NCBI GenBank assembly: GCA_028284865.1
Contig: JANQQV010000013.1
Location: forward strand, 1-64,000
Direction of reading: 5' to 3'
Source: Rhodothermales bacterium
Lineage (GTDB): Bacteria; Bacteroidota; Rhodothermia; Rhodothermales; UBA10348
DNA: 64,000 nucleotides
This document shows positions 1-64,000 of this stretch, one piece after another. The notes beneath the pieces were generated by a model. The model was not told the DNA's origin. It made no database searches and saw nothing but the letters and a program-made list of their open reading frames with translations. Positions within the stretch are counted from its first letter, which is position 1. The number at the start of each line of letters is the position of its first letter. The position numbers were made by a program, and so were the translations under genes.

Positions 1-209
1 TTGCAAGCCACGCGCCAAAAACCTGGCACGCCCCCCAAAACCCTCCAAACAGCCTGCAATCAACGATCAGTCATCCGTGCCAACACGAAAAGTGTTTCGG
101 CAGCGAAACAGACCTGGTGCGATTGGATGACAAATGCTCGCTTCCTCTGCACCCGCACCTAGGTCCACACCGTAGATTGAACGCCCCAACCCCCCAGATC
201 GCGACGCAC
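1..209. other. Leading intergenic sequence
   Basis: No coding sequence, RNA gene or convincing terminator was recognised before the cupin gene. The in-frame upstream extension of the cupin reading frame (from 117) is Pro/His-rich and does not look like part of a cupin fold, so it was left out of the gene. Confidence 0.4.
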
Positions 210-530
210 ATGCACCAGACTCCTACCGAGGCCTTGAAGGCCCTCTCGCAACACGACGGTCCTTTCAAGGTGCTGTTCGAACACGGCTCGTTGCAGGTAG
301 AGATCTACCAACCCGAAAAGGTGGACCTTCAGACGCCCCACACGCGTGACGAGCTATACGTCGTGATCTCCGGGACAGGTGAGTTCATCAACGGGCCAGA
401 GCGCCACGCCTTTGCTCCCGGTGATGTGCTGTTCGTGCCCGCAGGAGTCGACCACCGCTTCGTCGACTTCACTGAGGACTTCGCCACGTGGGTGTTTTTT
501 TACGGACCCGAAGGAGGAGAAGCATCATGA
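210..530 (+). CDS. Cupin domain protein
   Basis: This is a small single-domain cupin of 106 residues. Cupin motif 1 is the segment around residues 43-61, with H44 and E48 as candidate metal ligands. Motif 2 is around residues 70-84, with the PGD turn and H82. The canonical HxH pair is reduced to one His. The ATG at 210 was chosen over an upstream start at 117 because the extra 31 residues look non-coding. The protein has no signal peptide and is probably cytoplasmic. Its stop overlaps the next start by four bases (ATGA), so the two are translationally coupled. It is the first gene of a five-gene run up to 3049. The substrate cannot be told; similar small cupins are annotated as mannose-6-phosphate-isomerase-like or simply as cupins. 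Confidence 0.85.
   Translation: MHQTPTEALKALSQHDGPFKVLFEHGSLQVEIYQPEKVDLQTPHTRDELYVVISGTGEFINGPERHAFAPGDVLFVPAGVDHRFVDFTEDFATWVFFYGPEGGEAS
511..519 (+). promoter_or_regulatory. Ribosome binding site for the DUF6265 gene
   Basis: AAGGAGGAG lies seven bases before the ATG at 527, inside the end of the cupin gene. It fixes the start of the downstream gene at 527 rather than at the in-frame ATG at 488. Confidence 0.8.
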
Positions 531-1003
531 GAAGCATCACGGGAATCATCGCCGTAGTAGCCCTTACGCTGGCCGCTCAAAACGCGTTAGCTCAAGAGTC
601 CGATTGCACGTCCCTGGATACTGTGTCCTGGTTGGAAGGGACATGGGTCACTGAATCGAATGGCCGAAGGACCACCGAGACCTGGGCATTCGTCAGCGAC
701 GACACCGTGGAAGGCGAAGGGCGGGTCACCCGGATATCAACCGGCGAGCAAACCGGCTCGGAGACGCTGCGACTGGTTGTGATGGGAGGCGAGGTCTTCT
801 ACCTGGCGAAGATTGCGTCGAATCCATTCCCGGTACCGTTCGCCCTTGTGGCTTGCGATGCGACGTCAGCTACCTTCGAGAATATGGAGCATGACTTCCC
901 CCGGAGGCTCGAATACACATGGGATGGCGACCAAGCGCTCAACGTCCAGGTCTCCGATGGTGCGGGTAACGGATTCACGCTTCCTTTCGTCAGAGAACGG
1001 TAA
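527..1003 (+). CDS. Exported DUF6265 family protein
   Basis: The product has 158 residues with a Sec signal peptide (hydrophobic stretch about residues 5-15, likely cleavage after ALAQ at about residue 22). The mature part has the DUF6265 pattern: WLEGTW near the start, then ETW, and a C-terminal half with the F.NMEHDFPRR motif. DUF6265 proteins have a small beta-barrel, lipocalin-like outline and no established reaction. The strong Shine-Dalgarno at 511-519 sets the start. It overlaps the cupin gene by four bases and is followed after 18 bases by the DoxX-like gene. Confidence 0.85.
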   Translation: MRSITGIIAVVALTLAAQNALAQESDCTSLDTVSWLEGTWVTESNGRRTTETWAFVSDDTVEGEGRVTRISTGEQTGSETLRLVVMGGEVFYLAKIASNPFPVPFALVACDATSATFENMEHDFPRRLEYTWDGDQALNVQVSDGAGNGFTLPFVRER

Positions 1004-1021
1004 TTGCGAGCCGAACGGCTA

Positions 1022-1477
1022 ATGTACATGCAGAACTTCGCTGAACTCGACCAACGCATCGCAGCGACCATGGCGCGCTGGGGCGTCCCGGCCATCCGGT
1101 TTTCGTTCGCCGTCATTTTCATCTGGTTCGGCATCCTGAAGCCGCTGGGCTACTCAGAGGCGGCCCCGTTGGTGTTGGCGACAGTGGACTGGATGCCCTT
1201 GTTGGAAGCCACGCAGTGGTTGGCTGTGATTGGGTGGTGGGAGGTTGCTATCGGAGTCTTCTTCCTGTTTCGCTCCACGCTTCGTATCGCCATTGCGCTG
1301 CTCTTGCTGCAGATGGTCGGGACCTTCATGCCCCTGGTCATTCTTCCTTCGGTCACGTTTCAAGACGGGCTGATCCCGTTTGCGCCCACAATGGAAGGGC
1401 AGTACATCATCAAGAATCTCATGATCATCTCTGCAGCCCTGGTTGTGGGCGGGACCGTCCGGCGGAGCGAGCGCTGA
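1022..1477 (+). CDS. DoxX-like integral membrane protein
   Basis: This 151-residue protein has about four hydrophobic helices. The first contains a VIFIWFGILK segment, as in DoxX/DUF417-like small membrane proteins. Starts at 1004 (TTG), 1022 (ATG) or 1028 (ATG) are all possible; 1022 is given because it is the first ATG after the upstream stop. No enzymatic residues can be assigned. The stop is one base before the next gene's ATG, so the pair is almost certainly co-transcribed. Confidence 0.75.
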   Translation: MYMQNFAELDQRIAATMARWGVPAIRFSFAVIFIWFGILKPLGYSEAAPLVLATVDWMPLLEATQWLAVIGWWEVAIGVFFLFRSTLRIAIALLLLQMVGTFMPLVILPSVTFQDGLIPFAPTMEGQYIIKNLMIISAALVVGGTVRRSER

Positions 1478-1478
1478 G

Positions 1479-2516
1479 ATGCGGTACCCCCGACACTGCA
1501 TCGCGCTCTTAGCGGTTTCGTTGCTGTTGAGCAGCTGCGGATCCACACCTTCAGATTCCAGGCACGAGACTGATGAAGTGGTTCTCCCGGCCGCACCGTG
1601 TTCACCTCCGGGAGCAGGGATCACGTGGGGCGGCGACGACATGTTCGGCGATGATGTTCAGTCTGATCCCAAACGGACCCTGGTATTAATGGGCGGTGGC
1701 CCGGAAGTGGATGAAGCGTCACGCCTTTTCGTTGAAGCGGCTGAAGGAGGCGACATCCGAATCCTCAGGGCAACAGGTTCGGTCACAAGCTACCCCTCGT
1801 ACTTCACCAATGAACTCGCGCCTGCTCCAGCGGCCGCCTCCGTGGCGACCATTCGAACAGACGATCCTTCTGCGTCCACAGATACAGGCGTTCACTGCCA
1901 ACTCGACCGTTCAGAGGCCGTCTGGATGGCGGGAGGTAATCAGGCCGACTATGTATTCGGGTGGAGCGAAGAGGTCCACCGCCGACTGTCAGGCAATGAC
2001 GCTGTGGTCGTCATCGGCGGGACGAGCGCGGGCGCCATGGTCATGGGGGAAGTCCTGTTCGATGCCAGGCTTGCCAGCGTCACTTCCGAAACCGTCTTAC
2101 AGAATCCCACAGCAAGCAGCGTGACGATTTCCCGCTCGCCGATTGGTCAGCCGGAGTTGCGCGGTATGATTGTCGACACACACTTCTCCGAGCGGGAACG
2201 CGAAGGACGCCTGCTCGGGTTCATGGCACGCACACGTGAGTTCATTCCCACCGGTCGCATCACGGGTATTGGCCTGGACGAGCGCTCCGCGCTGGTCATC
2301 CGTGCTGATTCGTTCCAAGTGATGACTACGGGAGGGGCCGAGGTGCATCTTTACGCGGTCGACAGCGGTGAACAGCCTCGCTCGGCGCCGTTGAGCCTGG
2401 GGCCCGTCCTGCGGATGACCCATCAGAACGGATCGGAAGGCAGCTGGCCACCTCAATTCATTCCTGCCCAAACGGACACCATTCTTGTCCGTGACGGCGT
2501 CATCGATATTCAATAG
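1479..2516 (+). CDS. Cyanophycinase-like peptidase, family S51, lipoprotein
   Basis: The product has 345 residues. An N-terminal lipoprotein signal ends at LLSSC (C20), so the protein is predicted to be exported and lipid-anchored. The nucleophile elbow GGTSAGAMVMG puts the catalytic Ser at residue 183. The DTHFSER segment around H235 and GIGLDERSALVI near residue 264 are typical of cyanophycinase-type S51 enzymes. Family members hydrolyse beta-aspartyl-arginine or related Asp-containing peptides; most exported paralogues have unknown substrates. No cyanophycin synthetase is present in the window, so cyanophycin itself is not a supported substrate. It is tightly linked to the DoxX-like gene (one base) and to the next gene (20 bases). 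Confidence 0.85.
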   Translation: MRYPRHCIALLAVSLLLSSCGSTPSDSRHETDEVVLPAAPCSPPGAGITWGGDDMFGDDVQSDPKRTLVLMGGGPEVDEASRLFVEAAEGGDIRILRATGSVTSYPSYFTNELAPAPAAASVATIRTDDPSASTDTGVHCQLDRSEAVWMAGGNQADYVFGWSEEVHRRLSGNDAVVVIGGTSAGAMVMGEVLFDARLASVTSETVLQNPTASSVTISRSPIGQPELRGMIVDTHFSEREREGRLLGFMARTREFIPTGRITGIGLDERSALVIRADSFQVMTTGGAEVHLYAVDSGEQPRSAPLSLGPVLRMTHQNGSEGSWPPQFIPAQTDTILVRDGVIDIQ

Positions 2517-2536
2517 CGAGTTCCTACGAGTCTGCG

Positions 2537-3049
2537 ATGAGCACACGACCAACCACCGTTACCGTCAACGACCGGATGCAGCAGGGATACTCCTATGTCC
2601 TGACTGAACCCGCAGGTGAAAACTTCCATCCTGAGTTCAAACCCGACCTGAGTCCTATCCAGATGCTGGAGATGGGCATATTCGGCGGCAAGTACATGAC
2701 GGATTGTCGCGATGAGTTTCCGGAAGACTGGTTTGTTGATGCGCGACTGAGCCCCGGCAAGCGGGACAACTCCCTGAACTTCTTTGGGGTCGACGCTTCG
2801 AAACCGCTTTCGTATTGGGTGGAAAAAGGCTGGATCAACGAACAGGATCCACGAGGCTGGTTCCAGTGGTATTGCCGTTACTGGATGGGTCGCCGGACCG
2901 AGGACGACGCGCGCCAGATCAAACGGTGGAAAGCCATGACGCGTCACATCGCCCAGCTAAGAAAGAATTGCGTTTCGGGCGACTGGAAATGCCGCCCTCG
3001 TCAACGCCAAGCCCTTCTGCACTGGGCCTATGATTCCCGGGAGATGTAG
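2537..3049 (+). CDS. Conserved hypothetical protein, aromatic-rich
   Basis: This 170-residue protein has no signal peptide and no transmembrane helix. It is rich in Trp, Tyr and Phe (for example WFQWYCRYWMGRR near residue 112). A basic C-terminal half carries several Lys/Arg, two Cys and a CRPRQRQ segment. Similar proteins occur widely in bacteria and some plants without a known function; that recollection is not a search result. It is last in the five-gene run and is followed by a strong hairpin at 3081-3114. Confidence 0.7.
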   Translation: MSTRPTTVTVNDRMQQGYSYVLTEPAGENFHPEFKPDLSPIQMLEMGIFGGKYMTDCRDEFPEDWFVDARLSPGKRDNSLNFFGVDASKPLSYWVEKGWINEQDPRGWFQWYCRYWMGRRTEDDARQIKRWKAMTRHIAQLRKNCVSGDWKCRPRQRQALLHWAYDSREM

Positions 3050-3080
3050 AGCCCGGTCACGCGAGACGCCCTGAACGAAA

Positions 3081-3114
3081 ACGACCGGCCCGCCACCTTG
3101 GGCGAGCCGGTCGT
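3081..3114. terminator. Bidirectional hairpin terminator
   Basis: Arms ACGACCGGC (3081-3089) and GCCGGTCGT (3106-3114) pair perfectly, flanked by A-rich sequence on the left and TTT on the right. It lies between two convergent genes and can serve both. Confidence 0.8.
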
Positions 3115-3166
3115 TTATCAGACACTACGATCTGAGTTGCGCTTGACGCGCAGGAGTGGGTTCGAT

Positions 3167-3754
3167 CTAGTGAACCATGAAGCTCACGCTTGCACGCGTG
3201 TTTTCCCACATCAGGTTCAGCGTTCCCATTCCGTCCTTCACGTCCGAGAAGAGGATGGTGAACTGGTCGATGCTGATCGGATGATCGGTCATGGTCATCG
3301 GGACACGGAAAAGGTCCATGTCGCTGTCGTAGTTGTATGAGCCCCAAATACCAGGACCGTCTTCGCGACCGCTGTTTTTGGCTTCGTGGCTCGAAACGAT
3401 CAGCGTCCAGCCATCTTCGGCCAGATCAACGAACAGGGAATATTCGCCAGCAGGCAGGTGGTTGTTGCCGAACATGAGGTCGGTCTCCGTCATGAGACGC
3501 GTCGACTTGTTGGCACCAGCGCGCCATACTTCGGCGTTGGCCAGAACACTTTCGCCGTACGAATCGCCAGAGCCAAAGATGGCCGTGCGACCACGAAGAA
3601 TGGGACGGCCGTAATCAACGACGATCCAGTTGTCACCGACATGGGTGGAGGCTTCGCCGCGCGGAGAAGCGGGACGGTCCTGGGCCTGAGCGTCGAGGGT
3701 CAGCAGGCCGATCGAAAGGAGGCCAACAAAAAGGAATGAGGTTAGATAGCGCAT
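3167..3754 (-). CDS. Exported DUF2911 family protein
   Basis: The product has 195 residues with a Sec signal peptide (to about AQAQ, residue 25). The mature region carries the DUF2911 signature: VDYGRPILRGR, an RAGANKST segment, LPAGEYSLF, and a C-terminal beta-rich part. DUF2911 proteins are common exported proteins of Bacteroidota with no known activity. It stands alone, convergent with the upstream unknown gene and divergent from the nrf genes. Confidence 0.85.
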   Translation of the reverse strand: MRYLTSFLFVGLLSIGLLTLDAQAQDRPASPRGEASTHVGDNWIVVDYGRPILRGRTAIFGSGDSYGESVLANAEVWRAGANKSTRLMTETDLMFGNNHLPAGEYSLFVDLAEDGWTLIVSSHEAKNSGREDGPGIWGSYNYDSDMDLFRVPMTMTDHPISIDQFTILFSDVKDGMGTLNLMWENTRASVSFMVH

Positions 3755-4072
3755 GGCGTCTTGCGGGATGAATGTGGTGGGGTGATTGGTTTGGGAGGAG
3801 CATCAACGACCCAAGAACCCGATCAGTTCGCTCTCTGGAACGATTCTTGGGTGAATCCCGGTCTTCGAGAAGGCTCGAAAGTAGGGGCCATCCGCTAGTT
3901 AGAGACGCTCAGTTGGTTTTCATTTCAGCGGTGCTGATTGTTGCTCCTTCAGCCTGCCTCGGATACGCCTTTCGATTCGAATTAAGGACAAAACCTGCTT
4001 AAACAGGGCCTGCGGGCCATTCAGGGATTCCCCCACAAAAGCGGTCGTCGGGTGGTTCTAGATTTGCCGCCG
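3755..4072. other. Divergent intergenic region upstream of nrfH
   Basis: The 318 bases between the DUF2911 gene (-) and nrfH (+) hold no convincing gene. Two short inverted repeats are visible: TTCGAG/CTCGAA (3864-3869 and 3874-3879, spacer AAGG) and the odd palindrome TTCGATTCGAA (3971-3981). Either could be an operator. No clear FNR- or HcpR-type box was found by eye, although nitrite and oxygen control would be expected for nrf genes. Confidence 0.35.
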
Positions 4073-4519
4073 ATGAAAAAGCAGACTTCCTTTCTCGGCC
4101 TCGTGGTGGGACTTGTCATTGGGATAAGTCTTTTCACTTTCTCTTACGCAGATGGCGGATCCTATCTGTCCAACGATCCGGTTTCCTGCGTGAATTGCCA
4201 TGTCATGAAGCCGCAGTACGATGCGTGGATCAAGGGATCCCATTCGACCGTGGCCACCTGCAACGATTGCCACGCGCCTCATGGGAATATCCTCGGCAAG
4301 CTGGCTGTGAAGGGAATCAATGGCTTCAATCATTCACTTGCCTTCACGACCAATCGGTTTCCGGAGCCTATTCGGTCCCGTGAGATGAATCAGAAAGTGA
4401 CGGAAGCCGCGTGTCGCTCCTGTCACGAACCCCTGATTCACTCAACACCGACCCTGGCCTCATCGGAAACCAGCTGTGTCCATTGTCACGACGGTGTCGG
4501 ACACAATACCCGAAACTGA
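4073..4519 (+). CDS. nrfH: Cytochrome c nitrite reductase small subunit NrfH
   Basis: This is a tetrahaem quinol dehydrogenase of the NapC/NrfH family. It takes electrons from menaquinol and passes them to NrfA at the outer face of the cytoplasmic membrane. The 148-residue product has one N-terminal membrane anchor (residues 8-24) and four CxxCH haem sites at C39, C63, C114 and C135. M45 in the HVMKPQYD segment corresponds to the axial Met known in NrfH. The ATG at 4073 was preferred to a GTG at 4052 because it places the anchor at the very N-terminus. nrfA starts three bases after the stop. Confidence 0.93.
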   Translation: MKKQTSFLGLVVGLVIGISLFTFSYADGGSYLSNDPVSCVNCHVMKPQYDAWIKGSHSTVATCNDCHAPHGNILGKLAVKGINGFNHSLAFTTNRFPEPIRSREMNQKVTEAACRSCHEPLIHSTPTLASSETSCVHCHDGVGHNTRN

Positions 4520-4522
4520 CCT

Positions 4523-5866
4523 ATGCGTAAGCAACTCCCTCTCATTCTGGTTGGCGTCGCCATTGCCTTCGCCGGTGCGCTTCTTCTCGTGAACATCGTC
4601 GAGAAGAAACAGGAAGCTCAGAATCCGTTTTTCCGCGTGACCGAGATAACGGATATGACTGACGATCCGGCCATCTGGGGTCAGAACTTCCCGTACCAGT
4701 ACGACAGCTACCTGCGGACGGTCGACATGGAGCGCACCAAGCATGGTGGAAGTGAGGCTGAATACCGAGAGCCGACAGAAGACGACCCGCGCGAGTTCAC
4801 CTCACCGACCAAACTGGACCACATGCCAGCTCTCCGTCGCATGTGGTTGGGATACGCATTCTCCAAGGACTTCCGGGAAGATCGCGGCCATGCATTCATG
4901 CTGGAGGATCAGCTGTTCACCGGACGGCAGGACGTGCCACAGCCGGGTACATGCCTGAACTGTCACGCCAGCATGGTGGTGCCGTGGATGAAAGCCGGCG
5001 ACGGCGATCTCGTTGCCGGATATGAAGCACTCAACCCCATGCCGTACGCAGAGGCTGCTTCGGAAGTAGAGCATCCGATTTCGTGTATCGATTGTCACAA
5101 TCCAGAAACGATGGAGCTTCAGGTCACCCGTCCTGGATTCATGGAAGGGATCAAGGTGCTCAAGGCCAGTCAGGGAGAGTTGGACTTTGAGGTCAATCGC
5201 GATGCCACCCATCTGGAGATGCGCTCTTACGTATGCGGTCAATGCCACGTCGAGTACTACTTCAAGGGCGAAGAGAAGCGACTGACCTTCCCATGGGACA
5301 AGGGTGTCACGGTCGATTCCATGTATGCCTACTACAACGAGGCTGGATTCAAGGATTGGACGCACGCTGAAACCGGCGCCCCGATGATCAAGGCGCAGCA
5401 CCCTGAGTTCGAGCTCTTCTCGCAGGGCACGCACTTCTCCGCGGGCGTTTCGTGTGCGGATTGCCACATGCCATACAAGCGGGTAGGTGCTCAGAAGGTC
5501 TCGGACCATCATGTGCGCAGCCCATTGCTTGACGTAGCCGCCTCCTGTCAGACGTGTCACCGTGAAGATGAAACCGCGCTCCTGGCGCGCGCTGAGAACA
5601 TCCAGGATCGCCACGCGAGGCTTCGCGACATGGCCCTCACGTCACTGGTGGATCTGATCGACGACCTGAAAGGTGCCATCGAGGCAGGCGCTGACGAAGC
5701 CACGCTCGACGAAGCACGTCAGTGGCAGCGGAAAGCGTCATTCTATGTCGACTTCGTTGAAGCGGAAAACTCGACCGGATTCCATGCGGATCAGGAAGCA
5801 GCCCGCATTCTGGCCGAGTCGATTGACGCTTCTCGTCAGGGTCAGCTCGTGTTGGCCAAGCGCTGA
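4523..5866 (+). CDS. nrfA: Ammonia-forming cytochrome c nitrite reductase NrfA
   Basis: NrfA reduces nitrite to ammonium with six electrons in the periplasm, in complex with NrfH. The 447-residue protein has an N-terminal signal/anchor (residues 5-23). It has five haem-binding sites: C144 (CLNCH), C188, C238, C311 and C342. Known active-site surroundings are visible: REDRGH (118-123), CHVEYY (241-246) and KAQHPE with H293. The first, catalytic haem site is CxxCH, not the CxxCK of the classical enzyme; CxxCH variants are known, so this is not a sign of inactivation. It is co-transcribed with nrfH and probably with the porin 68 bases downstream. Whether the N-terminus is cleaved or stays as an anchor cannot be decided by eye. 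Confidence 0.93.
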   Translation: MRKQLPLILVGVAIAFAGALLLVNIVEKKQEAQNPFFRVTEITDMTDDPAIWGQNFPYQYDSYLRTVDMERTKHGGSEAEYREPTEDDPREFTSPTKLDHMPALRRMWLGYAFSKDFREDRGHAFMLEDQLFTGRQDVPQPGTCLNCHASMVVPWMKAGDGDLVAGYEALNPMPYAEAASEVEHPISCIDCHNPETMELQVTRPGFMEGIKVLKASQGELDFEVNRDATHLEMRSYVCGQCHVEYYFKGEEKRLTFPWDKGVTVDSMYAYYNEAGFKDWTHAETGAPMIKAQHPEFELFSQGTHFSAGVSCADCHMPYKRVGAQKVSDHHVRSPLLDVAASCQTCHREDETALLARAENIQDRHARLRDMALTSLVDLIDDLKGAIEAGADEATLDEARQWQRKASFYVDFVEAENSTGFHADQEAARILAESIDASRQGQLVLAKR

Positions 5867-5920
5867 TTCAGGCCCGACGATTCGATTCGTCCGGACGTTT
5901 CAACTTTAGAACGTTTCAAT

Positions 5921-5928
5921 AGGAGAGG
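5921..5928 (+). promoter_or_regulatory. Ribosome binding site of the porin gene
   Basis: AGGAGAGG lies six bases before the ATG at 5935, a clear Shine-Dalgarno. Confidence 0.7.
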
Positions 5929-5934
5929 ACCATC

Positions 5935-7140
5935 ATGAAACGACTCCTCCTCGTTCTCGCCGTTCTTGTGGCGGGTTATGCTCCCACAGCCACGGCGCAG
6001 GAATCAGAGTCCGTACTCAGTGCACTCACTTCGGGCTCGGCCTCAGGCAACTTCTTGCTGCGCGGCGAAGGCGTGGACGCAGAGACGGTCGACGACCCGG
6101 GTCTCGCCCTGACGCTTCGCACTCAGCTCGGGTATCGCACGGCGTCCTTCAATGGGTGGTCGCTCTATTCAGAGTTCGAGGCGGTTTCGGCCGTGCTTGG
6201 CGATGATTCGTACAACAACGCGGGCGCCGGTGATCTGAACAATGGGGTGCGTGATCGGCCGGTCATTGCAGACCCGCAGGGTGCGGAGATCAACCAGGGA
6301 TGGTTGCGATACGAGCAGGACAAGGTTCGGGCTACCATAGGTCGTCAGGAAATCGTACTGACTGACTCACGGTTTGTCGGTAATGTGGGCTGGCGCCAGA
6401 ATCATCAGAGCTACGATGCGGCGCGTGTGGACGTCATGCCGTCCGACGGGATTTCCGCAACGTATGCCTACATCCGTGAGGCACACCGCATCACCGGTCA
6501 GGATGTGACCATGGGCTCGCACATTGCTGAAGGTCGTGCTGAACTCGGTGATATTGGTCGACTGACCGCGTTTGCCTTCCTGCTCGACTATCCGAACGCT
6601 CCCGCGGCGTCGCGATCCACATTCGGCGCGCGACTGGATGTCAACCGGGCGTTGAACGACGATCTGAATGCGACGGCTGAGATCAGCTACGCGATGCAGC
6701 AGGATGCATTCGACAATCCTAACGCGATCGATGCCAGCTATATGATGGCAGGTCTTGGAATCGGTAAAGGTGTGTCAAAAGTCGGCGTTCGATTCGAATC
6801 ACTCAGCGGCTCTCCCGAGGACGGCGCCTTTGTCACACCGCTGGCGACGCTGCACAAGTTCAATGGATGGGCGGATGTCTTCCTGGCCACTCCATCTGAC
6901 GGTTTGGTGGATCTGCAGGTGTCCCTCGCTCACAGGTTCAAAGAAACCAGCGTCACATTGATTGGGCACGACTTTTCGGCCACAGATGGCGATCGTCATC
7001 ATGGTCGGGAAATCGATCTGGTAGTTGGTCATCCGCTGCCAGGCGGACAGCAATTGGGAATCAAGTTGGCCTACTACATGGCGGATGAAACCGGTGCCGA
7101 TGTCACGAAGGCCTGGATCTGGACCCGCCTGGCATTCTGA
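5935..7140 (+). CDS. Outer-membrane porin, alginate-export/OprD-like
   Basis: The product has 401 residues with a signal peptide ending near TATAQ (residue 22). The rest is alternating beta-strand sequence with aromatic girdle residues. A typical alginate_export-type segment, GWLRYEQDKVRATIGRQEI, lies near residue 122. The C-terminus ends in Phe (TRLAF), as expected for insertion of a beta-barrel into the outer membrane. It follows nrfA by 68 bases with its own strong ribosome binding site. Passage of nitrite, ammonium or an organic solute is plausible from context only; the substrate is unknown. Confidence 0.8.
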   Translation: MKRLLLVLAVLVAGYAPTATAQESESVLSALTSGSASGNFLLRGEGVDAETVDDPGLALTLRTQLGYRTASFNGWSLYSEFEAVSAVLGDDSYNNAGAGDLNNGVRDRPVIADPQGAEINQGWLRYEQDKVRATIGRQEIVLTDSRFVGNVGWRQNHQSYDAARVDVMPSDGISATYAYIREAHRITGQDVTMGSHIAEGRAELGDIGRLTAFAFLLDYPNAPAASRSTFGARLDVNRALNDDLNATAEISYAMQQDAFDNPNAIDASYMMAGLGIGKGVSKVGVRFESLSGSPEDGAFVTPLATLHKFNGWADVFLATPSDGLVDLQVSLAHRFKETSVTLIGHDFSATDGDRHHGREIDLVVGHPLPGGQQLGIKLAYYMADETGADVTKAWIWTRLAF

Positions 7141-7170
7141 TCGATTCGACTGCCTAGGCTGACGTCGGGA

Positions 7171-8355
7171 TCAGCGACGGAACACCGTTCGGCTCACAAC
7201 GCTGTTTTCAGTGCGAATCGCCACGATGTATGCCGCTGTCGGCACCGCCAGCCCTGCTTCGTCGCGACCGTCCCAGATGATGGAATGCGTTCCGATCACG
7301 CGGGAGTCCGGTGTCAGTGTCCGGACCCGCTGGCCAAGCAGGTTGAAGATGTCGACTGAAACTGGGCCGGGTCGGGTGAGCGTCCACGAAATGGTAGTAG
7401 AGGCGTGGAACGGATTCGGATAAGTCTGTGCATCCAGTAGGGGCTTCGAAGGAAGGACATCGGACGCGGTATTGTGCTCGATGTCTGTGGGCACTGCAGA
7501 GACCATCATGCGAAGCTTGCCGGTGTTGAATTCACTGACGTACAGCGTGTCCCCAGTCGTAGAGGCGATGATTCCGTTGGGCCCGTTGAACGAGGCTGCC
7601 GTTCCCTGGCCGTCCGCCTGGCCTGCCGAACCGGATCCGGCAATGACCTCCAGGGCCGATCCATCAGGCCGCAAGCGGTACACCTCGTTGCGATTGTAGC
7701 TCGTGGCGTACAGCCATCCGTTGGAAAGGACGAGAAACCCGAGAAATGACTGAATAGTCGCCAACTGGGTGACCTCTCCTCCCGGTGAGATTCGAAAGAT
7801 GTTTCCGTTGTTGTAGTTGCCTACATACAGATTGCCATCGTCATCGAAGTCCATTCCGATGGGGCCATTCAAGGGAGCGCCCGACACCCAGACTTCGATG
7901 TTCGTTGGGTCGGCGATGGCGACTCGGCTGATGCGTGATCCTCGATAATGGGCTACATACAGCGTGTCTCCGCTGGGATTCAGGATCACGTTGCTGGGAT
8001 TCGCGATCGAGATGAAATCCTGCGTGACAGCCCCGCCTGAGGTCACCCGACTGATTCTGCCTCCAAATACATTGGCCACGTAGAGGTGCCCGGTGGCATC
8101 GACAGCAAGCCCGTTGGGAGTGTTGAATCCGTCAGCAAAAACCGAGACTGTACCATCAACGCCGAATTTGTGCACAGCCGAGCCCTGGTATTGGGAGATA
8201 TACAGATTGCCTTCTGAATCGAACGCCATCCCGTCCTCGAGTCCCGTGGCTGTCGGGATGGGCGTGCTGACGTTCCACTGGGCCATGAGGGGCATGTGGG
8301 TCACGGTGAAAAGAAACAGGAAGAAAAAAGGGAGCAGTAGCTGTTTCGTCTGCAT
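7171..8355 (-). CDS. Secreted NHL/SMP-30-type propeller with T9SS sorting tail
   Basis: The 394-residue protein has a signal peptide (to about LMAQ, residue 25). Roughly six repeats of the NHL/gluconolactonase type follow (recurring GxLYVxxxxxxxIxRxxxxG). The C-terminal part, about residues 310-394, is a Por-secretion/FlgD-like sorting domain: YPNPF, then VSVDIFNLLGQ and a terminal VVSRTVFRR. It is therefore predicted to leave the cell through type IX secretion. No T9SS machinery gene is in this window. It probably binds rather than cleaves a ligand, since no catalytic residues can be named. It is convergent with the porin gene. Confidence 0.85.
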   Translation of the reverse strand: MQTKQLLLPFFFLFLFTVTHMPLMAQWNVSTPIPTATGLEDGMAFDSEGNLYISQYQGSAVHKFGVDGTVSVFADGFNTPNGLAVDATGHLYVANVFGGRISRVTSGGAVTQDFISIANPSNVILNPSGDTLYVAHYRGSRISRVAIADPTNIEVWVSGAPLNGPIGMDFDDDGNLYVGNYNNGNIFRISPGGEVTQLATIQSFLGFLVLSNGWLYATSYNRNEVYRLRPDGSALEVIAGSGSAGQADGQGTAASFNGPNGIIASTTGDTLYVSEFNTGKLRMMVSAVPTDIEHNTASDVLPSKPLLDAQTYPNPFHASTTISWTLTRPGPVSVDIFNLLGQRVRTLTPDSRVIGTHSIIWDGRDEAGLAVPTAAYIVAIRTENSVVSRTVFRR

Positions 8356-8497
8356 GCAGGTTGGCCTTCAGGTTGGATTCGAGTCTCGGATCGACGGTGA
8401 TTGGCGCCGGTCCAGTTGATGGCTGGAATCCTAGCTTTTTGGGCCTTGGACATCGTTTCATCCGAGCGGATGGAACGGGTGTGCATGCGTTAATGCC

Positions 8498-9637
8498 CTA
8501 CGCCGCGTGCTTTCTGGCGAACTGGGATGGGGTCATCCGGGTGTGCTGCTTGAAGATGCGATTGAACGTCGTCTTGCTGTTGAATCCCACATCGTGCGCA
8601 ATGGCGAGCAACGAGTAGCCTTGATAGTTCGGGTCGCTCAGTCTGCGGCACGCTTCCTCGACACGATACGTGTTGACGAACGCATGGAAGGTCTTGCCCA
8701 CCTCCTGATTCAGCAGCTGGGAAACGTGGTGCCGGCTGATCCCGAGCATGTCCGCCAGGTCGGGAAGCTTCAAGTCGCTTTGCAGGAATGGCTGCTGTTC
8801 CTCCATCAGGGCCAGCAGATTCGCCAGGTTCTTCTCGACGTACGACTCTGACAACGATGATCGGTCGTACTTCTGCGGCTTGAGGGCAAGAGGTTGGAAT
8901 ACGTGAGGATCCCTCAATGCCGTGTAGATGATGACCAGCAGGAATGTCGAAATGAGTAGCGCGGAGATGTAATAGTAGTGCAGCTCAACAGCCTGGTTTA
9001 TCAGAAGCAACACGGAGAATACCGTCTCATACACCATGTATCCGACGAATACCGTGACCAGCCGCCGAAGCCACACCAAATGGCCCGCTTTGTCGTCGGC
9101 CGTATTCTCGTTGTATGCCACTTCGTATCGTCGAAGCAGGCGGATACTCGAAACGGCGTAGGTCAGCATCTGCCCGGTGAACAGGTAGGTATACAGCAGC
9201 GGTAATAGCTTCATACTGCCGTCAGGGGGGAGATAGATGTATTGCCCGTAGCCTGCAGCCTGGAAATGGGCAGGAAAGAAGACGCTGTGATACGTCGGGA
9301 CGAAGTAAATCAGAAACGGCACCAGCTGAAGCACGGTCGTCCATGACAAACGGATGGTGTGACCTGTCAACAGCCACATGTATCCGAAAAGTGCCGGCCC
9401 GAGCAGGAGCCAGAAGGGTCCCATCAAAAACGCCAGATAGGGGTAGGTAGAGGCCAGGCCCGATGTAGACACCACATAGCCCCCCGTAATCATGGCGATC
9501 AGCAATGCCAGAATGGCCAGGAACCGGTTGGCGGTCGGTCGTCCCTTCCGAAGGAAAAACAGGACGCCGGACAGGAATAGCCCCTGCAGCGCGCAGAAGC
9601 TGAACAGCACGGCCCAGAGGCCGAAAGCAGGATCCAC
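8498..9637 (-). CDS. Membrane AraC-family transcriptional regulator
   Basis: The 379-residue protein has about seven transmembrane helices in residues 1-230. A cytoplasmic AraC helix-turn-helix pair follows in residues 270-379: LPDLADMLGISRHHVSQLLN for the first HTH and SLLAIAHDVGFNSKTTFNRIFK for the second. The same architecture, a 7TM sensor fused to an AraC output, is frequent in Bacteroidota and is thought to couple a membrane signal to transcription. It is transcribed towards the NHL gene, with about 140 bases between them, so it may regulate that gene or the divergent small secreted protein. This is inference. Confidence 0.88.
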   Translation of the reverse strand: MDPAFGLWAVLFSFCALQGLFLSGVLFFLRKGRPTANRFLAILALLIAMITGGYVVSTSGLASTYPYLAFLMGPFWLLLGPALFGYMWLLTGHTIRLSWTTVLQLVPFLIYFVPTYHSVFFPAHFQAAGYGQYIYLPPDGSMKLLPLLYTYLFTGQMLTYAVSSIRLLRRYEVAYNENTADDKAGHLVWLRRLVTVFVGYMVYETVFSVLLLINQAVELHYYYISALLISTFLLVIIYTALRDPHVFQPLALKPQKYDRSSLSESYVEKNLANLLALMEEQQPFLQSDLKLPDLADMLGISRHHVSQLLNQEVGKTFHAFVNTYRVEEACRRLSDPNYQGYSLLAIAHDVGFNSKTTFNRIFKQHTRMTPSQFARKHAA

Positions 9638-9805
9638 GATGAGCGGGGAGGTCGGTGGACAAGGATTGACGGGAGATCCATCAGGATATTCCCTTTAGAG
9701 AACCGTCAAAATGCCAAAGCAAGTGCCTTCAAGCCTGCTGTTCTACGATTTTCAATTGCAGCACGCCTGGTGCGTACTTTGTCCGCGCACCTGACTCAGC
9801 TCATC

Positions 9806-10318
9806 ATGAGAATAGCGTCCATTTTCCTGTTGTTGCTCGTTGTCGCACCGGCGAGCGGACAGCCATATACTGTCAGTTATGATTCGGAGACGGATGTTCG
9901 TGCTGTTTACAGTCAATTGATCGGCCTCCACGGCAGTCGAGCTTCCCAGGAAGGTATCAGCGTATCCATCATGGTAACCCTGGCCTACAAGGGCAGGAGT
10001 CCTCGCAGCAGGTCCAGTTTCCTCATGATCATGGCCGTCGTCGCTCAGGGAAACATGGACGATGACGTGGAACAGTATCTGGACTCTGTCAGATTGATGG
10101 TGGGTGAACGAAGGTTCTGGCCGGAAATCCAGGACTATACGGGTCCTCGGACGGGTGGGGGACGCAAGGAATACCAAGCCACCTACATCGTTGCGTCAGA
10201 GGCCTTTCCAATGCTCGTCGATGCGCTTTCCGCCGAGCTGGAGACTGAATACTGGAATTTCCCCATGAAAGGGAAGAACGTCTTCGCCGCCATGGAAGAT
10301 TACATGTTCAATCGCTAG
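9806..10318 (+). CDS. Small exported protein of unknown function
   Basis: The product has 170 residues with a signal peptide (residues 1-19, cleavage near ASGQ). The start at 9806 was chosen over 9770 because it places the hydrophobic core at the N-terminus. The mature region has no Cys and no familiar motif, and has an alternating beta-rich outline. It is divergent from the membrane AraC regulator by 168 bases and is followed by a hairpin at 10446-10479. Confidence 0.6.
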   Translation: MRIASIFLLLLVVAPASGQPYTVSYDSETDVRAVYSQLIGLHGSRASQEGISVSIMVTLAYKGRSPRSRSSFLMIMAVVAQGNMDDDVEQYLDSVRLMVGERRFWPEIQDYTGPRTGGGRKEYQATYIVASEAFPMLVDALSAELETEYWNFPMKGKNVFAAMEDYMFNR

Positions 10319-10445
10319 ACCAGGACCGTGGTCGAACGTCCTGCCAGCTGAACTCCACCTTCCACTCTTTCGGATCGGGCACGTCACCGTTGGTTGCCGC
10401 TTCGCGTGCTACCAGGATCGAAGTATCACGATGGGCCAAATGCAT

Positions 10446-10479
10446 GAATCCCCCAGCGGCTGAAGCCACTGAGGGATTC
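10446..10479. terminator. Hairpin between unknown gene and tRNA-Gln
   Basis: GAATCCCCCAGCGGC pairs imperfectly with GCCACTGAGGGATTC (loop TGAAG region). On the minus strand it lies six bases after the 3' end of tRNA-Gln, and it can also serve the plus-strand gene ending at 10318. Confidence 0.6.
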
Positions 10480-10485
10480 CTGAGT

Positions 10486-10557
10486 TGCCCTACCAGGATT
10501 CGAACCTGGAACCTCCTGATCCAGAGTCAGGCGCTCTGCCAATTGAGCTATAGGGCA
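10486..10557 (-). tRNA. tRNA-Gln(CTG)
   Basis: Read on the minus strand, the 72 bases fold as a full cloverleaf. The acceptor arms are TGCCCTA and TAGGGCA, the D arm is GCTC/GAGC and the anticodon stem is CCTGA/TCAGG. The seven-base loop CTCTGGA gives anticodon CTG (codon CAG). The T arm is CCAGG/CCTGG with loop TTCGAAT. CCA is not encoded. Confidence 0.95.
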
Positions 10558-10731
10558 TCATGCGAGGCTGCATCACGCAGCGGGGCGCAAAATACGGCCG
10601 GTCAATGCCGTTGTCCACGCTGCGGTTCCTCTTGGACCATAGTGGCCGTGGTCTTTGCGGAGTTTTTATCGGTCGCCATTCCGCGACATCAAGCCGTATC
10701 ATCCGATCAACCCGTCCAATCGCGCTGATTC

Positions 10732-12114
10732 ATGGAGTCCGGATTCTGGTCATTGCTCCCACTGGTTGTGGCGTTGGCTTTTGCCTTCGCCACCCGTTCT
10801 GCGATCCCCGCCCTTTTGGCTGGGGTCATCGTCGGAGCATTCATGATGGACGGCAATCCGCTGGTAGCATTCAACGAGACGCTGCAGACGTCACTTGGGA
10901 CCGGCAATTTCATCTGGATCTGTCAGATCGTGATGTCCATTGGCATTCTGACTGAACTGTTCAAGAAGTCAGGGGCCATCACCGGGTTTGCCAATCGTCT
11001 GTCCGGCGTGGCGGACTCACCAAAGCGCGTCGGACTCACAACATGGGGGCTGGGGCTGGCCATCATCGACGACTACTTCAGCCCGCTTTTAGTGGGCACG
11101 ATCATGCGGCCTCTGAGCGACAAGGCCAGACTGTCCCGTGAGAAGTTCGCCTACCTGTTGGATGCATTGACATCGCCCGTTTGCGTCCTCATGCCCTTCC
11201 TGGCCTATGGCGCCTATCTGGCCGGCCTGGTGGCGGTGGAGATGAACATCGCTCCTTCTGAGGGCACGACCTTTTTGATCAAGTCGATTCCTTTCAACTT
11301 CTATTCATTGCTGACCGTCGGGATGGCGCTTGGTGTCGCACTGAAATGGATTCCTGATTTCGGACCGATGCGTGCAGCGGAGCAGCGCGTGCGAGACGGT
11401 GGCGGACTCATTCGTGAAGGTAGCGCGCCACTCATCACCGATTCGGGGCTTCCTGACGAAGCGGTTGAAAGATGGGGGGAGCTGATTGCCTTCTTGTTCA
11501 CCCCGATCGGGATCGTGCTGGGACTGGCGATGGGGAGCTTTCTGGTCACGGGCAACATCCTGATTGCAGAGGCCTTTCTGCTGGCGACCGCCTATCTCGC
11601 CATCACGCTACGGGTGACGCGCACGATTCCATCGATCCAAAACCTGGTCGAAATAGCCCTTTCGGGTATCAAGAATGTCCTGCCAGCCCTCATCATCATC
11701 GCGCTGGCGTATGCATTGAACACGGTCACGGATGAACTCGGCGCCGCAACATGGCTCGTTTCCCTGGCAGATTCATTCCTGACTCCCGGACTACTGGTTG
11801 CGGTGACGTTCGTACTTGCCGCCGTGGTTTCGTTTTCAACCGGGACATCCTGGGGGACGTTTGCCCTCATCATGCCGCTGGCCTTGCCCATCGCCATGGC
11901 CTTTGCTGATTCGCCCACAGATCCGATAGTTCTGGAGACCATCGCTGCCGTGACGGGTGGCGGAATCTTTGGTGATCACACGTCACCCGTATCGGATACC
12001 AGCGTGCTGGCGTCTGCCGGCGCGGGAAGCGATCACATGGACCACATCATCACGCAGTTACCATATGCATTGGTCGTGGCCGGCCTGACGACCGCCCTTT
12101 ATCTCGTGCTTTGA
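10732..12114 (+). CDS. NhaC-family Na+/H+ antiporter
   Basis: The product has 460 residues and about 11-12 membrane helices. It shows NhaC-family landmarks: GLAIIDDYFSPLLVG near residue 107, STGTSWGTFALIMPLALPIA near residue 370, and GGIFGDHTSPVSDTSVLAS near residue 413. Members exchange Na+ for H+ or, in some cases, carry organic acids. The length is at the family norm. Its stop codon is followed with no gap by the ATG of a Crp-like regulator, which implies co-transcription and probably coupled translation. Confidence 0.9.
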   Translation: MESGFWSLLPLVVALAFAFATRSAIPALLAGVIVGAFMMDGNPLVAFNETLQTSLGTGNFIWICQIVMSIGILTELFKKSGAITGFANRLSGVADSPKRVGLTTWGLGLAIIDDYFSPLLVGTIMRPLSDKARLSREKFAYLLDALTSPVCVLMPFLAYGAYLAGLVAVEMNIAPSEGTTFLIKSIPFNFYSLLTVGMALGVALKWIPDFGPMRAAEQRVRDGGGLIREGSAPLITDSGLPDEAVERWGELIAFLFTPIGIVLGLAMGSFLVTGNILIAEAFLLATAYLAITLRVTRTIPSIQNLVEIALSGIKNVLPALIIIALAYALNTVTDELGAATWLVSLADSFLTPGLLVAVTFVLAAVVSFSTGTSWGTFALIMPLALPIAMAFADSPTDPIVLETIAAVTGGGIFGDHTSPVSDTSVLASAGAGSDHMDHIITQLPYALVVAGLTTALYLVL

Positions 12115-12699
12115 ATGGATACCGCTTATACGTCGCTGGTTCAGCAGGCCGCACACTGGACGCCCCTATCGCCCACGCAAAGTGAGCGTCTGTGCGCTGC
12201 ATTCAGGCCCTCCTCGTATGGAGCCGGCGAGCATGTTCTCCTACCGGGAAGCAAGCGTCATGAAATCCTGTTCGTGGCAGAGGGATTGCTTCGTTTTTAT
12301 TACCCGGGTGAGGGGGGAAAAGAGTCGAACAAGGCGTTTGTCGCCGAGGAGGAATTCGCAGGTGCGCTGGCCGCAGCCAATCTTGGCTTGCCCGTTCTGT
12401 ACGGCGTCGAAGCTCTCGAGCAGACCCATCTTTTGGTGGCCACCTATGATGATTTCGAGCAACTGATGGCTGCCGATCCCGTTTTCGAGCGACTGGGCCG
12501 AAAGTTGGCAGAATTGATTCTGATGCGAAAAGAGCTACGCACGCGCTCCATGCTGCTACACTCAGCGTCCGAACGGTATGCTTCGTTCGTGCACGATCAC
12601 CCTGATCTCGTTCAGCGCGTCCCTCAATACCATATCGCCAGTCTGCTCGGCATTTCGGAAGTGCATCTGTCGCGGCTTCGTCGCCAGGAAAGCCACTGA
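12115..12699 (+). CDS. Crp/Fnr-family regulator
   Basis: The 194-residue protein has an N-terminal cyclic-nucleotide-binding-type beta-roll (about residues 20-115, GEHVLLPG...LFVAEGLLRFYY) and a C-terminal helical region. That region ends in YHIASLLGISEVHLSRLRRQ, a short helix-turn-helix as in many Bacteroidota Crp-like regulators. The ligand is not predictable, because the cAMP-contacting Arg/Ser pair is not evident. It starts immediately after the NhaC stop (TGAATG), so it may sense the state handled by that transporter. A short palindrome lies 17 bases downstream, at 12716-12729. Confidence 0.85.
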   Translation: MDTAYTSLVQQAAHWTPLSPTQSERLCAAFRPSSYGAGEHVLLPGSKRHEILFVAEGLLRFYYPGEGGKESNKAFVAEEEFAGALAAANLGLPVLYGVEALEQTHLLVATYDDFEQLMAADPVFERLGRKLAELILMRKELRTRSMLLHSASERYASFVHDHPDLVQRVPQYHIASLLGISEVHLSRLRRQESH

Positions 12700-12715
12700 C
12701 GGCAGATACAGCATC

Positions 12716-12729
12716 TTAACCGATGTTAA
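12716..12729. promoter_or_regulatory. Candidate operator TTAAC-N4-GTTAA
   Basis: TTAAC (12716-12720) and GTTAA (12725-12729) are perfect inverted arms separated by CGAT. They sit between the Crp-like gene and the dehydrogenase gene, 73 bases before the latter's ATG. The dyad could bind the adjacent regulator; this is inference from position and symmetry only. Confidence 0.35.
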
Positions 12730-12801
12730 TGATTGAGGGGGACCGAGCAGGAGATATTGGGCTCAGTGATTGCCTATTCAACCTTCCCCTTGACCTGAAT
12801 C

Positions 12802-13680
12802 ATGAGTCGTATCGCTTTCATTGGCCTCGGTGCCATGGGTAGCCGCATGGCCACCCGCCTCTTGCAAGCCGGCCACCAAGTCACCGTCACAAATCGCACG
12901 CTTACCGCAGCAGAACCGCTCTCTCAACTTGGGGCATCGATCGCCTCTTCACCAGCAGAAGCCGCACGTGACGCCGACGTTGTCATCGCCATGGTGCGGG
13001 ACGACGAGGCGTCCAGGTCGATATGGACGAATTCCGATCACGGTGCCTTGTCAACGATGAACCGCAGTGCCATCGCAGTAGACATGAGCACGTTGACGCC
13101 GGAGTGGACAAGGGAATTGAATGTTGCCTGCCATGCGGTGGGCATTTCATTCGTGGAAGCTCCGGTCGTAGGAACGCGTCCACACGCCGAAAATGGGGCT
13201 CTGACCGTTCTGGCAGCGGGTGGACAGGAGGTGGTTGAAGGATTGGAGTCGATATTCAGTGCATTCTCTTCCACCACGCATTTCATGGGTGATGTCGGGT
13301 CCGCTGCCGTGACGAAGCTCGCTGTGAACAGCATGTTCGCCATTCAGGTGGCGGCGCTGTCCGATGTGCTGGGAATGATGGGTCGCTCCGGGATCTCCCT
13401 TGAGAAATCCGCAGATGTGCTCTCTTCCATGGCAACGGCCAGCCCGGCTGCCAACTTCATCGCAGGCAGGATCACGGCGGGAGTTCGAGATCCGAACTTT
13501 CCCGTCGAGTTGGTGGCCAAAGATCTGGACTATGCCGCAAAGACGGTCGAGCGACAGGGGGGCAGCAATGATCAGATCCAAGCCGCCCTTCGTGCTTTTG
13601 AAGCTGCTCTAGATTCCGGCTTCGGAGGGGAAGACATCGGGTCCGTTTCCCGGATGAATTTGGACGGCCTTCGATCCTAA
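12802..13680 (+). CDS. Beta-hydroxyacid dehydrogenase (3-hydroxyisobutyrate dehydrogenase family)
   Basis: The 292-residue protein is an NAD(P)-dependent oxidoreductase. It has the Rossmann motif GLGAMGSRMATRLLQAGH at residues 7-24 and a second-strand NR (residues 31-32), which often goes with NADP preference. The substrate loop is VEAPVVGTRPHAENGALTVLAGG-like near residue 117. The catalytic Lys is expected in the GSAAVTKLAVNSM segment (K176 region). Related enzymes include 3-hydroxyisobutyrate dehydrogenase, tartronate semialdehyde reductase and glyoxylate/succinic-semialdehyde reductases; which one this is cannot be told. The gene is single, followed by an unknown gene after 64 bases. Confidence 0.88.
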   Translation: MSRIAFIGLGAMGSRMATRLLQAGHQVTVTNRTLTAAEPLSQLGASIASSPAEAARDADVVIAMVRDDEASRSIWTNSDHGALSTMNRSAIAVDMSTLTPEWTRELNVACHAVGISFVEAPVVGTRPHAENGALTVLAAGGQEVVEGLESIFSAFSSTTHFMGDVGSAAVTKLAVNSMFAIQVAALSDVLGMMGRSGISLEKSADVLSSMATASPAANFIAGRITAGVRDPNFPVELVAKDLDYAAKTVERQGGSNDQIQAALRAFEAALDSGFGGEDIGSVSRMNLDGLRS

Positions 13681-13744
13681 TCGTGCGATGAGGGTACGAG
13701 GAAAGCAGCATCCATCCGATTGCCACCGTCCTCGCTCCGATTAC

Positions 13745-14359
13745 ATGCGCATCATCAAGTACTTTTTTGAAGAGCCCACCCGCCTTGGTGATCAGTCGAG
13801 TGCGGACCAGCGCTCTCGCCTTCATTATCGTGGGCACCTGGCCGCCTCAGATCTGGAAGGTGGCGTCACGGGTGGATCCATTCTGGATGACGCCCTGGCC
13901 GCCAAGATGCTGGCCCGTGTACTCGAGGGTCCCATCTGGTTCTCGAATCGCGTGACTGGTCAGGAGGACGTGTCCCTTTCGCTCCTGACCAATCACCGAG
14001 ATATTGTGAGGGCGTTGACGACGATGGGTAGTGAGTCCGTGATGATGCTGGGTGTGGATCCCTCAGACGAGCTGGTCGATGCATTGAAGCCAGACCGCGA
14101 CGGAAGCCCATCTTGGCAAGCGATCGCCGGGCTGCTCGATCGAAAGTGTACACTCGTCTTTCCCGAGCAGGCTCAGATGGGGCATGATTGGAGCGTCTTT
14201 TCGCCCAAGCCACTTTCAGAATCTTTCAGGGAGGCGATGGCCGATCTGCCGGAGAATACCCGGGGCTTTGTCATCCCGTATGGAGAGGCGCGAGGCGAGG
14301 CGAAATTCTTCTTCGAACAGGACGACATCGAGTTGTTTGCGAAGCACGAAGTGCGCTAG
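13745..14359 (+). CDS. Hypothetical protein
   Basis: This is a soluble-looking protein of 204 residues with no signal or membrane segment. It begins MRIIKYFFEEPT; an upstream in-frame ATG at 13688 would add 19 residues of poor quality. No known motif was found. The central part predicts alternating helices, and the end (EARGEAKFFFEQDDIELFAKHEVR) is charged. It lies 64 bases after the dehydrogenase on the same strand. The function is unknown. Confidence 0.6.
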   Translation: MRIIKYFFEEPTRLGDQSSADQRSRLHYRGHLAASDLEGGVTGGSILDDALAAKMLARVLEGPIWFSNRVTGQEDVSLSLLTNHRDIVRALTTMGSESVMMLGVDPSDELVDALKPDRDGSPSWQAIAGLLDRKCTLVFPEQAQMGHDWSVFSPKPLSESFREAMADLPENTRGFVIPYGEARGEAKFFFEQDDIELFAKHEVR

Positions 14360-14437
14360 GGATCTGTTTGGGGCCTTCCTCTTGCCTCATTTTTGCTTTT
14401 TTGTACATTCTCGGGCCTTGAATCAACGGATCCGAGC

Positions 14438-15169
14438 GTGGAGTACTTCTTTTCTACCTCTGCAAATCCCGAGCATCCTTTCATCCTGTTCGGGCTGGCA
14501 CACGGACTGCTTTTCCTGTGGGTGTGCCTATTCGGTTATGTGCTTGTGCGCGCCGGAATGCGTGCAGACGAAAAGCGACGCCAGCAGCTACGCTGGTTCC
14601 TGATCATCCTGTTTCTGATCTGGGAAGTCGAGTGGCAGGCCTGGCACATCATCACTGATACGTGGACGCTTCAGAAGAATCTGCCGCTTCAGATGTGCAG
14701 CATCATGATCTGGGTATCCATCTGGGGGCTGTACACCAGGAAGAAATTTGTGATGGCCCTGATGTACTTCTTTGGTATTGCTGGGGCGATTCAGGCCATC
14801 ATCACCCCGGATGCGATCTATGCCTTCCCCCATTTCCGATTCATGAATACCTGGTTCTCACACAGCTTGCTGGTGACAGCCGGATTCTGGGTCTTCTTCG
14901 TGGAGGGCTATCGGCCGACGCTGCGAGATTTACGCAACTGCTTCATCGCCGTGCATGTGTTTGCGCTTCCCGTGTACCTGATCAACATCACGATCGACGC
15001 CGGGTATCTCTATCTGGGCAAAAAGCCCGAGACCGCGTCGCTGATGGACTTCTTCCCCGAGTGGCCCTGGTACTTCTTCATCCTGCAGGCACTGCTGCTG
15101 ACCATCATGTTCGGCATGTATCTGCCCTTCCGAAAGCAGGACCCTGGATTCCGCGCCGTGCCCGCGTAG
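14438..15169 (+). CDS. YwaF/TMEM164-like integral membrane protein
   Basis: The product has about 243 residues with six to seven membrane helices. It contains LPLQMCSIMIW (near residue 84) and a YLYLGKKPE...DFFPEWPWYFF segment near the end. Both match the TIGR02206 (YwaF) family, related to eukaryotic TMEM164, an acyltransferase. The start is uncertain: GTG at 14438 gives the usual short lead before the first helix, while TTG at 14393 would extend it by 15 residues. No neighbour indicates its role. Confidence 0.75.
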   Translation: MEYFFSTSANPEHPFILFGLAHGLLFLWVCLFGYVLVRAGMRADEKRRQQLRWFLIILFLIWEVEWQAWHIITDTWTLQKNLPLQMCSIMIWVSIWGLYTRKKFVMALMYFFGIAGAIQAIITPDAIYAFPHFRFMNTWFSHSLLVTAGFWVFFVEGYRPTLRDLRNCFIAVHVFALPVYLINITIDAGYLYLGKKPETASLMDFFPEWPWYFFILQALLLTIMFGMYLPFRKQDPGFRAVPA

Positions 15170-15276
15170 GGCGATCGACGACTGCACAGGCCACGCTCGG
15201 GCCGTTCTTAGGCCCGGACCTATCGTGAAGTCTCGCCCTGCTGGGCGATGGGAGTGGAGACTATCCTGAAAGAAAA

Positions 15277-15306
15277 CGGCCCGGCCAGCTTTCGCTGACC
15301 GGGCCG
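15277..15306. terminator. Bidirectional hairpin terminator
   Basis: CGGCCCGGCCAGC (15277-15289) pairs with GCTGACCGGGCCG (15294-15306) with one wobble and a TTTC loop. On the minus strand it is followed by GTTTTCTTTC, giving a good intrinsic terminator for the TonB-receptor gene. It also lies after the convergent YwaF-like gene. Confidence 0.85.
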
Positions 15307-15380
15307 AATCCTGCAAGCAGTTTGAAAGTGTCTTACACGAGGGGAATGCCCCCTCAGACACAATCTACAACTTGGTCACC

Positions 15381-18107
15381 TTATTTGAAGGTGATGCGCG
15401 TACCGAAGTTGAACGTGCGTGGGAGGCCGAGGAATACCTCAGCATCGTCAGCCATGCTGACTACGCCGTTGTCGCGGTATGCGTTGAAACGCGAGTTGTC
15501 CGTAGCGTCCTGGATGTAGAAGCTGTCGAACAGGTTGAAGACGTTTCCGAAGATGCGGATGTCGAAACGGGACGTTCCAAGCATGTCGCGGGGAATGTCG
15601 TAACCCACGTTCAGGTCGAACACATTGTACGAAGGCGTCTCCCAAACCTGACGGCCGGCGGTATCGATGTCCGTACGGCTGGTCGGGTCGAAGTCTGCGT
15701 AGAAGTTCGAGTAGCTACGGCCAATGAACTTGGCGTAGAGACCGTCAACCGGGAAGACCGTAATCGAGTAAGCAACCTGCGTCTGAGGTGCATCACCCAC
15801 TTTGAGGTCTTTCACATAGATGTTGATTTCTTCCTGGGAAGCAGGGTTGCCCTGATCCGGCGTGTAACGAGCCGTCACGTCGTCCGTGTAGTACCAGTCA
15901 CCGAAGGAGCTGGCAACATCGAAGCGGACGAGATCCAGCGGCTGGTAAGCCAGCTCGAGCTCAACACCCTGGTGCAGCGCGTTCAGACCGGTGATGTTGA
16001 CGAGACCGTCGTCACCGCTGATTTCCTGAACCGTACGCGTGATGGTGCGGTCATTCCACGTGGTGTGGTAGACATTGAATTTACCGGCAAACTTGCGATC
16101 CGTGGAACGGAAGTCAGCACCAGCTTCGAAGGCCACGAACGTTTCGTTCTGAGGATCTTCAAGGCGAGCACCGGTAAAGTCGTCGATGACACCGTCAAAG
16201 ATCGGCACTTTGGAAACGAAGCCGGCATTACCGAAGATCGATACGTTGTCGTTCAGCTCGAGGGAAGCACCACCTTTGACCTGGCCACCACCGAGGGTAC
16301 CGGAGTCAATCGTGAATGGGTTGCCGTCACCGCCATCGCGGAAGAAATCCTCGAAGGAGTAGCTGATGGCGGAGTAGCCAACCATACCGTAAGCAGAGAG
16401 AGCGTCTTTGCTGTACTCAGCCTGGGCAAAACCACCAATCCAGTCAACCGTGTTGGTGTTGTCGTAGTTGAAACGATCACCTGGCTGCAGGGAACGCTCA
16501 CCACCCCAGAAATCGGAGTCGGAGCGGAGGTAGCCGGTGCCACCGAGGAGGTCGCGAACCGTGCGGTAGTGCTGGATTTCAGCCGTACGCCAGTCGACAC
16601 CAACTTCAGCCGTCAGGTTTTCGTTGATCGTGCGCTTGAACTTGGAGATCGCGCCGATCGTGTACTGAACGTTGTGGCTGTTGCGGAGGATACCGCGGGA
16701 AGCGCCGTTGGCCTGGTTGCGATCGATCGTTGAAGCAACGTCGATGACGCGGGAAGGACCATCGTAATTCCAGCCCATGGAGCCGTGCGTACCGGTACCA
16801 CCACCTTTACCACCGGAGTAGTAGAGGACCGTTGACCACAGGGAGCGGTCGTTGATCTGGTAGTAGTGATTCAGGTTCAGCTGCGGCTTGTGGAAGAAGT
16901 TCTCACGCTCGTTGAGGTACTCATCCGAACCGCGATCAACATTGCCGAAACCGTTGTTCTGCTGCTCGCTCGGGAAGCTGAGACCACCAGGAACAACAGA
17001 AGCATTCTGGTTCCAGCGACGGCCGCCTTCCGGGAAGTCAGCCAGGATGGCATCGATTTCGCCGTCGGTCAGACCATCTTCTTCGAAGACTTCGCGAGCA
17101 TACTCATGATCGTATGCAGCGAGGTTCTGACGGTAGAGGTTCTGTCCGTGACGCTGAGGAGCACCTACAGCGTAGAAGTCGAGACGCTGTTTGTCGCTGA
17201 TGTTCCATGCAGCGGCGCCGTAGTAGGCCCATGCATCGGTCCAGGTACCATCGTAGTAGCCATCACCCGTCTTGCGGACGCCGGATACCGTGAAGGCGTA
17301 CTTGCCATTGATGAGGCCCGTGGAGAGGGAAACCGTGGACTTCAGGAAGCCGTCGTTTCCGACTTCCTGCTTGGCCAGGACCTGACGGGTGTTAGCCGTT
17401 GGATCGGTGATGATGTTCATCGTACCACCGATGGAAGGCGTGGCCAGGTTGACAGCGGAAAGACCGCGCTGCATCTGGATCGAAGAGGTGGCATCGCCGA
17501 CACCATCCCAGTTCGACCAGTAGACCCAGCCGTTTTCCATGTCGTTGACCGGAACACCGTTGATCATGATGGCCACGTTGCGCTGGTTGAAACCACGAAC
17601 GTTGACACGGGCATCACCGGCGCCACCACCCTGCTGGGTAGCGTAGACCGAAGGCGTCGTGTTCAGAACCATCGGAACGTCACGGGAGGCCAGCTCGCGC
17701 TGAACCTGAACCTTGTCGACGTTCGTGAAGGCAACAGGAGTTTTGCGCTCGACAGCACGGGAAGCGAAGACTTCCAGGGCTTCCAGCTGCTGGCTGGTGA
17801 AGTCAAGGGAGAAGTTGAGCGTAACGTCTGCATCGCGGACCGTTACGACTTCCGTAGCATCGTCATAGCCGATGAAGGTAGCCGTGAACGTGTGGGTGCC
17901 GCTTGGTACGCTGAGGGTGTAGCGTCCATTCTGGTCCGTAGCCGTACCGAGGGTCGTTCCCTCGACAACAACGTTGGCACCAGGCAGGGCATCACCGGTT
18001 TCAGAGTCAGAGACAACACCTGATACGGTGACCTGGGCATAGGCCGTTCCTGCGAACAGGAACATGACGACCAAAGCCAGGCTGCGGATACGTAGCATAG
18101 CGTTCAT
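15381..18107 (-). CDS. TonB-dependent receptor with carboxypeptidase-regulatory-like domain
   Basis: This is an outer-membrane TonB-dependent transporter of 908 residues from the ATG at 18107 (the alternative 18098 removes three). The signal peptide ends near AYAQ (residue 25). A carboxypeptidase-D-regulatory-like domain covers about residues 26-112 (SGVVSDSETGDALPGANV). Then come the plug domain (about 120-250, with VNVRGFNQRNVAIMINGVPVND) and the beta-barrel, ending RTFNFGTRITFK with a C-terminal aromatic/basic strand. No SusD partner lies next to it, so it is more like a stand-alone TonB receptor than a SusCD glycan system. The substrate is unknown. The two genes upstream on the same strand also carry regulatory-like domains at their N-termini. 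Confidence 0.92.
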   Translation of the reverse strand: MNAMLRIRSLALVVMFLFAGTAYAQVTVSGVVSDSETGDALPGANVVVEGTTLGTATDQNGRYTLSVPSGTHTFTATFIGYDDATEVVTVRDADVTLNFSLDFTSQQLEALEVFASRAVERKTPVAFTNVDKVQVQRELASRDVPMVLNTTPSVYATQQGGGAGDARVNVRGFNQRNVAIMINGVPVNDMENGWVYWSNWDGVGDATSSIQMQRGLSAVNLATPSIGGTMNIITDPTANTRQVLAKQEVGNDGFLKSTVSLSTGLINGKYAFTVSGVRKTGDGYYDGTWTDAWAYYGAAAWNISDKQRLDFYAVGAPQRHGQNLYRQNLAAYDHEYAREVFEEDGLTDGEIDAILADFPEGGRRWNQNASVVPGGLSFPSEQQNNGFGNVDRGSDEYLNERENFFHKPQLNLNHYYQINDRSLWSTVLYYSGGKGGGTGTHGSMGWNYDGPSRVIDVASTIDRNQANGASRGILRNSHNVQYTIGAISKFKRTINENLTAEVGVDWRTAEIQHYRTVRDLLGGTGYLRSDSDFWGGERSLQPGDRFNYDNTNTVDWIGGFAQAEYSKDALSAYGMVGYSAISYSFEDFFRDGGDGNPFTIDSGTLGGGQVKGGASLELNDNVSIFGNAGFVSKVPIFDGVIDDFTGARLEDPQNETFVAFEAGADFRSTDRKFAGKFNVYHTTWNDRTITRTVQEISGDDGLVNITGLNALHQGVELELAYQPLDLVRFDVASSFGDWYYTDDVTARYTPDQGNPASQEEINIYVKDLKVGDAPQTQVAYSITVFPVDGLYAKFIGRSYSNFYADFDPTSRTDIDTAGRQVWETPSYNVFDLNVGYDIPRDMLGTSRFDIRIFGNVFNLFDSFYIQDATDNSRFNAYRDNGVVSMADDAEVFLGLPRTFNFGTRITFK

Positions 18108-18144
18108 AACCAAGGAGTTGGTAGGTAGAGAAATGGGCGATTCC

Positions 18145-18176
18145 CAACGGTAATACCGCCGGGAGTTGACAGTCAA
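18145..18176 (-). promoter_or_regulatory. Candidate Bacteroidota-type promoter of the TonB receptor
   Basis: On the minus strand TTGAC (18172-18176) is followed about 21 bases later by TACCGTTG (18145-18152). This matches the Bacteroidota -7 consensus TAnnTTTG at all but one position. It would start transcription some 30-35 bases before the ATG at 18107. Weak support: visual match only. Confidence 0.35.
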
Positions 18177-18245
18177 GCAATGGTACCAACTGTGGATATC
18201 TCGATTGTGAACGACGCGGGAATACAGCATTACCGATTCGTGAAG

Positions 18246-18279
18246 GAATAGGCCCCAGAAGCGCTTTCAGGGCCTATTC
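18246..18279. terminator. Hairpin after the regulatory-domain protein gene
   Basis: GAATAGGCCC (18246-18255) and GGGCCTATTC (18270-18279) pair perfectly. It lies ten bases after the stop of the minus-strand gene that begins at 19434. No long T-run follows, so it may be a weak or partial terminator before the TonB-receptor gene. Confidence 0.55.
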
Positions 18280-18288
18280 GCGTGCCCT

Positions 18289-19434
18289 TCACTCGTTCTC
18301 TGGTCGATATTCCTTTGGGAGTAGATCCGCGATCCGCTCGAACGACATGTATCCGTAGTACATGATCGAATACGGGTCCAAGACATTACCCTGCAAATCG
18401 AGGGTAGAAGGACCGCCTCGGAGCCGTACCCAGGAGTACTGCATATCCCGTGGATCGCCTGAGTGCTCGAGCCGTTGCCAGCGTGCATACGCCCGGTCTT
18501 CCCGCTCGCGCGTGTACACGACCTGGAGGTATCCCGGGAAAGCGAACGAGCGATCTTGCACACTTTCGCCATCCCCCAGATAGATCACCGGGTTTACGGC
18601 GAACTGCGGTTTGCGGAAAGGTGCCGCGCTATTGCGTTCGAACTCACTCTGCCGGCCTACTTCACCGGGGTTGTCTACCTGATAGACGAGGAAGCCTTCC
18701 TGCCGCGTTCGGTCTTCCATCACACTCTGGAAAAAGTGCTGGCCACTTCCGAGCCACGCCTTCTCGCGATTCTCTTTCCAGCGTTCGGCTTCTTCGGCAT
18801 TGGCTGGCAGCAGTTCGGTGAAATAGGATTCGCCATCCTGCCAGGTCTCGTCTCCGTCGACAATGAACTGGTGCAGGTGATGCTCCAGACGATAGCCCAG
18901 GGCCTTGTTTTCGATGACGAGCGGCTCCGAGGAGGTGGCGAACAGGGCACCTTCGTGGATATCGAAGTCCAACACCTCCGGGTTGAGCATCCTCACCGAC
19001 TCGGCGTTCCGGGTTGCTCCGAGGAAGAACTCGGTAAACGATTCAAGGTGTTCGTCCCAGTCCGGATCGCGCTCGTCCGTCACCGAGATCTCGCCCAGTA
19101 CCATGACATCTTCGGCCAGATCGTAATTGAGGAGGTACGATCTAGGAGCGCGAATCATGACATCGTGGGTCTGGGTCTTGTGACCCACACGTGAGACGAC
19201 CAAGCGGTGTGCTCCCAACGGAAGGGTAAACACATAACGGCCCGTCGAGTCACTGATGGCGCCGATGCCTGAACGCGAAACGAAAATGTGGACACCATCA
19301 AGTGGTGTACCGGTACCCGCTTCTCGCACCGTACCTTCAAGGCGCGCACGGGCCTGCTGCTGAGCGACCACCGGGAGAGCGGTTGCACAAAGGAGCAGGA
19401 TCAGCAGGAGGTGTTTGGCTTCGGGACGTCTCAT
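18289..19434 (-). CDS. Exported carboxypeptidase-regulatory-like domain protein
   Basis: The product has 381 residues with a signal peptide (to about VVAQ, residue 25). Residues 32-110 form a carboxypeptidase-D-regulatory-like beta-sandwich (LEGTVREAGTGTPLDGVHIF ... GRYVFTLPLGAHRLVVSRVGH). The remaining 270 residues contain no metal-binding peptidase motif and match no family known to me. They are rich in Glu, Arg and Tyr. It is placed between an Ig-domain lipoprotein and a TonB receptor on the same strand, suggesting a cell-surface role. The function is unknown. Confidence 0.75.
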   Translation of the reverse strand: MRRPEAKHLLLILLLCATALPVVAQQQARARLEGTVREAGTGTPLDGVHIFVSRSGIGAISDSTGRYVFTLPLGAHRLVVSRVGHKTQTHDVMIRAPRSYLLNYDLAEDVMVLGEISVTDERDPDWDEHLESFTEFFLGATRNAESVRMLNPEVLDFDIHEGALFATSSEPLVIENKALGYRLEHHLHQFIVDGDETWQDGESYFTELLPANAEEAERWKENREKAWLGSGQHFFQSVMEDRTRQEGFLVYQVDNPGEVGRQSEFERNSAAPFRKPQFAVNPVIYLGDGESVQDRSFAFPGYLQVVYTREREDRAYARWQRLEHSGDPRDMQYSWVRLRGGPSTLDLQGNVLDPYSIMYYGYMSFERIADLLPKEYRPENE

Positions 19435-19492
19435 CAGGCATTTGTTTGCCTTTGAGACGGATGGAAGTCAATCCCGTTTCAACCGAGAGCGG

Positions 19493-21001
19493 TTATCGCG
19501 TTTCGACGACTGTCGGATCGAGGGCGATTTCCCAGCTGCCATCAGCGTTCTGAATCACTCTCGCACCGTCGGTCTGAACGGCAGGTTCGCCGGCAGGGCC
19601 GAGTACGATGATGATCTGACCATTTGGACCGCTCACGGCGATCTCGATGGCATTGACCACCGGGACCTCCGGATCTGTTGGATCGATATCCTCGCTGACC
19701 ACAAAGCTGAACTCAGTCACACCCGGCCCGCGGACCACATGCTCGTAGTTGATACCTCCAACGAATGCGGAGTCCTCAATACGGGCAGATGTTGTGCCAC
19801 CCACCTGGATGGCCGTTCCGGTTACGAATACCGAAAAACTGGTTCCGGGCGCAAGCGGGTTGCCGTTATAGTCGGTGACGGTCACATTGTAGACCTGATT
19901 AACTCGTGCCACACCAGGCGACACGTTCAGTACCGGTGATCCTGAGAAGATGACCGGAGTCACGGCGACCACATCATTCTGTTGATCGTCTGCCGTTCGG
20001 GCCGTGACATGCACGATGCCATCAGCGGGAAGGGGGTTGGCAGACAACAGGTTTACGGATCCCTGACCATTATCGTCTGTCAGGGTGGAGCCACCCACTA
20101 CGCCATGAGTCGTCGAAAAGTACACAGACGTTCCCGCACGAACGGGGTTCGAATACTTGTCACCGACGATTACGCTCATTGAATTTGACAGACCGAAAGC
20201 AAGCAAGCCAGGGTAGTTGCGAACGGCGGGTCCCAAGCTGAAATGATCCTGATTGGGGAGACCACCGTGAATGGTCACCGCAATGGGCTGCGATCGAATG
20301 GTGCGGCCCTCGATCGTGGCTTCAGCGACGATCTGGACAACGCCAGCACGCGTTCCGGACGAAATGACCATGTTCACGATCCCGTTGTTGTCCGATTCGG
20401 CAACGGCAGGACTGATGTATTCGCCACCTCCTGGGTGGGCTCCGAAACTGAATCGCACCTGAGCGGCCTGATCAAGAATCACAGGACGACCCAGGGAATC
20501 GGCGATCTGGAACGTGAGGCTGGCCTGCTCTTCTGATCCGGATTCGCGAACGCCCATGGAAAGCGCGCTTTGCTCGAGCAGGATGATGTTTGATGCCTGA
20601 CCGGACTCGGCTGCCTGCGCGGCGATCGGAATCAGGGTGAAAGTGGGTACCTGGAGCGTGCGGCCGGCAATGGCCAGAACCGGCAGGGCATTGGATTGAA
20701 AACCGTCAGCGTTGGCGATGACCTGCAGATCCATGGTCGAATCGATTTCGACGTCGAAGGTGTACGCACCGGAAGAATCCGCTTCGAAGAGCAGATCGTA
20801 GGGGAGAACCCGAACGAAAGCGTTCGTGATCGGATTGTTGGTGCGCTCATTGAGAATCTGTCCGGTCAACGTAACCAGTCCACTCTGGTCATCGCTGTCA
20901 GAAGAGAAAGCGTCGCAGCCCGTCAGCGTGACAGCGGCGAGCAGCAGGACGAAAAGCGCCCGTGAGGTCGAATAAACCCCTGTAGTGCGAAAAAATGGCA
21001 T
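19493..21001 (-). CDS. Ig-like-domain surface lipoprotein
   Basis: The 502-residue lipoprotein has lipobox LTGC at about residues 26-29. A carboxypeptidase-regulatory-like domain follows at about residues 42-118 (TLTGQILNERTNNPITNAFVRV). Repeated bacterial Ig-like (Big_1/invasin type) units come next, with the recurring pattern DxxGxVxVxLxSG...AGxVxVxA (for example near residues 205-225 and 300-330). Such proteins are usually surface adhesins or structural anchors in the outer membrane. It is the first gene of a same-strand trio with the next two, 58 bases before the following gene. Confidence 0.8.
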   Translation of the reverse strand: MPFFRTTGVYSTSRALFVLLLAAVTLTGCDAFSSDSDDQSGLVTLTGQILNERTNNPITNAFVRVLPYDLLFEADSSGAYTFDVEIDSTMDLQVIANADGFQSNALPVLAIAGRTLQVPTFTLIPIAAQAAESGQASNIILLEQSALSMGVRESGSEEQASLTFQIADSLGRPVILDQAAQVRFSFGAHPGGGEYISPAVAESDNNGIVNMVISSGTRAGVVQIVAEATIEGRTIRSQPIAVTIHGGLPNQDHFSLGPAVRNYPGLLAFGLSNSMSVIVGDKYSNPVRAGTSVYFSTTHGVVGGSTLTDDNGQGSVNLLSANPLPADGIVHVTARTADDQQNDVVAVTPVIFSGSPVLNVSPGVARVNQVYNVTVTDYNGNPLAPGTSFSVFVTGTAIQVGGTTSARIEDSAFVGGINYEHVVRGPGVTEFSFVVSEDIDPTDPEVPVVNAIEIAVSGPNGQIIIVLGPAGEPAVQTDGARVIQNADGSWEIALDPTVVETR

Positions 21002-21265
21002 GGGTAGCTCCAGAATGCGATTTCAGGCTTATCGGGGGTATCGACGGTCACCAGTCCACCTTAAACCTCTCCTGGGGACCGTTTGTCGAGCCACCATCCG
21101 CAGAGGAGGGCGTCTTTGTGGAGACTATTAAGATTCCGTGAACAGGAAACTGAACCGTCCTCCCGAGCAAATAAGCAGGTCCCGACTTTTTACGGCCCGG
21201 CGCAGCGATGAAACCCACTTTTCTCGCTGCATTTCAGAAGGGTCTCACAGAACTTCCTACGTCCC

Positions 21266-21577
21266 ATGGCGATCAAAACGATCGATATGAACCGCCTCGC
21301 GGCGCTTACTGGCAACCTCTACGAGTCCGTTGCCGTGCTCTCCAAGCGCTCCCGCCAGGTCTCCACCAACGTCAAGAACGAGCTGGACGACAAGCTGGCC
21401 TATTTCGAAGGATTTGAGCAGGAGCTCGAAGATCCTCGCTTCCAGGAGGAGCAGGCCAAGGTCTCAATCGAATACGAGGTCAAGCCTGAGCCTACTGAGA
21501 TGGCCATCGACGAAATGCTCGAAGGCGATGTCTACTTCCGTCGCCCTTCCGAGGAAGACGACCAGATCCTCTTCTAG
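21266..21577 (+). CDS. rpoZ: DNA-directed RNA polymerase omega subunit
   Basis: This 103-residue protein has the Bacteroidota form of omega: a short lead, then LTGNLYESVAVLSKRSRQVS (residues 14-33), a helix predicted to clamp the beta-prime C-terminus. An acidic tail follows. Omega helps RNA polymerase assembly and, in some bacteria, the ppGpp response. The ATG at 21266 was chosen because it begins the conserved region with the usual seven to ten residue lead. It is followed by one of the strongest terminators in the window. Confidence 0.8.
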   Translation: MAIKTIDMNRLAALTGNLYESVAVLSKRSRQVSTNVKNELDDKLAYFEGFEQELEDPRFQEEQAKVSIEYEVKPEPTEMAIDEMLEGDVYFRRPSEEDDQILF

Positions 21578-21623
21578 GGTGATCAACAGTATTTTACGCT
21601 TCGAACTTGGTTCGACGTCCCGA

Positions 21624-21657
21624 CGGGGCGGCTGCGCAGCAGCCGCCCCGTTTTTTT
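21624..21657 (+). terminator. Strong intrinsic terminator after rpoZ
   Basis: CGGGGCGGCTGC (21624-21635) pairs perfectly with GCAGCCGCCCCG (21639-21650), followed by seven T (21651-21657). It is a textbook rho-independent terminator. Confidence 0.95.
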
Positions 21658-21809
21658 ATGGGTGAGATGACGGTCGTCCTGATCTGCGGCAACCTCATGC
21701 GAAAAGACCGGGTTCGGAAAACCGTCACACGCTTTGTACGGGAATTCCCCCTTGACGGAACGATCGCCTTCGCCCAGATTCGTGCCTTCTCTTGTTCAAC
21801 CCCCGAGAA

Positions 21810-22583
21810 ATGGCCCCGGACTGGACCATATGGACGTATTCGTGGACGGCTTTAGCCTTCCTGACCTTCGTGGTGCTCCTGGTGCGCACGGCCCCATACG
21901 GTCGCCACAAAGCCGCTGGTTGGGGTCCTGACATTCCTCATCGCGTGGGCTGGATCATCATGGAAGCGGTCTCCCCGCTCATGTTGATTCTGGTCGGCTT
22001 GCTGGTGGCCTCCGGAAACGGGATGCAATGGACGCCCTGGCATCTGCTTCTATTCGGCGCCTGGATTGCTCACTATCTCTATCGTGCCTTCTGGTATCCC
22101 TTCTTGATGCGTTGGGAAAATCGTCGGATGCCGTTGGTCATCATGTTCAGTGCCATCACGTTCAATCTCATCAACGGAGGGCTGAACGGATCCCATCTTG
22201 CTGCACGGCCTGCACTGGAACTGACATCTCCCTTGGTGCTTCTCGGAGGATCGCTTTTCCTCCTTGGTCTGGCCATAAATGTGCACGCCGATGCCATCCT
22301 GCGATCCTTGCGCAAACCCGGGGAGACCGGATACCGGATTCCCGAACGCGGACTGTATCGATGGGTCTCCTGCCCGAACTACCTGGGTGAGATGATGGAG
22401 TGGATCGGATTTGCGCTGATGGCTCTGACTCCCGCTGCCATAGCGTTTGCTGTCTGGACGATCGCCAATCTCTTACCTCGAGCTCTGGCACACCACCGAT
22501 GGTACCGCGAGGAGTTTCCGATGTATCCCGCAAGCAGAAGGGCCGTAGTCCCTTTCATCGTGAGAGGTCGATTCCTACCATGA
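21810..22583 (+). CDS. Steroid 5-alpha-reductase-like membrane protein
   Basis: The product has 257 residues with six to seven membrane helices. The C-terminal third carries the signature of the steroid-5-alpha-reductase/isoprenylcysteine methyltransferase superfamily: GYRIPERGLYRWVSCPNYLGEMMEWIG-type sequence around residues 178-204. A final HHRWYREEFPMYPASRRAVVPF follows. Superfamily members bind NADPH or S-adenosylmethionine at this place; the EF/YP ending is closer to 5-alpha-reductases. The substrate in bacteria is unknown (an enone lipid or fatty acyl chain is possible). ATG 21810 is preferred to TTG 21792. It is followed after 28 bases by a membrane Fe-S protein. Confidence 0.82.
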   Translation: MAPDWTIWTYSWTALAFLTFVVLLVRTAPYGRHKAAGWGPDIPHRVGWIIMEAVSPLMLILVGLLVASGNGMQWTPWHLLLFGAWIAHYLYRAFWYPFLMRWENRRMPLVIMFSAITFNLINGGLNGSHLAARPALELTSPLVLLGGSLFLLGLAINVHADAILRSLRKPGETGYRIPERGLYRWVSCPNYLGEMMEWIGFALMALTPAAIAFAVWTIANLLPRALAHHRWYREEFPMYPASRRAVVPFIVRGRFLP

Positions 22584-22611
22584 CGCCCCGTCAACCCCGT
22601 TCGCTCGAGCT

Positions 22612-23652
22612 GTGAATCCCAGGACACAGACATCTTCGGTCCCGCTCTCACCCGCATCCCGCTGGATGTGGACCGGTGCGCAGTGGCTGGTCTTGCTGGC
22701 GACGGTGGCGTTGATCGTTGGTCTGTTCATGCAGCCCGACCGCACCCTGGATATCCTGTGGTTTGTGCTGATTCCCGTGCTTCCCGCCACGTTCCTGATG
22801 AATGCCGGGCTTTGGCGCGGGATCTGCCCGCTGGCAACGTTGAATACGCTGGCCCCAAATGAACGTGGCGCAACGCTATCGCGTGCCTGGATTACGTGGT
22901 CCGCAGCCATCGGTATCGCCTTGTTGTTCATTCTCGTGCCTGCCCGCCACCTGCTGTTCAATACGAGCGGATTCTGGCTGGCCATCGTCATTGCGGCCGT
23001 GGCCGTATTGGCTTTCGTGATGGGCTTCTTCGTTCGCGAAAAAGGCGGATTCTGCAATTCCATCTGCCCGGTGTTGCCTGTGGAGAAGCTCTACGGTCAG
23101 TCGCCGTTGGTCGCCGTGCGCAATCCGAGATGTGTCCCATGCACATTGTGCACTTCACGCGGATGCCTCGATCTCGATCCGAGCATTTCTGTCCGGACGG
23201 CTGTCGGGAACGGAAGTGGTGTCCGGGAATGGATCCGAACACCATTCGGTGTCTTTGCCGCTGCGTTTCCTGGATTCGTATTCGGCTACTTCCAGGTCGC
23301 GGATGTGCCTATCACTGAATGGATGACCGTGTATGGCACCATCCTGGCATGGGCATTGGGGAGCCTTGCAGGATTTGCACTGCTGGCCGCCATCCTTCGC
23401 ATCTCGACGTTCCGCTTGATGCCTTTCCTCGGTGCCCTGGCCGTAGGCGTCTACTATTGGTATGCCGCCCCCGCGTCGATGGACAACTTCGGACTTCCAG
23501 GCGGTGAAATCCTGAAGTGGGCGTTGCTGGCTTTCGTCGCCTTCTGGCTCGTCCGGGCGCTGCAGCGGGCTCGTGGACAAGAAGCACCGCAACGCCCCGT
23601 GGCTGCGCATCCTGTAGCGCCGCGTTTTCCGTTGGGCAGTCCCCCTCGTTGA
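22612..23652 (+). CDS. NapH/NosR-like polytopic membrane iron-sulfur protein
   Basis: The 346-residue protein starts at GTG and has about nine membrane helices. Cys motifs recall NapH/NosR/CcoG-type membrane ferredoxins: GICPLATLN near residue 70, GGFCNSICPVLPVEKLYG near residue 145, and a cluster-like CVPCTLCTSRGC near residue 171 (Cx2Cx2Cx4C). The last spacing is one residue longer than a standard 4Fe-4S ferredoxin motif, and no second ferredoxin motif is present. It would carry electrons in or across the membrane. The close link to the steroid-reductase-like gene suggests a shared pathway (inference). Confidence 0.7.
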   Translation: MNPRTQTSSVPLSPASRWMWTGAQWLVLLATVALIVGLFMQPDRTLDILWFVLIPVLPATFLMNAGLWRGICPLATLNTLAPNERGATLSRAWITWSAAIGIALLFILVPARHLLFNTSGFWLAIVIAAVAVLAFVMGFFVREKGGFCNSICPVLPVEKLYGQSPLVAVRNPRCVPCTLCTSRGCLDLDPSISVRTAVGNGSGVREWIRTPFGVFAAAFPGFVFGYFQVADVPITEWMTVYGTILAWALGSLAGFALLAAILRISTFRLMPFLGALAVGVYYWYAAPASMDNFGLPGGEILKWALLAFVAFWLVRALQRARGQEAPQRPVAAHPVAPRFPLGSPPR

Positions 23653-23793
23653 ATCTTGACGGGCAGACCGGAAACGATTGGATTCTGGTCGGGTATCCTT
23701 TGATTCGGTCGCCATTTGCGGGCGCTGCATGTGAGCAGCTACCCCAACGGAACGCGCCGATCCCGACTCCATCTCCCACATCGGATTGCCTGA

Positions 23794-26766
23794 ATGAACG
23801 AGCAGATCGTCATACGCGGTGCGCGTGAGCACAACCTGCGGAATATCGATCTGGACATTCCCCGCAATCAGCTCGTCGTCATCACCGGTCTGTCCGGTTC
23901 GGGAAAGAGCTCCCTCGCGTTCGACACCATCTATGCCGAGGGTCAGCGTCGCTACATGGAGAGCCTTTCGGCCTACGCGCGGCAGTTCCTCGGGATGATG
24001 GAGCGGCCCGATGTCGATTTCATCGACGGCCTGTCCCCGGTCATCGCCATCGAACAGAAGACGGTCAGCCGGAATCCGCGTTCAACGGTCGGCACGGTCA
24101 CCGAGATTTACGACTTCTTGCGCCTGCTCTACGCGCGGGCGTCGACGGCCTACTCGCACGTGTCGGGTGGCCTGATGCGCAAGCAGAGTGATGATGAGAT
24201 CATCGACGGGATCCTGGGACTGGAGGAGGGCACCCGTGTCTTGCTGCTGGCTCCGCTGGTCAAGGGTCGCAAGGGACACTATCGGGAGCTGTTCGATCAA
24301 ATCGGGAAGCAGGGATTCCAGCGCGTTCGGGTCGATGGTGTGGTGCAGGAGATCGAGAAGGGGATGAAAGTCGATCGCTACAAGACGCACGACATTGAAG
24401 TGGTGGTCGACCGGCTTGTGATCAAACCCGGAATCCGCTCGCGCATCAGCCAGTCCGTCGAGACGGCGCTAGGAATGGGAAGCGGCACCTTGATTGCCCA
24501 AATCGTCGCCGGCCCCGAGGAGAACGGCGATCGGCTCTTTTCGCGCCATTTGTTCTGCCCGGAGGACGGCGTTTCCTACGACGATCCCTCACCGAATACA
24601 TTCTCGTTCAACTCCCCGTACGGAGCGTGTCCGGAGTGCAATGGACTGGGCTCCAAACGGGAGCTGGACCCCGAGCTGATCATTCCGGATCGCTCGAAGT
24701 CGATCAACGACGGCGGCATTACCCCGCTCGGAAAGCCCCGCGACATCTGGATATTCAGTCAGGTCCGCGCCGTGGCTGATCGGGAAGGGTTCGACTTTGA
24801 CACGCCGCTGGGAGAGTTGACTGAAGACCAGCTGACCATCCTTCTTGAGGGTGCGGGCGACGATCAGTTCGACATCGTCTATCAGTACAAGGATCGCGAG
24901 GTCACGTACAAACACCGCTACAGCGGCGTCTACCAGCACGTCTGGCACACGTACGAGAACACCTCTTCGAACACATCCCGGAAGTGGGCCGAGGCATTCA
25001 TGCGTCACATGGCGTGTGCCTCATGCAAAGGCGGGCGATTGAAACCCGAGAGCCTCTCTTTCCGGTTCGGCGGGGAATCGATTGCCACACTGACCGGCAT
25101 GGACCTGATGCAGCTTCGCACCTTCTTTCAGGGTGTGGAGCTGACCGAAAGGCAGCAGGTCATTGCCGGACCGATCGTCAAGGAAATTTCGGAGCGCCTC
25201 GACTTCCTGATCAACGTCGGTGTCGGATATCTGAATCTGGACCGATCAGCACGCACCCTTTCCGGTGGCGAAAGTCAGCGTATCCGGCTGGCAACACAGA
25301 TCGGAACGCAGCTCACCGGAGTCCTCTATGTTCTGGACGAGCCTTCGATCGGATTGCATGCGCGCGACAACAGTCGCCTGATTGAGTCCCTGAAGCAGCT
25401 TCGCGATCTGGAGAACTCGGTTCTGGTCGTTGAACACGATCGGGACATGATCGAAGCCGCCGATTTTGTCATCGATCTCGGACCGGGTGCCGGCGAACTG
25501 GGAGGCATGGTCGTCGGAGCCTCCGTACCGGAAGCACTGCCCCTCGGATCGAATGGGACGACGTCGCTGACGACGGCTTATCTGCGAGGCAAACGCTCGA
25601 TCACCGTGCCCGCAAGTCGTCGCCCCGGCAACGGAATGCACATCACGCTGGAAGGCGCGCGAGGACACAATCTGAAAGGCGATACGCTGGAGCTGCCACT
25701 GGGTACGTTCACGTGTGTGACCGGTGTGTCGGGATCCGGCAAGTCGAGCTTGGTCAATCAGACCCTCTATCCGATCCTGGCCGCCCACTTCCACAAGGCG
25801 AAGACGGTCCCGCTGAAGTACAGCTCCATCGAGGGGCTGGAGCACGTAGACAAGGTCATCGATATCGACCAGAGTCCGATCGGGCGAACACCTCGCTCGA
25901 ATCCGGCCACCTATGCGGGTCTGTTCGGACACATTCGGGATCTGTTTGCGCAGCTTCCCGAGTCGAAAATCCGTGGCTACAAGCCCGGCCGATTCTCGTT
26001 CAATGTGAAAGGTGGGCGGTGCGAAACGTGCAAGGGAGCAGGCATCGTGAAGCTCGAAATGAACTTCCTGCCCAACGTTTACGTGGAGTGCGAGACGTGC
26101 GCCTCCCGGCGCTACAACCAGGAGACGCTGGAAGTACGATTCAAGGGCAAGAGCATCGCCGACGTCCTGGAGATGACGGTCGAAGAGGCACTGTCCTTCT
26201 TCGAGAACGTCCCGCGCATTGAACGCAAGCTCCGCACGCTCCACTCGGTGGGTCTGGGCTATATCCGCCTGGGACAGCAAGCCACCACCCTGTCCGGAGG
26301 CGAAGCGCAGCGAGTCAAGCTGGCCAAGGAATTGTCCCGTCCAGGGACCGGTCGCACGCTGTATATCCTGGACGAACCAACGACCGGGCTGCACTTCGAG
26401 GATATCCGCCACCTGCTGGCCGTGCTTCAAGCACTGGTCCGCAAGGGGAATACGGTCCTGGTCATCGAGCACAACCTGGATGTCGTCAAAGTGGCCGATC
26501 ACGTCATTGACCTGGGACCCGACGGCGGCGAAGGGGGCGGGCAAATTCTGTTCTCAGGTACGCCTGAAGACCTGGCGAAGGCCAACACGCCCACCGGTAC
26601 GTTCCTGGCCGAGGAGTTCGAGCGTGTAGCAGAGATTGACGAGGAAGACGAAGAACTGGATCTGGACGCACTTGCCTCGGACGAGGCGGACGATGACGAC
26701 GAGGTCATCGAGGACGAACCGGAAGAGGACGAAGGGTCCTCAGAAGCATCCAGCCAAACCACCTGA
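23794..26766 (+). CDS. uvrA: Excinuclease ABC subunit A
   Basis: UvrA finds bulky DNA lesions and loads UvrB in nucleotide excision repair. The 990-residue product has two ABC ATPase modules. The first has Walker A GLSGSGKSS near residue 32 and signature LSGGESQRIRLA near 489. The second has Walker A GVSGSGKSS near 643 and signature LSGGEAQRVKLA near 833. The zinc-binding module is GGRCETCKGAG near 743 with its partner VECETCASRR. The first zinc finger is altered: its first pair reads CPED instead of CPxC, as I recall for other Bacteroidota UvrA. The C-terminal 45 residues are an almost purely acidic, low-complexity tail. A standard length is about 940, so the tail explains the excess. Confidence 0.97.
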   Translation: MNEQIVIRGAREHNLRNIDLDIPRNQLVVITGLSGSGKSSLAFDTIYAEGQRRYMESLSAYARQFLGMMERPDVDFIDGLSPVIAIEQKTVSRNPRSTVGTVTEIYDFLRLLYARASTAYSHVSGGLMRKQSDDEIIDGILGLEEGTRVLLLAPLVKGRKGHYRELFDQIGKQGFQRVRVDGVVQEIEKGMKVDRYKTHDIEVVVDRLVIKPGIRSRISQSVETALGMGSGTLIAQIVAGPEENGDRLFSRHLFCPEDGVSYDDPSPNTFSFNSPYGACPECNGLGSKRELDPELIIPDRSKSINDGGITPLGKPRDIWIFSQVRAVADREGFDFDTPLGELTEDQLTILLEGAGDDQFDIVYQYKDREVTYKHRYSGVYQHVWHTYENTSSNTSRKWAEAFMRHMACASCKGGRLKPESLSFRFGGESIATLTGMDLMQLRTFFQGVELTERQQVIAGPIVKEISERLDFLINVGVGYLNLDRSARTLSGGESQRIRLATQIGTQLTGVLYVLDEPSIGLHARDNSRLIESLKQLRDLENSVLVVEHDRDMIEAADFVIDLGPGAGELGGMVVGASVPEALPLGSNGTTSLTTAYLRGKRSITVPASRRPGNGMHITLEGARGHNLKGDTLELPLGTFTCVTGVSGSGKSSLVNQTLYPILAAHFHKAKTVPLKYSSIEGLEHVDKVIDIDQSPIGRTPRSNPATYAGLFGHIRDLFAQLPESKIRGYKPGRFSFNVKGGRCETCKGAGIVKLEMNFLPNVYVECETCASRRYNQETLEVRFKGKSIADVLEMTVEEALSFFENVPRIERKLRTLHSVGLGYIRLGQQATTLSGGEAQRVKLAKELSRPGTGRTLYILDEPTTGLHFEDIRHLLAVLQALVRKGNTVLVIEHNLDVVKVADHVIDLGPDGGEGGGQILFSGTPEDLAKANTPTGTFLAEEFERVAEIDEEDEELDLDALASDEADDDDEVIEDEPEEDEGSSEASSQTT

Positions 26767-26807
26767 TTTGACCGACAAGGTCTGACCAAACCAAGCAATT
26801 CAACGCG

Positions 26808-27206
26808 ATGGAGCCATCATTCATCCCCCAGTATCAGAAGCCTGACGAGCCCGGCGTGGCGATGAACTTCGACAACACGGTCTCGCTGCTCCAGCGGGTG
26901 GGTCCAGAAGACACGTTTGATCAGGCGGCACGGGAAGCCTTTCGCTTGATTCGGGAGGCACAGCGGCAGTATCCAGACTGGCCACGGGTATTCTACCTCG
27001 AAATCGAAGGCCACAAGGGAGAGCAAAAAGGCTACGATTCTGACTTCTTCGAATTCCAGCAGGAATTCTGGTTTGCGACCATCGCCCATTTTGTCACGGC
27101 CTTTGAAACGCCGCTGGTGGGTGGCCTGATGAATCCTCAGCCTCAGCGTAACGATATTCCCGACGAGCTTTCCATCAACACACCCGAATCGGGAGACGAC
27201 GCATGA
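26808..27206 (+). CDS. Hypothetical cytoplasmic protein
   Basis: This 132-residue protein has no signal or membrane helix. It has an EAFRLIREAQRQYPDWPRVFYLEIEGHK core and a segment dense in Phe (SDFFEFQQEFWFATIAHFV) in the middle, predicted alpha/beta. It follows uvrA by 41 bases and overlaps the next gene by four bases (ATGA), so it is probably in one operon with the M24 peptidase. No known motif was found. The function is unknown. Confidence 0.65.
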   Translation: MEPSFIPQYQKPDEPGVAMNFDNTVSLLQRVGPEDTFDQAAREAFRLIREAQRQYPDWPRVFYLEIEGHKGEQKGYDSDFFEFQQEFWFATIAHFVTAFETPLVGGLMNPQPQRNDIPDELSINTPESGDDA

Positions 27207-28543
27207 CCCGTACGATTTCTTTCCTCGCCGTTTTGCTGCTGTTCACGGGATTGGCAGAGGCCCGTCAGTGGGATGACCCGGTCATCCTTTCCATGGAAGA
27301 GCGCGCAGAGGTAATCGACCGGCTGCTCGAAGAGCGTTTCGAGACTGTGGTACCCGAACTGATGCGGCGGGAAGGATTCGACATGTGGATCATCGCTGCC
27401 CGCGAGTACAACGAAGATCCGGTCATGCGAACGATGCTTCCGGCCACCTGGCTGAACGCGCGTCGCCGAACCGTCCTCGTGTTCTACGATCGGGGGAACG
27501 AGCAAGGCGTCGAGCGGCTTGCCGTTGCGCGCTACGCGATGGGCGACGCCTTCCCGAGCGCCTGGAATCCCGAAGAACAGCCGGATCAATGGGCTCGACT
27601 CGCTGAAATCGTCGAAGAGCGTGATCCACAGCGCATTGGCCTGAACATGTCGGAGATGTTCGCGACAGCAGATGGCCTGACGGCGAGCGAGAAGGATGGC
27701 ATGCTGGCCGCATGGCCGCAGAAATACATCGATCGCATCGCCGGCGCGGAGAACCTCTCGGTGGGATGGTTGGAAACGCGGACTCAGAGCGAAATGGAGC
27801 TCTACCCGATGATCATGCGGATCGCGCGCGACATCATTTCAGAGGGTCTTTCCGAACGCGTCATACAACCGGGAGTGACGACAACCGACGATGTGGAATG
27901 GTGGTACCGCGAGCGCATTCGTGATCTGAATCTGGTGACCTGGTTCCATCCCTCGGTCGACTTCCAGCGTCCCGCAGCTACCGAGCGTGACAATGACTTC
28001 TCGGCACGTGAGGAAGGCGGCGTCATCCACATGGGTGATCTGCTGCACATCGATTTTGGAATCACCTACCTGCGATTGAATACCGATACGCAGATGCTGG
28101 CGTACGTTCTCAAGCATGGTGAATCGGATGCTCCTCAGTACCTCCATGACGCCATGGCCGTGGGCAATCGCTTGCAGGATATCCTGACTGATCAGTTCGC
28201 AACCGGTCGCTCTGGGAACGAGATCCTGCTTTCGGCGCTCGACCAGGCGAAAGCTGAAGGCATCAATGCGACCATCTACACGCACCCGATCGGGTATCAC
28301 GGCCACGGGGCCGGTCCCACGATTGGTCTGTGGGATCAGCAGGGTGGCGTACCCGGTCGCGGTGACTACCCCCTTTACCCGATGACGGCTCACTCCATCG
28401 AGCTCAATGCCGCCGTGCAGATTGCCGAATGGGGTGGCCAGACGGTTCGCATCATGCTCGAAGAAGATGCCATTTTTGACGGCGAGGACGTGACCTACAT
28501 TGATCCCAGGCAGGAGCGCATTCTGCTGATCCCGAGGCAGTAG
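27203..28543 (+). CDS. Exported M24 family metallopeptidase
   Basis: This is an aminopeptidase-P/creatinase-fold (pita-bread) enzyme of 446 residues with a signal peptide (to about AEA, residue 20). Candidate metal ligands can be seen in order: D in LLHIDFG (about residue 287), D in LNTDTQ (about 298), H in GYHGHGAGP, E in SIELNA and E in MLEEDA. This set supports an active di-metal site. Typical activity is removal of an N-terminal residue preceding Pro (Xaa-Pro aminopeptidase). Export implies work on extracytoplasmic peptides. A strong hairpin follows at 28569. Confidence 0.88.
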   Translation: MTRTISFLAVLLLFTGLAEARQWDDPVILSMEERAEVIDRLLEERFETVVPELMRREGFDMWIIAAREYNEDPVMRTMLPATWLNARRRTVLVFYDRGNEQGVERLAVARYAMGDAFPSAWNPEEQPDQWARLAEIVEERDPQRIGLNMSEMFATADGLTASEKDGMLAAWPQKYIDRIAGAENLSVGWLETRTQSEMELYPMIMRIARDIISEGLSERVIQPGVTTTDDVEWWYRERIRDLNLVTWFHPSVDFQRPAATERDNDFSAREEGGVIHMGDLLHIDFGITYLRLNTDTQMLAYVLKHGESDAPQYLHDAMAVGNRLQDILTDQFATGRSGNEILLSALDQAKAEGINATIYTHPIGYHGHGAGPTIGLWDQQGGVPGRGDYPLYPMTAHSIELNAAVQIAEWGGQTVRIMLEEDAIFDGEDVTYIDPRQERILLIPRQ

Positions 28544-28568
28544 GCGTAGCATACAGCTCAGAAATGAC

Positions 28569-28604
28569 GCGGGCCGCGACGGGAGACTTCCCGTCGCGGC
28601 CCGC
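28569..28604. terminator. Bidirectional hairpin terminator
   Basis: GCGGGCCGCGACGGGA and its complement TCCCGTCGCGGCCCGC form a stem of about 16 base pairs between convergent genes. It is followed by CGCGCTTTCC on the plus strand. Confidence 0.85.
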
Positions 28605-28633
28605 GCGCTTTCCAGTAGAGTGTCAGCCCGGAT

Positions 28634-29380
28634 CTACATGTCCGAGGCGTCTGCCATCGTCACGTCAAACGTCGAGATGTGCAGGTTCAGGGCGTGGTTC
28701 ACCCGGAAACCGGTAACTCCATCCGTGGGCAGATCGCCTTTGGCCTGGGAATGCACGACCTGATCATTCACCATGAAGGAGATCATGTCGCCCTCGGTCT
28801 GGATGCCCAGCACGTTGGCCGTTGGGTCGTTGTCTGCAGACCACGGCGCGATGGCATCGCTGGCCGTCCAACTGACCACATCCGCTGTCTCATCTCCCAT
28901 GCGCTGCTTGACCAGGTATTCGCCCGTTTTGCGAATCAGGAAGTACAGGTAGGCTTGATCCGGGCCAGCCAGGTCGGAGCCGCCGACAAAGAGACCGAAG
29001 GCCTCATTGCGCTGGCCGGGATCGAACAGGAAGATGTTGGACGATACGCTGTAGTCGCCTTCTGCCGTGCTGGCCGGATGCCAGTAGATGGCCGCCGGTC
29101 CCGAGGTGACGTGCCAGCCGGGTGTCATGTTGGTAAAGAAGATGTCCGGATCAACAGTAGCTGTATCTCCCGTGACTACGTAGTCATCGGAAGGACGATC
29201 AAAGCGGATTTCCCAGTCAGTCGGCATGGCAAAGTCGGCTGGAACGGGACTCTGGGCATCCGGACGTTGGGACATCATCGCGTCTTCAGTGGCATCGGCT
29301 TGCGCTTCTTCGTCGGCGGGTGCACAACCGGTGATCAGCACGGCTGCAAACAGCAGTGGGAGTAGATTGGTGAGCTTCAT
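28634..29380 (-). CDS. Lipoprotein with beta-sandwich outline
   Basis: The 248-residue product starts at ATG 29380 (an upstream ATG at 29416 adds 12 residues of poor signal quality). The lipobox is LITGC (C18 region). A linker rich in Ala, Glu and Asp follows, then a beta-sandwich-like domain with YSVSSNIFLFDPG, GLFVGGSDL, YLYFLIRKTGEYLVK and FMVNDQVVHS segments. That order resembles concanavalin-like, 3-keto-disaccharide-hydrolase-type (DUF1080) or LamG folds. No catalytic residue can be named. It is 48 bases downstream of the MBL-fold gene and is probably co-transcribed with it. Confidence 0.7.
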   Translation of the reverse strand: MKLTNLLPLLFAAVLITGCAPADEEAQADATEDAMMSQRPDAQSPVPADFAMPTDWEIRFDRPSDDYVVTGDTATVDPDIFFTNMTPGWHVTSGPAAIYWHPASTAEGDYSVSSNIFLFDPGQRNEAFGLFVGGSDLAGPDQAYLYFLIRKTGEYLVKQRMGDETADVVSWTASDAIAPWSADNDPTANVLGIQTEGDMISFMVNDQVVHSQAKGDLPTDGVTGFRVNHALNLHISTFDVTMADASDM

Positions 29381-29428
29381 GGCGGGAAAGGGATGAGTGG
29401 TTGGGTGGAGGGACAAGTATACGAGGCA

Positions 29429-30346
29429 CTACTCCTGCACGGAGGTCATTTCTTCGTGTACCGCAGCAATATTGCCGGCAATGCCGTCAGGATTACCACC
29501 GATCATGTGGGCGTCGAAGCCCTCAAGGCCTTTGGCAGCGACTTCTTCGCGTGACATTCCAGCGTCGATTCCTGCCTCGACTGCGTCGCGCAGCGCGCCC
29601 AGGTAGTCGCGCATGACAAGAAGATCCTCGCGACGGCCCAGGATACCATTGACGGGGTTGGCGTGACCGAAGATGAACACGGTATTGTCGGTGAACAGGT
29701 CATGGGCCCGTTCCAAAGTGACCATCCAATTGGCGGTATCCGCTCCGGCTCCCAAATCGATGTAGGCGTGGCGGTAGTGGAAAACCAGGTCACCCATGTG
29801 GACGACGTCGGCGTGCTCAAAGTGGATGATCGCATCGCCAGCCGTGTGTGCGGGTCCATAGTGATGCAGGCGGATGGTCTCGTCGCCCACGTCTTTGGAC
29901 CACGACTCGGCAAAGGTCTCATTAGCGAAGGTCTGGTCATCCAGCGTGCCACGGCGTTCGGCCTGCATGCGCTGGAGCATGGGGACGTTGTCGTGGGCCA
30001 CGATTTGGTCGGCATCCGCCCCCAACACGCCATTTCCGGCGGTATGATCGCCATGATGGTGGGAGTTGATGAGCAGGTCGACCGTGCGGTCTGAGCGCTC
30101 CATCAATCCGTCGCGGCATTCGGCAGCCGATTCCGGGAACTGGGAGTCCACGGCAACCACGGCATCATCATTGATCAACCACCCGATCGTGCCGCCACGT
30201 GCTTCGAACCGACCCACTCCGCGTCGGATTGGGGTGAACAGTCCGTTGGTGCGGGCGAAGGCCGACAGAGGAAGCGGCGTGGAGCTGGCGAGCAGCCCCA
30301 ATCCAGCTACGGTGCCAGCCGACGAGAGAAAAGTGCGGCGTTTCAT
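29429..30346 (-). CDS. Tat-exported MBL-fold metallo-hydrolase
   Basis: The 305-residue product starts at ATG 30346 with a twin-arginine signal (KRRTFLSSAG). The metallo-beta-lactamase fold is shown by HHHGDH near residue 96, then PAHTAGD, HMGDL and GHANPV. These supply the usual two-zinc ligands. It probably hydrolyses a small ester, lactone or thioester; some homologues are annotated as quorum-quenching or glyoxalase-type, which cannot be decided here. Export by the Tat route means folding with metal in the cytoplasm. Confidence 0.87.
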   Translation of the reverse strand: MKRRTFLSSAGTVAGLGLLASSTPLPLSAFARTNGLFTPIRRGVGRFEARGGTIGWLINDDAVVAVDSQFPESAAECRDGLMERSDRTVDLLINSHHHGDHTAGNGVLGADADQIVAHDNVPMLQRMQAERRGTLDDQTFANETFAESWSKDVGDETIRLHHYGPAHTAGDAIIHFEHADVVHMGDLVFHYRHAYIDLGAGADTANWMVTLERAHDLFTDNTVFIFGHANPVNGILGRREDLLVMRDYLGALRDAVEAGIDAGMSREEVAAKGLEGFDAHMIGGNPDGIAGNIAAVHEEMTSVQE

Positions 30347-30472
30347 GGGATGCGTCAAGGTGATGGGTGGTCAGCGATGATCAGTAGTAAGGCGCCGGGA
30401 ATCACTGTAGGCGCGAGGGTCGATTCGTCATACCCGAGGAACCGCATTCGGGTTCGATGCTTAATGGGGGCC

Positions 30473-31933
30473 ATGGATTGCACTTTCACGCATATTGACA
30501 CCCGGAAGAGGCCACTCGACATTCGATTCAGCCGGTTTGCCGCCGGGCTGATCATGTCGGTATTCATCCTCCTCACCGCGTTTCCGACGCAAGCCCAGGA
30601 TCTGGAGCGCTTGATTGCCGATGCCGAGATCACGGGCGTCACCCTGGCCATCATTGATAATGGCGAGGTCAGCGAGGTAAGGGCTGCAGGCATCCGGACG
30701 ACGGAAACGAATCTGCCCATGACGGCAGAGACCGTGTTCGAAGCTGAATCCCTTAGTAAACCCGTCGTTGCCTGGATCGCCCTTCGTCTGATGGAAGAGG
30801 GCACGCTCGATCTCGATCAACCGCTGTCTGAGCTGGCAGCGTGGAGCGATGCGCAGCACGATGTCCGCTACCAGCGCATCACGCCGAGGATGGTCCTTTC
30901 CCATACCTCCGGGTTTCCCAACTTCCGCGCGCCTGGACAAGCGCTTCCCATTCTGTACGAGCCCGGTACGTTTTTCACCTATTCGGGTGAAGGGTTTCTA
31001 TTCCTTCAGCACGTCTTGGAAGCTGTCACGTTCTCTTCGCTTGAAGAGCTGGCTTTCAAGTACGTGTTCGAACCTTTCGGGATGACGTCGTCCAGTTTCA
31101 TCTGGCAAAGCGACTACGGTTCACGCATCGCGGTCGGGCACACGGATATGAATGTCGCGCTGGACAAGTTCGTACCCCAGACGGCCAACGCTGCGATCGG
31201 GCTGCATACGACAGCCAGTGACTACGCCCGATTCATGATCGGCGTCTCGCAAGCGGATGATCTGGGCCGGCGTCTGACCAGGGAATTGGCACTGGCACAA
31301 GTCGACGCGCTGGACGGTGTGTTCTGGGGTCTCGGATTCGGCATTCAGCCGACGATGGACGGCTCCGCCCTTTGGGAGTGGGGAGATAATGCCGGCTACA
31401 AGAGCTTCGCGTACATCGAACCGGACGCAGAATCCGGTTTCGTGATGCTTTCCAACAGCGCCAATGGCATGCTCATCCTGCACGAAGTGTTCGAGGAGGT
31501 GATCAGCGGGCCTCAAACGGCTGTGCGCTGGCTCAATTACGAGCAATACGATGACGTCGTCTACCAGCTGGGCCGGCGACTGCACTATCGTATGCTCTCC
31601 GGAGGCTTGGAGGCCGTCAGAGCTGACTACGAAGCGGCCAAGTCCGAGCTGCCAGCGGAGGCCTTCGTGGAAGAAGCGCTCAACGCCCTGGGGTATCGCC
31701 TCCTGCGGCAAGGGATGATCGAAGAAGCAGTGGGCATCTTCCGCTTCAACGTGGAGCTGTATCCCGAGTCTGGCAACCCATACGACTCTCTAGGGGAAGC
31801 GCTTCTGGCTGCGGGTAACCTCGAGGAGGCGCTCGAAAACTACGAGACCTCCGTACGGCTGGACCCCGGCAATGAGAACGGGGTCGCCATGATCACCTAC
31901 CTCGAGGCGCAAATCGAAGCCGACAGCCAGTAG
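30473..31933 (+). CDS. Exported class C beta-lactamase-like serine hydrolase with TPR region
   Basis: The 486-residue product has a signal peptide (SVFILLTAFPTQAQ, ends at about residue 42). The beta-lactamase class C/penicillin-binding fold spans about residues 45-355. The SxxK motif reads SLSK (near residue 93). The YxN position reads YSG (near 170). WEWGDNAGYKS replaces the usual KTG-like third motif. About residues 360-480 form tetratricopeptide-like repeats (AEAFVEEALNALGYRLLRQG, YPESGNPYDSLGEALLAAGN). Probable roles include D-stereospecific peptide or ester hydrolysis; true beta-lactam resistance is not implied. ATG 30473 was chosen because it leads directly into the signal. Confidence 0.85.
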   Translation: MDCTFTHIDTRKRPLDIRFSRFAAGLIMSVFILLTAFPTQAQDLERLIADAEITGVTLAIIDNGEVSEVRAAGIRTTETNLPMTAETVFEAESLSKPVVAWIALRLMEEGTLDLDQPLSELAAWSDAQHDVRYQRITPRMVLSHTSGFPNFRAPGQALPILYEPGTFFTYSGEGFLFLQHVLEAVTFSSLEELAFKYVFEPFGMTSSSFIWQSDYGSRIAVGHTDMNVALDKFVPQTANAAIGLHTTASDYARFMIGVSQADDLGRRLTRELALAQVDALDGVFWGLGFGIQPTMDGSALWEWGDNAGYKSFAYIEPDAESGFVMLSNSANGMLILHEVFEEVISGPQTAVRWLNYEQYDDVVYQLGRRLHYRMLSGGLEAVRADYEAAKSELPAEAFVEEALNALGYRLLRQGMIEEAVGIFRFNVELYPESGNPYDSLGEALLAAGNLEEALENYETSVRLDPGNENGVAMITYLEAQIEADSQ

Positions 31934-32020
31934 GCTGCGCTGTGCGAACCCGCGCCCTGGCATAAGGCGAACCGAGGCGGTGACGACGAACCAGCGCCCG
32001 GAGCCTATCGAACGATCTGC

Positions 32021-33751
32021 CTATCGACCAGCTGAGTCGGGGCTCGGATCTCGCACTTCGAATCCAAGCATCATGCCAGCGTGCAGGTGCTCAGCGATGT
32101 GACAGTGCGCCATCCATTTACCGGGATTCGTTACATCCACCAGGATGTCGATCGTCGATCCAACCGGAATAATCACCGTGTCTTTCCATCCCATGTTGCG
32201 ATTTGGCACGCCGTCGATGTGGGTCACCACGAATCGCTGACCATGCACGTGGAAGGGGTGATTCATCGGGTGGAATGAGGACGGGTCGTTGAAGACGCGA
32301 ATCTTGACGACATCGCCGACTTCCCACTGCCAGTTGATCTCCATGCTCTTCTGGCCCGTGTCCTCGTCGAGGAGCGTCCACTTGGCCTCATCGCCCGTCG
32401 ACAGCCAGTTCATCATCGGCATGCCTTCATTCCACTCGATGGGAGGGAAGTAAAGCGTGTCGACTTCCATCATCCGCATCGTCATGGGATGCAGGTCGTT
32501 CGTTTCGATCGTCAGGCGAAGATTGTGATCGGGCGCCTTGTCGAAGTAGCGACGGAAGTTGTCGATATCGGCAATCGTGTCTTCGTTGGCGCGCGCCTCG
32601 GCAAAGGCCTCACCGTGATCGTCGGCAACCGCGCCGGACGCCGTGACTGTTCCCAGAACATGCGTTTCCGGCACGAATGTGCCCCGGAAGTGATCGATGC
32701 CTTGAATGGCATTCGTGATCTCGAACGTGCCTTCTTCGTCGAAGTGCACATCCACGATGTAGCGCTCCGCAGGGCCGATGACGACGCTGCTGACGAACTG
32801 CTCACGCTCGAACTTGCTGACATCGTCGGCAATTACCTTGATGCGCGCCCCGCCGAAATTGACGTTGAACGTGCGTGTATTGGCCACATTGGTCAGATAG
32901 AATCGGACGACTTCGCCCGCTTCGATGTCCAGGTTGTAGTCGGTGATGCCATTGAGCAGCATCACGTTGCCGAAGCGGCCCATGAGCGCATGGGTCGGCG
33001 TCGTTTCGCCGTACGGATACAGGCCGTTTCCATCCATCAGGATGTCATCCAGGATCAGCGGGACTTCGCGGTTGGCAGGCCCGTAATAGCCATCCTCCGT
33101 GGGGTCGACCAGCATGTTGCCATACAGTCCGAGGTCCTGCTGTACGTCTTCACGCATGTGCGGATGGTACCAGTACATGCCCGTGTCCGGGAAGTCGAGC
33201 TCGTAGGTGAACGTTTCGCCCGTCTCGACCGGTGGCTGCGTCATGCCCGGAATCCCGTCGAACGCATTCTCGAGTCGCAACCCGTGCCAGTGCACTGTGG
33301 TGGGCATGTCGATGTTGTTGGTGAACTCGACAATCACCCTTGAGCCGCGGTCCGCGCGGATCAGCGGCCCCGGGTACATGCCACCGTAGGCCATCATGAC
33401 GAGTTCCTGCCCATTGATCGTCCGGCGAACGAGCGAAGCGTCCATGTGAAGCGTATCGCCATCGGCCATGTCGATGATTTCGGACGGCCGGGCTTCAGGG
33501 TACATGGACACATCCATTCCGAATCCAGGCAGGAACGCGCCGGTTTCGGGGACATCATCCATCATTTCCGGCATCATGGGCATGGTCATCCCATCCATGG
33601 GGGCCATGCGCCAAACCAGACTGTCGCCCATCGGCATGTCGTGGTTGTGATGCATGTGCATGGAGTGATCCATGCCGTCCTGCGCTGCGACGGGTAATGC
33701 GAGCAGTAGTGACAGGGTGGCAACGAGTATGCGAGGCTTCAGAAAGCTCAT
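32021..33751 (-). CDS. Multicopper oxidase with Met/His-rich N-terminus
   Basis: The 576-residue product has a signal peptide ending near VAAQ (about residue 24). Residues 25-70 are extremely rich in Met and His (HSMHMHHNHDMPMG, MTMPMMPEMM). Cupredoxin domains carry all copper motifs: HWHG (near residue 154) and YHPHM (near 195) for the trinuclear cluster, HPMNHPFHVHG (near 495), and HCHIAEHLHAGMM (near 552) with the Cys of the type-1 copper and an axial Met. Known relatives oxidise Cu(I), phenolics or metal ions in the periplasm. The Met/His segment fits copper binding. It is last on the minus strand after seven propeller genes and one small exported protein, with 37 bases to the latter. Confidence 0.93.
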   Translation of the reverse strand: MSFLKPRILVATLSLLLALPVAAQDGMDHSMHMHHNHDMPMGDSLVWRMAPMDGMTMPMMPEMMDDVPETGAFLPGFGMDVSMYPEARPSEIIDMADGDTLHMDASLVRRTINGQELVMMAYGGMYPGPLIRADRGSRVIVEFTNNIDMPTTVHWHGLRLENAFDGIPGMTQPPVETGETFTYELDFPDTGMYWYHPHMREDVQQDLGLYGNMLVDPTEDGYYGPANREVPLILDDILMDGNGLYPYGETTPTHALMGRFGNVMLLNGITDYNLDIEAGEVVRFYLTNVANTRTFNVNFGGARIKVIADDVSKFEREQFVSSVVIGPAERYIVDVHFDEEGTFEITNAIQGIDHFRGTFVPETHVLGTVTASGAVADDHGEAFAEARANEDTIADIDNFRRYFDKAPDHNLRLTIETNDLHPMTMRMMEVDTLYFPPIEWNEGMPMMNWLSTGDEAKWTLLDEDTGQKSMEINWQWEVGDVVKIRVFNDPSSFHPMNHPFHVHGQRFVVTHIDGVPNRNMGWKDTVIIPVGSTIDILVDVTNPGKWMAHCHIAEHLHAGMMLGFEVRDPSPDSAGR

Positions 33752-33788
33752 CCTTCAGAGGTGGGTTGGTCGGATTCGGAAGCGGGGA

Positions 33789-34358
33789 TTAGTAGCCGTA
33801 GACGGCGCAGGGCTCGGTCTCAAACGGGCCGTGGCCTGCCATGGTGTGCATGAGCCCACTGCGGGACATGCCGCGAGAGACAACCGGTCCGGTCCACATG
33901 GCGCCGGGTTCCATGTCGCGTGGCTCAAGCGTGATGACCAGGAGAAACTTGTTGAAGTCGGTCTGGCCGCTCACTTTCAGGTTTTCATCCAACTGACCCA
34001 GTCTGATGATCTGGTCGAGTTGTGGGGTCGTCACCCAGGCCACCAGGGCCTTGTCGTCCGCCAGTTTGACGTTGCTCATCGACACATCAATGTTGACGAG
34101 ATAGGAGCCGTCTTCTGAGAGCGAAATCCCGAACGGCGACTGGGCATAAGACACTTCGCCCACTCCTTTGGCCAATCGGGCTCCGGAGACTTTGCGTGTG
34201 GTGACCAGGTCGATTTCGTAGTAGTCGTTCGAGGCGGCCAACTCACAGACAGGGTCGAGCGAATCGGGGGCGCTTTCTGCCTGCTGGCCCGGGAAGACCA
34301 TCAGGGAAACAGCAACCAGAACCAGGAAGCCTGCCCGGGCGAGGAATTTCTCGGACAT
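33789..34358 (-). CDS. Exported protein of unknown function
   Basis: The product has 189 residues with a signal peptide (to about SAPDS, residue 30). The mature part has two Cys, one near the start (PVCELAAS) and one at the end (TEPCAVYGY), that could form a disulfide. It has alternating beta-strands, and EPRDMEPGAMWTGPVV near the end. No known domain was recognised. It lies 37 bases before the multicopper oxidase, on the same strand, and 240 bases after the first propeller gene with a hairpin between. Confidence 0.65.
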   Translation of the reverse strand: MSEKFLARAGFLVLVAVSLMVFPGQQAESAPDSLDPVCELAASNDYYEIDLVTTRKVSGARLAKGVGEVSYAQSPFGISLSEDGSYLVNIDVSMSNVKLADDKALVAWVTTPQLDQIIRLGQLDENLKVSGQTDFNKFLLVITLEPRDMEPGAMWTGPVVSRGMSRSGLMHTMAGHGPFETEPCAVYGY

Positions 34359-34523
34359 GGGTCGGGAAGGTCGGTGAGAACATCCGGTGATAGACCATGT
34401 GAATGCACCAATTCAGGCCGGGATCCGCGAATTCAGCGATCTGCGGCGGAAGGTGTTAGCTGCCGCGAGAAGCGAAACCGTAGCGCACGACCTCAATCTT
34501 TGCACACGGTCTGAAACGGCAGC

Positions 34524-34551
34524 GGGCGGGGCGCCGAATGGCGCCCCGCCC
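34524..34551. terminator. GC-rich hairpin after the propeller array
   Basis: GGGCGGGGCGCC (34524-34535) and GGCGCCCCGCCC (34540-34551) pair perfectly with loop GAAT. It lies 47 bases past the stop of the last propeller gene (minus strand). There is no long T-run on either side, so termination may be partial and the oxidase pair could still be read through. Confidence 0.6.
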
Positions 34552-34598
34552 ACAAACTCCTGATTCAATCAAAACCGAGGGTCAGGTTCGCCTCGCGA

Positions 34599-35933
34599 CT
34601 AGCGCGTGCCCTCACGGGACTCATCATCCCACTCCTGGGCCGAAGACACATTCGGCACGCCCCAGTCCTCGCCATTCCAGCCATTGAAGCCCTCCATGCG
34701 GAAGGTCCAGAAGCCGGTCGTCATGTCAGAGATCACAATCAGGCCGTCTTCATTGCGGACATCCACGCCAAAGGCGCCATTGGCCACGTTGCCTGCCATT
34801 CCACCATTATTGCGCGAACCGGTGAATGTATCGAAGTAAGCCACCGTACGCGGGTTCTCAGGGTCTTTCATCGAGAAGACCTGCAGGCCGTCGTGATAGC
34901 CGCTGACGAAGACATAGGGCCAACGAACTTCATGGTTGTGCACCAAGCCTTCCCAATGTGGCGTCCAGGCCGAGATCGGGTAGTTGATGTTGGAGCGCTC
35001 GCCATCGAGAGCCGGCTGCAAGTCGAAGATGCGCAGCGGGGCATACTTGTACTCGGTCTCCGCAACCACATAGCGGCCGTTCGGACCCGGCGTGAATGTG
35101 TGACCGGAGCGAACACCCGGGATGCCGGTCAAGGTGACGAGCAGTTCGGGGTTGTCGATATCCGTGAAGTCGTAGACGTAGTAGCCACCCGTGCCGCCTC
35201 CGTAGAAGCGATCCGTGCCGGTATCAACGTGGTACCCGGCATAAAAGTCGTGGTAGCCGCGACGGGTCTGCTCGGCAGGTGTCGGAATGCGACCGATGCG
35301 GGCGTTCTCCAGGTCGCCTTCGACCACTTTGCCCAGATCGTAGACGTTGGCAAACGCACCGGAAACGGTGGAGAGCAGCAGCACACGGCCGGACGAGTGC
35401 TTGTAGATAAAGATGTTGTGGAAGCCTCCCGGTGTATCCGGTTCGTGGATTCGGGCCACCTCATTTACAGTGGACGGATCCGGCAGTCCGGTCACATCCA
35501 ATACCACGGCGCCGAGGTCATGATTGGGACCACCCGCACCGAACTGCAGGGACTGCACCACATAGTAGCGACCATCCCACTTGAAGTACTTCACGTCCAT
35601 GCCGCCCGTGCGCATGTGCAGGTCCTGATTCTCGATCCGCCACTTGTAGATCACCTTGGGATTCGACGGGTCGGACAGATCGATGATATCCGTTCCCTTC
35701 TCGCCGGCCTCTGCATAGTGCATCCGGGATACGTAGGCGAACGGGCGACTGACCTCCTGTTCGAGATCCATGTCGGCAACACTGAGCCGCGGGCCCAATG
35801 GGATGTGCCCCAGCACCTCGACGTTTTCGCTACCGGGATTGGTGGGGGTCCACGGAGTGTCCTGGGCATGCGACGGGTTGAACGCAAAGGCCGTGATGAA
35901 CAGGCCAAGCAGCAGGAAAGTCGTTCGTTTCAT
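34599..35933 (-). CDS. LVIVD-type beta-propeller, copy 1
   Basis: The 444-residue product has a Sec signal peptide (ends near SHAQ, residue 24). The start at 35933 was preferred over 35987, which adds 18 poor residues. Propeller blades are marked by TDIIDLSDPSNP, GGFHNIFIYKHS, RRGYHDFYAGYH, SGHTFTPGPNGRYVVAETE and VHNHEVRWPYVFVSGYHDGLQVF. The end is EWDDESREGTR, a tail shared with copies 2-5. Resemblance is closest to copies 3 and 5 (LQPALDGE). It is last of the array, followed by a hairpin at 34524. The biochemical role is unknown; a repeated-His ligand site is inferred. Confidence 0.9.
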   Translation of the reverse strand: MKRTTFLLLGLFITAFAFNPSHAQDTPWTPTNPGSENVEVLGHIPLGPRLSVADMDLEQEVSRPFAYVSRMHYAEAGEKGTDIIDLSDPSNPKVIYKWRIENQDLHMRTGGMDVKYFKWDGRYYVVQSLQFGAGGPNHDLGAVVLDVTGLPDPSTVNEVARIHEPDTPGGFHNIFIYKHSSGRVLLLSTVSGAFANVYDLGKVVEGDLENARIGRIPTPAEQTRRGYHDFYAGYHVDTGTDRFYGGGTGGYYVYDFTDIDNPELLVTLTGIPGVRSGHTFTPGPNGRYVVAETEYKYAPLRIFDLQPALDGERSNINYPISAWTPHWEGLVHNHEVRWPYVFVSGYHDGLQVFSMKDPENPRTVAYFDTFTGSRNNGGMAGNVANGAFGVDVRNEDGLIVISDMTTGFWTFRMEGFNGWNGEDWGVPNVSSAQEWDDESREGTR

Positions 35934-36007
35934 GGTTGAAGTCAGGTCTGAGAGAGCGATGGGACGCGTTCCGATGGCGTCCAACATAGGAAAAAGCGGT
36001 AAGTGGA

Positions 36008-37336
36008 TCAGTGCGTCCCTTCTTTGGACTCCTCATCCCATTTCTGCACCGAGGAAATGTTGGGCATGCCCCAGTCTTCGCCATTCCACCCATTGAAGCC
36101 CTCCATGCGGAAGGTCCAGAAGCCAGTGGAAATGTCGGAGATGGTGATCAGTCCGTCCGCATTTCTGACGTCCACGCCAAAGGCTCCATTCCCGACAGCG
36201 CCGCCCATGACACCCACATCACGCGGGCCAGTGTAGGTGTCGTAGTAGCCGACGGTCACTGGATTCTCCGGATCCATCATCGAAAACACCTGCAGGCCGT
36301 CGTGGTAGCCGCTCACAAACACGTAGGGCCAGCGGACTTCATGGTTGTGCACAAGGTTTTCCCAGTGCGCCGTCCAGGCCGAGATGGGAGAGCGGATGTT
36401 CTCTGTCTCCCCGTCCATGGCGGGTTTCATGTCGAACATGCGCAGGGGCGCATATTGATACTCGGTTTCCGTGACGGCGTAGCGGCCGTCGGGGCTGGGC
36501 GTGAACGTGTGCCCGTATCGGACCCCGGTGATGCCGGTCAATGAGAACTCCAATGCCGGATTGGCTGGATCCGAGATGTTGTACACGTAATAGCCGCCGG
36601 AGCCGCCACCGTAGAACAGGTCAGCTTCCTTGTCAGGATTCCACGCGGCATACAAGTCATGGTAGCCGCCGCCTTCGCCGGGCACTGGGACGTTCCCAAC
36701 CAGTGCTCCCTCCATATCGCCACTGACAATCTTGCCCAAGTCATAGACGTTGGCACCAGGGCCACTCACGGTGGTCAGTAGCAGCACGCGTCCGTCGGAA
36801 TGCTTGTAGATAAAGATGTTGTGGAAGCCGAATGGCAGGTCGGGTTCGCGGATGCGAGCGACCTCGAATACGGAATCCGGGTCCGGGAGGCCGGTCACGT
36901 CCAGGATGTAGGCGCCCAGATCATTGTTTGGTCCCTGACCGAACTGGGTTGACTGCACCACATAGTAGCGGCCGTCATACTTGAAGTACTTGATGTCCAT
37001 GCCACCAGGACCTGTGTGCAGATCCGGGTTCTCCATCCGCCACCGAAGAAGCACCCTGGGGTTCGAGGGATCGGAGATGTCAATGATGTCCGTACCTCGT
37101 TCGGTGTATTCGCCTACGGTGCCTCGCGATACGTAGGCGTAGGGTCGCGACAATTCCTGCTCCAGCTCCATATCGGTGACATTCAATATGCCGCCCAACG
37201 GGATATGTCCGACGACCTCGATGTTGTCGGATCCGGGCTTCAGGGCTGTCCATGGGGTGTCCTGTTGGCCGAAGCTCTCCGAAGGAAGTGTCAGAAAAAG
37301 AACAAGCGTGGCGATAAGGGAAAGTCCGTACTTCAT
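36008..37336 (-). CDS. LVIVD-type beta-propeller, copy 2
   Basis: The 442-residue product has a signal peptide (ends near SFGQ, residue 24). It starts at ATG 37336; a longer frame from 37447 overlaps copy 3 and was rejected. It has the same blade markers as copy 1, but GGGYHDLYAAWN instead of RRGYHDFYAGYH and MKPAMDGETEN instead of LQPALDGERSN. These two differences are shared with copy 4. The tail is KWDEESKEGTH. Gap to copy 1 is 74 bases. Confidence 0.9.
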   Translation of the reverse strand: MKYGLSLIATLVLFLTLPSESFGQQDTPWTALKPGSDNIEVVGHIPLGGILNVTDMELEQELSRPYAYVSRGTVGEYTERGTDIIDISDPSNPRVLLRWRMENPDLHTGPGGMDIKYFKYDGRYYVVQSTQFGQGPNNDLGAYILDVTGLPDPDSVFEVARIREPDLPFGFHNIFIYKHSDGRVLLLTTVSGPGANVYDLGKIVSGDMEGALVGNVPVPGEGGGYHDLYAAWNPDKEADLFYGGGSGGYYVYNISDPANPALEFSLTGITGVRYGHTFTPSPDGRYAVTETEYQYAPLRMFDMKPAMDGETENIRSPISAWTAHWENLVHNHEVRWPYVFVSGYHDGLQVFSMMDPENPVTVGYYDTYTGPRDVGVMGGAVGNGAFGVDVRNADGLITISDISTGFWTFRMEGFNGWNGEDWGMPNISSVQKWDEESKEGTH

Positions 37337-37380
37337 GGGGAGGCTGTTTTGGATGGTGATCGGAGGGCGGTGATCATGGG

Positions 37381-38670
37381 CTATCGGGTGCCTTCTTTGG
37401 ACTCTTCGTCCCATTCCTGGACGGAAGAGATGTTGGGTACGCCCCAATCTTCGCCATTCCAGCCGTTGAAGCCGTCCATGCGGAACGACCAGAATCCGGT
37501 CGAACCGTCTGAAATGACAATCAGGCCATCCGCATTGCGCACGTCGACGCCAAAGGCGCCGTCCATCACGCCACCGTTGTCATTCGTGATGGTGTCGTAG
37601 AAACCGATTGTTTGCGGGTTTTCTGGGTCGGCCAGCGAGAAGACCTGCAGGCCATCGAGATACCCGCTCACGAAGACATAGGGCCAGCGCACCTCATGGT
37701 TGTGGACGAGGTTCTCCCAGTTGGCGGTCCATGCAGAGATCGGGTAATTGATGTTCGTCCGCTCGCCGTCAAGGGCGGGTTGGAGGTCAAAGATGCGCAG
37801 CGGTGCATACTGGTATTCCGTCTCGGCGATCACGTAGCGCCCATTGGGACCTGGAGTGAACGTGTGACCGTAGCTGACGCCCGGAATGCCATTGAGGGTG
37901 ATGCGCAGCTCGGGATTTTCGATATCCGAGATGTCATAGACGTAGTACCCACCGAAGCCCCCACCGTAAAAGCGGTCCTCCTCGGTATCCGGATGCCAGG
38001 CCGCGTAGAAATCGTGGTACCCGCGGCGGCCACCCGTTTCGCCCGGGATCGGAATGTTGCTGGTCAAGGCGTCTTCCACGTCACCGGAGACCACTTTCGT
38101 CAGGTCATAGACATTCGCGCCTGGGCCGCGCACGGTGGTGATCAGGTACGGTGTCCCGTTGGAATGCTTGTAGATAAAGATGTTGTGGAAGCCCCCTGGC
38201 ATGTCGGCTTCCCGGATGCGCGCTACTTCGACGACAGCGTCGGGATCAGGCAGACCCGTCACATCGAACACAACTGCGCCCAGATCATGGTCCGGTCCCT
38301 GGCTGAACTGCGTGGACAAGACAACATAGTAGCGGCCGTCGTGCTTGAACTGCTTGATGTCCAACGCACCGACACCCGCATTGATGTCATCATTGCTGTT
38401 GATCCAGCGCTTGAGCAAACGCGGTTTGGAAGGATCGGAGATATCGATGATGTCCATGCCGCGGTCATAGTTCGCGCGGTAGCGGGCTTTGGCCACGTAG
38501 GCATAAGGGCGATCGAGTTCTTGCTCCAACTCGATGTCGGCGACCGATTCCGGGGCGCCGAGCGGCAGGTGACCCTGCACGTGGATGTTGTCGCTGCCAG
38601 GGTTGGTAGCCGTTTGTGCCAGCGCGGGAGAGGCGATGGCGGCGATCAGGAGTGCGAAAAACAGTCTCAT
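37381..38670 (-). CDS. LVIVD-type beta-propeller, copy 3
   Basis: The shortest copy, 429 residues, with a signal peptide MRLFFALLIAAIASPALAQ. It starts at ATG 38670, 30 bases past the terminator at 38701-38731 on the minus strand, so it probably has its own promoter there. Blade markers are present (GGFHNIFIYKHS, RRGYHDFYAAWH, YGHTFTPGPN, VHNHEVRWP). It shares LQPALDGERTNINYP with copy 1, and YLDGLQVFS (Leu instead of His) with copy 5. The tail is EWDEESKEGTR. Confidence 0.9.
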   Translation of the reverse strand: MRLFFALLIAAIASPALAQTATNPGSDNIHVQGHLPLGAPESVADIELEQELDRPYAYVAKARYRANYDRGMDIIDISDPSKPRLLKRWINSNDDINAGVGALDIKQFKHDGRYYVVLSTQFSQGPDHDLGAVVFDVTGLPDPDAVVEVARIREADMPGGFHNIFIYKHSNGTPYLITTVRGPGANVYDLTKVVSGDVEDALTSNIPIPGETGGRRGYHDFYAAWHPDTEEDRFYGGGFGGYYVYDISDIENPELRITLNGIPGVSYGHTFTPGPNGRYVIAETEYQYAPLRIFDLQPALDGERTNINYPISAWTANWENLVHNHEVRWPYVFVSGYLDGLQVFSLADPENPQTIGFYDTITNDNGGVMDGAFGVDVRNADGLIVISDGSTGFWSFRMDGFNGWNGEDWGVPNISSVQEWDEESKEGTR

Positions 38671-38700
38671 GGGATTTGGCGGGTTGGGTACGACGAAAAA

Positions 38701-38731
38701 CGGCGGGCGGGATCGCAGATCCCGCCCGCCG
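38701..38731 (-). terminator. Intrinsic terminator inside the propeller array
   Basis: On the minus strand CGGCGGGCGGGATC and its complement GATCCCGCCCGCCG form a 14-bp stem with loop GCA (plus-strand arms 38701-38714 and 38718-38731). It is followed on the minus strand by TTTTT. It lies 18 bases past the stop of copy 4 and before copy 3, dividing the array into two transcription units. Confidence 0.9.
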
Positions 38732-38749
38732 AATGTCATCAAACAGGAC

Positions 38750-40072
38750 TTACTTGGTGCCTTCTTTGGACTCGTCGTCCCACTGCTGCACCGAGGAGAT
38801 GTTGGGCATGCCCCAATCTTCTCCATTCCAGCCATTGAATCCTTCCATGCGGAAGGTCCAGAAGCCGGTGGACATATCCGAAATCACAATCAGACCATCT
38901 TCGTTGCGGACATCGACACCGAAGGCGCCATTGCCCACAGCTCCACCCATGGCACCCACATCACGGGGACCTGTGTAGGTGTCGTAGTAGCCCACCGTGA
39001 CCGGGTTCTCGGGATCCATCATCGAGAAGATCTGCAGGCCATCGTGGTAACCACTGACAAAGACGTAGGGCCAGCGTACTTCGTGGTTGTGGACCAGATT
39101 CTTCCAGTTGGCCGTCCAGGCTGAGATAGGCCGGCGGATGTTCTCCGTTTCACCATCCATGGCTGGCTTCATGTCGAACATGCGCAGCGGGGCGTACTGG
39201 TATTCCGTCTCCGTGATGGCGTAACGACCGTCCGGGGAAGGCGTGAATGTGTGGCCCCAATCAACGCCGGTGATGCCCGTCATGGTGAACTCGAGCTGGG
39301 CGTCGGCCGGATCGCTGATGTCGTAGACATAATAGCCGCCCTGACCGCCACCGTAGAACAGGTCTTTCTCCAGATCCGGATTCCACGCAGCGTAGAGGTC
39401 ATGGTAGAAGCCGAACTCGTCGACGGCAATCGGCACGGTGCCGACGTAGGAATCTTCCACATCGCCACTGACTGCTTTACCCAGGTCGTAGACGTTGGCG
39501 CCGGGACCATTGATGGTCGTCAGCAGCAGCACGCGGCCGTCCGAGTGCTTGTAGATAAAGATGTTGTGGAAACCACCCGGCAGGTCGGGCTCATGGATGC
39601 GAGCCACTTCAAAGACCTTCGTCGCGTCCGGAAGTCCGGTCACGTCCAGGATGTAGGCGCCGAGGTCCTGGTTCGGTCCTTGGCCAAACTGCGTCGACTG
39701 CACGACATAGTAGCGACCGTCATATTTGAAGTACTTGATGTCCATGCCGCCGAGTCCGGTGTGCAGATCCGGGTTCTCCATGCGCCAGCGCAGCAGCACT
39801 TTCGGATTGGCAGGGTCTCCGATGTCGATGATGTCCGTTCCGCGTTCGGTGTTCGGGCCGACCGTACCACGGGCCACGTAGGCATATGGACGAGACAGTT
39901 CCTGTTCGACTTCCATGTCCATCGTGTTCAGGATGCCGCCCAGCGGGATGTGTCCTTCCACGGTGATGTTGTCTGAACCAGGCTTGAGTGTGGTCCAGGG
40001 CGTTTCGTCCTGTGCCGAAGCTGGTACCACAAGCAGGATGGCCAGGGTCAACAGCGGGATCAGTCGTTTCAT
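38750..40072 (-). CDS. LVIVD-type beta-propeller, copy 4
   Basis: The 440-residue product has a clean signal peptide (to SAQ, residue 21). Positions of the invariant His can be read here: H41 (GHIPLG), H169 and H176 (GFHNIFIYKHS), H224 (FYHDLY), H274 (GHTFTP) and H330 (NHEVRWP). H169, H224, H274 and H330 are spaced 50-56 residues apart, about one propeller blade. It shares MKPAMDGETENIR and AAWN with copy 2. The tail is QWDDESKEGTK. It is the last gene before the internal terminator. Confidence 0.92.
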   Translation of the reverse strand: MKRLIPLLTLAILLVVPASAQDETPWTTLKPGSDNITVEGHIPLGGILNTMDMEVEQELSRPYAYVARGTVGPNTERGTDIIDIGDPANPKVLLRWRMENPDLHTGLGGMDIKYFKYDGRYYVVQSTQFGQGPNQDLGAYILDVTGLPDATKVFEVARIHEPDLPGGFHNIFIYKHSDGRVLLLTTINGPGANVYDLGKAVSGDVEDSYVGTVPIAVDEFGFYHDLYAAWNPDLEKDLFYGGGQGGYYVYDISDPADAQLEFTMTGITGVDWGHTFTPSPDGRYAITETEYQYAPLRMFDMKPAMDGETENIRRPISAWTANWKNLVHNHEVRWPYVFVSGYHDGLQIFSMMDPENPVTVGYYDTYTGPRDVGAMGGAVGNGAFGVDVRNEDGLIVISDMSTGFWTFRMEGFNGWNGEDWGMPNISSVQQWDDESKEGTK

Positions 40073-40124
40073 GAGATTGGCTGGTAGGTTGATTACTCAG
40101 GATTTGGCGGGTGAACACGCACAA

Positions 40125-41444
40125 TCAGCGCGTTCCTTCTTTGGATTCTTCGTCCCAGTTCTGGACCGAGGAGATGTTGGGCATTCCCCAGTCTTCTCCG
40201 TTCCAGCCGTTGAAGCCGTCCATACGGAAGGTCCAGAAGCCGGTGGACATATCGGAAATGACGATCAGGCCGTCTTCATTCCGGACGTCGACGCCAAATG
40301 CGCCGTTGATGACCGGGTTGAATCCGTTGTGATTCGAGCCAAGATAGGTGTCATAATAGCCAACGGTCTGCGGATTGTGCGGGTCTTCCAGCGAGAACAC
40401 CTGCAAACCGTCCAGATAGGCGCTCACAAACACGTAGGGCCAGCGCACTTCGTGGTTGTGGCTCAGGTTCTCCCAATTGGCCGTCCAGGCTGAAATGGGC
40501 TGGTTGATGTTCAGACGCTCTCCGTCCAGGGCCGGCTGGAGATCGAAAATGCGAAGCGGTGCATACTGATACTCAGCCTCCGCGACGACATATCGACCAT
40601 CGGGTGAAGGGGTGAACGTGTGCCCCCACGTCACACCGGAAATGTTCTGCAGCGTGACCCGGATTTCAGGATTGTGGATGTCGGTGATGTCGTAGACATA
40701 GTATCCGCCCGAACCACCTCCGTAGAAGCGGTCTTCGCCCGAGTCCGGATGGTAGGCAACGTAGTGGTCGTGATAGGAACGCCTGACCGACTCCGGCTCA
40801 GCGGTAGGGATCGTGGCCACGTAGGAGTTATCGATATCGCCCGAGACCGCCTTGTTCAGGTCGAACACCTGAACCATGTCGCCCCGCACGGTGGACAGCA
40901 GGTAGATGTTACCGTCCGAGTGCTTGTAGATAAAGATGTTATGCATGCCACCCGGGTTGTCAGGAAGCACCCATCGCCCGACTTCTGTCAGCGTTTCGGG
41001 CAGATCAGTCACGTCAAACAGTACGGCTCCCAGCTCGTAGTGCGGCCCGCTGCTGAATTCAAAGGACTGTACCACGTAGTAGCGGCCACCCGTTTTGAAA
41101 TACTTGACGTCCATGCCGCCCCGATTCGGAAGCAGGTCCTGGAATTCCAACCGGAAACGGTGGATGACTTCCGGGCTGGACGGATCCGAGATGTCAATGA
41201 CATCCATGCCTTTCGGGCCGCCATCCACGATGGATGCGCGTCCCACGTAGGCATACGGGCGATTCAGCTCCTGCTCCAGCTCAATGTCAGTGACACTGGA
41301 ATGCTTGCCGAGCGGGATGTGACCCACGACTTCCATGTTGTCAGAGCCAGGTTTGAGCGGCGTCGCCTGGCCCCAGGCAGCTGGGACGATGAGGCCAGCG
41401 ACCAGCAGAAGCGCGATCAGTCGGAATGTGGATGAGAATGTCAT
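40125..41444 (-). CDS. LVIVD-type beta-propeller, copy 5
   Basis: The 439-residue product has a signal peptide (to AWGQ, about residue 26). It starts at ATG 41444 (a longer frame from 41552 would overlap copy 6). Divergent details are GGMHNIFIYKHS (Met for Phe), RRSYHDHYVAYH with an extra His, and SHNHEVRWP. It shares LQPALDGERLNIN with copies 1 and 3. The tail is NWDEESKEGTR. Gap to copy 4 is 52 bases. Confidence 0.9.
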   Translation of the reverse strand: MTFSSTFRLIALLLVAGLIVPAAWGQATPLKPGSDNMEVVGHIPLGKHSSVTDIELEQELNRPYAYVGRASIVDGGPKGMDVIDISDPSSPEVIHRFRLEFQDLLPNRGGMDVKYFKTGGRYYVVQSFEFSSGPHYELGAVLFDVTDLPETLTEVGRWVLPDNPGGMHNIFIYKHSDGNIYLLSTVRGDMVQVFDLNKAVSGDIDNSYVATIPTAEPESVRRSYHDHYVAYHPDSGEDRFYGGGSGGYYVYDITDIHNPEIRVTLQNISGVTWGHTFTPSPDGRYVVAEAEYQYAPLRIFDLQPALDGERLNINQPISAWTANWENLSHNHEVRWPYVFVSAYLDGLQVFSLEDPHNPQTVGYYDTYLGSNHNGFNPVINGAFGVDVRNEDGLIVISDMSTGFWTFRMDGFNGWNGEDWGMPNISSVQNWDEESKEGTR

Positions 41445-41508
41445 GTTGCGGGTGAGGATTGCGGGTTGCGAGAGATATTCAGGTTGTTGCGGCCTTCCAA
41501 GCGGATGA

Positions 41509-42885
41509 TCATTCGTCGAACATGCCTTCCCAGTTCTGAGCGCTGGACACATTGGGCATGCCCCAGTCTTCGCCGTTCCAACGATCGAAGCCTTCCATCT
41601 TGAAGGCCCAGAAACCGGTCGTCATGTCGCTGATGACGATGAGGCCATCGGCATTGCGGACATCGACGCCCCAGGCGCCGTCGTAGACCTGCCATGTGTA
41701 CGGACTACCCATGCGCTCCATGGCAGCGCCACGGTCGTTATGGATTCCGTTGAACGTGTCGTAGTAGGCGACGGTGTACGGATTTTCAGGGTCCACCATG
41801 TTGAAAACGCCCAGGCCGGTCTGGTAGCCACTCACAAAGACATAGGGCCAGCGAACCTCGTGGTTGTGGGCGATGCTCTTCCAATCGGCATGCCAGGCAC
41901 CGACGGCGTGGTCGATGTTCTTGTCTGGCAGTTGGCCATTGAGGGCGGGTCGCAGATCAAAGATGCGGAGAGGCTGGTACTGGAACTCTGTTTCGCCCAC
42001 GGCAAAGTTGCCATCCGGCGTCGGCGTGAACGTATGGCCCCAGGCCACCCCGGGTACGCCCACCATGGTGGCCAGCAGTTCGGGGTTGCCGAGGTCTGTG
42101 ACGTTGTAGACGTAGTAGCCACTGCCCCCGCCTCCATAGAAACGATCCTGACCTGTTTCCGGGTGGTATTGGACCATGAAGTCGTGGTAGCCGCGCGACC
42201 ACATGCCCTCGGTCTGGTGAACGGGCACACGGGCAATCAGCTCACGATTGTCGTCGCGAAGCACCGGGTCCATCTCGGTCTGTTCGCCATCGACGAACAT
42301 GGCCATGTCGAACACCTTGGCGTATCCGGCTGAGGTGGCGAACAGCAGGGGTTTGCCCGAGCTGTGGTTATACATAAAAATGTTGTGGAAGCCACCGGGT
42401 GATTCGGACTGACGAACCCGACCGACTTCGCTGTACGACTCCGGTAGATCCGTCACGTCGAAGACGACCGCGCCGACTTCCGAATTCGGTCCGGACTGGC
42501 CCAGCTGCATGGACTGCACGTAGTAGTAGCGGCCATCATGCTTGAAATAGCGCCCGTCCATGGCGCCGCCGGTGTGGAGGTCTTCGTTCTCGATGCGCCA
42601 GCGATGGATCACTTTCGCATGATCCGGATCACTCAGGTCGATCACGTCGAATCCGATCACGCCGTTGCGACGTGCCACATAAGCGAAAGGACGTTCCAGC
42701 TCTTGTTCGATCTCGATATCCGATATGGTGCCCGCTGCCCCGAGCGGAATGTGGGACATCACCTCCATATTGGCCGATCCGCGCTGTCCGGGAGGCGGTG
42801 GATGCGAAGGCTGCTCTATGCCCATCTGGGCGGTGGCGGGAAGGGTTACCAGGAAGGCGGCAACCAACAGGGAAAGTCGTTTCAT
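41509..42885 (-). CDS. LVIVD-type beta-propeller, copy 6
   Basis: The longest copy, 458 residues, with signal peptide to TAQ (residue 20). It has a longer loop before the YHD blade (about 20 extra residues) and a longer one near residue 390 (RGAAMERMGSPYTW). It keeps all six invariant His but lacks the shared WD(D/E)ES(K/R)EGT tail, ending NWEGMFDE. Translation starts one base after the stop of copy 7 with a ribosome binding site inside copy 7's end. Confidence 0.9.
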   Translation of the reverse strand: MKRLSLLVAAFLVTLPATAQMGIEQPSHPPPPGQRGSANMEVMSHIPLGAAGTISDIEIEQELERPFAYVARRNGVIGFDVIDLSDPDHAKVIHRWRIENEDLHTGGAMDGRYFKHDGRYYYVQSMQLGQSGPNSEVGAVVFDVTDLPESYSEVGRVRQSESPGGFHNIFMYNHSSGKPLLFATSAGYAKVFDMAMFVDGEQTEMDPVLRDDNRELIARVPVHQTEGMWSRGYHDFMVQYHPETGQDRFYGGGGSGYYVYNVTDLGNPELLATMVGVPGVAWGHTFTPTPDGNFAVGETEFQYQPLRIFDLRPALNGQLPDKNIDHAVGAWHADWKSIAHNHEVRWPYVFVSGYQTGLGVFNMVDPENPYTVAYYDTFNGIHNDRGAAMERMGSPYTWQVYDGAWGVDVRNADGLIVISDMTTGFWAFKMEGFDRWNGEDWGMPNVSSAQNWEGMFDE

Positions 42886-42886
42886 G

Positions 42887-44185
42887 TTACCACCTCTCCG
42901 ACCCGATGGGTCCGTTGTCCCAGTCCTGGACCGAGCCTACGTTCGCGAATCCCCAGCCTCGACCGTCCCAGTTCTCGAATCCTTCCATGCGGATGAGCCA
43001 CAGGCCGGTGTTGACATCCGTGACGGCGATCAAGCCGTCCGCATTGCGAACATCCACGTCCCAGGCTCCGTTGCGATGGGTGCGCTCGTCTGCCAGTCGG
43101 GCGCGAGGTCCATCCCACGTGTCGTAGAAGCCGACGGTGTAGGGCTCGAACGGATTCATCATGTTGAATACCTGCAATCCATCATCCATGGCCGCTGTGA
43201 ACACGAAGGGCCAGCGCACCTCATGATTCTCGGCCAGGTTTCGCCAGTCCGCAGTCCAGGCGCCCGCAGCCACACGAATACGTGGCACGGTCCCTTCGAA
43301 GACCGGACGCAAATCGAAAATGCGCATGGGAGCCGTCCGGTATCCGGCGGCCGTCACCAGGTGCGTGCCGTCAGGGGTCGGAGAGACGGCGTGTCCGATC
43401 TGTACGGCGGCTGAATTGACTTCAGTGATCAACTCGGGATTGCCCGGGTCGGTGATGTTGAAGACGTAGTAGCCGCCGGCACCTGCCGCATAGAGGCGGT
43501 CGGTCTCGGAATCAGAATGCCACTGGGCCATCATGGCGTGGTATCCGTAGTCGACGTTGGTCACCTGCTCTGGGAGTGCGTAGGAGGCCATCGGATCCGA
43601 ATCGCCGTCCAGAAGACCATCGATGTCGAAGACATCAATCGGGCCACCACCGGCGGCCATCAGATAGCTGCGTCCGTTGGAATGGCGATACGCAAACACG
43701 TGATGGTAGCCGCCCTGACGGGATACATCGGCAGCGGCATCGAACTGACCCTCTTCCGGATCAGTGACTTCACGAATGCTGAGTCCACTTGCATGCGAGA
43801 CCGCGAGATAGTGGCGGCTGCCATGCCGGAATAACGTCAGGTCGCCAACGGAAGGACTATCGGGACGCCAGGTGTCCAGTACGCGGGGATGATTGGTCTG
43901 ATTGATGGTGATGGCAACGATTTCCGCGCCCTCAGCATCCTCACGAGCCACGAACACAAAGGGGCGACCTTCTTCCTGATCGATGACCAGGTGACCGGTC
44001 CCGCGTCCCAGCGCTTCAAAGCCTGCCGAAGGCGACTCGCGGGATTGCATGCCGCCAAGGGGCAAATGCCCGACCAGCTCCATGTTGCGGCTGCCTCGAG
44101 ATCCGTCGTTTTGCGCAGCGGCGGGGTACGTCAACCCGAACACGAGTATGACCATACCGAGCCAACGCATCGGATGAGTTCGCAT
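42887..44185 (-). CDS. LVIVD-type beta-propeller, copy 7 (most divergent)
   Basis: The 432-residue product has a signal peptide (VILVFGLTYPAAAQ). It starts at ATG 44185; 44170 and 44218 are other options. This is the most diverged copy. YKHS is YRHS, GHTFTP is GHAVSP, VHNHEVRWPYVFVSGY is AENHEVRWPFVFTAAM. The LVIVD-like entry strands are weak and the tail is different (DWDNGPIGSERW). All six invariant His are kept. As the first gene of the array it may be the oldest or the least constrained copy. Confidence 0.88.
   Translation of the reverse strand: MRTHPMRWLGMVILVFGLTYPAAAQNDGSRGSRNMELVGHLPLGGMQSRESPSAGFEALGRGTGHLVIDQEEGRPFVFVAREDAEGAEIVAITINQTNHPRVLDTWRPDSPSVGDLTLFRHGSRHYLAVSHASGLSIREVTDPEEGQFDAAADVSRQGGYHHVFAYRHSNGRSYLMAAGGGPIDVFDIDGLLDGDSDPMASYALPEQVTNVDYGYHAMMAQWHSDSETDRLYAAGAGGYYVFNITDPGNPELITEVNSAAVQIGHAVSPTPDGTHLVTAAGYRTAPMRIFDLRPVFEGTVPRIRVAAGAWTADWRNLAENHEVRWPFVFTAAMDDGLQVFNMMNPFEPYTVGFYDTWDGPRARLADERTHRNGAWDVDVRNADGLIAVTDVNTGLWLIRMEGFENWDGRGWGFANVGSVQDWDNGPIGSERW
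42893..42899 (-). promoter_or_regulatory. Ribosome binding site of propeller copy 6
   Basis: GGAGAGG on the minus strand lies seven bases before the ATG of copy 6, inside the last codons of copy 7. It supports translational coupling of the two genes. Confidence 0.7.
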
Positions 44186-44242
44186 GATTGCAGAAATGTG
44201 GGTGGAAAATGGCCTCAATCGGCCAAAACGGGGGATTTCACG

Positions 44243-45223
44243 TTACGAAGTGTGACGTGGAATTGCAAAGGTCCCGTGAAGGGGGGCTAGCGCGTCCGAG
44301 AGCTTTTCGTACTCCTGAATGAGAGCCATCCTCAACACGCTTGCGCGCTCTGAAAACGCGCGTTGCTTCAGCGTGTAGGATTCCCGGCCTTCTCGTGTCT
44401 CGATACGCACCGGCTTCAGTCCGTGATCGCTCAGATCGTACGGACTTGCAGCCATGTCGAGCGAGCGGATTTCCAGAGCCAGAAGAAAGGCGTCCAGGAT
44501 GAGGGAAGAGGGGATCCACGGTGCCCGCTTGAACGCCCATCGATACACGTCCATGTTGGCGTGCAGACACCCGGGCTGTTCGTGATCATGCATCTGCCCG
44601 CGCGTCAGCTGGATCGGATTCAACGGACGCGCCGGCTCGGTAAAGAAGCGGAAGGCGTCGAAGTGGGTGCATCGCAAACCCGACGATTCAACGACCTGGG
44701 CGAGTTCTTCGTCCGAGACACGCAGCGGAACGGCGTCATGTCGCTGGTCGGACGTTCGATAGAGCATGGCCCATTCGTGCAGCCCGAAGCAGCCGAATCG
44801 TGCGGGTCGGCTTTGCGTAGCGATCAATAGATCCTGCATCCATTGCGTTCCTGTGATGAACCGGTCTGGATGGGGGCCGAGGTTGCCCTCCGTAGGCCAC
44901 TGCAGCCTTCCCTCGGAGTGTGCCACATACCCATCTCGCTCCGGAAACGACTTCGCGTCGGCGCCCAGAAGGAGCACTCCGGTTCCAGGGTGCCAGCGGC
45001 GCAGATGCGCAGGGCGGAATCGGTAGTATTCGAACAGGAAGTCCGCGACGGGATCCTTTTCATGACGGGATCGCCGGGCTACGTGTGGCCCCACGAGGCG
45101 ATCAAACCGCTCCTCATGCTCCTTCATCGCCAGCTCCCATTCGTCTTGCCGCAGGATAGCGTGAACCTGCGGAGCTTCCATTGCGGGAGCCGAATCGAGC
45201 TGGTGAGTGCGAGGAGGCGTCAT
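44243..45223 (-). CDS. Protein of the family annotated as 3-methyladenine DNA glycosylase
   Basis: The product has 326 residues from ATG 45223 (other ATGs at 45334 and 45181). Strongly conserved blocks are CFGLHEWAMLYR, CTHFDAFRFFTEPARPLNP, QPGCLHANMDVYRWAFK and LEIRSLDMAASPYDLSD. I recall the same blocks in widespread actinobacterial and myxobacterial proteins labelled 3-methyladenine DNA glycosylase. The blocks are rich in His, Asp and Cys, as for a metal- or substrate-binding pocket, and they lack an obvious HhH or alkA-like helix-hairpin-helix. The name should therefore be treated as provisional. It is divergent from the serine hydrolase gene. Confidence 0.65.
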   Translation of the reverse strand: MTPPRTHQLDSAPAMEAPQVHAILRQDEWELAMKEHEERFDRLVGPHVARRSRHEKDPVADFLFEYYRFRPAHLRRWHPGTGVLLLGADAKSFPERDGYVAHSEGRLQWPTEGNLGPHPDRFITGTQWMQDLLIATQSRPARFGCFGLHEWAMLYRTSDQRHDAVPLRVSDEELAQVVESSGLRCTHFDAFRFFTEPARPLNPIQLTRGQMHDHEQPGCLHANMDVYRWAFKRAPWIPSSLILDAFLLALEIRSLDMAASPYDLSDHGLKPVRIETREGRESYTLKQRAFSERASVLRMALIQEYEKLSDALAPLHGTFAIPRHTS

Positions 45224-45332
45224 GGGGGCGGCATACGTGAGTGGGAATTGGGGGATCCGATCCCACTCTCCAATCAAAGGCCTTGAACCCCTACATTGAG
45301 TCGCAGTGAGTTTCGCCTGAACGATTGATGCC

Positions 45333-46493
45333 ATGCCCCCATTCCAACGTCAACTGGCTTCCCTGTCCGCAACGCTCGTCCTTTTGGTCGTGGCCATCAC
45401 GGGTTGCTCGGCAACACCCCAATCAGACCAATCCCAGTCGGATCAGGCGCATTCGGATGTCCAAGCTGTGGTGGATTCGGCCCGGACGCTGGTCATGACT
45501 GAGTTTGAGGAGCAGAACTATCCCGGGATGTCGATTGCCGTCGCTGTCGAAGGCGAGGTCGTATGGTCGGAAGGAATCGGCTTTGCTGATGTGGAAGCTC
45601 AGGTGCCGGTGACAACGGCGTCCAAATTCCGGGTCGGGAGCGTGTCCAAGCCATACACAGCGACGGCCATCGCGCAGTTGATGGTCGATGGCCGCCTCGA
45701 TGTAGATGCACCTATTCAGGACTACGTGCCTACTTTTCCCGAGAAGCAGTGGGCGATCTCCACGCGTCAGGTTGGCGGCCACATCGCTGGCATCCGCCAC
45801 TATCTCGGCAACGAGAACTTCTCGGATGTTCGCTACGAAACGGTAGACGCGGGCCTGGACATCTTCAAGGATTCGCCGCTCCTGTTCGAACCCGGCACGG
45901 ACTATTCCTACTCCTCCTACGGTTGGAATCTGGTCTCAGCTGTCGTGGAAGGCGCCTCGGGCAAGCCATTCCTGGACTACATGGACGAACACGTCTTTGG
46001 ACCGCTCAATATGACATACTCCGAAGCCGATTGGGCTGACGAGGACATCGAGGGCCGGGTCTCGTTTTACGTTCGCGGAGATGATGGTATGCCGCAGGTA
46101 GCTCCTTACGTGGACAACAGCTACAAATGGGCTGGGGGAGGCTTCTTGTCGACCCCTGAGGACATGATTCGCTTTGCGGAGGCGCATCGCACACCGGGAT
46201 TCTTGACGGAGGAAGCTCTCGAATTCCTGCAGCGCACCCAGCAACTCAATGATGGCAGTGACACGGGATACGGAATCGGGTGGTCGGATGATGAGGACAG
46301 TGCGGGTCGTCGTCTCGTGGGACATACGGGCGGTAGTGTCGGTGGAACGACGCTCATGACCATGAACCCTGAGTCGGGTGTGATCGTAGCCATGGCAATC
46401 AACCTGTCACGAGCCGATCTCTCCATTGGACGCCAAGTGATGCAGCTCTTCCTGGACGAAGTCGCCTCCCCGGATCGTGATACAGACCACTAG
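45333..46493 (+). CDS. Class C beta-lactamase-like serine hydrolase, lipoprotein
   Basis: The 386-residue lipoprotein has lipobox AITGC (near residue 25). SxxK is SVSK (near residue 107). The second motif reads YSSYGW instead of YxN. The third is HTGGSVGGTT (near residue 330). GxLD...IQDYVPTFPEK and IAGIRHYLG (usual HTSG replaced) are also typical. The substrate is unknown, perhaps D-amino-acid peptides or esters. The small cyclophilin-like gene starts ten bases after the stop. Confidence 0.86.
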   Translation: MPPFQRQLASLSATLVLLVVAITGCSATPQSDQSQSDQAHSDVQAVVDSARTLVMTEFEEQNYPGMSIAVAVEGEVVWSEGIGFADVEAQVPVTTASKFRVGSVSKPYTATAIAQLMVDGRLDVDAPIQDYVPTFPEKQWAISTRQVGGHIAGIRHYLGNENFSDVRYETVDAGLDIFKDSPLLFEPGTDYSYSSYGWNLVSAVVEGASGKPFLDYMDEHVFGPLNMTYSEADWADEDIEGRVSFYVRGDDGMPQVAPYVDNSYKWAGGGFLSTPEDMIRFAEAHRTPGFLTEEALEFLQRTQQLNDGSDTGYGIGWSDDEDSAGRRLVGHTGGSVGGTTLMTMNPESGVIVAMAINLSRADLSIGRQVMQLFLDEVASPDRDTDH

Positions 46494-46503
46494 CAGATCC
46501 CGC

Positions 46504-47082
46504 ATGAAACGGCTATTCATCCTGACTGTATTCGGCGCCGTCCTGGCGACTGGCTGCGAACCGGAAACCACCGTTCCCGTGACCATCTACACGACCAGTG
46601 GCGAGATTGATGTCGCAATTGACTCGGTCGCAGCGCCGATAACCTCCGCCAACTTTCTGCGGTACGTGCGTCAAGGCCTCTACGACGGGGGTTCGTTTTT
46701 CCGTGTGGTTCGCATGGACAACCAGCCCACGGATTCCATTCGAATTGAAGTCATCCAGGGCGGGGCCAACCGTGACCTTGAGGATCGCTTTTTCAACCCC
46801 ATCGAATTGGAACGCACGACAGATACCGGACTCATGCATTTCGATGGCACCATATCGATGGCAAGAGGAGGTCCCAATACGGCAACGGATTCTTTCTTTT
46901 TCACGATCGGCGATCAGCACGCGCTCGACTTCGGAGGGATGCGCAATCCCGATGGTCAGGGATTCGCCGCGTTTGGCAGGGTAACCGCTGGCATGGATGT
47001 TGTCAGAGTCATCCAGTCCGGCGAAGTGAATGCCCAGATCCTCGTCAACCCTGTTCGCATTGACAGCGTTCGGGTGAACTGA
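46504..47082 (+). CDS. Cyclophilin-type peptidyl-prolyl isomerase, lipoprotein
   Basis: The 192-residue product has lipobox ATGC (near residue 17). The cyclophilin fold is shown by FLRYVRQGLYDGGSFFRVV (about residues 54-72), GTISMARGGPNTATDSFFFTIGD (about 115-137) and FAAFGRVTAGMDVV. The FFRV and SFFFT segments match the active-site region, although the catalytic Arg position (FHRV in the usual case) reads FRVV with an Arg. It is predicted to help fold exported proteins at the membrane. ATG 46504 was chosen because it starts the signal; 46477 was rejected. Confidence 0.85.
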   Translation: MKRLFILTVFGAVLATGCEPETTVPVTIYTTSGEIDVAIDSVAAPITSANFLRYVRQGLYDGGSFFRVVRMDNQPTDSIRIEVIQGGANRDLEDRFFNPIELERTTDTGLMHFDGTISMARGGPNTATDSFFFTIGDQHALDFGGMRNPDGQGFAAFGRVTAGMDVVRVIQSGEVNAQILVNPVRIDSVRVN

Positions 47083-47083
47083 T

Positions 47084-47263
47084 ATGGCCCTTCGCGAATG
47101 CCCTTCCTGCGCCTTGGAGTCGGATGACACCGAGGACGTTTGCCCTTACTGCGGCTACGAATTCCCCGAACAGGCCAAGGGTATTTCGTGGGCGGCGTGG
47201 TTGTTCGCTGTCCTTTTGTTGATCTGGCCCGTCGCCCGATTGCTCAAGATCCTATTCTGGTAG
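47084..47263 (+). CDS. 59-residue zinc-ribbon membrane protein
   Basis: The short protein has two CxxC pairs, CPSC (residues 6-9) and CPYC (20-23), which together can bind zinc. A hydrophobic C-terminal helix follows (residues 34-58, ending LLKILFW). It is encoded between the cyclophilin-like gene (one base gap after its stop) and the oxygenase gene (13 bases). Zinc-ribbon plus one membrane helix is typical of small membrane-attached regulators of unknown role. The frame is open, starts with ATG and ends in TAG. Confidence 0.7.
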   Translation: MALRECPSCALESDDTEDVCPYCGYEFPEQAKGISWAAWLFAVLLLIWPVARLLKILFW

Positions 47264-47276
47264 ACCTCCAAGGCTC

Positions 47277-48422
47277 ATGACTCTCCCCGAATCTTTCTTT
47301 GGCCAGCTGAGCGTCGAACAGTTCCTGTCCGAGTATTGGCAGAAGAAGCCGCTGCTCGTACGTAATGCATGGCCTGGATTCCAGAATCCGTTGCCCCCCG
47401 CTGCATTCCTGAAACTGAGTGAACGCGAGGATGCGCTTAGTCGGTTGATGGTCCAGCACGAGGGCGAACACAACTGGGAGCTGGATGAAGGGCCCTTCGA
47501 CCCAGACACCTTTTCGTCCATGCCCGATTCGCACTGGACACTGCTCATTCAGGAAGTCGATCGCCTGGTGCCGGAGGTGCGGGACATGCTGGGAGTCGTG
47601 GACTTCCTGCCGAAGTGGCGCCTGGACGATGTGATGATCAGCTATGCTGCCAATGGAGGGGGCGTCGGTGCACACATCGACAACTACGACGTCTTCCTGC
47701 TGCAGGGACATGGACGTCGACGCTGGCAGATCAACACCACACCCGTTGAGGAGGAGGTGCTGATTGAGGACATTGACGTCTCCATTCTGGCTGATTTCGA
47801 AGCTGATCGTGACTGGATGCTTGAGCCCGGCGATATGCTCTACCTGCCGCCTCGCATCGCCCACTATGGGGTTGCTGAAGGAGAATGCATGACGTTTTCC
47901 ATCGGTTGTCGAGCCCCGTCCGAACAGGAGATTCTGGGTGCTGTGCTCGAGCAGGCGCTCACGAACGTGGACCCGGACGCGCGCTATGCCGACCCTGACT
48001 TGCGACGTGGCGTGCCGGTTGCTGCCATCGGCGACGATGTGCTGGACTGGGTGTCGAAGATGCTGGGTCAGTTGACCTCGGATCGGGCTGCGCTCAGAGA
48101 AATGATGGGAACGATCCTGTCCCAGCCACGGCGCTGGGTGGATGAGTCCGCCTTGCCGGAAGACACACTGGTTGAAGCGCTTGAGGATGGCGGTCGCGTT
48201 CGTCCCGGCTCGTCCTCCCAATTGTTGATGGAAGAAGTTGAGGGCTCACTGCATCTGTTTGCGGCTGGGGAATTGGTGGAGCTCGACGCTGCCTTCATTC
48301 CGGTATTCGAGAAACTGATTGCGGGCGACGGGCTGCGTGCAGACGACCTTGGTCAAGATGTCGAGCTCGATGATCTCCTGGATGATCTCTACAGCCAGGG
48401 CACCCTGGTCGTCGATGCGTGA
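47277..48422 (+). CDS. roxA: RoxA/YcfD-like JmjC ribosomal oxygenase
   Basis: The 381-residue product has a cupin/JmjC fold. The iron triad is H133-x-D135 (GAHIDNYDVF) and H196 (IAHYGV). The N-terminus SVEQFLSEYWQKKPLLVRNAW is the usual opening of YcfD-type proteins. YcfD hydroxylates an arginine of ribosomal protein L16 with 2-oxoglutarate and oxygen. Length and the winged-helix-like C-terminus fit. It is last in a run with the cyclophilin-type and zinc-ribbon genes. A hairpin follows. Confidence 0.9.
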   Translation: MTLPESFFGQLSVEQFLSEYWQKKPLLVRNAWPGFQNPLPPAAFLKLSEREDALSRLMVQHEGEHNWELDEGPFDPDTFSSMPDSHWTLLIQEVDRLVPEVRDMLGVVDFLPKWRLDDVMISYAANGGGVGAHIDNYDVFLLQGHGRRRWQINTTPVEEEVLIEDIDVSILADFEADRDWMLEPGDMLYLPPRIAHYGVAEGECMTFSIGCRAPSEQEILGAVLEQALTNVDPDARYADPDLRRGVPVAAIGDDVLDWVSKMLGQLTSDRAALREMMGTILSQPRRWVDESALPEDTLVEALEDGGRVRPGSSSQLLMEEVEGSLHLFAAGELVELDAAFIPVFEKLIAGDGLRADDLGQDVELDDLLDDLYSQGTLVVDA

Positions 48423-48512
48423 GTCGCTAGTCTGGCAACAACCAGCATCCTGATCCTGCCATTCGCCTCAAGGCTCTGGCATTCTCGAAACGTCTGACTC
48501 CAAAACGAACCA

Positions 48513-48552
48513 CGGCCCGGGATCAGCTTGCGGAGCAAGCCATCCCGGGCCG
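48513..48552. terminator. Hairpin between convergent genes
   Basis: CGGCCCGGGAT (48513-48523) and ATCCCGGGCCG (48542-48552) pair perfectly, with an inner GCTTGC/GCAAGC stem. It sits between the oxygenase gene and the opposing lipoprotein gene. Confidence 0.75.
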
Positions 48553-48643
48553 CAGAAGCCATCCGGGGGTCCGTCATCAATAACGCGGATGGCTGTCGAG
48601 TAGGGTCGTCACAGGCGGTACCTGTTTGCGCCTTCCTGACCCT

Positions 48644-49018
48644 CTAGTCAAACACGCGGATGGCGATAAGTCGACCACGTCGCGTCGAGCCCGTACCCAG
48701 CACTTCTCCAGCCACCTGGGCGACGGCACTGGGTTCATTGATGTCTTCGATCAGGAGACCATTCGCACCCAATTCGGAGGCACGCTCGCGGGCTTTGCGG
48801 AGCATCTTGCTTTCGCGAGTGAGCTGAGCGTCACCCTGGGCATGGATGATTGCGACGGCTTTCCATTCGCCCGGAATGTCATCCTCATTCAGGTAGATGA
48901 CGACGTCGTCTTCGTGAACGGGTGGATAGGTCGTACCGTCGAGCAACGTTGCCTGCGTCTGGACGCAGCCGGCCAGCAATACGAGCGCTGCTAGGGGGAG
49001 GAAGAATCTGGATTTCAT
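48644..49018 (-). CDS. Small lipoprotein
   Basis: The 124-residue product starts at ATG 49018; an upstream frame from 49138 adds 40 poor residues. The lipobox is LLAGC (C18). The mature part contains AIIHAQGDAQLTRESKMLRK and ERASELGANGLLIEDINE, a pattern of Rcs/YbjQ-like small outer-membrane proteins with an alternating alpha/beta core. No specific function can be given. It is single and convergent with the oxygenase gene. Confidence 0.7.
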   Translation of the reverse strand: MKSRFFLPLAALVLLAGCVQTQATLLDGTTYPPVHEDDVVIYLNEDDIPGEWKAVAIIHAQGDAQLTRESKMLRKARERASELGANGLLIEDINEPSAVAQVAGEVLGTGSTRRGRLIAIRVFD

Positions 49019-49215
49019 GATGGTAGGCTGTTTGTGAGCAAGGCAGTGTGGCCGATGGGTGTGTCTACAGGCATAGCCGGACCGAGTCACGAACAGGTAA
49101 CACGATTCGACCAAAAAAGTGGACAACTGCTCGCTCACAGAATGTAAAAAGGGCGATTAATGGCATTGGGTACTGCTTCTGGCTGAGCAGCCTGTCGGCG
49201 TAGGGCCAACAAAAA

Positions 49216-49242
49216 GGGGGGCGGCCCTGCGGGCCGCCCCCC
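49216..49242 (-). terminator. Intrinsic terminator of the OmpA/PKD gene
   Basis: GGGGGGCGGCCC and GGGCCGCCCCCC (arms 49216-49227 and 49231-49242) pair perfectly with a three-base loop. On the minus strand they are followed by TTTTTG, so this ends the transcript of the gene that begins at 50815. Confidence 0.93.
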
Positions 49243-49288
49243 TTACCGCTGATGCGGTTGGAAAGGCTGTGTCAGCCGAATTCCTCGC

Positions 49289-50815
49289 TTAGCGCACCGG
49301 GATGGTGTCTACGCGGCGGAACTGGGCCAGACCTTCTTTCTTGCTGCCTTCCTGTGAGCGGCCCATGCCAGATGACATGATGCGGCTTGCAGGAACACCG
49401 GCGTCGATGTAGAACTGTTCGACAGCGCGTGCACGGTCTTCAGACAGTTCCTGAGGACGACGCTCGCCTGGGGATGCCCAGCCTTCAACGCGAACGTTGA
49501 GGTTCGGGCACTCGAGCAGGATGTCGAGGTTTTCCTGGAGAGCAGCGCGACCTTCGTCCGTGATGGCCGAAGAGTTGCGATCGAAGAATGCCGAGTTCAT
49601 TTCCGTGATCTCACGGCAGATGGCAGCTTCGTACGGATCGACGGTGATCGTCATCGTGCGGCGGGTTACACCGGCGCAGTTCTCAACTTCGAGCGTGACG
49701 GTGTAGGTACCGGCTTCCTCGTAGGTGTGGCTCGGGTTCATGCCCGTTCCCGTGTTGCCATCGCCGAAGTCCCAACGCCATTCTCCGTCAGTACCCGTTA
49801 CGTTGGCAGAGAACGTGACAGACGTCTGCGTGTCAGGATTCATGTTCGAGGCACGCATCGACGTGATGGCAGCCGGGATGCATGGATCCTTGACCGACAC
49901 CGTACACGTCATCGTGGACTCGAATTTGCCGTTGCCATTCGTTGCGCGAACACCAACTGTGTAGTCGCCAGCGCGATCGAACGTGTGCGTAGCCGTCATT
50001 CCCTGTGCCGAAGAGCCATCACCGAACGTCCAGGAGTAGAGGACCGGCGTGGTGGCATCAGCATTGTGGGATGCGGTGAACGTAACCGGGCTGCCGGCGT
50101 CCACAACTTCTGCAGGGCAGATCATGTCGGTGAGTTCGACGGCTTTGACGCGCTTGAAGTTGAATTTGATACCCATCGTATGGGAGCCCAACCAGTCAAC
50201 ACCGAAGTTGTCGTTGACGCTACCATCAGGGTGGCCATCCGGAGCCTGAGCATCAAGCTCAGTCTGCAGGAAGAAGGAGGTGCTTGGATTGACGTAGAAG
50301 TCGAGACCGAAACCAACCGTGGCTCCGAAGGCCATGTTGTCGGAGTCGGTTTCACAAGTGATGTTGTTGGCACAAGCGTTGGAGAAGACATATGTCTCAC
50401 CCCAGCCAACGTTGACACCGGCCATCCAGTACGGAGCAATCTTGCCTTCTGTGAGCAATTTGCGACCAATCAGCTGAATGGCGTTACGCGTCGTCGGGTG
50501 GTCACGCGTGTCCGTCGGCACTTCAAAGTCGGTAATCTGCGTGTAGTTACCGGTTCTGAAAGCCAGACCAAGACTGTAGGTAGGCGAGAACTGGTATCCG
50601 ATTTCCGCTCCCAGGTTGTACGGGAATTCGTCGAACATGTCGCCATCGAAGTTGAATGGCGAACGCTCGTTGTCACCCATGTAGTAGGAAATCCCTACAT
50701 GGGGCCGGATGTACACCGTTTCGGCGCCACGGTCAACCTGTGCCGCGGCCTGCTGAGCGGTAAAGCCCGCAAACGTCAGCGCGGTGAACAGGAAAAGCAG
50801 TACGAGTTTCTTCAT
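49289..50815 (-). CDS. OmpA-family outer-membrane protein with two PKD domains
   Basis: The 508-residue product has a signal peptide (ends near AAAQ, residue 26). A beta-barrel of about 190 residues (IRPHVGISYYMGD ... MGIKFNFK) follows. Two PKD domains come next, with YSWTFGDGSS (near residue 268) and WRWDFGDGNTG (near residue 347). A C-terminal OmpA domain follows (FDRNSSAITDEGRAALQENL; LSEDRARAVEQFYIDAGVPASRI), which binds peptidoglycan. The design suits a structural link between outer membrane and cell wall. A ribosome binding site, GAGGA, precedes the ATG. Confidence 0.93.
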   Translation of the reverse strand: MKKLVLLFLFTALTFAGFTAQQAAAQVDRGAETVYIRPHVGISYYMGDNERSPFNFDGDMFDEFPYNLGAEIGYQFSPTYSLGLAFRTGNYTQITDFEVPTDTRDHPTTRNAIQLIGRKLLTEGKIAPYWMAGVNVGWGETYVFSNACANNITCETDSDNMAFGATVGFGLDFYVNPSTSFFLQTELDAQAPDGHPDGSVNDNFGVDWLGSHTMGIKFNFKRVKAVELTDMICPAEVVDAGSPVTFTASHNADATTPVLYSWTFGDGSSAQGMTATHTFDRAGDYTVGVRATNGNGKFESTMTCTVSVKDPCIPAAITSMRASNMNPDTQTSVTFSANVTGTDGEWRWDFGDGNTGTGMNPSHTYEEAGTYTVTLEVENCAGVTRRTMTITVDPYEAAICREITEMNSAFFDRNSSAITDEGRAALQENLDILLECPNLNVRVEGWASPGERRPQELSEDRARAVEQFYIDAGVPASRIMSSGMGRSQEGSKKEGLAQFRRVDTIPVR

Positions 50816-50898
50816 TTGGGTCCTCTTTGAGACGGTTACGTCTTGGATAAACGGTACAAAATCGCCGATTAGTTATCCAGTAGCGGCGGGTTTGAATT

Positions 50899-52179
<1,281 letters not shown>

Positions 52180-52262
52180 GGCTGTGGTGGTTTTGAGCAG
52201 CGTTCGGACGGGCGATGGAGCGGGGTGGGAAGGCTCGAGCGGACGCAGATGGAGCAATAAAT

Positions 52263-52270
52263 CAAAAGTA
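52263..52270 (-). promoter_or_regulatory. Candidate -7 element of the citrate synthase promoter
   Basis: The minus strand reads TACTTTTG, a perfect match to the Bacteroidota -7 consensus TAnnTTTG, 83 bases upstream of the citrate synthase ATG. TTTTC about 20 bases further upstream could be the -33 element, within the palindrome at 52286-52310. Confidence 0.6.
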
Positions 52271-52285
52271 GTAGATATAGACGCT

Positions 52286-52310
52286 TGAAAAGGTGTTTTG
52301 AGCCTTTTCA
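52286..52310. promoter_or_regulatory. Inverted repeat between citrate synthase and the UDG-like gene
   Basis: TGAAAAGG (52286-52293) and CCTTTTCA (52303-52310) are perfect inverted arms separated by nine bases. The site overlaps the likely -33 region of the citrate synthase promoter and may act as an operator for either divergent gene. Inference from position. Confidence 0.4.
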
Positions 52311-52446
52311 GACCGATCTGCAACGAAAATTCGCCGACAGAGGCATGGTCGTTCCCGTTCTTGCCGGAGCCTCAGCATCCTGCAGTGATGCCTCCCCGAC
52401 CCGAATGGGACATTGTATGGCCCCTCAAAGCGTCGTCTACCGCACC

Positions 52447-53115
52447 ATGAATACACCCGAATCGCTCCTTCGCCTCAACGACACGATTGCGAATTTCCTG
52501 TTCGATGAGCCCTCTTCGGACGAGCTGTTCAATCCGTATTCGACCGAAAATCCGGAATTCGACCGGAAAGGCGCCGCGTCCATTCGCCAGGAAAACCTGC
52601 GACGTTACCTGACCGAACGAGACCGCATGCCCCGGTTATTCGTGTTGGCTGAGGCACCTGGCCCCTGGGGATGCCGATTCACGGGTGTACCGATCACGAG
52701 CGAGGAGCAGTTGGTGGACCCCTCGTTTCCGCACGCCGGCAAGCAGGCCAGCAATCGCGACGTACCGCACAAGGAGTACAGTGCCTCTATCTACTGGCGG
52801 GTCCTGGCGCCGTACACGCAAGACCTGCTCACGTGGAATACAGTGCCGTTCCATCCATTCAAGCCAGGCAAGCCGATGACCATCCGGACGCCACGGGTTT
52901 CGGAGATCAAGCGTTTCGCTCCGTTGCTGGACGAGATGATGACCATTCTCGATCCCAAGCGCATTGCGGCCATCGGGCGCAAGGCGGAGAAGGTGCTGGG
53001 GCTCATCGGGCGTGAGTGCACGTATGTTCGCCACCCTTCCCAGGGAGGAGCATTGTTGTTTGAGGAAGGCATGCGTACCATCATTGCCGATATGGGTCTG
53101 ACCCCTTCGGATTGA
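52447..53115 (+). CDS. Uracil-DNA glycosylase-superfamily protein
   Basis: The 222-residue protein has a UDG-superfamily fold. It begins near residue 62 with LFVLAEAPGPWGCRFTG (motif A-like). The middle has LTWNTVPFHPFKPGKP (a pyrimidine-contact segment), and RHPSQGGA near residue 196 is the DNA-intercalation loop. The upstream 54 residues from 52285 are not counted as coding. Uracil excision is likely but not certain, because some family members act on other bases. rarA starts 28 bases after its stop. Confidence 0.85.
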   Translation: MNTPESLLRLNDTIANFLFDEPSSDELFNPYSTENPEFDRKGAASIRQENLRRYLTERDRMPRLFVLAEAPGPWGCRFTGVPITSEEQLVDPSFPHAGKQASNRDVPHKEYSASIYWRVLAPYTQDLLTWNTVPFHPFKPGKPMTIRTPRVSEIKRFAPLLDEMMTILDPKRIAAIGRKAEKVLGLIGRECTYVRHPSQGGALLFEEGMRTIIADMGLTPSD

Positions 53116-53143
53116 TTGTCCACTGACGTGCCGCCTTTGTGCG

Positions 53144-54541
53144 ATGTCTGATTCCGACCTGTTTGACGCTTCTGCTGATGCCTTCCGCTCGTCCCGCGCC
53201 CCGCTGGCCGATCGGATGCGTCCGCGCACGCTGGATGAGTACATCGGTCAGGATCACATCCTGGGTCCGGGGCGACTGCTGCGTCGCTCGATCGAAGCCG
53301 ACCGGCTGACTTCCGTCATCTTTTATGGGCCGCCGGGTACGGGCAAAACGACGCTCGCCCGCATCATCGCGAATACTACCCGGTCCCATTTCCGGACCTT
53401 GAATGCGGTACTGGCGGGTGTCAAGGACATCCGGGCCGCCATCGCGGACGCCGAGTCCCGTCTGAAGCTGCACCAGCAGCGCACGATCCTCTTCATCGAT
53501 GAGGTCCACCGATTCAACAAGGCACAGCAGGACGCGTTGCTGCCGCATGTCGAGAATGGCACGGTGACGTTCATCGGAGCCACGACTGAGAATCCGTACT
53601 TCGAGGTCATCAAGGCGCTTGTGTCCCGCTCGCGGATCTTCGAGCTGAAAAGCCTGACAGAGGATGACTTGCGCCGGGTCGCCGAATTCGCGCTGGCCAA
53701 TGAAGAGCGCGGCTACGGCCGGCGTTCGGTATCGGTCGATCGCGACGCCTTGAATCACCTGGTGTCCACGGCCAACGGGGATGCGCGTTCACTTCTGAAT
53801 GCACTCGAACTTGCCGTCGAAACGACCCCGGAAGGGGAGACGATTTCGCTCGAAGTCGCCGAAGAGAGCATCCAGAAACGCGCCGTGCTCTACGACAAGG
53901 AGGGCGATGCGCACTACGACACGATCAGCGCCTTCATCAAGAGCCTGCGCGGCTCGGATCCGGATGCGTCGATGTACTGGATGGGAAGGATGCTCTACGC
54001 GGGCGAGGACCCCCGCTTCATCATCCGTCGCATGCTGATTTTCGCGGCTGAGGACATCGGGCTTGCCGACCCGCGGGCCCTGCAGGTCGCCACATCGTGT
54101 GCTCAGGCTTTCGAATGGGTTGGCCTTCCCGAGGGGCGATTCCATCTGGCGCAGTGCTGCCTCTACCTGGCCACGGCGCCCAAGAGCAACACGACCTACA
54201 CGTTTTTCGACGCGCTCAAGTATGTCGAGCAAGAGCAGAGCGGCGAAGTCCCGAATCACCTGAAGGACGGCAATCGGGATGCCGAGGGATTGGGACACGG
54301 CAAAGGGTATCTCTATCCGCACGCCTACCACAATCACTACATCCCGCAGCAATACCTGCCGGACGAGATGCAAGGCGTCTACTTCTACGAGCCCAGCGAC
54401 GTCGGGTACGAGCGCACGATCAAGGAAAGGCTCGATTACTGGCGAAGTCGCGACGAGGAAACCGACCTCAAGCGGCGTCTCGAACGATACGCGGATGACG
54501 AGAAGGGCGAAGAGGGAAGCACTTCTTCCGAAGATGCCTAA
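53144..54541 (+). CDS. rarA: Replication-associated recombination protein RarA
   Basis: The 465-residue AAA+ ATPase of the MgsA/WRNIP1 type acts at stalled replication forks. Walker A is GPPGTGKTT near residue 62 and Walker B is ILFIDEVHRF near residue 118. Sensor 1 is GATTEN and the Arg finger is SRSRIFEL. The C-terminal half, about residues 260-450, has the RarA tetramerisation region (YDTISAFIKSLRGSDPDASMYW). A short acidic tail follows (DEKGEEGSTSSEDA). Confidence 0.95.
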   Translation: MSDSDLFDASADAFRSSRAPLADRMRPRTLDEYIGQDHILGPGRLLRRSIEADRLTSVIFYGPPGTGKTTLARIIANTTRSHFRTLNAVLAGVKDIRAAIADAESRLKLHQQRTILFIDEVHRFNKAQQDALLPHVENGTVTFIGATTENPYFEVIKALVSRSRIFELKSLTEDDLRRVAEFALANEERGYGRRSVSVDRDALNHLVSTANGDARSLLNALELAVETTPEGETISLEVAEESIQKRAVLYDKEGDAHYDTISAFIKSLRGSDPDASMYWMGRMLYAGEDPRFIIRRMLIFAAEDIGLADPRALQVATSCAQAFEWVGLPEGRFHLAQCCLYLATAPKSNTTYTFFDALKYVEQEQSGEVPNHLKDGNRDAEGLGHGKGYLYPHAYHNHYIPQQYLPDEMQGVYFYEPSDVGYERTIKERLDYWRSRDEETDLKRRLERYADDEKGEEGSTSSEDA

Positions 54542-54576
54542 ATTCGCCCGGCTCACTGACGACACTCCCGCCCCGC

Positions 54577-55170
54577 ATGCAACGCCTGCTTCACATCGCT
54601 GATGTCATCGACCGGATCCAGGATCGGATCGGGAGCTGGCTGTACTGGCTGACACTGGTGATGGTCGTGATCGGGGCCTACAACGCCATCGTCCGCTACC
54701 TGGACAAGTACACCGGGATGACGCTGAGCTCGAACACGTACCTAGAAATGCAGTGGTACTTGTTCGCGATCCTCTTTCTGGTCGGCGCGGCGTACACATT
54801 GAAGCATGACGCCCACGTGCGCGTCGACATTTTGTACACCCGCCTTGGAGAGAAGGGCAAGGCCTGGATCAATCTGCTGGGTACGGTCCTCTTCCTGTTT
54901 CCCTTCTGCATCCTCATGCTCTGGGTTTCCTGGCCTGCCGTGGCCAACTCCTGGGCCGTCATGGAGATGTCGCCCGACCCGGGCGGACTGCCGCGCTACC
55001 CCATCAAGACCGTCATCCCGATCGCTTTCTTGCTGGTGATGGTGCAAGGGATTTCGATGACCATTCGTGCAGTTGCGACGCTGAAGGGCTTCGAAATGGA
55101 GCCCATTGCGCCCCCTGCGTTGGGTGATATGCCGAATGCAGATGCGTCTGACACGACGGAGGGGGGCTGA
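54577..55170 (+). CDS. TRAP transporter small permease subunit (DctQ type)
   Basis: The 197-residue protein has four membrane helices (about residues 19-38, 58-78, 95-118 and 143-163). It has the DctQ hallmark LEMQWYLFAILFLVGAAYTL and a charged HDAHVRVD loop. It pairs with the large permease to form an Na+-driven importer. The end overlaps the next start by one base (TGATG). No periplasmic solute-binding gene (DctP or TAXI) is found in the window. Confidence 0.9.
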   Translation: MQRLLHIADVIDRIQDRIGSWLYWLTLVMVVIGAYNAIVRYLDKYTGMTLSSNTYLEMQWYLFAILFLVGAAYTLKHDAHVRVDILYTRLGEKGKAWINLLGTVLFLFPFCILMLWVSWPAVANSWAVMEMSPDPGGLPRYPIKTVIPIAFLLVMVQGISMTIRAVATLKGFEMEPIAPPALGDMPNADASDTTEGG

Positions 55171-56489
55171 TGGACGCTGAGTGGCTCGCACCGTTGATGT
55201 TCGTCGGGGCTTTGATCCTGATTTTCACAGGATACCCCGTGGCGCTGGCTCTCGGCGGAACGGCGCTGGTCTTTGCTTTTGTTGGTGTCGAATTGGGCAT
55301 GTTCGACTGGCATCTCCTTCTGGCGATGCCGGATCGCACGTTCGGCATCATGTCGAACTTCGTCCTGCTAGCCGTCCCGTTCTTCATTTTCATGGGAACG
55401 ATGCTGGAAAAATCCCGATTGGCGGAAGATCTGCTCACGACCGTGGGTCAGGTATTCGGACCGGTGAGGGGTGGACTGGCGCTGGCCGTGGTATTCGTGG
55501 GTGCATTGCTCGCTGCGGCGACCGGAGTTGTTGGCGCTAGCGTCGTTGCCATGGGTTTGATTTCGCTGCCCGTCATGATGCGATACGGGTATTCGAAGGA
55601 GCTGTCGGTAGGGGTGATCACTGCCTCAGGCACGCTCGGTCAGATCATTCCCCCCTCAGTGGTCCTGATTGTCCTGGCCGATCAGATGGGTATATCCGTC
55701 GGCGATCTGTTCATGGGCGCCCTGGTCCCGGGTGTGATGCTGGCCGGGATGTATGCGCTGTATGCGGGCGGGGTCGCGTTCTTTCAGCCGTGGAAAGCAC
55801 CTGCATTGCCCGAGGAGACGCTGGACATCGAGCGCCGCGAACTGGTCAAGCGTGTTCTCCTGGTCTTGATGCCACCGCTCGTACTGATCCTGCTTGTTCT
55901 CGGATCCATTTTCTCGGGTTTGGCGACGCCAACCGAAGCGGGCGCGCTGGGTGCTCTGGGGGCAATCGGATTGGCGGCAGCCAATCGCCGGCTTACGTGG
56001 AAGGCTCTCCGTGAGACGATGGACAACACCACGAAACTGACGGCGATGGTGCTGTTCCTGCTCATCGGGTCCACGGCCTTCGCCCTCGTCTTCCGCGGAC
56101 TCAATGGGGACCTCTGGATTGAGCATCTACTGACGAACCTGCCTGGCGGCGTGATTGGACTGTTGATCGTGGCCAACCTGGCCGTCTTCATCCTGGGCTT
56201 TTTCATCGACTTCTTCGAGATCGCATTCATCGTGATCCCGCTCTTGGTCCCGGCCGCATCGCTGCTCGGCGTAGATCTGGTCTGGTTCGGCGTGATGCTG
56301 GGCATGAACCTGCAGATGTCGTTCCTCACGCCGCCCTTTGGATTCGCGTTGTTCTATCTGCGCGGTGTGGCGCCGCCCGAAATCAAGACGAGCGAGATCT
56401 ATCGGGGAGCGATACCCTTCATCGCGATCCAGGCCATCGGTCTGCTCGTGATCATCCTGTGGCCGGAGCTTGTCACGTGGGCTCTTTGA
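55170..56489 (+). CDS. TRAP transporter large permease subunit (DctM type)
   Basis: The 439-residue protein has about 11-12 helices and typical DctM segments: FVLLAVPFFIFMGTMLEKS (near residue 63), SGTLGQIIPPSVVLIVLADQ (near 150) and LGMNLQMSFLTPPFGFALF (near 376). It is the channel-forming unit of the importer. A GGAGGGGGG ribosome binding site lies in the preceding gene's end. The substrate (often C4-dicarboxylates or other organic acids) cannot be told from the permease alone. Confidence 0.93.
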   Translation: MDAEWLAPLMFVGALILIFTGYPVALALGGTALVFAFVGVELGMFDWHLLLAMPDRTFGIMSNFVLLAVPFFIFMGTMLEKSRLAEDLLTTVGQVFGPVRGGLALAVVFVGALLAAATGVVGASVVAMGLISLPVMMRYGYSKELSVGVITASGTLGQIIPPSVVLIVLADQMGISVGDLFMGALVPGVMLAGMYALYAGGVAFFQPWKAPALPEETLDIERRELVKRVLLVLMPPLVLILLVLGSIFSGLATPTEAGALGALGAIGLAAANRRLTWKALRETMDNTTKLTAMVLFLLIGSTAFALVFRGLNGDLWIEHLLTNLPGGVIGLLIVANLAVFILGFFIDFFEIAFIVIPLLVPAASLLGVDLVWFGVMLGMNLQMSFLTPPFGFALFYLRGVAPPEIKTSEIYRGAIPFIAIQAIGLLVIILWPELVTWAL

Positions 56490-56647
56490 CGCTCAGCCCT
56501 CTCTCACTAAGCACGCTTCGCGTGAATCGTTCGAGAGGCCCGCGCGTCAATTCTGTTCACAGGACCCCCGGTCCCCGAGTCGCGCCATCCATGTCTTGTT
56601 GGTCGCGGGTCCCCGCAACGGCACATCTCAGATGTATCTCGGGCCGA

Positions 56648-58630
56648 CTACCAGTCCACGCGCTTGAACCAGACGCCGCGCGTGCGGCCATTGCCGGCTG
56701 CAAATCCGGTCACCGTACCGTCCGGAGCGCGTTCAAACTCAATCTGTCCGACGAACCACTGACCGCCTGCAAACTGTTCTTCAGTCGTATGGGTGATCGG
56801 GAACGCATCGATCCAGCGATGATGCGCGCGCAGCGTCCCTTCGTCGTCCACCTTGAGCGTGTACAAGGTCTCCAGCTCCGCCGACCAGTAGCGTCCCTCG
56901 TACTGGGTCAGATCCGGCCCTTCTTCTGGCACTTCGATCTTCTCCATCGGAGAGTTGGGTCCCTGGTGGTGAGTACCCCGCTTGACCGAGCCGTCTTCCT
57001 CGTAGTGGAAGGTCACCGAAGCATTCGGTACTCCGATGAACTGGAACGTTGAATCCGATGTGGGCCGAACCTCAAACCGTGGCTGATTGGTCGCCTGTGC
57101 GTATAGCGTTCCGTCTTCGACCGTGTATTCAATCTGGAGAGGAGCGCCGATGAACTGGTACAATCCGGTGATTGCTTCCAGCTGCTCCGCGGTCGGCATG
57201 GTAGCCGCTGAATCCGCGACGACCTCTTCCTCAGCATCACTTTCGTCCTGCTCAAGGTGCTCTTCGAACCACGCTTCCGCGATGTCCGTCCACATGCCGT
57301 TCGAATAGCCGGGGTTGGCGCTTGAAATGAACATGCCGCTCTCGATGTCCGGGAAATAGCCGAACCAGGTCCGGTGAGCCGTTTCGCCGCCCGTATGGGT
57401 CCACAAGCGTTGACCGCGCCATTCGGTGACGCCCAGTCCAAGGGCGTAACCCGTCGTATCGCCACTGGCGAGGATGCCGCGAGTGGTCATGGCGTCGATG
57501 GCCGCCTGACCACCGACTGTCATGTCGCGGTAATTGAGCATCCATTTGGTGATGTCCTGAGCCGTTGTGTTCACGCTGGAAGCTCCGTATGCCTCAGCAA
57601 AGTCGATGACTGCTCGGTACCCACCGTGTTCACTTGGCGCGTAGCCCTGGCTCGCATTCGGAATCACTTGGCCAATCTCTGTTTTGACCGTCGTGTCCTT
57701 CATGCCCAACGGTTGGAAGACACGCGTTTCCATGAAGGTCTTCCAGTCCTCGCCCGATACCTCTTCAACGGCGCGCGCGAGCAGCATGAACGTCGTGTTG
57801 TTGTAGTTGTATTCCGCGCCGGGCTCATTCTGCAGCTGGATCTGACGATTGAAAACCTCCTGCGGCTCTTCGTTGCGCATCGCATCTGCGAACGTCTTGC
57901 CGGCCATGGGCAGGAAGTTCAGGATCTCCCGCATCCCGGTTGTGTGGTTTAGCATCTGGCGAAGGGTGATCGTGCCGTCAGGCCCCTTCAGGTCGGTGAG
58001 ATAGGTCCGGATATCCGCATCGAGGTCCATTTTGCCTTCGTTGACCATGAGCATCACGGCCATCGCCGTGAACTGCTTCGAAACTGAAGCGATACTCATG
58101 CCGGTCTCATCCGTCATGGGGATGTCATGAGTCAGGTTCGCCATCCCGTAGCCCTTTGCAAAGGCGACTTTGCCGTTTTCGACAATCGAAATAACCGCGC
58201 CCGGAACGTCATCGGCCGAGAATGGGGTCATCATCTGGTCGACCAGCTTCCGCGGGTTCGTTTCCCGAGGCTCGGCAGCGATGAGGACCATCTCGTAGTC
58301 ACCTTCAGCCCCTTCAAAAGAGGTTACCTCGATGCGGAATCGCCCGTCCATTTCAGGTGAGAACTGGAACGGCTCAGGTCCGCGAGCCGGGCTATCAAAC
58401 TCCTGAACCTCTTCGCCCGCCGGGTCGAAAATGGTCACAACCACATCCACCGTGAGCTGATCGGCATAGCCGTAGAGGTAGTAATCCTCTTCGGCGTCAA
58501 ACGTGTAGATATCCTTCGACTCAGCCGTCAGTGAGCCGCTGATCCGGTCACCCGGTTTGAGATGCTGTTGGGCAGAAGCGGGGAGGGCGACGAGCAGCAT
58601 TGCGGCTGCCAGGAATAGGCGGGAAGTCAT
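56648..58630 (-). CDS. Class C beta-lactamase-like serine hydrolase with N-terminal PPC-like domain
   Basis: The 660-residue product has a signal peptide (to SAQQ, near residue 22). An N-terminal pre-peptidase-like beta-sandwich covers about residues 24-120 (RISGSLTAESKDIYTFDAEEDYYL). The class C fold follows at about 130-470, with SxxK as SVSK (about residue 191), YNYNNTT (YxN, about 287) and HTGGETAHRT (about 426). A C-terminal beta-barrel-type domain of about 190 residues follows. This is the most complete active site of the three such hydrolases in the window. The substrate is unknown. Confidence 0.88.
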   Translation of the reverse strand: MTSRLFLAAAMLLVALPASAQQHLKPGDRISGSLTAESKDIYTFDAEEDYYLYGYADQLTVDVVVTIFDPAGEEVQEFDSPARGPEPFQFSPEMDGRFRIEVTSFEGAEGDYEMVLIAAEPRETNPRKLVDQMMTPFSADDVPGAVISIVENGKVAFAKGYGMANLTHDIPMTDETGMSIASVSKQFTAMAVMLMVNEGKMDLDADIRTYLTDLKGPDGTITLRQMLNHTTGMREILNFLPMAGKTFADAMRNEEPQEVFNRQIQLQNEPGAEYNYNNTTFMLLARAVEEVSGEDWKTFMETRVFQPLGMKDTTVKTEIGQVIPNASQGYAPSEHGGYRAVIDFAEAYGASSVNTTAQDITKWMLNYRDMTVGGQAAIDAMTTRGILASGDTTGYALGLGVTEWRGQRLWTHTGGETAHRTWFGYFPDIESGMFISSANPGYSNGMWTDIAEAWFEEHLEQDESDAEEEVVADSAATMPTAEQLEAITGLYQFIGAPLQIEYTVEDGTLYAQATNQPRFEVRPTSDSTFQFIGVPNASVTFHYEEDGSVKRGTHHQGPNSPMEKIEVPEEGPDLTQYEGRYWSAELETLYTLKVDDEGTLRAHHRWIDAFPITHTTEEQFAGGQWFVGQIEFERAPDGTVTGFAAGNGRTRGVWFKRVDW

Positions 58631-58788
58631 GGCCTTGGGACAGGTAGATGGGAGGATCACTCAATGTAGCTCGTTCACGGATGCCGATGCCAGTGGGTTA
58701 CGATTGGGGTGATTTCCGGTTGGACCGGTGAGCCAGTCCTGTTCGGAATGTCGTATTGTTGGAAAGTGCCCCCATTCCATTGCGACAC

Positions 58789-61700
58789 ATGGCCCTTTCA
58801 GACAAGGAAAACGCCCCTTCGGCTGCCGAATTGCTTGCTCAGCTTGAGGCTGCTCGACGAGACCTTGAAATAGAGTCGTCCGTCGAGCGGGTAAGGAGCC
58901 GCGCCTTGTCGATGGAGCGGTCAGGAGATCTCGTGGACGTGGCAGCTTTGATGAGATCTGAAATGGCGGCGCTTGGGGTACTAGGCGTCAAAGCGTGCAC
59001 AATCTATACCCGCAGGGATGACGGCGGTCATCGCGTCACCGAAATGGCGCAGTTCGGAGAAGAGACGGGCGAACTTTCCCTCGACTGGGACTTCGATCCG
59101 GCTGACTTGCATCCCGACGTGCATGTCCATCGGTTGCTGGCTGCTGAAGACTTCGTGGTGCTTCATGTCGATAAGGCGCAACTCGATCTGTTGATAGAGG
59201 ACTCCCGGCAGTATGATGATGAGTATGTGGATGAACTCGAAGAGACGATTGAACAGCATGATATCTCGGAACTGTGGATAGGCGTTTGTCCAGCCCAGTC
59301 CCATCGTCTGGCCATTGACTTTGATCATGAGCCCGATGCTGGCGAATGCCGCATCGTTCGTCGCATGGCCGCTGCATTCGATGTCGCCTACCGGCGGTTC
59401 AAGGACCTTGAGCGGGCGGAGGCCCAGACGCGGGAAGCGAAGATCCAGACCGCCCTGGAACGCATTCGCCGCGTGACCGGGGAAATGAAGGACCCTTCGG
59501 ATCTGATCGAGGTCGTTAAGCGGATCAAGATTGAGCTGGATTGGCTGTATGAGAACAGCGTGGCCGAAGTCGGACTCATGCAAGAAGCAGACGAAGATCG
59601 GGTCCAATTCTGGAGCATCTTCGACCCTGATGAAGTCCCGGATGACCTGGCGCAATTCGGGCTCCTGTACCCAAAGAATCCAGACCCTGCACACCCCCTG
59701 GTGGAGCAGCTTCAGAAGTCGGAGGGCCCCTATTCCGTCCTGCATTTCGACTTGGAAGCCATGTGGCAGGTTCACACCTCATTGGCTCACTACAATCCTC
59801 CCGAAGCCGAGATGCTCAAGGCCGCCCTGGAAGGCGGTATGCAAGGCGGATGGTCGACTGTATCTGAAGTCCAGGTTGGCCAGCTGTATTTCGGATGGAT
59901 GGCAGAGCCGCCTGAAGAACTGGCATCGGTGCAGCCGCGGTTCGCCGCAGTCTTGAGTGAGGCTCAACGAAGGGCGCAAGAGCTCCAGCTTGCCAAGGAA
60001 ATGGCTCGCGAGGCTCAGATCGAAGCATCTCTGGAGCGCATTCGACGCGCGTCAAGCGATATGTCTGAGCCGTCTGACTTGACCCAGGTGGTCAAACAGA
60101 TCAAGCAGGAGCTCGATGACCTTTATGGGGGTGATGTGTGGGAGTTCACCCTCATGATGGAGGCGGACGAGAAGAATTTCCGGTTTTGGAGTATCCAGGA
60201 TGCCAATGTGATACCTGACACGCTGGAACAGTTCGGAGTCCTGTTTCCCAAGCAACCCGATCCACCTCACCCAATGGTGGACAGATGGTGGAATCTGAAA
60301 GGCACATTTGCTGAGTTCAGAAACACTCTTGAAGAGGCTTGGCAGGTGCATGCTTCTCTGGCGGCTTATCTGCCAGAAGAAGCTGAATTGGTAAAGGCAA
60401 TTTTGGATTCGGGGAGCCTGGCAGAGTCTTGGCACACAGTGACAGCCATCAACAAAGGACGGATGTTCTTGATTTGGGGTGCCAAGCCTCCCAAGGAGAT
60501 GTCTTCCGTTCAGCCCCGGTTCGCCGCAGTTTTGAGTGAAGCGCAACGAAGAGCGCAAGAGCTCCAACTAGCCAAGGAAATGGCCCGCGAGGCCCAGATC
60601 GAAGCCGCTCTGGAGCGCGTTCGCTCCCAGGCCATGGGAATGCGGGATTCTGACGAGCTGTTGGATGTCGTGGCCACCATTCACCGCGAGTACTCGGGCC
60701 TGGGAATGGCATGTGGTGTGTTTTGGCACGCTCGCTATCACGAGGACCACTACGAAAAAGCGTTGACCGCTATCGATGGATCGAAAGTCTCGACGACCAT
60801 GATCCTGCCCCGGGACTTCTCAGCGGTGCCTGCTCTTGCAAAGTGGGAGCGAGGAACTGAGCCGTTCGGCGTGTTCCAGTTCGACGCCGTGCAAGGTGGT
60901 CAGTACATGGAGCACATGATCTCCAAAGGGCGCTTCCTGGAGGTGGATCCAAATGCAGTGACTCCGGATGTTGTTCGTGACCACGAGGGCATCACGTTCG
61001 TGCAGGCCCGCACCAGCAGCGGTGAGATCGGCTACTCGCTGTGGGGTGAATCTGTACCAGAGCCTGAAGCAGAAGAGATCCTGGTCCGGTTCGCCCGTGT
61101 GTTCGATCTGGCTCATCGACGATTCGAAGATCTGAGAGAAGCTGAGGCGGCAGCACGGGAGGCGCAGATCGAGGCATCGCTTGAACGCGTTCGAGCTGCC
61201 GCTATGGCGATGCACGAGTCACATCAACTGTCAGGTGTCGCTCAAACCGTCTGCCAGCAGTTGCACGAATTAGGAGTAGAGCACTTGCTGAGAGCCTCGA
61301 TCTCCACCAAAGACGAGGATCCTGGATACTTCGTCTGGTATGGTTCAACCAGGGATGGAGAAGCGTCCTATCTGCCGGTCCGGCTCAGTTTTGATTCGTA
61401 CCGAGACATTCTGGGAGATGAAGCGATCGACTCGTTCGAATGGCCATCGCATCGCAGGATGGTGGTGTACAAGAAAGAAATGATTCCGGGAATCTACCGC
61501 GTATTCGAGGAAGCCGGTCTGAGTATCCCAAGTAGCGATGCGACAATCGGCTTCGAGATCTTGTACGATTACCAATCAGGATTTGATGGCGGTACTCTCA
61601 ACATGGCTGCAGCCGGTGTGGTCAGCGAAGAGTCATTGCAGCTTCTTGATAGGCTTGCAGCCGTGTTCGGGATGGCTTACACGCGATTCCTTGATCTGAA

Positions 61701-63672
61701 AAAGGCAGAAGCCCAGGCGCGTGAATCCCAGATTGCGCTCGCTCTCGAGCGCGTGCGGGCCCGAGCCATGGCCATGCAGAAATCTGAGGAGTTGAGCGAT
61801 GTATCCACGACGATTACCGAACAACTCGTTGAGCTCGGCCTCAACATTCACCACGGCTATGTATTCCTATTCGACGAGAACAGCGACGAAGTCGAGCTAC
61901 ACGTCACGAAGGCTATCCATCACCCCATCGAGCGGATTCGTGGCAAGTCGGTCCAGATCCGTTTGCCAAGGGCGGGATTCGAAAACATCTTCACGGACAC
62001 CACCTTCCTGTTCAACGATGATCCGGACACTCCGTGGGTGAAAACGCCCGTCACGCCGGACATATACCCGGGTTGGGCGGAGCCTCTAGTTCCTTACTTC
62101 GAGGCCATGGGCTACACATCCGAAGAATACCGGTCTCATCTCCCGGATGGATTCATCCAGGTGGATGCCTCCATGGGTAGCGGTGTGATCGGCATGGGAG
62201 GCACCGTAGAATTCAGCGAAGAGGAATGTGACATCCTGAGTCGGTTTGCGAGTGAGTTCCGAGTGGCTCATACCCGATTCCGGGACATACAGAAAGCAGA
62301 AGCCCAGGCACTTGAGTCGCAAATTGAAGCAGCGCTGGAACGCGTTCGCGCATCGGCGATGTCAATGCATTCGTCGGACGAAATTTCCCAGGTGGCCGAG
62401 GTCATGTGGGAGCAGATGCGTGACCTCGGATTCCCGGGTCTGCAGCGAAGCATGGTTACCGTGGTTGACGAGGATCCGGAGTATTGGTGGATGTACGGAT
62501 CGCCGTTTTCCGGGGACAGTGGATTTCAGGGACTTCGTGTGCCATTTGATGCGCACGAGTCGTTTCGGGAAGTGCAAGGCACGGAATCAGCTGGCCTCAG
62601 GCGGTACGTCATTGAATTTGAGGGCGAATCGCTCGTTCGATTCCTGCGAGCATTCAAGGAAGCTGGTTGGGAGTATGAGGGAGATATGCGGATTCCTCGC
62701 TCTTTCGTGGTCCACTCTGCGAATCATCCCCAGGGAATGGTTGGAGCCATCACTGACGGCCCCATCAGTGAGGTCGCCTTTGATGTCATTGAGCGGTTTG
62801 CGCGGGTATTCGGACTTGCGTTTCAGCGCTATAGCGACCTCAAGAAGGCCGAAAAAGACTACGAGGCACTTCTTGATGAGAAGTCCCGCACAGAAAAGGC
62901 CCTCTCCGATCTGCAGGCAACGCAGAAACAGCTGGTCGAGCAGGAGAAGTTGGCATCATTGGGTTCGCTCACTGCCGGGATTGCTCACGAAATCAAGAAC
63001 CCGCTCAACTTCGTCAACAATTTTGCAGAAGTGAGCACCGAGTTGATGGAGGAGTTGGCCGAGGCTGTTGCCAGCGGTGAGACGGAAGAGGCCGCCATGA
63101 TCCTCGACGATCTGCGCGACAATGCCACGCAGATTGCCAAGCATGGCAAGCGGGCCGATTCGATCGTCCGGTCGATGATGCAGCATGCACGCGGCGGCGC
63201 CTCGGAGCAAGAGGCCATTGTGGTCAATGACTTCCTGGAGGAGTACGCCAATTTGGCCTGGCACGGTATGCGAGCCCGCGATCATGGCTTCCAGGCCGAG
63301 ATCAAACGGGATTTCGATCCTTCAGCGGGATCATTGCAGGTCATGCCTCAGGAGCTGGGACGCGTAGTCTTGAACCTGCTGAACAATGCCTTCGATGCGA
63401 TCAAAACGCAGGAAGGAGCCGCGGTAACCGTCGGGTCGCGGCGTTCTGACGAGGGCGTGACAATCACCGTGGCAGACAACGGTCCGGGTATTCCCGAAGA
63501 CATTCGACAGAAGATTTTCGAGCCCTTTTTCACGACGAAGGCGACAGGCGAAGGGACGGGGCTTGGGCTCAGTCTCAGCTATGACATCGTAACCAAGGGT
63601 CACGGTGGGACGATGACGGTGGACAAGAGCGAAGCCGGTGGCGCGAGATTCACGATTCAGCTGCCGACATGA
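58789..63672 (+). CDS. Giant soluble histidine kinase with seven tandem GAF-like modules
   Basis: The product has about 1,627 residues (ATG 58789; the longer frame from 58756 was not used). There is no signal or membrane segment. Seven modules of about 190-197 residues each begin with a coiled-coil lead of the type E(A/S)xxERVRxxAMxM. Module starts lie near 58867, 59443, 60018, 60598, 61168, 61732 and 62323. They end with [13 protein letters not shown]-like strands and alternate between ligand-pocket-like GAF folds. The C-terminus is a histidine kinase: DHp helix [20 protein letters not shown] with phosphorylated H (near residue 1400), then a HATPase domain with [21 protein letters not shown] and GTGLGLSLS. 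No receiver domain is attached. The gene stop overlaps the next start (ATGA). Confidence 0.95.
59932..60026 (+). repeat. 95-base direct repeat, copy A (kinase module junction)
   Basis: It encodes the linker [20 protein letters not shown] plus [12 protein letters not shown]. It differs at nine positions from the copy at 60511-60605, all synonymous. Confidence 0.85.
60511..60605 (+). repeat. 95-base direct repeat, copy B (kinase module junction)
   Basis: This is the second copy of the linker repeat, 579 bases after copy A. The protein is identical and only synonymous changes are seen. Confidence 0.85.
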
Positions 63673-64000
63673 TTTCTCGCAGGTTCATATCAGGTGCCGG
63701 CTTGGGCTGCCTTGTCTGGGCATTGGTTTTGACCGCTCCTTCTTTTGGTCAAGAAGAAAGAGATCCGCCGGCCAATCGTGTATCCAGCGAAATGTTGGAT
63801 CGTGATGATCGAATCTACCTGAACCGATTTGACTGGCGAATTCAACTCGGCGATTCGCTTGACTGGTCGAGCCCGGAGTATGACGACTCAGGTTGGACGC
63901 GAGCAGAGAGATCCAGAATTCGACCCGCGGATTCGTTGTATTCCGAATGGAATGGAATGGGCTGGTATCGAACCACGTTTGTCGTCGACTCCCTGCAAGC
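63669..64000 (+). CDS. Exported DISM-like sensor protein, 5' part
   Basis: The gene is cut by the window end; 110 residues are visible. The signal peptide spans residues 1-28 (LGCLVWALVLTAPSFGQ). The mature start (RIYLNRFDWRIQLGDSLDWSSPEYDDSGW ... GMGWYRTTFVVD) is the galactose-binding-like/7TMR-DISM extracellular jelly-roll type. It usually precedes seven membrane helices and a kinase, cyclase or PP2C output domain. It overlaps the kinase stop by four bases, so the two are co-translated. The output domain is beyond the window. Confidence 0.75.
   Translation, partial: MISRRFISGAGLGCLVWALVLTAPSFGQEERDPPANRVSSEMLDRDDRIYLNRFDWRIQLGDSLDWSSPEYDDSGWTRAERSRIRPADSLYSEWNGMGWYRTTFVVDSLQ

Follow-up and report, generated by a model that had tools for sequence, protein, structure and literature searches.

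SELENBP1 is a copper-dependent propeller whose copper has been proposed to be held in the central cavity by H73, H74, H137, H140, D189, and E252 (PMC10362175). A second propeller with a metal site is Sb-PTE/haloalkylphosphorus hydrolase (PDB entries 5hrm and 5ioj), whose seven-bladed fold, going by the title of a paper cited in PMC11656708, houses a binuclear metal centre. The choice-of-anchor B proteins (TIGR04312) are LVIVD-like propellers, and multicopper oxidases of the CueO/CopA and laccase types are Met-rich enzymes that carry type 1, 2, and 3 copper-ligand motifs. Here, we analyse a stretch of 64,000 nucleotides from a Rhodothermales bacterium (contig JANQQV010000013.1, referred to herein as the window), which encodes an array of seven propellers (P) followed by a small protein (S) and a multicopper oxidase (M), all predicted to be exported. 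The data point to the array and its partners forming an undescribed exported copper-linked system, not a stand-alone array.

Seven tandem genes for putatively exported proteins

The array consists of seven consecutive open reading frames (ORFs) on the minus strand (positions 34599 to 44218 of the window). After refinement of the starts to the signal-peptide methionine, copies 1 to 7 are 444, 442, 429, 440, 439, 458, and 427 amino acids long; copy 7 (42887 to 44170) is the first gene of the array and copy 6 (41509 to 42885) the second, and they are followed by copy 5 (40125 to 41444), copy 4 (38750 to 40072), copy 3 (37381 to 38670), copy 2 (36008 to 37336), and copy 1 (34599 to 35933), which adjoins the S gene. 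The N-termini of all copies, read by eye, resemble Sec signal peptides (e.g., MKRLIPLLTLAILLVVPASAQ), with a hydrophobic stretch and then an A-x-A-like site ahead of a glutamine. Pairwise identity among the copies ranges from 38.6 to 83.6%, and their alignment contains 109 invariant columns, of which exactly six are histidines (H41, H169, H176, H224, H274, and H330 in the numbering of copy 4, which is used throughout). The ORFs, the alignment, and direct reading of the N-termini therefore confirmed what an earlier, sequence-only reading of this DNA had described, namely, seven tandem same-strand genes with signal peptides and six invariant histidines. The invariance of the six is weak evidence by itself, since so many columns are invariant among the seven copies.

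Between copies 4 and 3 lies a 14-bp GC-rich hairpin followed by TTTTT (38701 to 38731, minus strand), which is terminator-like, might function as such, and is the sole copy of that hairpin in the genome. A 12-bp GC-rich hairpin with no T-run after it (34524 to 34551, minus strand) is located between copy 1 and S, and strong hairpins 3' of the last propeller gene were also observed in several related arrays. Because the two strong hairpins split the region, the copies may be transcribed as two or more units. A search for consensus sigma-70 promoters gave no signal above chance. The gene immediately upstream of the array, also on the minus strand, encodes a 363-amino-acid protein (44243 to 45334) with relatives in 10 related loci; neither this protein nor its relative in locus L041 had a Pfam match.

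Propeller fold and family relationships

The AlphaFold2 model of copy 4, generated from a 49-sequence alignment (pLDDT, 90.7; pTM, 0.89), contains 28 strands that form seven four-stranded blades, with the first strand (residues 36 to 42) closing blade 7. The beta-propeller fold claimed earlier was thus borne out, as a seven-bladed one. The accompanying label "LVIVD" is a loose one: four copies were scanned against Pfam, none had a family at cut-off, and the LVIVD repeat (PF08309) scored 12.4 bits in copy 1 (gathering score, 20.2) and was absent from the other three. The only NCBIfam match was choice-of-anchor B, at 36.7 to 56.7 bits in the four scanned copies and 45 to 48 bits in two single-copy relatives, all below the cut-off of 100. 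About ten further weak homologues are encoded in the same genome, and three of those that were fetched scored 424 to 459 bits with TIGR04312. The subthreshold scores of the array proteins, together with canonical choice-of-anchor B homologues elsewhere in their own genome, make the array family a divergent relative of the choice-of-anchor B propellers. Besides their low scores, the array proteins differ from that family in having the additional histidines H41, H176, and H330 and in travelling with S and M.

Metal-binding propellers of other families had been named as precedents in the sequence-only reading. No SELENBP1/methanethiol oxidase family and no nitrous-oxide reductase family was found in the Pfam and NCBIfam scans at an E value of ≤1. 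SELENBP1 and bacterial methanethiol oxidase are seven-bladed like P but belong to a different propeller family, and the likeness would be at most a convergent analogy. The VIA-align list for copy 4 was filled by WD40 chains (Z of about 32), which, at the level of the model, shows a common fold and no function. When copy 4 was searched by itself against PDB sequences, nothing matched. A profile search returned Sb-PTE as the best and only significant match (E, 2e-4), and the top Foldseek match in the PDB was the same propeller phosphotriesterase of Sphingobium (5hrm; E, 1.3e-11), with 16% identity.

With Sb-PTE as the closest solved fold, P could be a metallohydrolase of this type, in which a mono- or binuclear centre of a metal other than copper (Mn, Zn, Fe, or Ca) in the channel cleaves ester or phosphoester bonds and the product becomes the substrate of M; the aspartates conserved beside several ring positions (D52, D111, D225, and D387; see below) would suit a binuclear centre. 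We consider this unlikely: the sequence match to Sb-PTE is confined to the generic repeat motif G-l-v-D-i-s-D-p..P, and the tight tie of P to S and a multicopper oxidase would be unexpected for such a hydrolase. We know of no multicopper oxidase partner of Sb-PTE.

A predicted histidine ring at the channel mouth

In propellers, the starts of the inner strands ring the mouth of the central channel. The LVIVD register (x-H-D-V-x-V) places these starts in copy 4 at M51, M110, H169, H224, H274, H328, and V386, with spacings of 59, 59, 55, 50, 54, and 58 residues, and the positions just after them are D52, D111, N170, D225, T275, N329, and D387. Four consecutive blades (blades 3 to 6) have a histidine at the equivalent inner-strand start (H169, H224, H274, and H328), and a fifth histidine, H330, lies two residues past H328. 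Because the inner-strand starts ring the channel mouth, a shared site of the four histidines is likely, judging from the register. The sequence-only reading had H169, H224, H274, and H330 recurring at the spacing of one blade; this holds for the first three, but according to the register and the choice-of-anchor B alignment, the equivalent residue in blade 6 is H328, not H330. Likewise, its suggestion that the histidine set converges in the channel can apply to H169, H224, H274, and H328, with H330 nearby, but not to H41 and H176, which lie in the last strand of blade 7 and in the loop joining strands 1 and 2 of blade 3 of the model, respectively, away from the inner-strand starts.

Over 180 homologues, each of the six histidines is 95.6 to 98.3% conserved, all six are kept in 166 sequences, and H328 is 89% conserved. 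Replacement of these residues in single-copy homologues had been named beforehand as evidence against the idea; among the 180 sequences, if one that is truncated by its contig is set aside, the only replacements are in array members orthologous to the most divergent copy. Outside the clade of the first array gene (gene-1 clade; copy 7 in the window), conservation of the six histidines rises to 99.4 to 100%, and 103 columns in this part of the family are at least 98.5% conserved.

The same ring core is present in the choice-of-anchor B paralogues. In nine of these from the same genome, the motifs HN(I/V/L), HD(A/V)QC, HQGW, and (D/A)H(N/D)(L/M)Y match H169, H224, H274, and H328 and are spaced about one blade apart (e.g., 500, 558, 612, and 666), with HDxQC found in six of the nine. 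Since the canonical paralogues share the four-histidine core, it is older than the array and does not mark it.

Copy history and variation of the ring

The gene-1 clade, which was picked by a glutamate at position 328 in place of the histidine, is divergent, and its members are progressively losing the channel histidines and aspartates: H274 is conserved at 56%, and D52 and D225 at 22%, while 12 other checked invariant residues stay at 100%. With H328 excluded, 10 of the 11 ring positions are relaxed in this clade, compared to 46 of 91 other conserved columns (P = 0.01), which is modest evidence from the alignment that the ring residues may form one functional unit.

In a FastTree phylogeny, the first and second array genes form their own clades across arrays (support of 1.0 and 0.999, respectively). 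Copy 1, which adjoins S, clusters with the copies at the last position in other arrays and shares a region of the tree with single-copy propellers of other phyla, where deep branches are weakly supported. A recent, lineage-specific amplification of the whole array is ruled out by the placement of copies 6 and 7, each in one orthologous clade that spans the arrays of many genomes. Multicopy arrays with up to 9 copies were found in most searched genomes of the family to which the window belongs, and elsewhere in the order Rhodothermales P occurs as single copies or small sets.

Loop variation among the copies in the window is greater on the histidine face than on the other side of the propeller (P = 0.001 for all copies and P = 0.004 when copy 7 is excluded), and several loops opposite the histidine face are almost invariant (WP at 334 to 335 and RNEDGL at 389 to 394). 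The array can be described, as proposed, as a family of related exported propellers, with the addition that its loops are more variable on the histidine face. Since the copies keep the site but vary the loops around it, they probably serve different substrates or partners.

In propellers of the LVIVD type, histidines at these positions may serve the structure of the protein, which counts against a metal-binding role. This holds for the inner-strand starts considered here. P could accordingly be a metal-free docking or scaffold propeller that anchors or presents the S-M oxidase, with the array copies offering different surfaces, and both the presence of such histidines in choice-of-anchor B proteins of unknown function and the near-invariant loops opposite the histidine face, which would suit a binding interface, fit this explanation. 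We nevertheless think it improbable, since the histidines and aspartates are conserved at 99 to 100% in 162 sequences from three phyla and are relaxed jointly in one paralogue clade, which exceeds what a scaffold would need.

Propellers are encoded in a conserved cassette with S and M

The array belongs to a conserved same-strand cassette, P-S-M, which encodes a propeller, the small exported protein, and the multicopper oxidase. Neighbourhood clustering was applied to the genes flanking 78 loci on named genome contigs; 60 loci from Rhodothermales, Gemmatimonadota, and Acidobacteriota had at least 2.5 kb of downstream sequence and were testable, and S and M lie downstream of P on the same strand in 52 of them. 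Six exception genomes were tested: a full S is encoded elsewhere in five of them, and in the sixth only an S-like stretch within a long frame was found. In the phylum of the window, P was found in 20 of 394 genomes and S in the identical 20, which span 12 genera. In Gemmatimonadota (the phylum of locus L099), P was found in 88 of 249 genomes and S in 85 of those 88 (Fisher P = 3e-44, uncorrected for shared ancestry); P without detected S was seen in genomes G445, G640, and G641. A further 18 Gemmatimonadota genomes have an S-like sequence without P, mostly in frames of 700 to 1,050 amino acids that resemble S-M fusions, and in nine loci a single reading frame contains both an S-like and an M-like domain. 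Cassettes with S-M and only one copy of P are common, which rules out the array as a stand-alone unit; the conserved unit is the propeller with S and M, often with one propeller, and not the array.

Some additional observations were made on the cassette and its surroundings. Outside the window, the same genome encodes a second S-like domain (G000:C22:73368-73865) in an 827-amino-acid frame that is probably an S-M fusion, and similar long frames are present in many Rhodothermales and Gemmatimonadota genomes, some of which have no propeller. Near-identical cassettes occur in loci L062 to L071, which are titled partly Gammaproteobacteria and partly Gemmatimonadetes/BD2-11, suggesting that some of these public bins are mislabelled. 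The window cassette is flanked by two plus-strand genes for serine beta-lactamase-fold proteins (PF00144; 30350 to 31933, with C-terminal TPRs, and 45333 to 46493), relatives of which flank other arrays. A metallo-beta-lactamase-fold protein with a weak TAT-signal match is encoded at 29429 to 30358 (minus strand); among NCBIfam models it comes closest, at a score below cut-off, to the SoxH-related quinoprotein relay hydrolase, and relatives are found near several related arrays.

S and M have copper-related features

S (33789 to 34358, minus strand) is predicted to be an exported protein of ∼190 amino acids with a signal peptide and a conserved C-terminal Met/His/Cys motif (RGMSRSGLMHTMAGHGPF....CAVYGY). 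Its model, of fair quality (pLDDT, 82.8), consists mostly of beta strands that form a sandwich. No Pfam family was above cut-off for S (nearest, RskA_C; E, 0.0012), and a fold search gave no confident match. The best of the weak fold matches were to the copper/iron-binding P19, FetP, FtrA, and HftA group (E, 4e-3; TM of about 0.3), a model-based resemblance that we treat as a lead only.

M (32021 to 33751, minus strand) is a complete multicopper oxidase, predicted to be exported, with a Met/His-rich N-terminus and with PF07732, PF00394, and PF07731 all above cut-off. The copper-ligand motifs HWHG, HPH, HPFHVHG, and HCHxxEHxxxGMM are all present and are invariant or nearly so across 45 aligned sequences, in which several internal methionines are invariant as well. 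M shares its ligand motifs and Met-richness with the CueO/CopA-type and laccase-type oxidases but differs from them in scoring below all equivalog cut-offs, in being paired or fused with S, and in its association with propellers. The adjoining copper oxidase provides a copper context for the metal binding that the sequence-only reading had supposed for the propellers; no evidence points to the binding of haem, the other ligand that it had suggested.

The cassette could also serve copper tolerance, with M as a cuprous oxidase, S as a copper chaperone, and the P copies as copper stores or sinks. The Met/His-rich N-terminus and invariant methionines of M and the Met/His/Cys tail of S are in line with this, and P could hold copper in its channel. 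It appears distinctly doubtful, since M is far below the cut-offs for CueO (NF008205; 154 bits, cut-off of 525) and CopA (134 bits, cut-off of 479), no copper ATPase, CopC, or Cus gene is present among the scanned genes beside the window cassette, and seven diverging copies are a poor fit to a simple sink.

Discussion

Based on the predicted fold, conservation, gene order, co-occurrence, S-M fusion, and the copper-ligand motifs of M, P is most likely an exported metal-binding propeller, probably binding copper, that serves the M oxidase. At the channel mouth, H169, H224, H274, H328, and H330, together with D52, D111, D225, and D387, most likely bind a metal ion. Three things make copper the best guess for this metal: the presence of M, the Met/His/Cys tail of S, and SELENBP1 as a precedent. 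P, S, and M, which by their signal peptides would be exported, are proposed to act together outside the cytoplasm: M would reduce oxygen at its own copper cluster, S would pass copper or dock the partners, and P would bind or oxidise a substrate or present the metal to M. Duplication in this Rhodothermales family has given 4 to 9 copies of P that keep the site and vary in the loops on its face, with the orthologues of the first copy now losing the site. The most economical reading is a three-part system composed of a metal/substrate site in P, an oxygen-reducing copper cluster in M, and S as an adaptor or copper carrier. That the cassette was expanded in this way, with exported parts acting jointly, P binding metal, and the copies diversified, is a tentative conclusion that we place slightly short of an even chance. 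M could instead be a copper-detoxifying oxidase of the ordinary sort, with P as an unrelated partner, and Sb-PTE, which has the closest solved fold, is not a copper oxidase but a hydrolase whose metal centre is binuclear. A bolder form of the proposal, which we regard as rather unlikely, is that P is a new copper or mixed-metal propeller enzyme within an exported system that consumes oxygen, where P would be the half that binds the substrate and S-M its redox partner; the arrays would then be sets of enzymes that share one oxidase and act on different substrates.

The literature searched contained nothing joining LVIVD repeats with multicopper oxidases and no mention of choice-of-anchor B. The parts are of known kinds, and the cassette, the arrays, and their spread appear to be undescribed in that literature. 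The propeller is present in about a third of the sampled Gemmatimonadota and in scattered Rhodothermales and Acidobacteriota, nearly always with S, and yet the scanned propellers all fall short of the Pfam cut-offs and no family fits S convincingly. Should the propellers be oxidase-coupled metal sites, they would represent an exported system for oxidation or copper handling that is widespread but functionally undescribed, and the choice-of-anchor B propellers, which have the same histidine core, would gain a first functional context.
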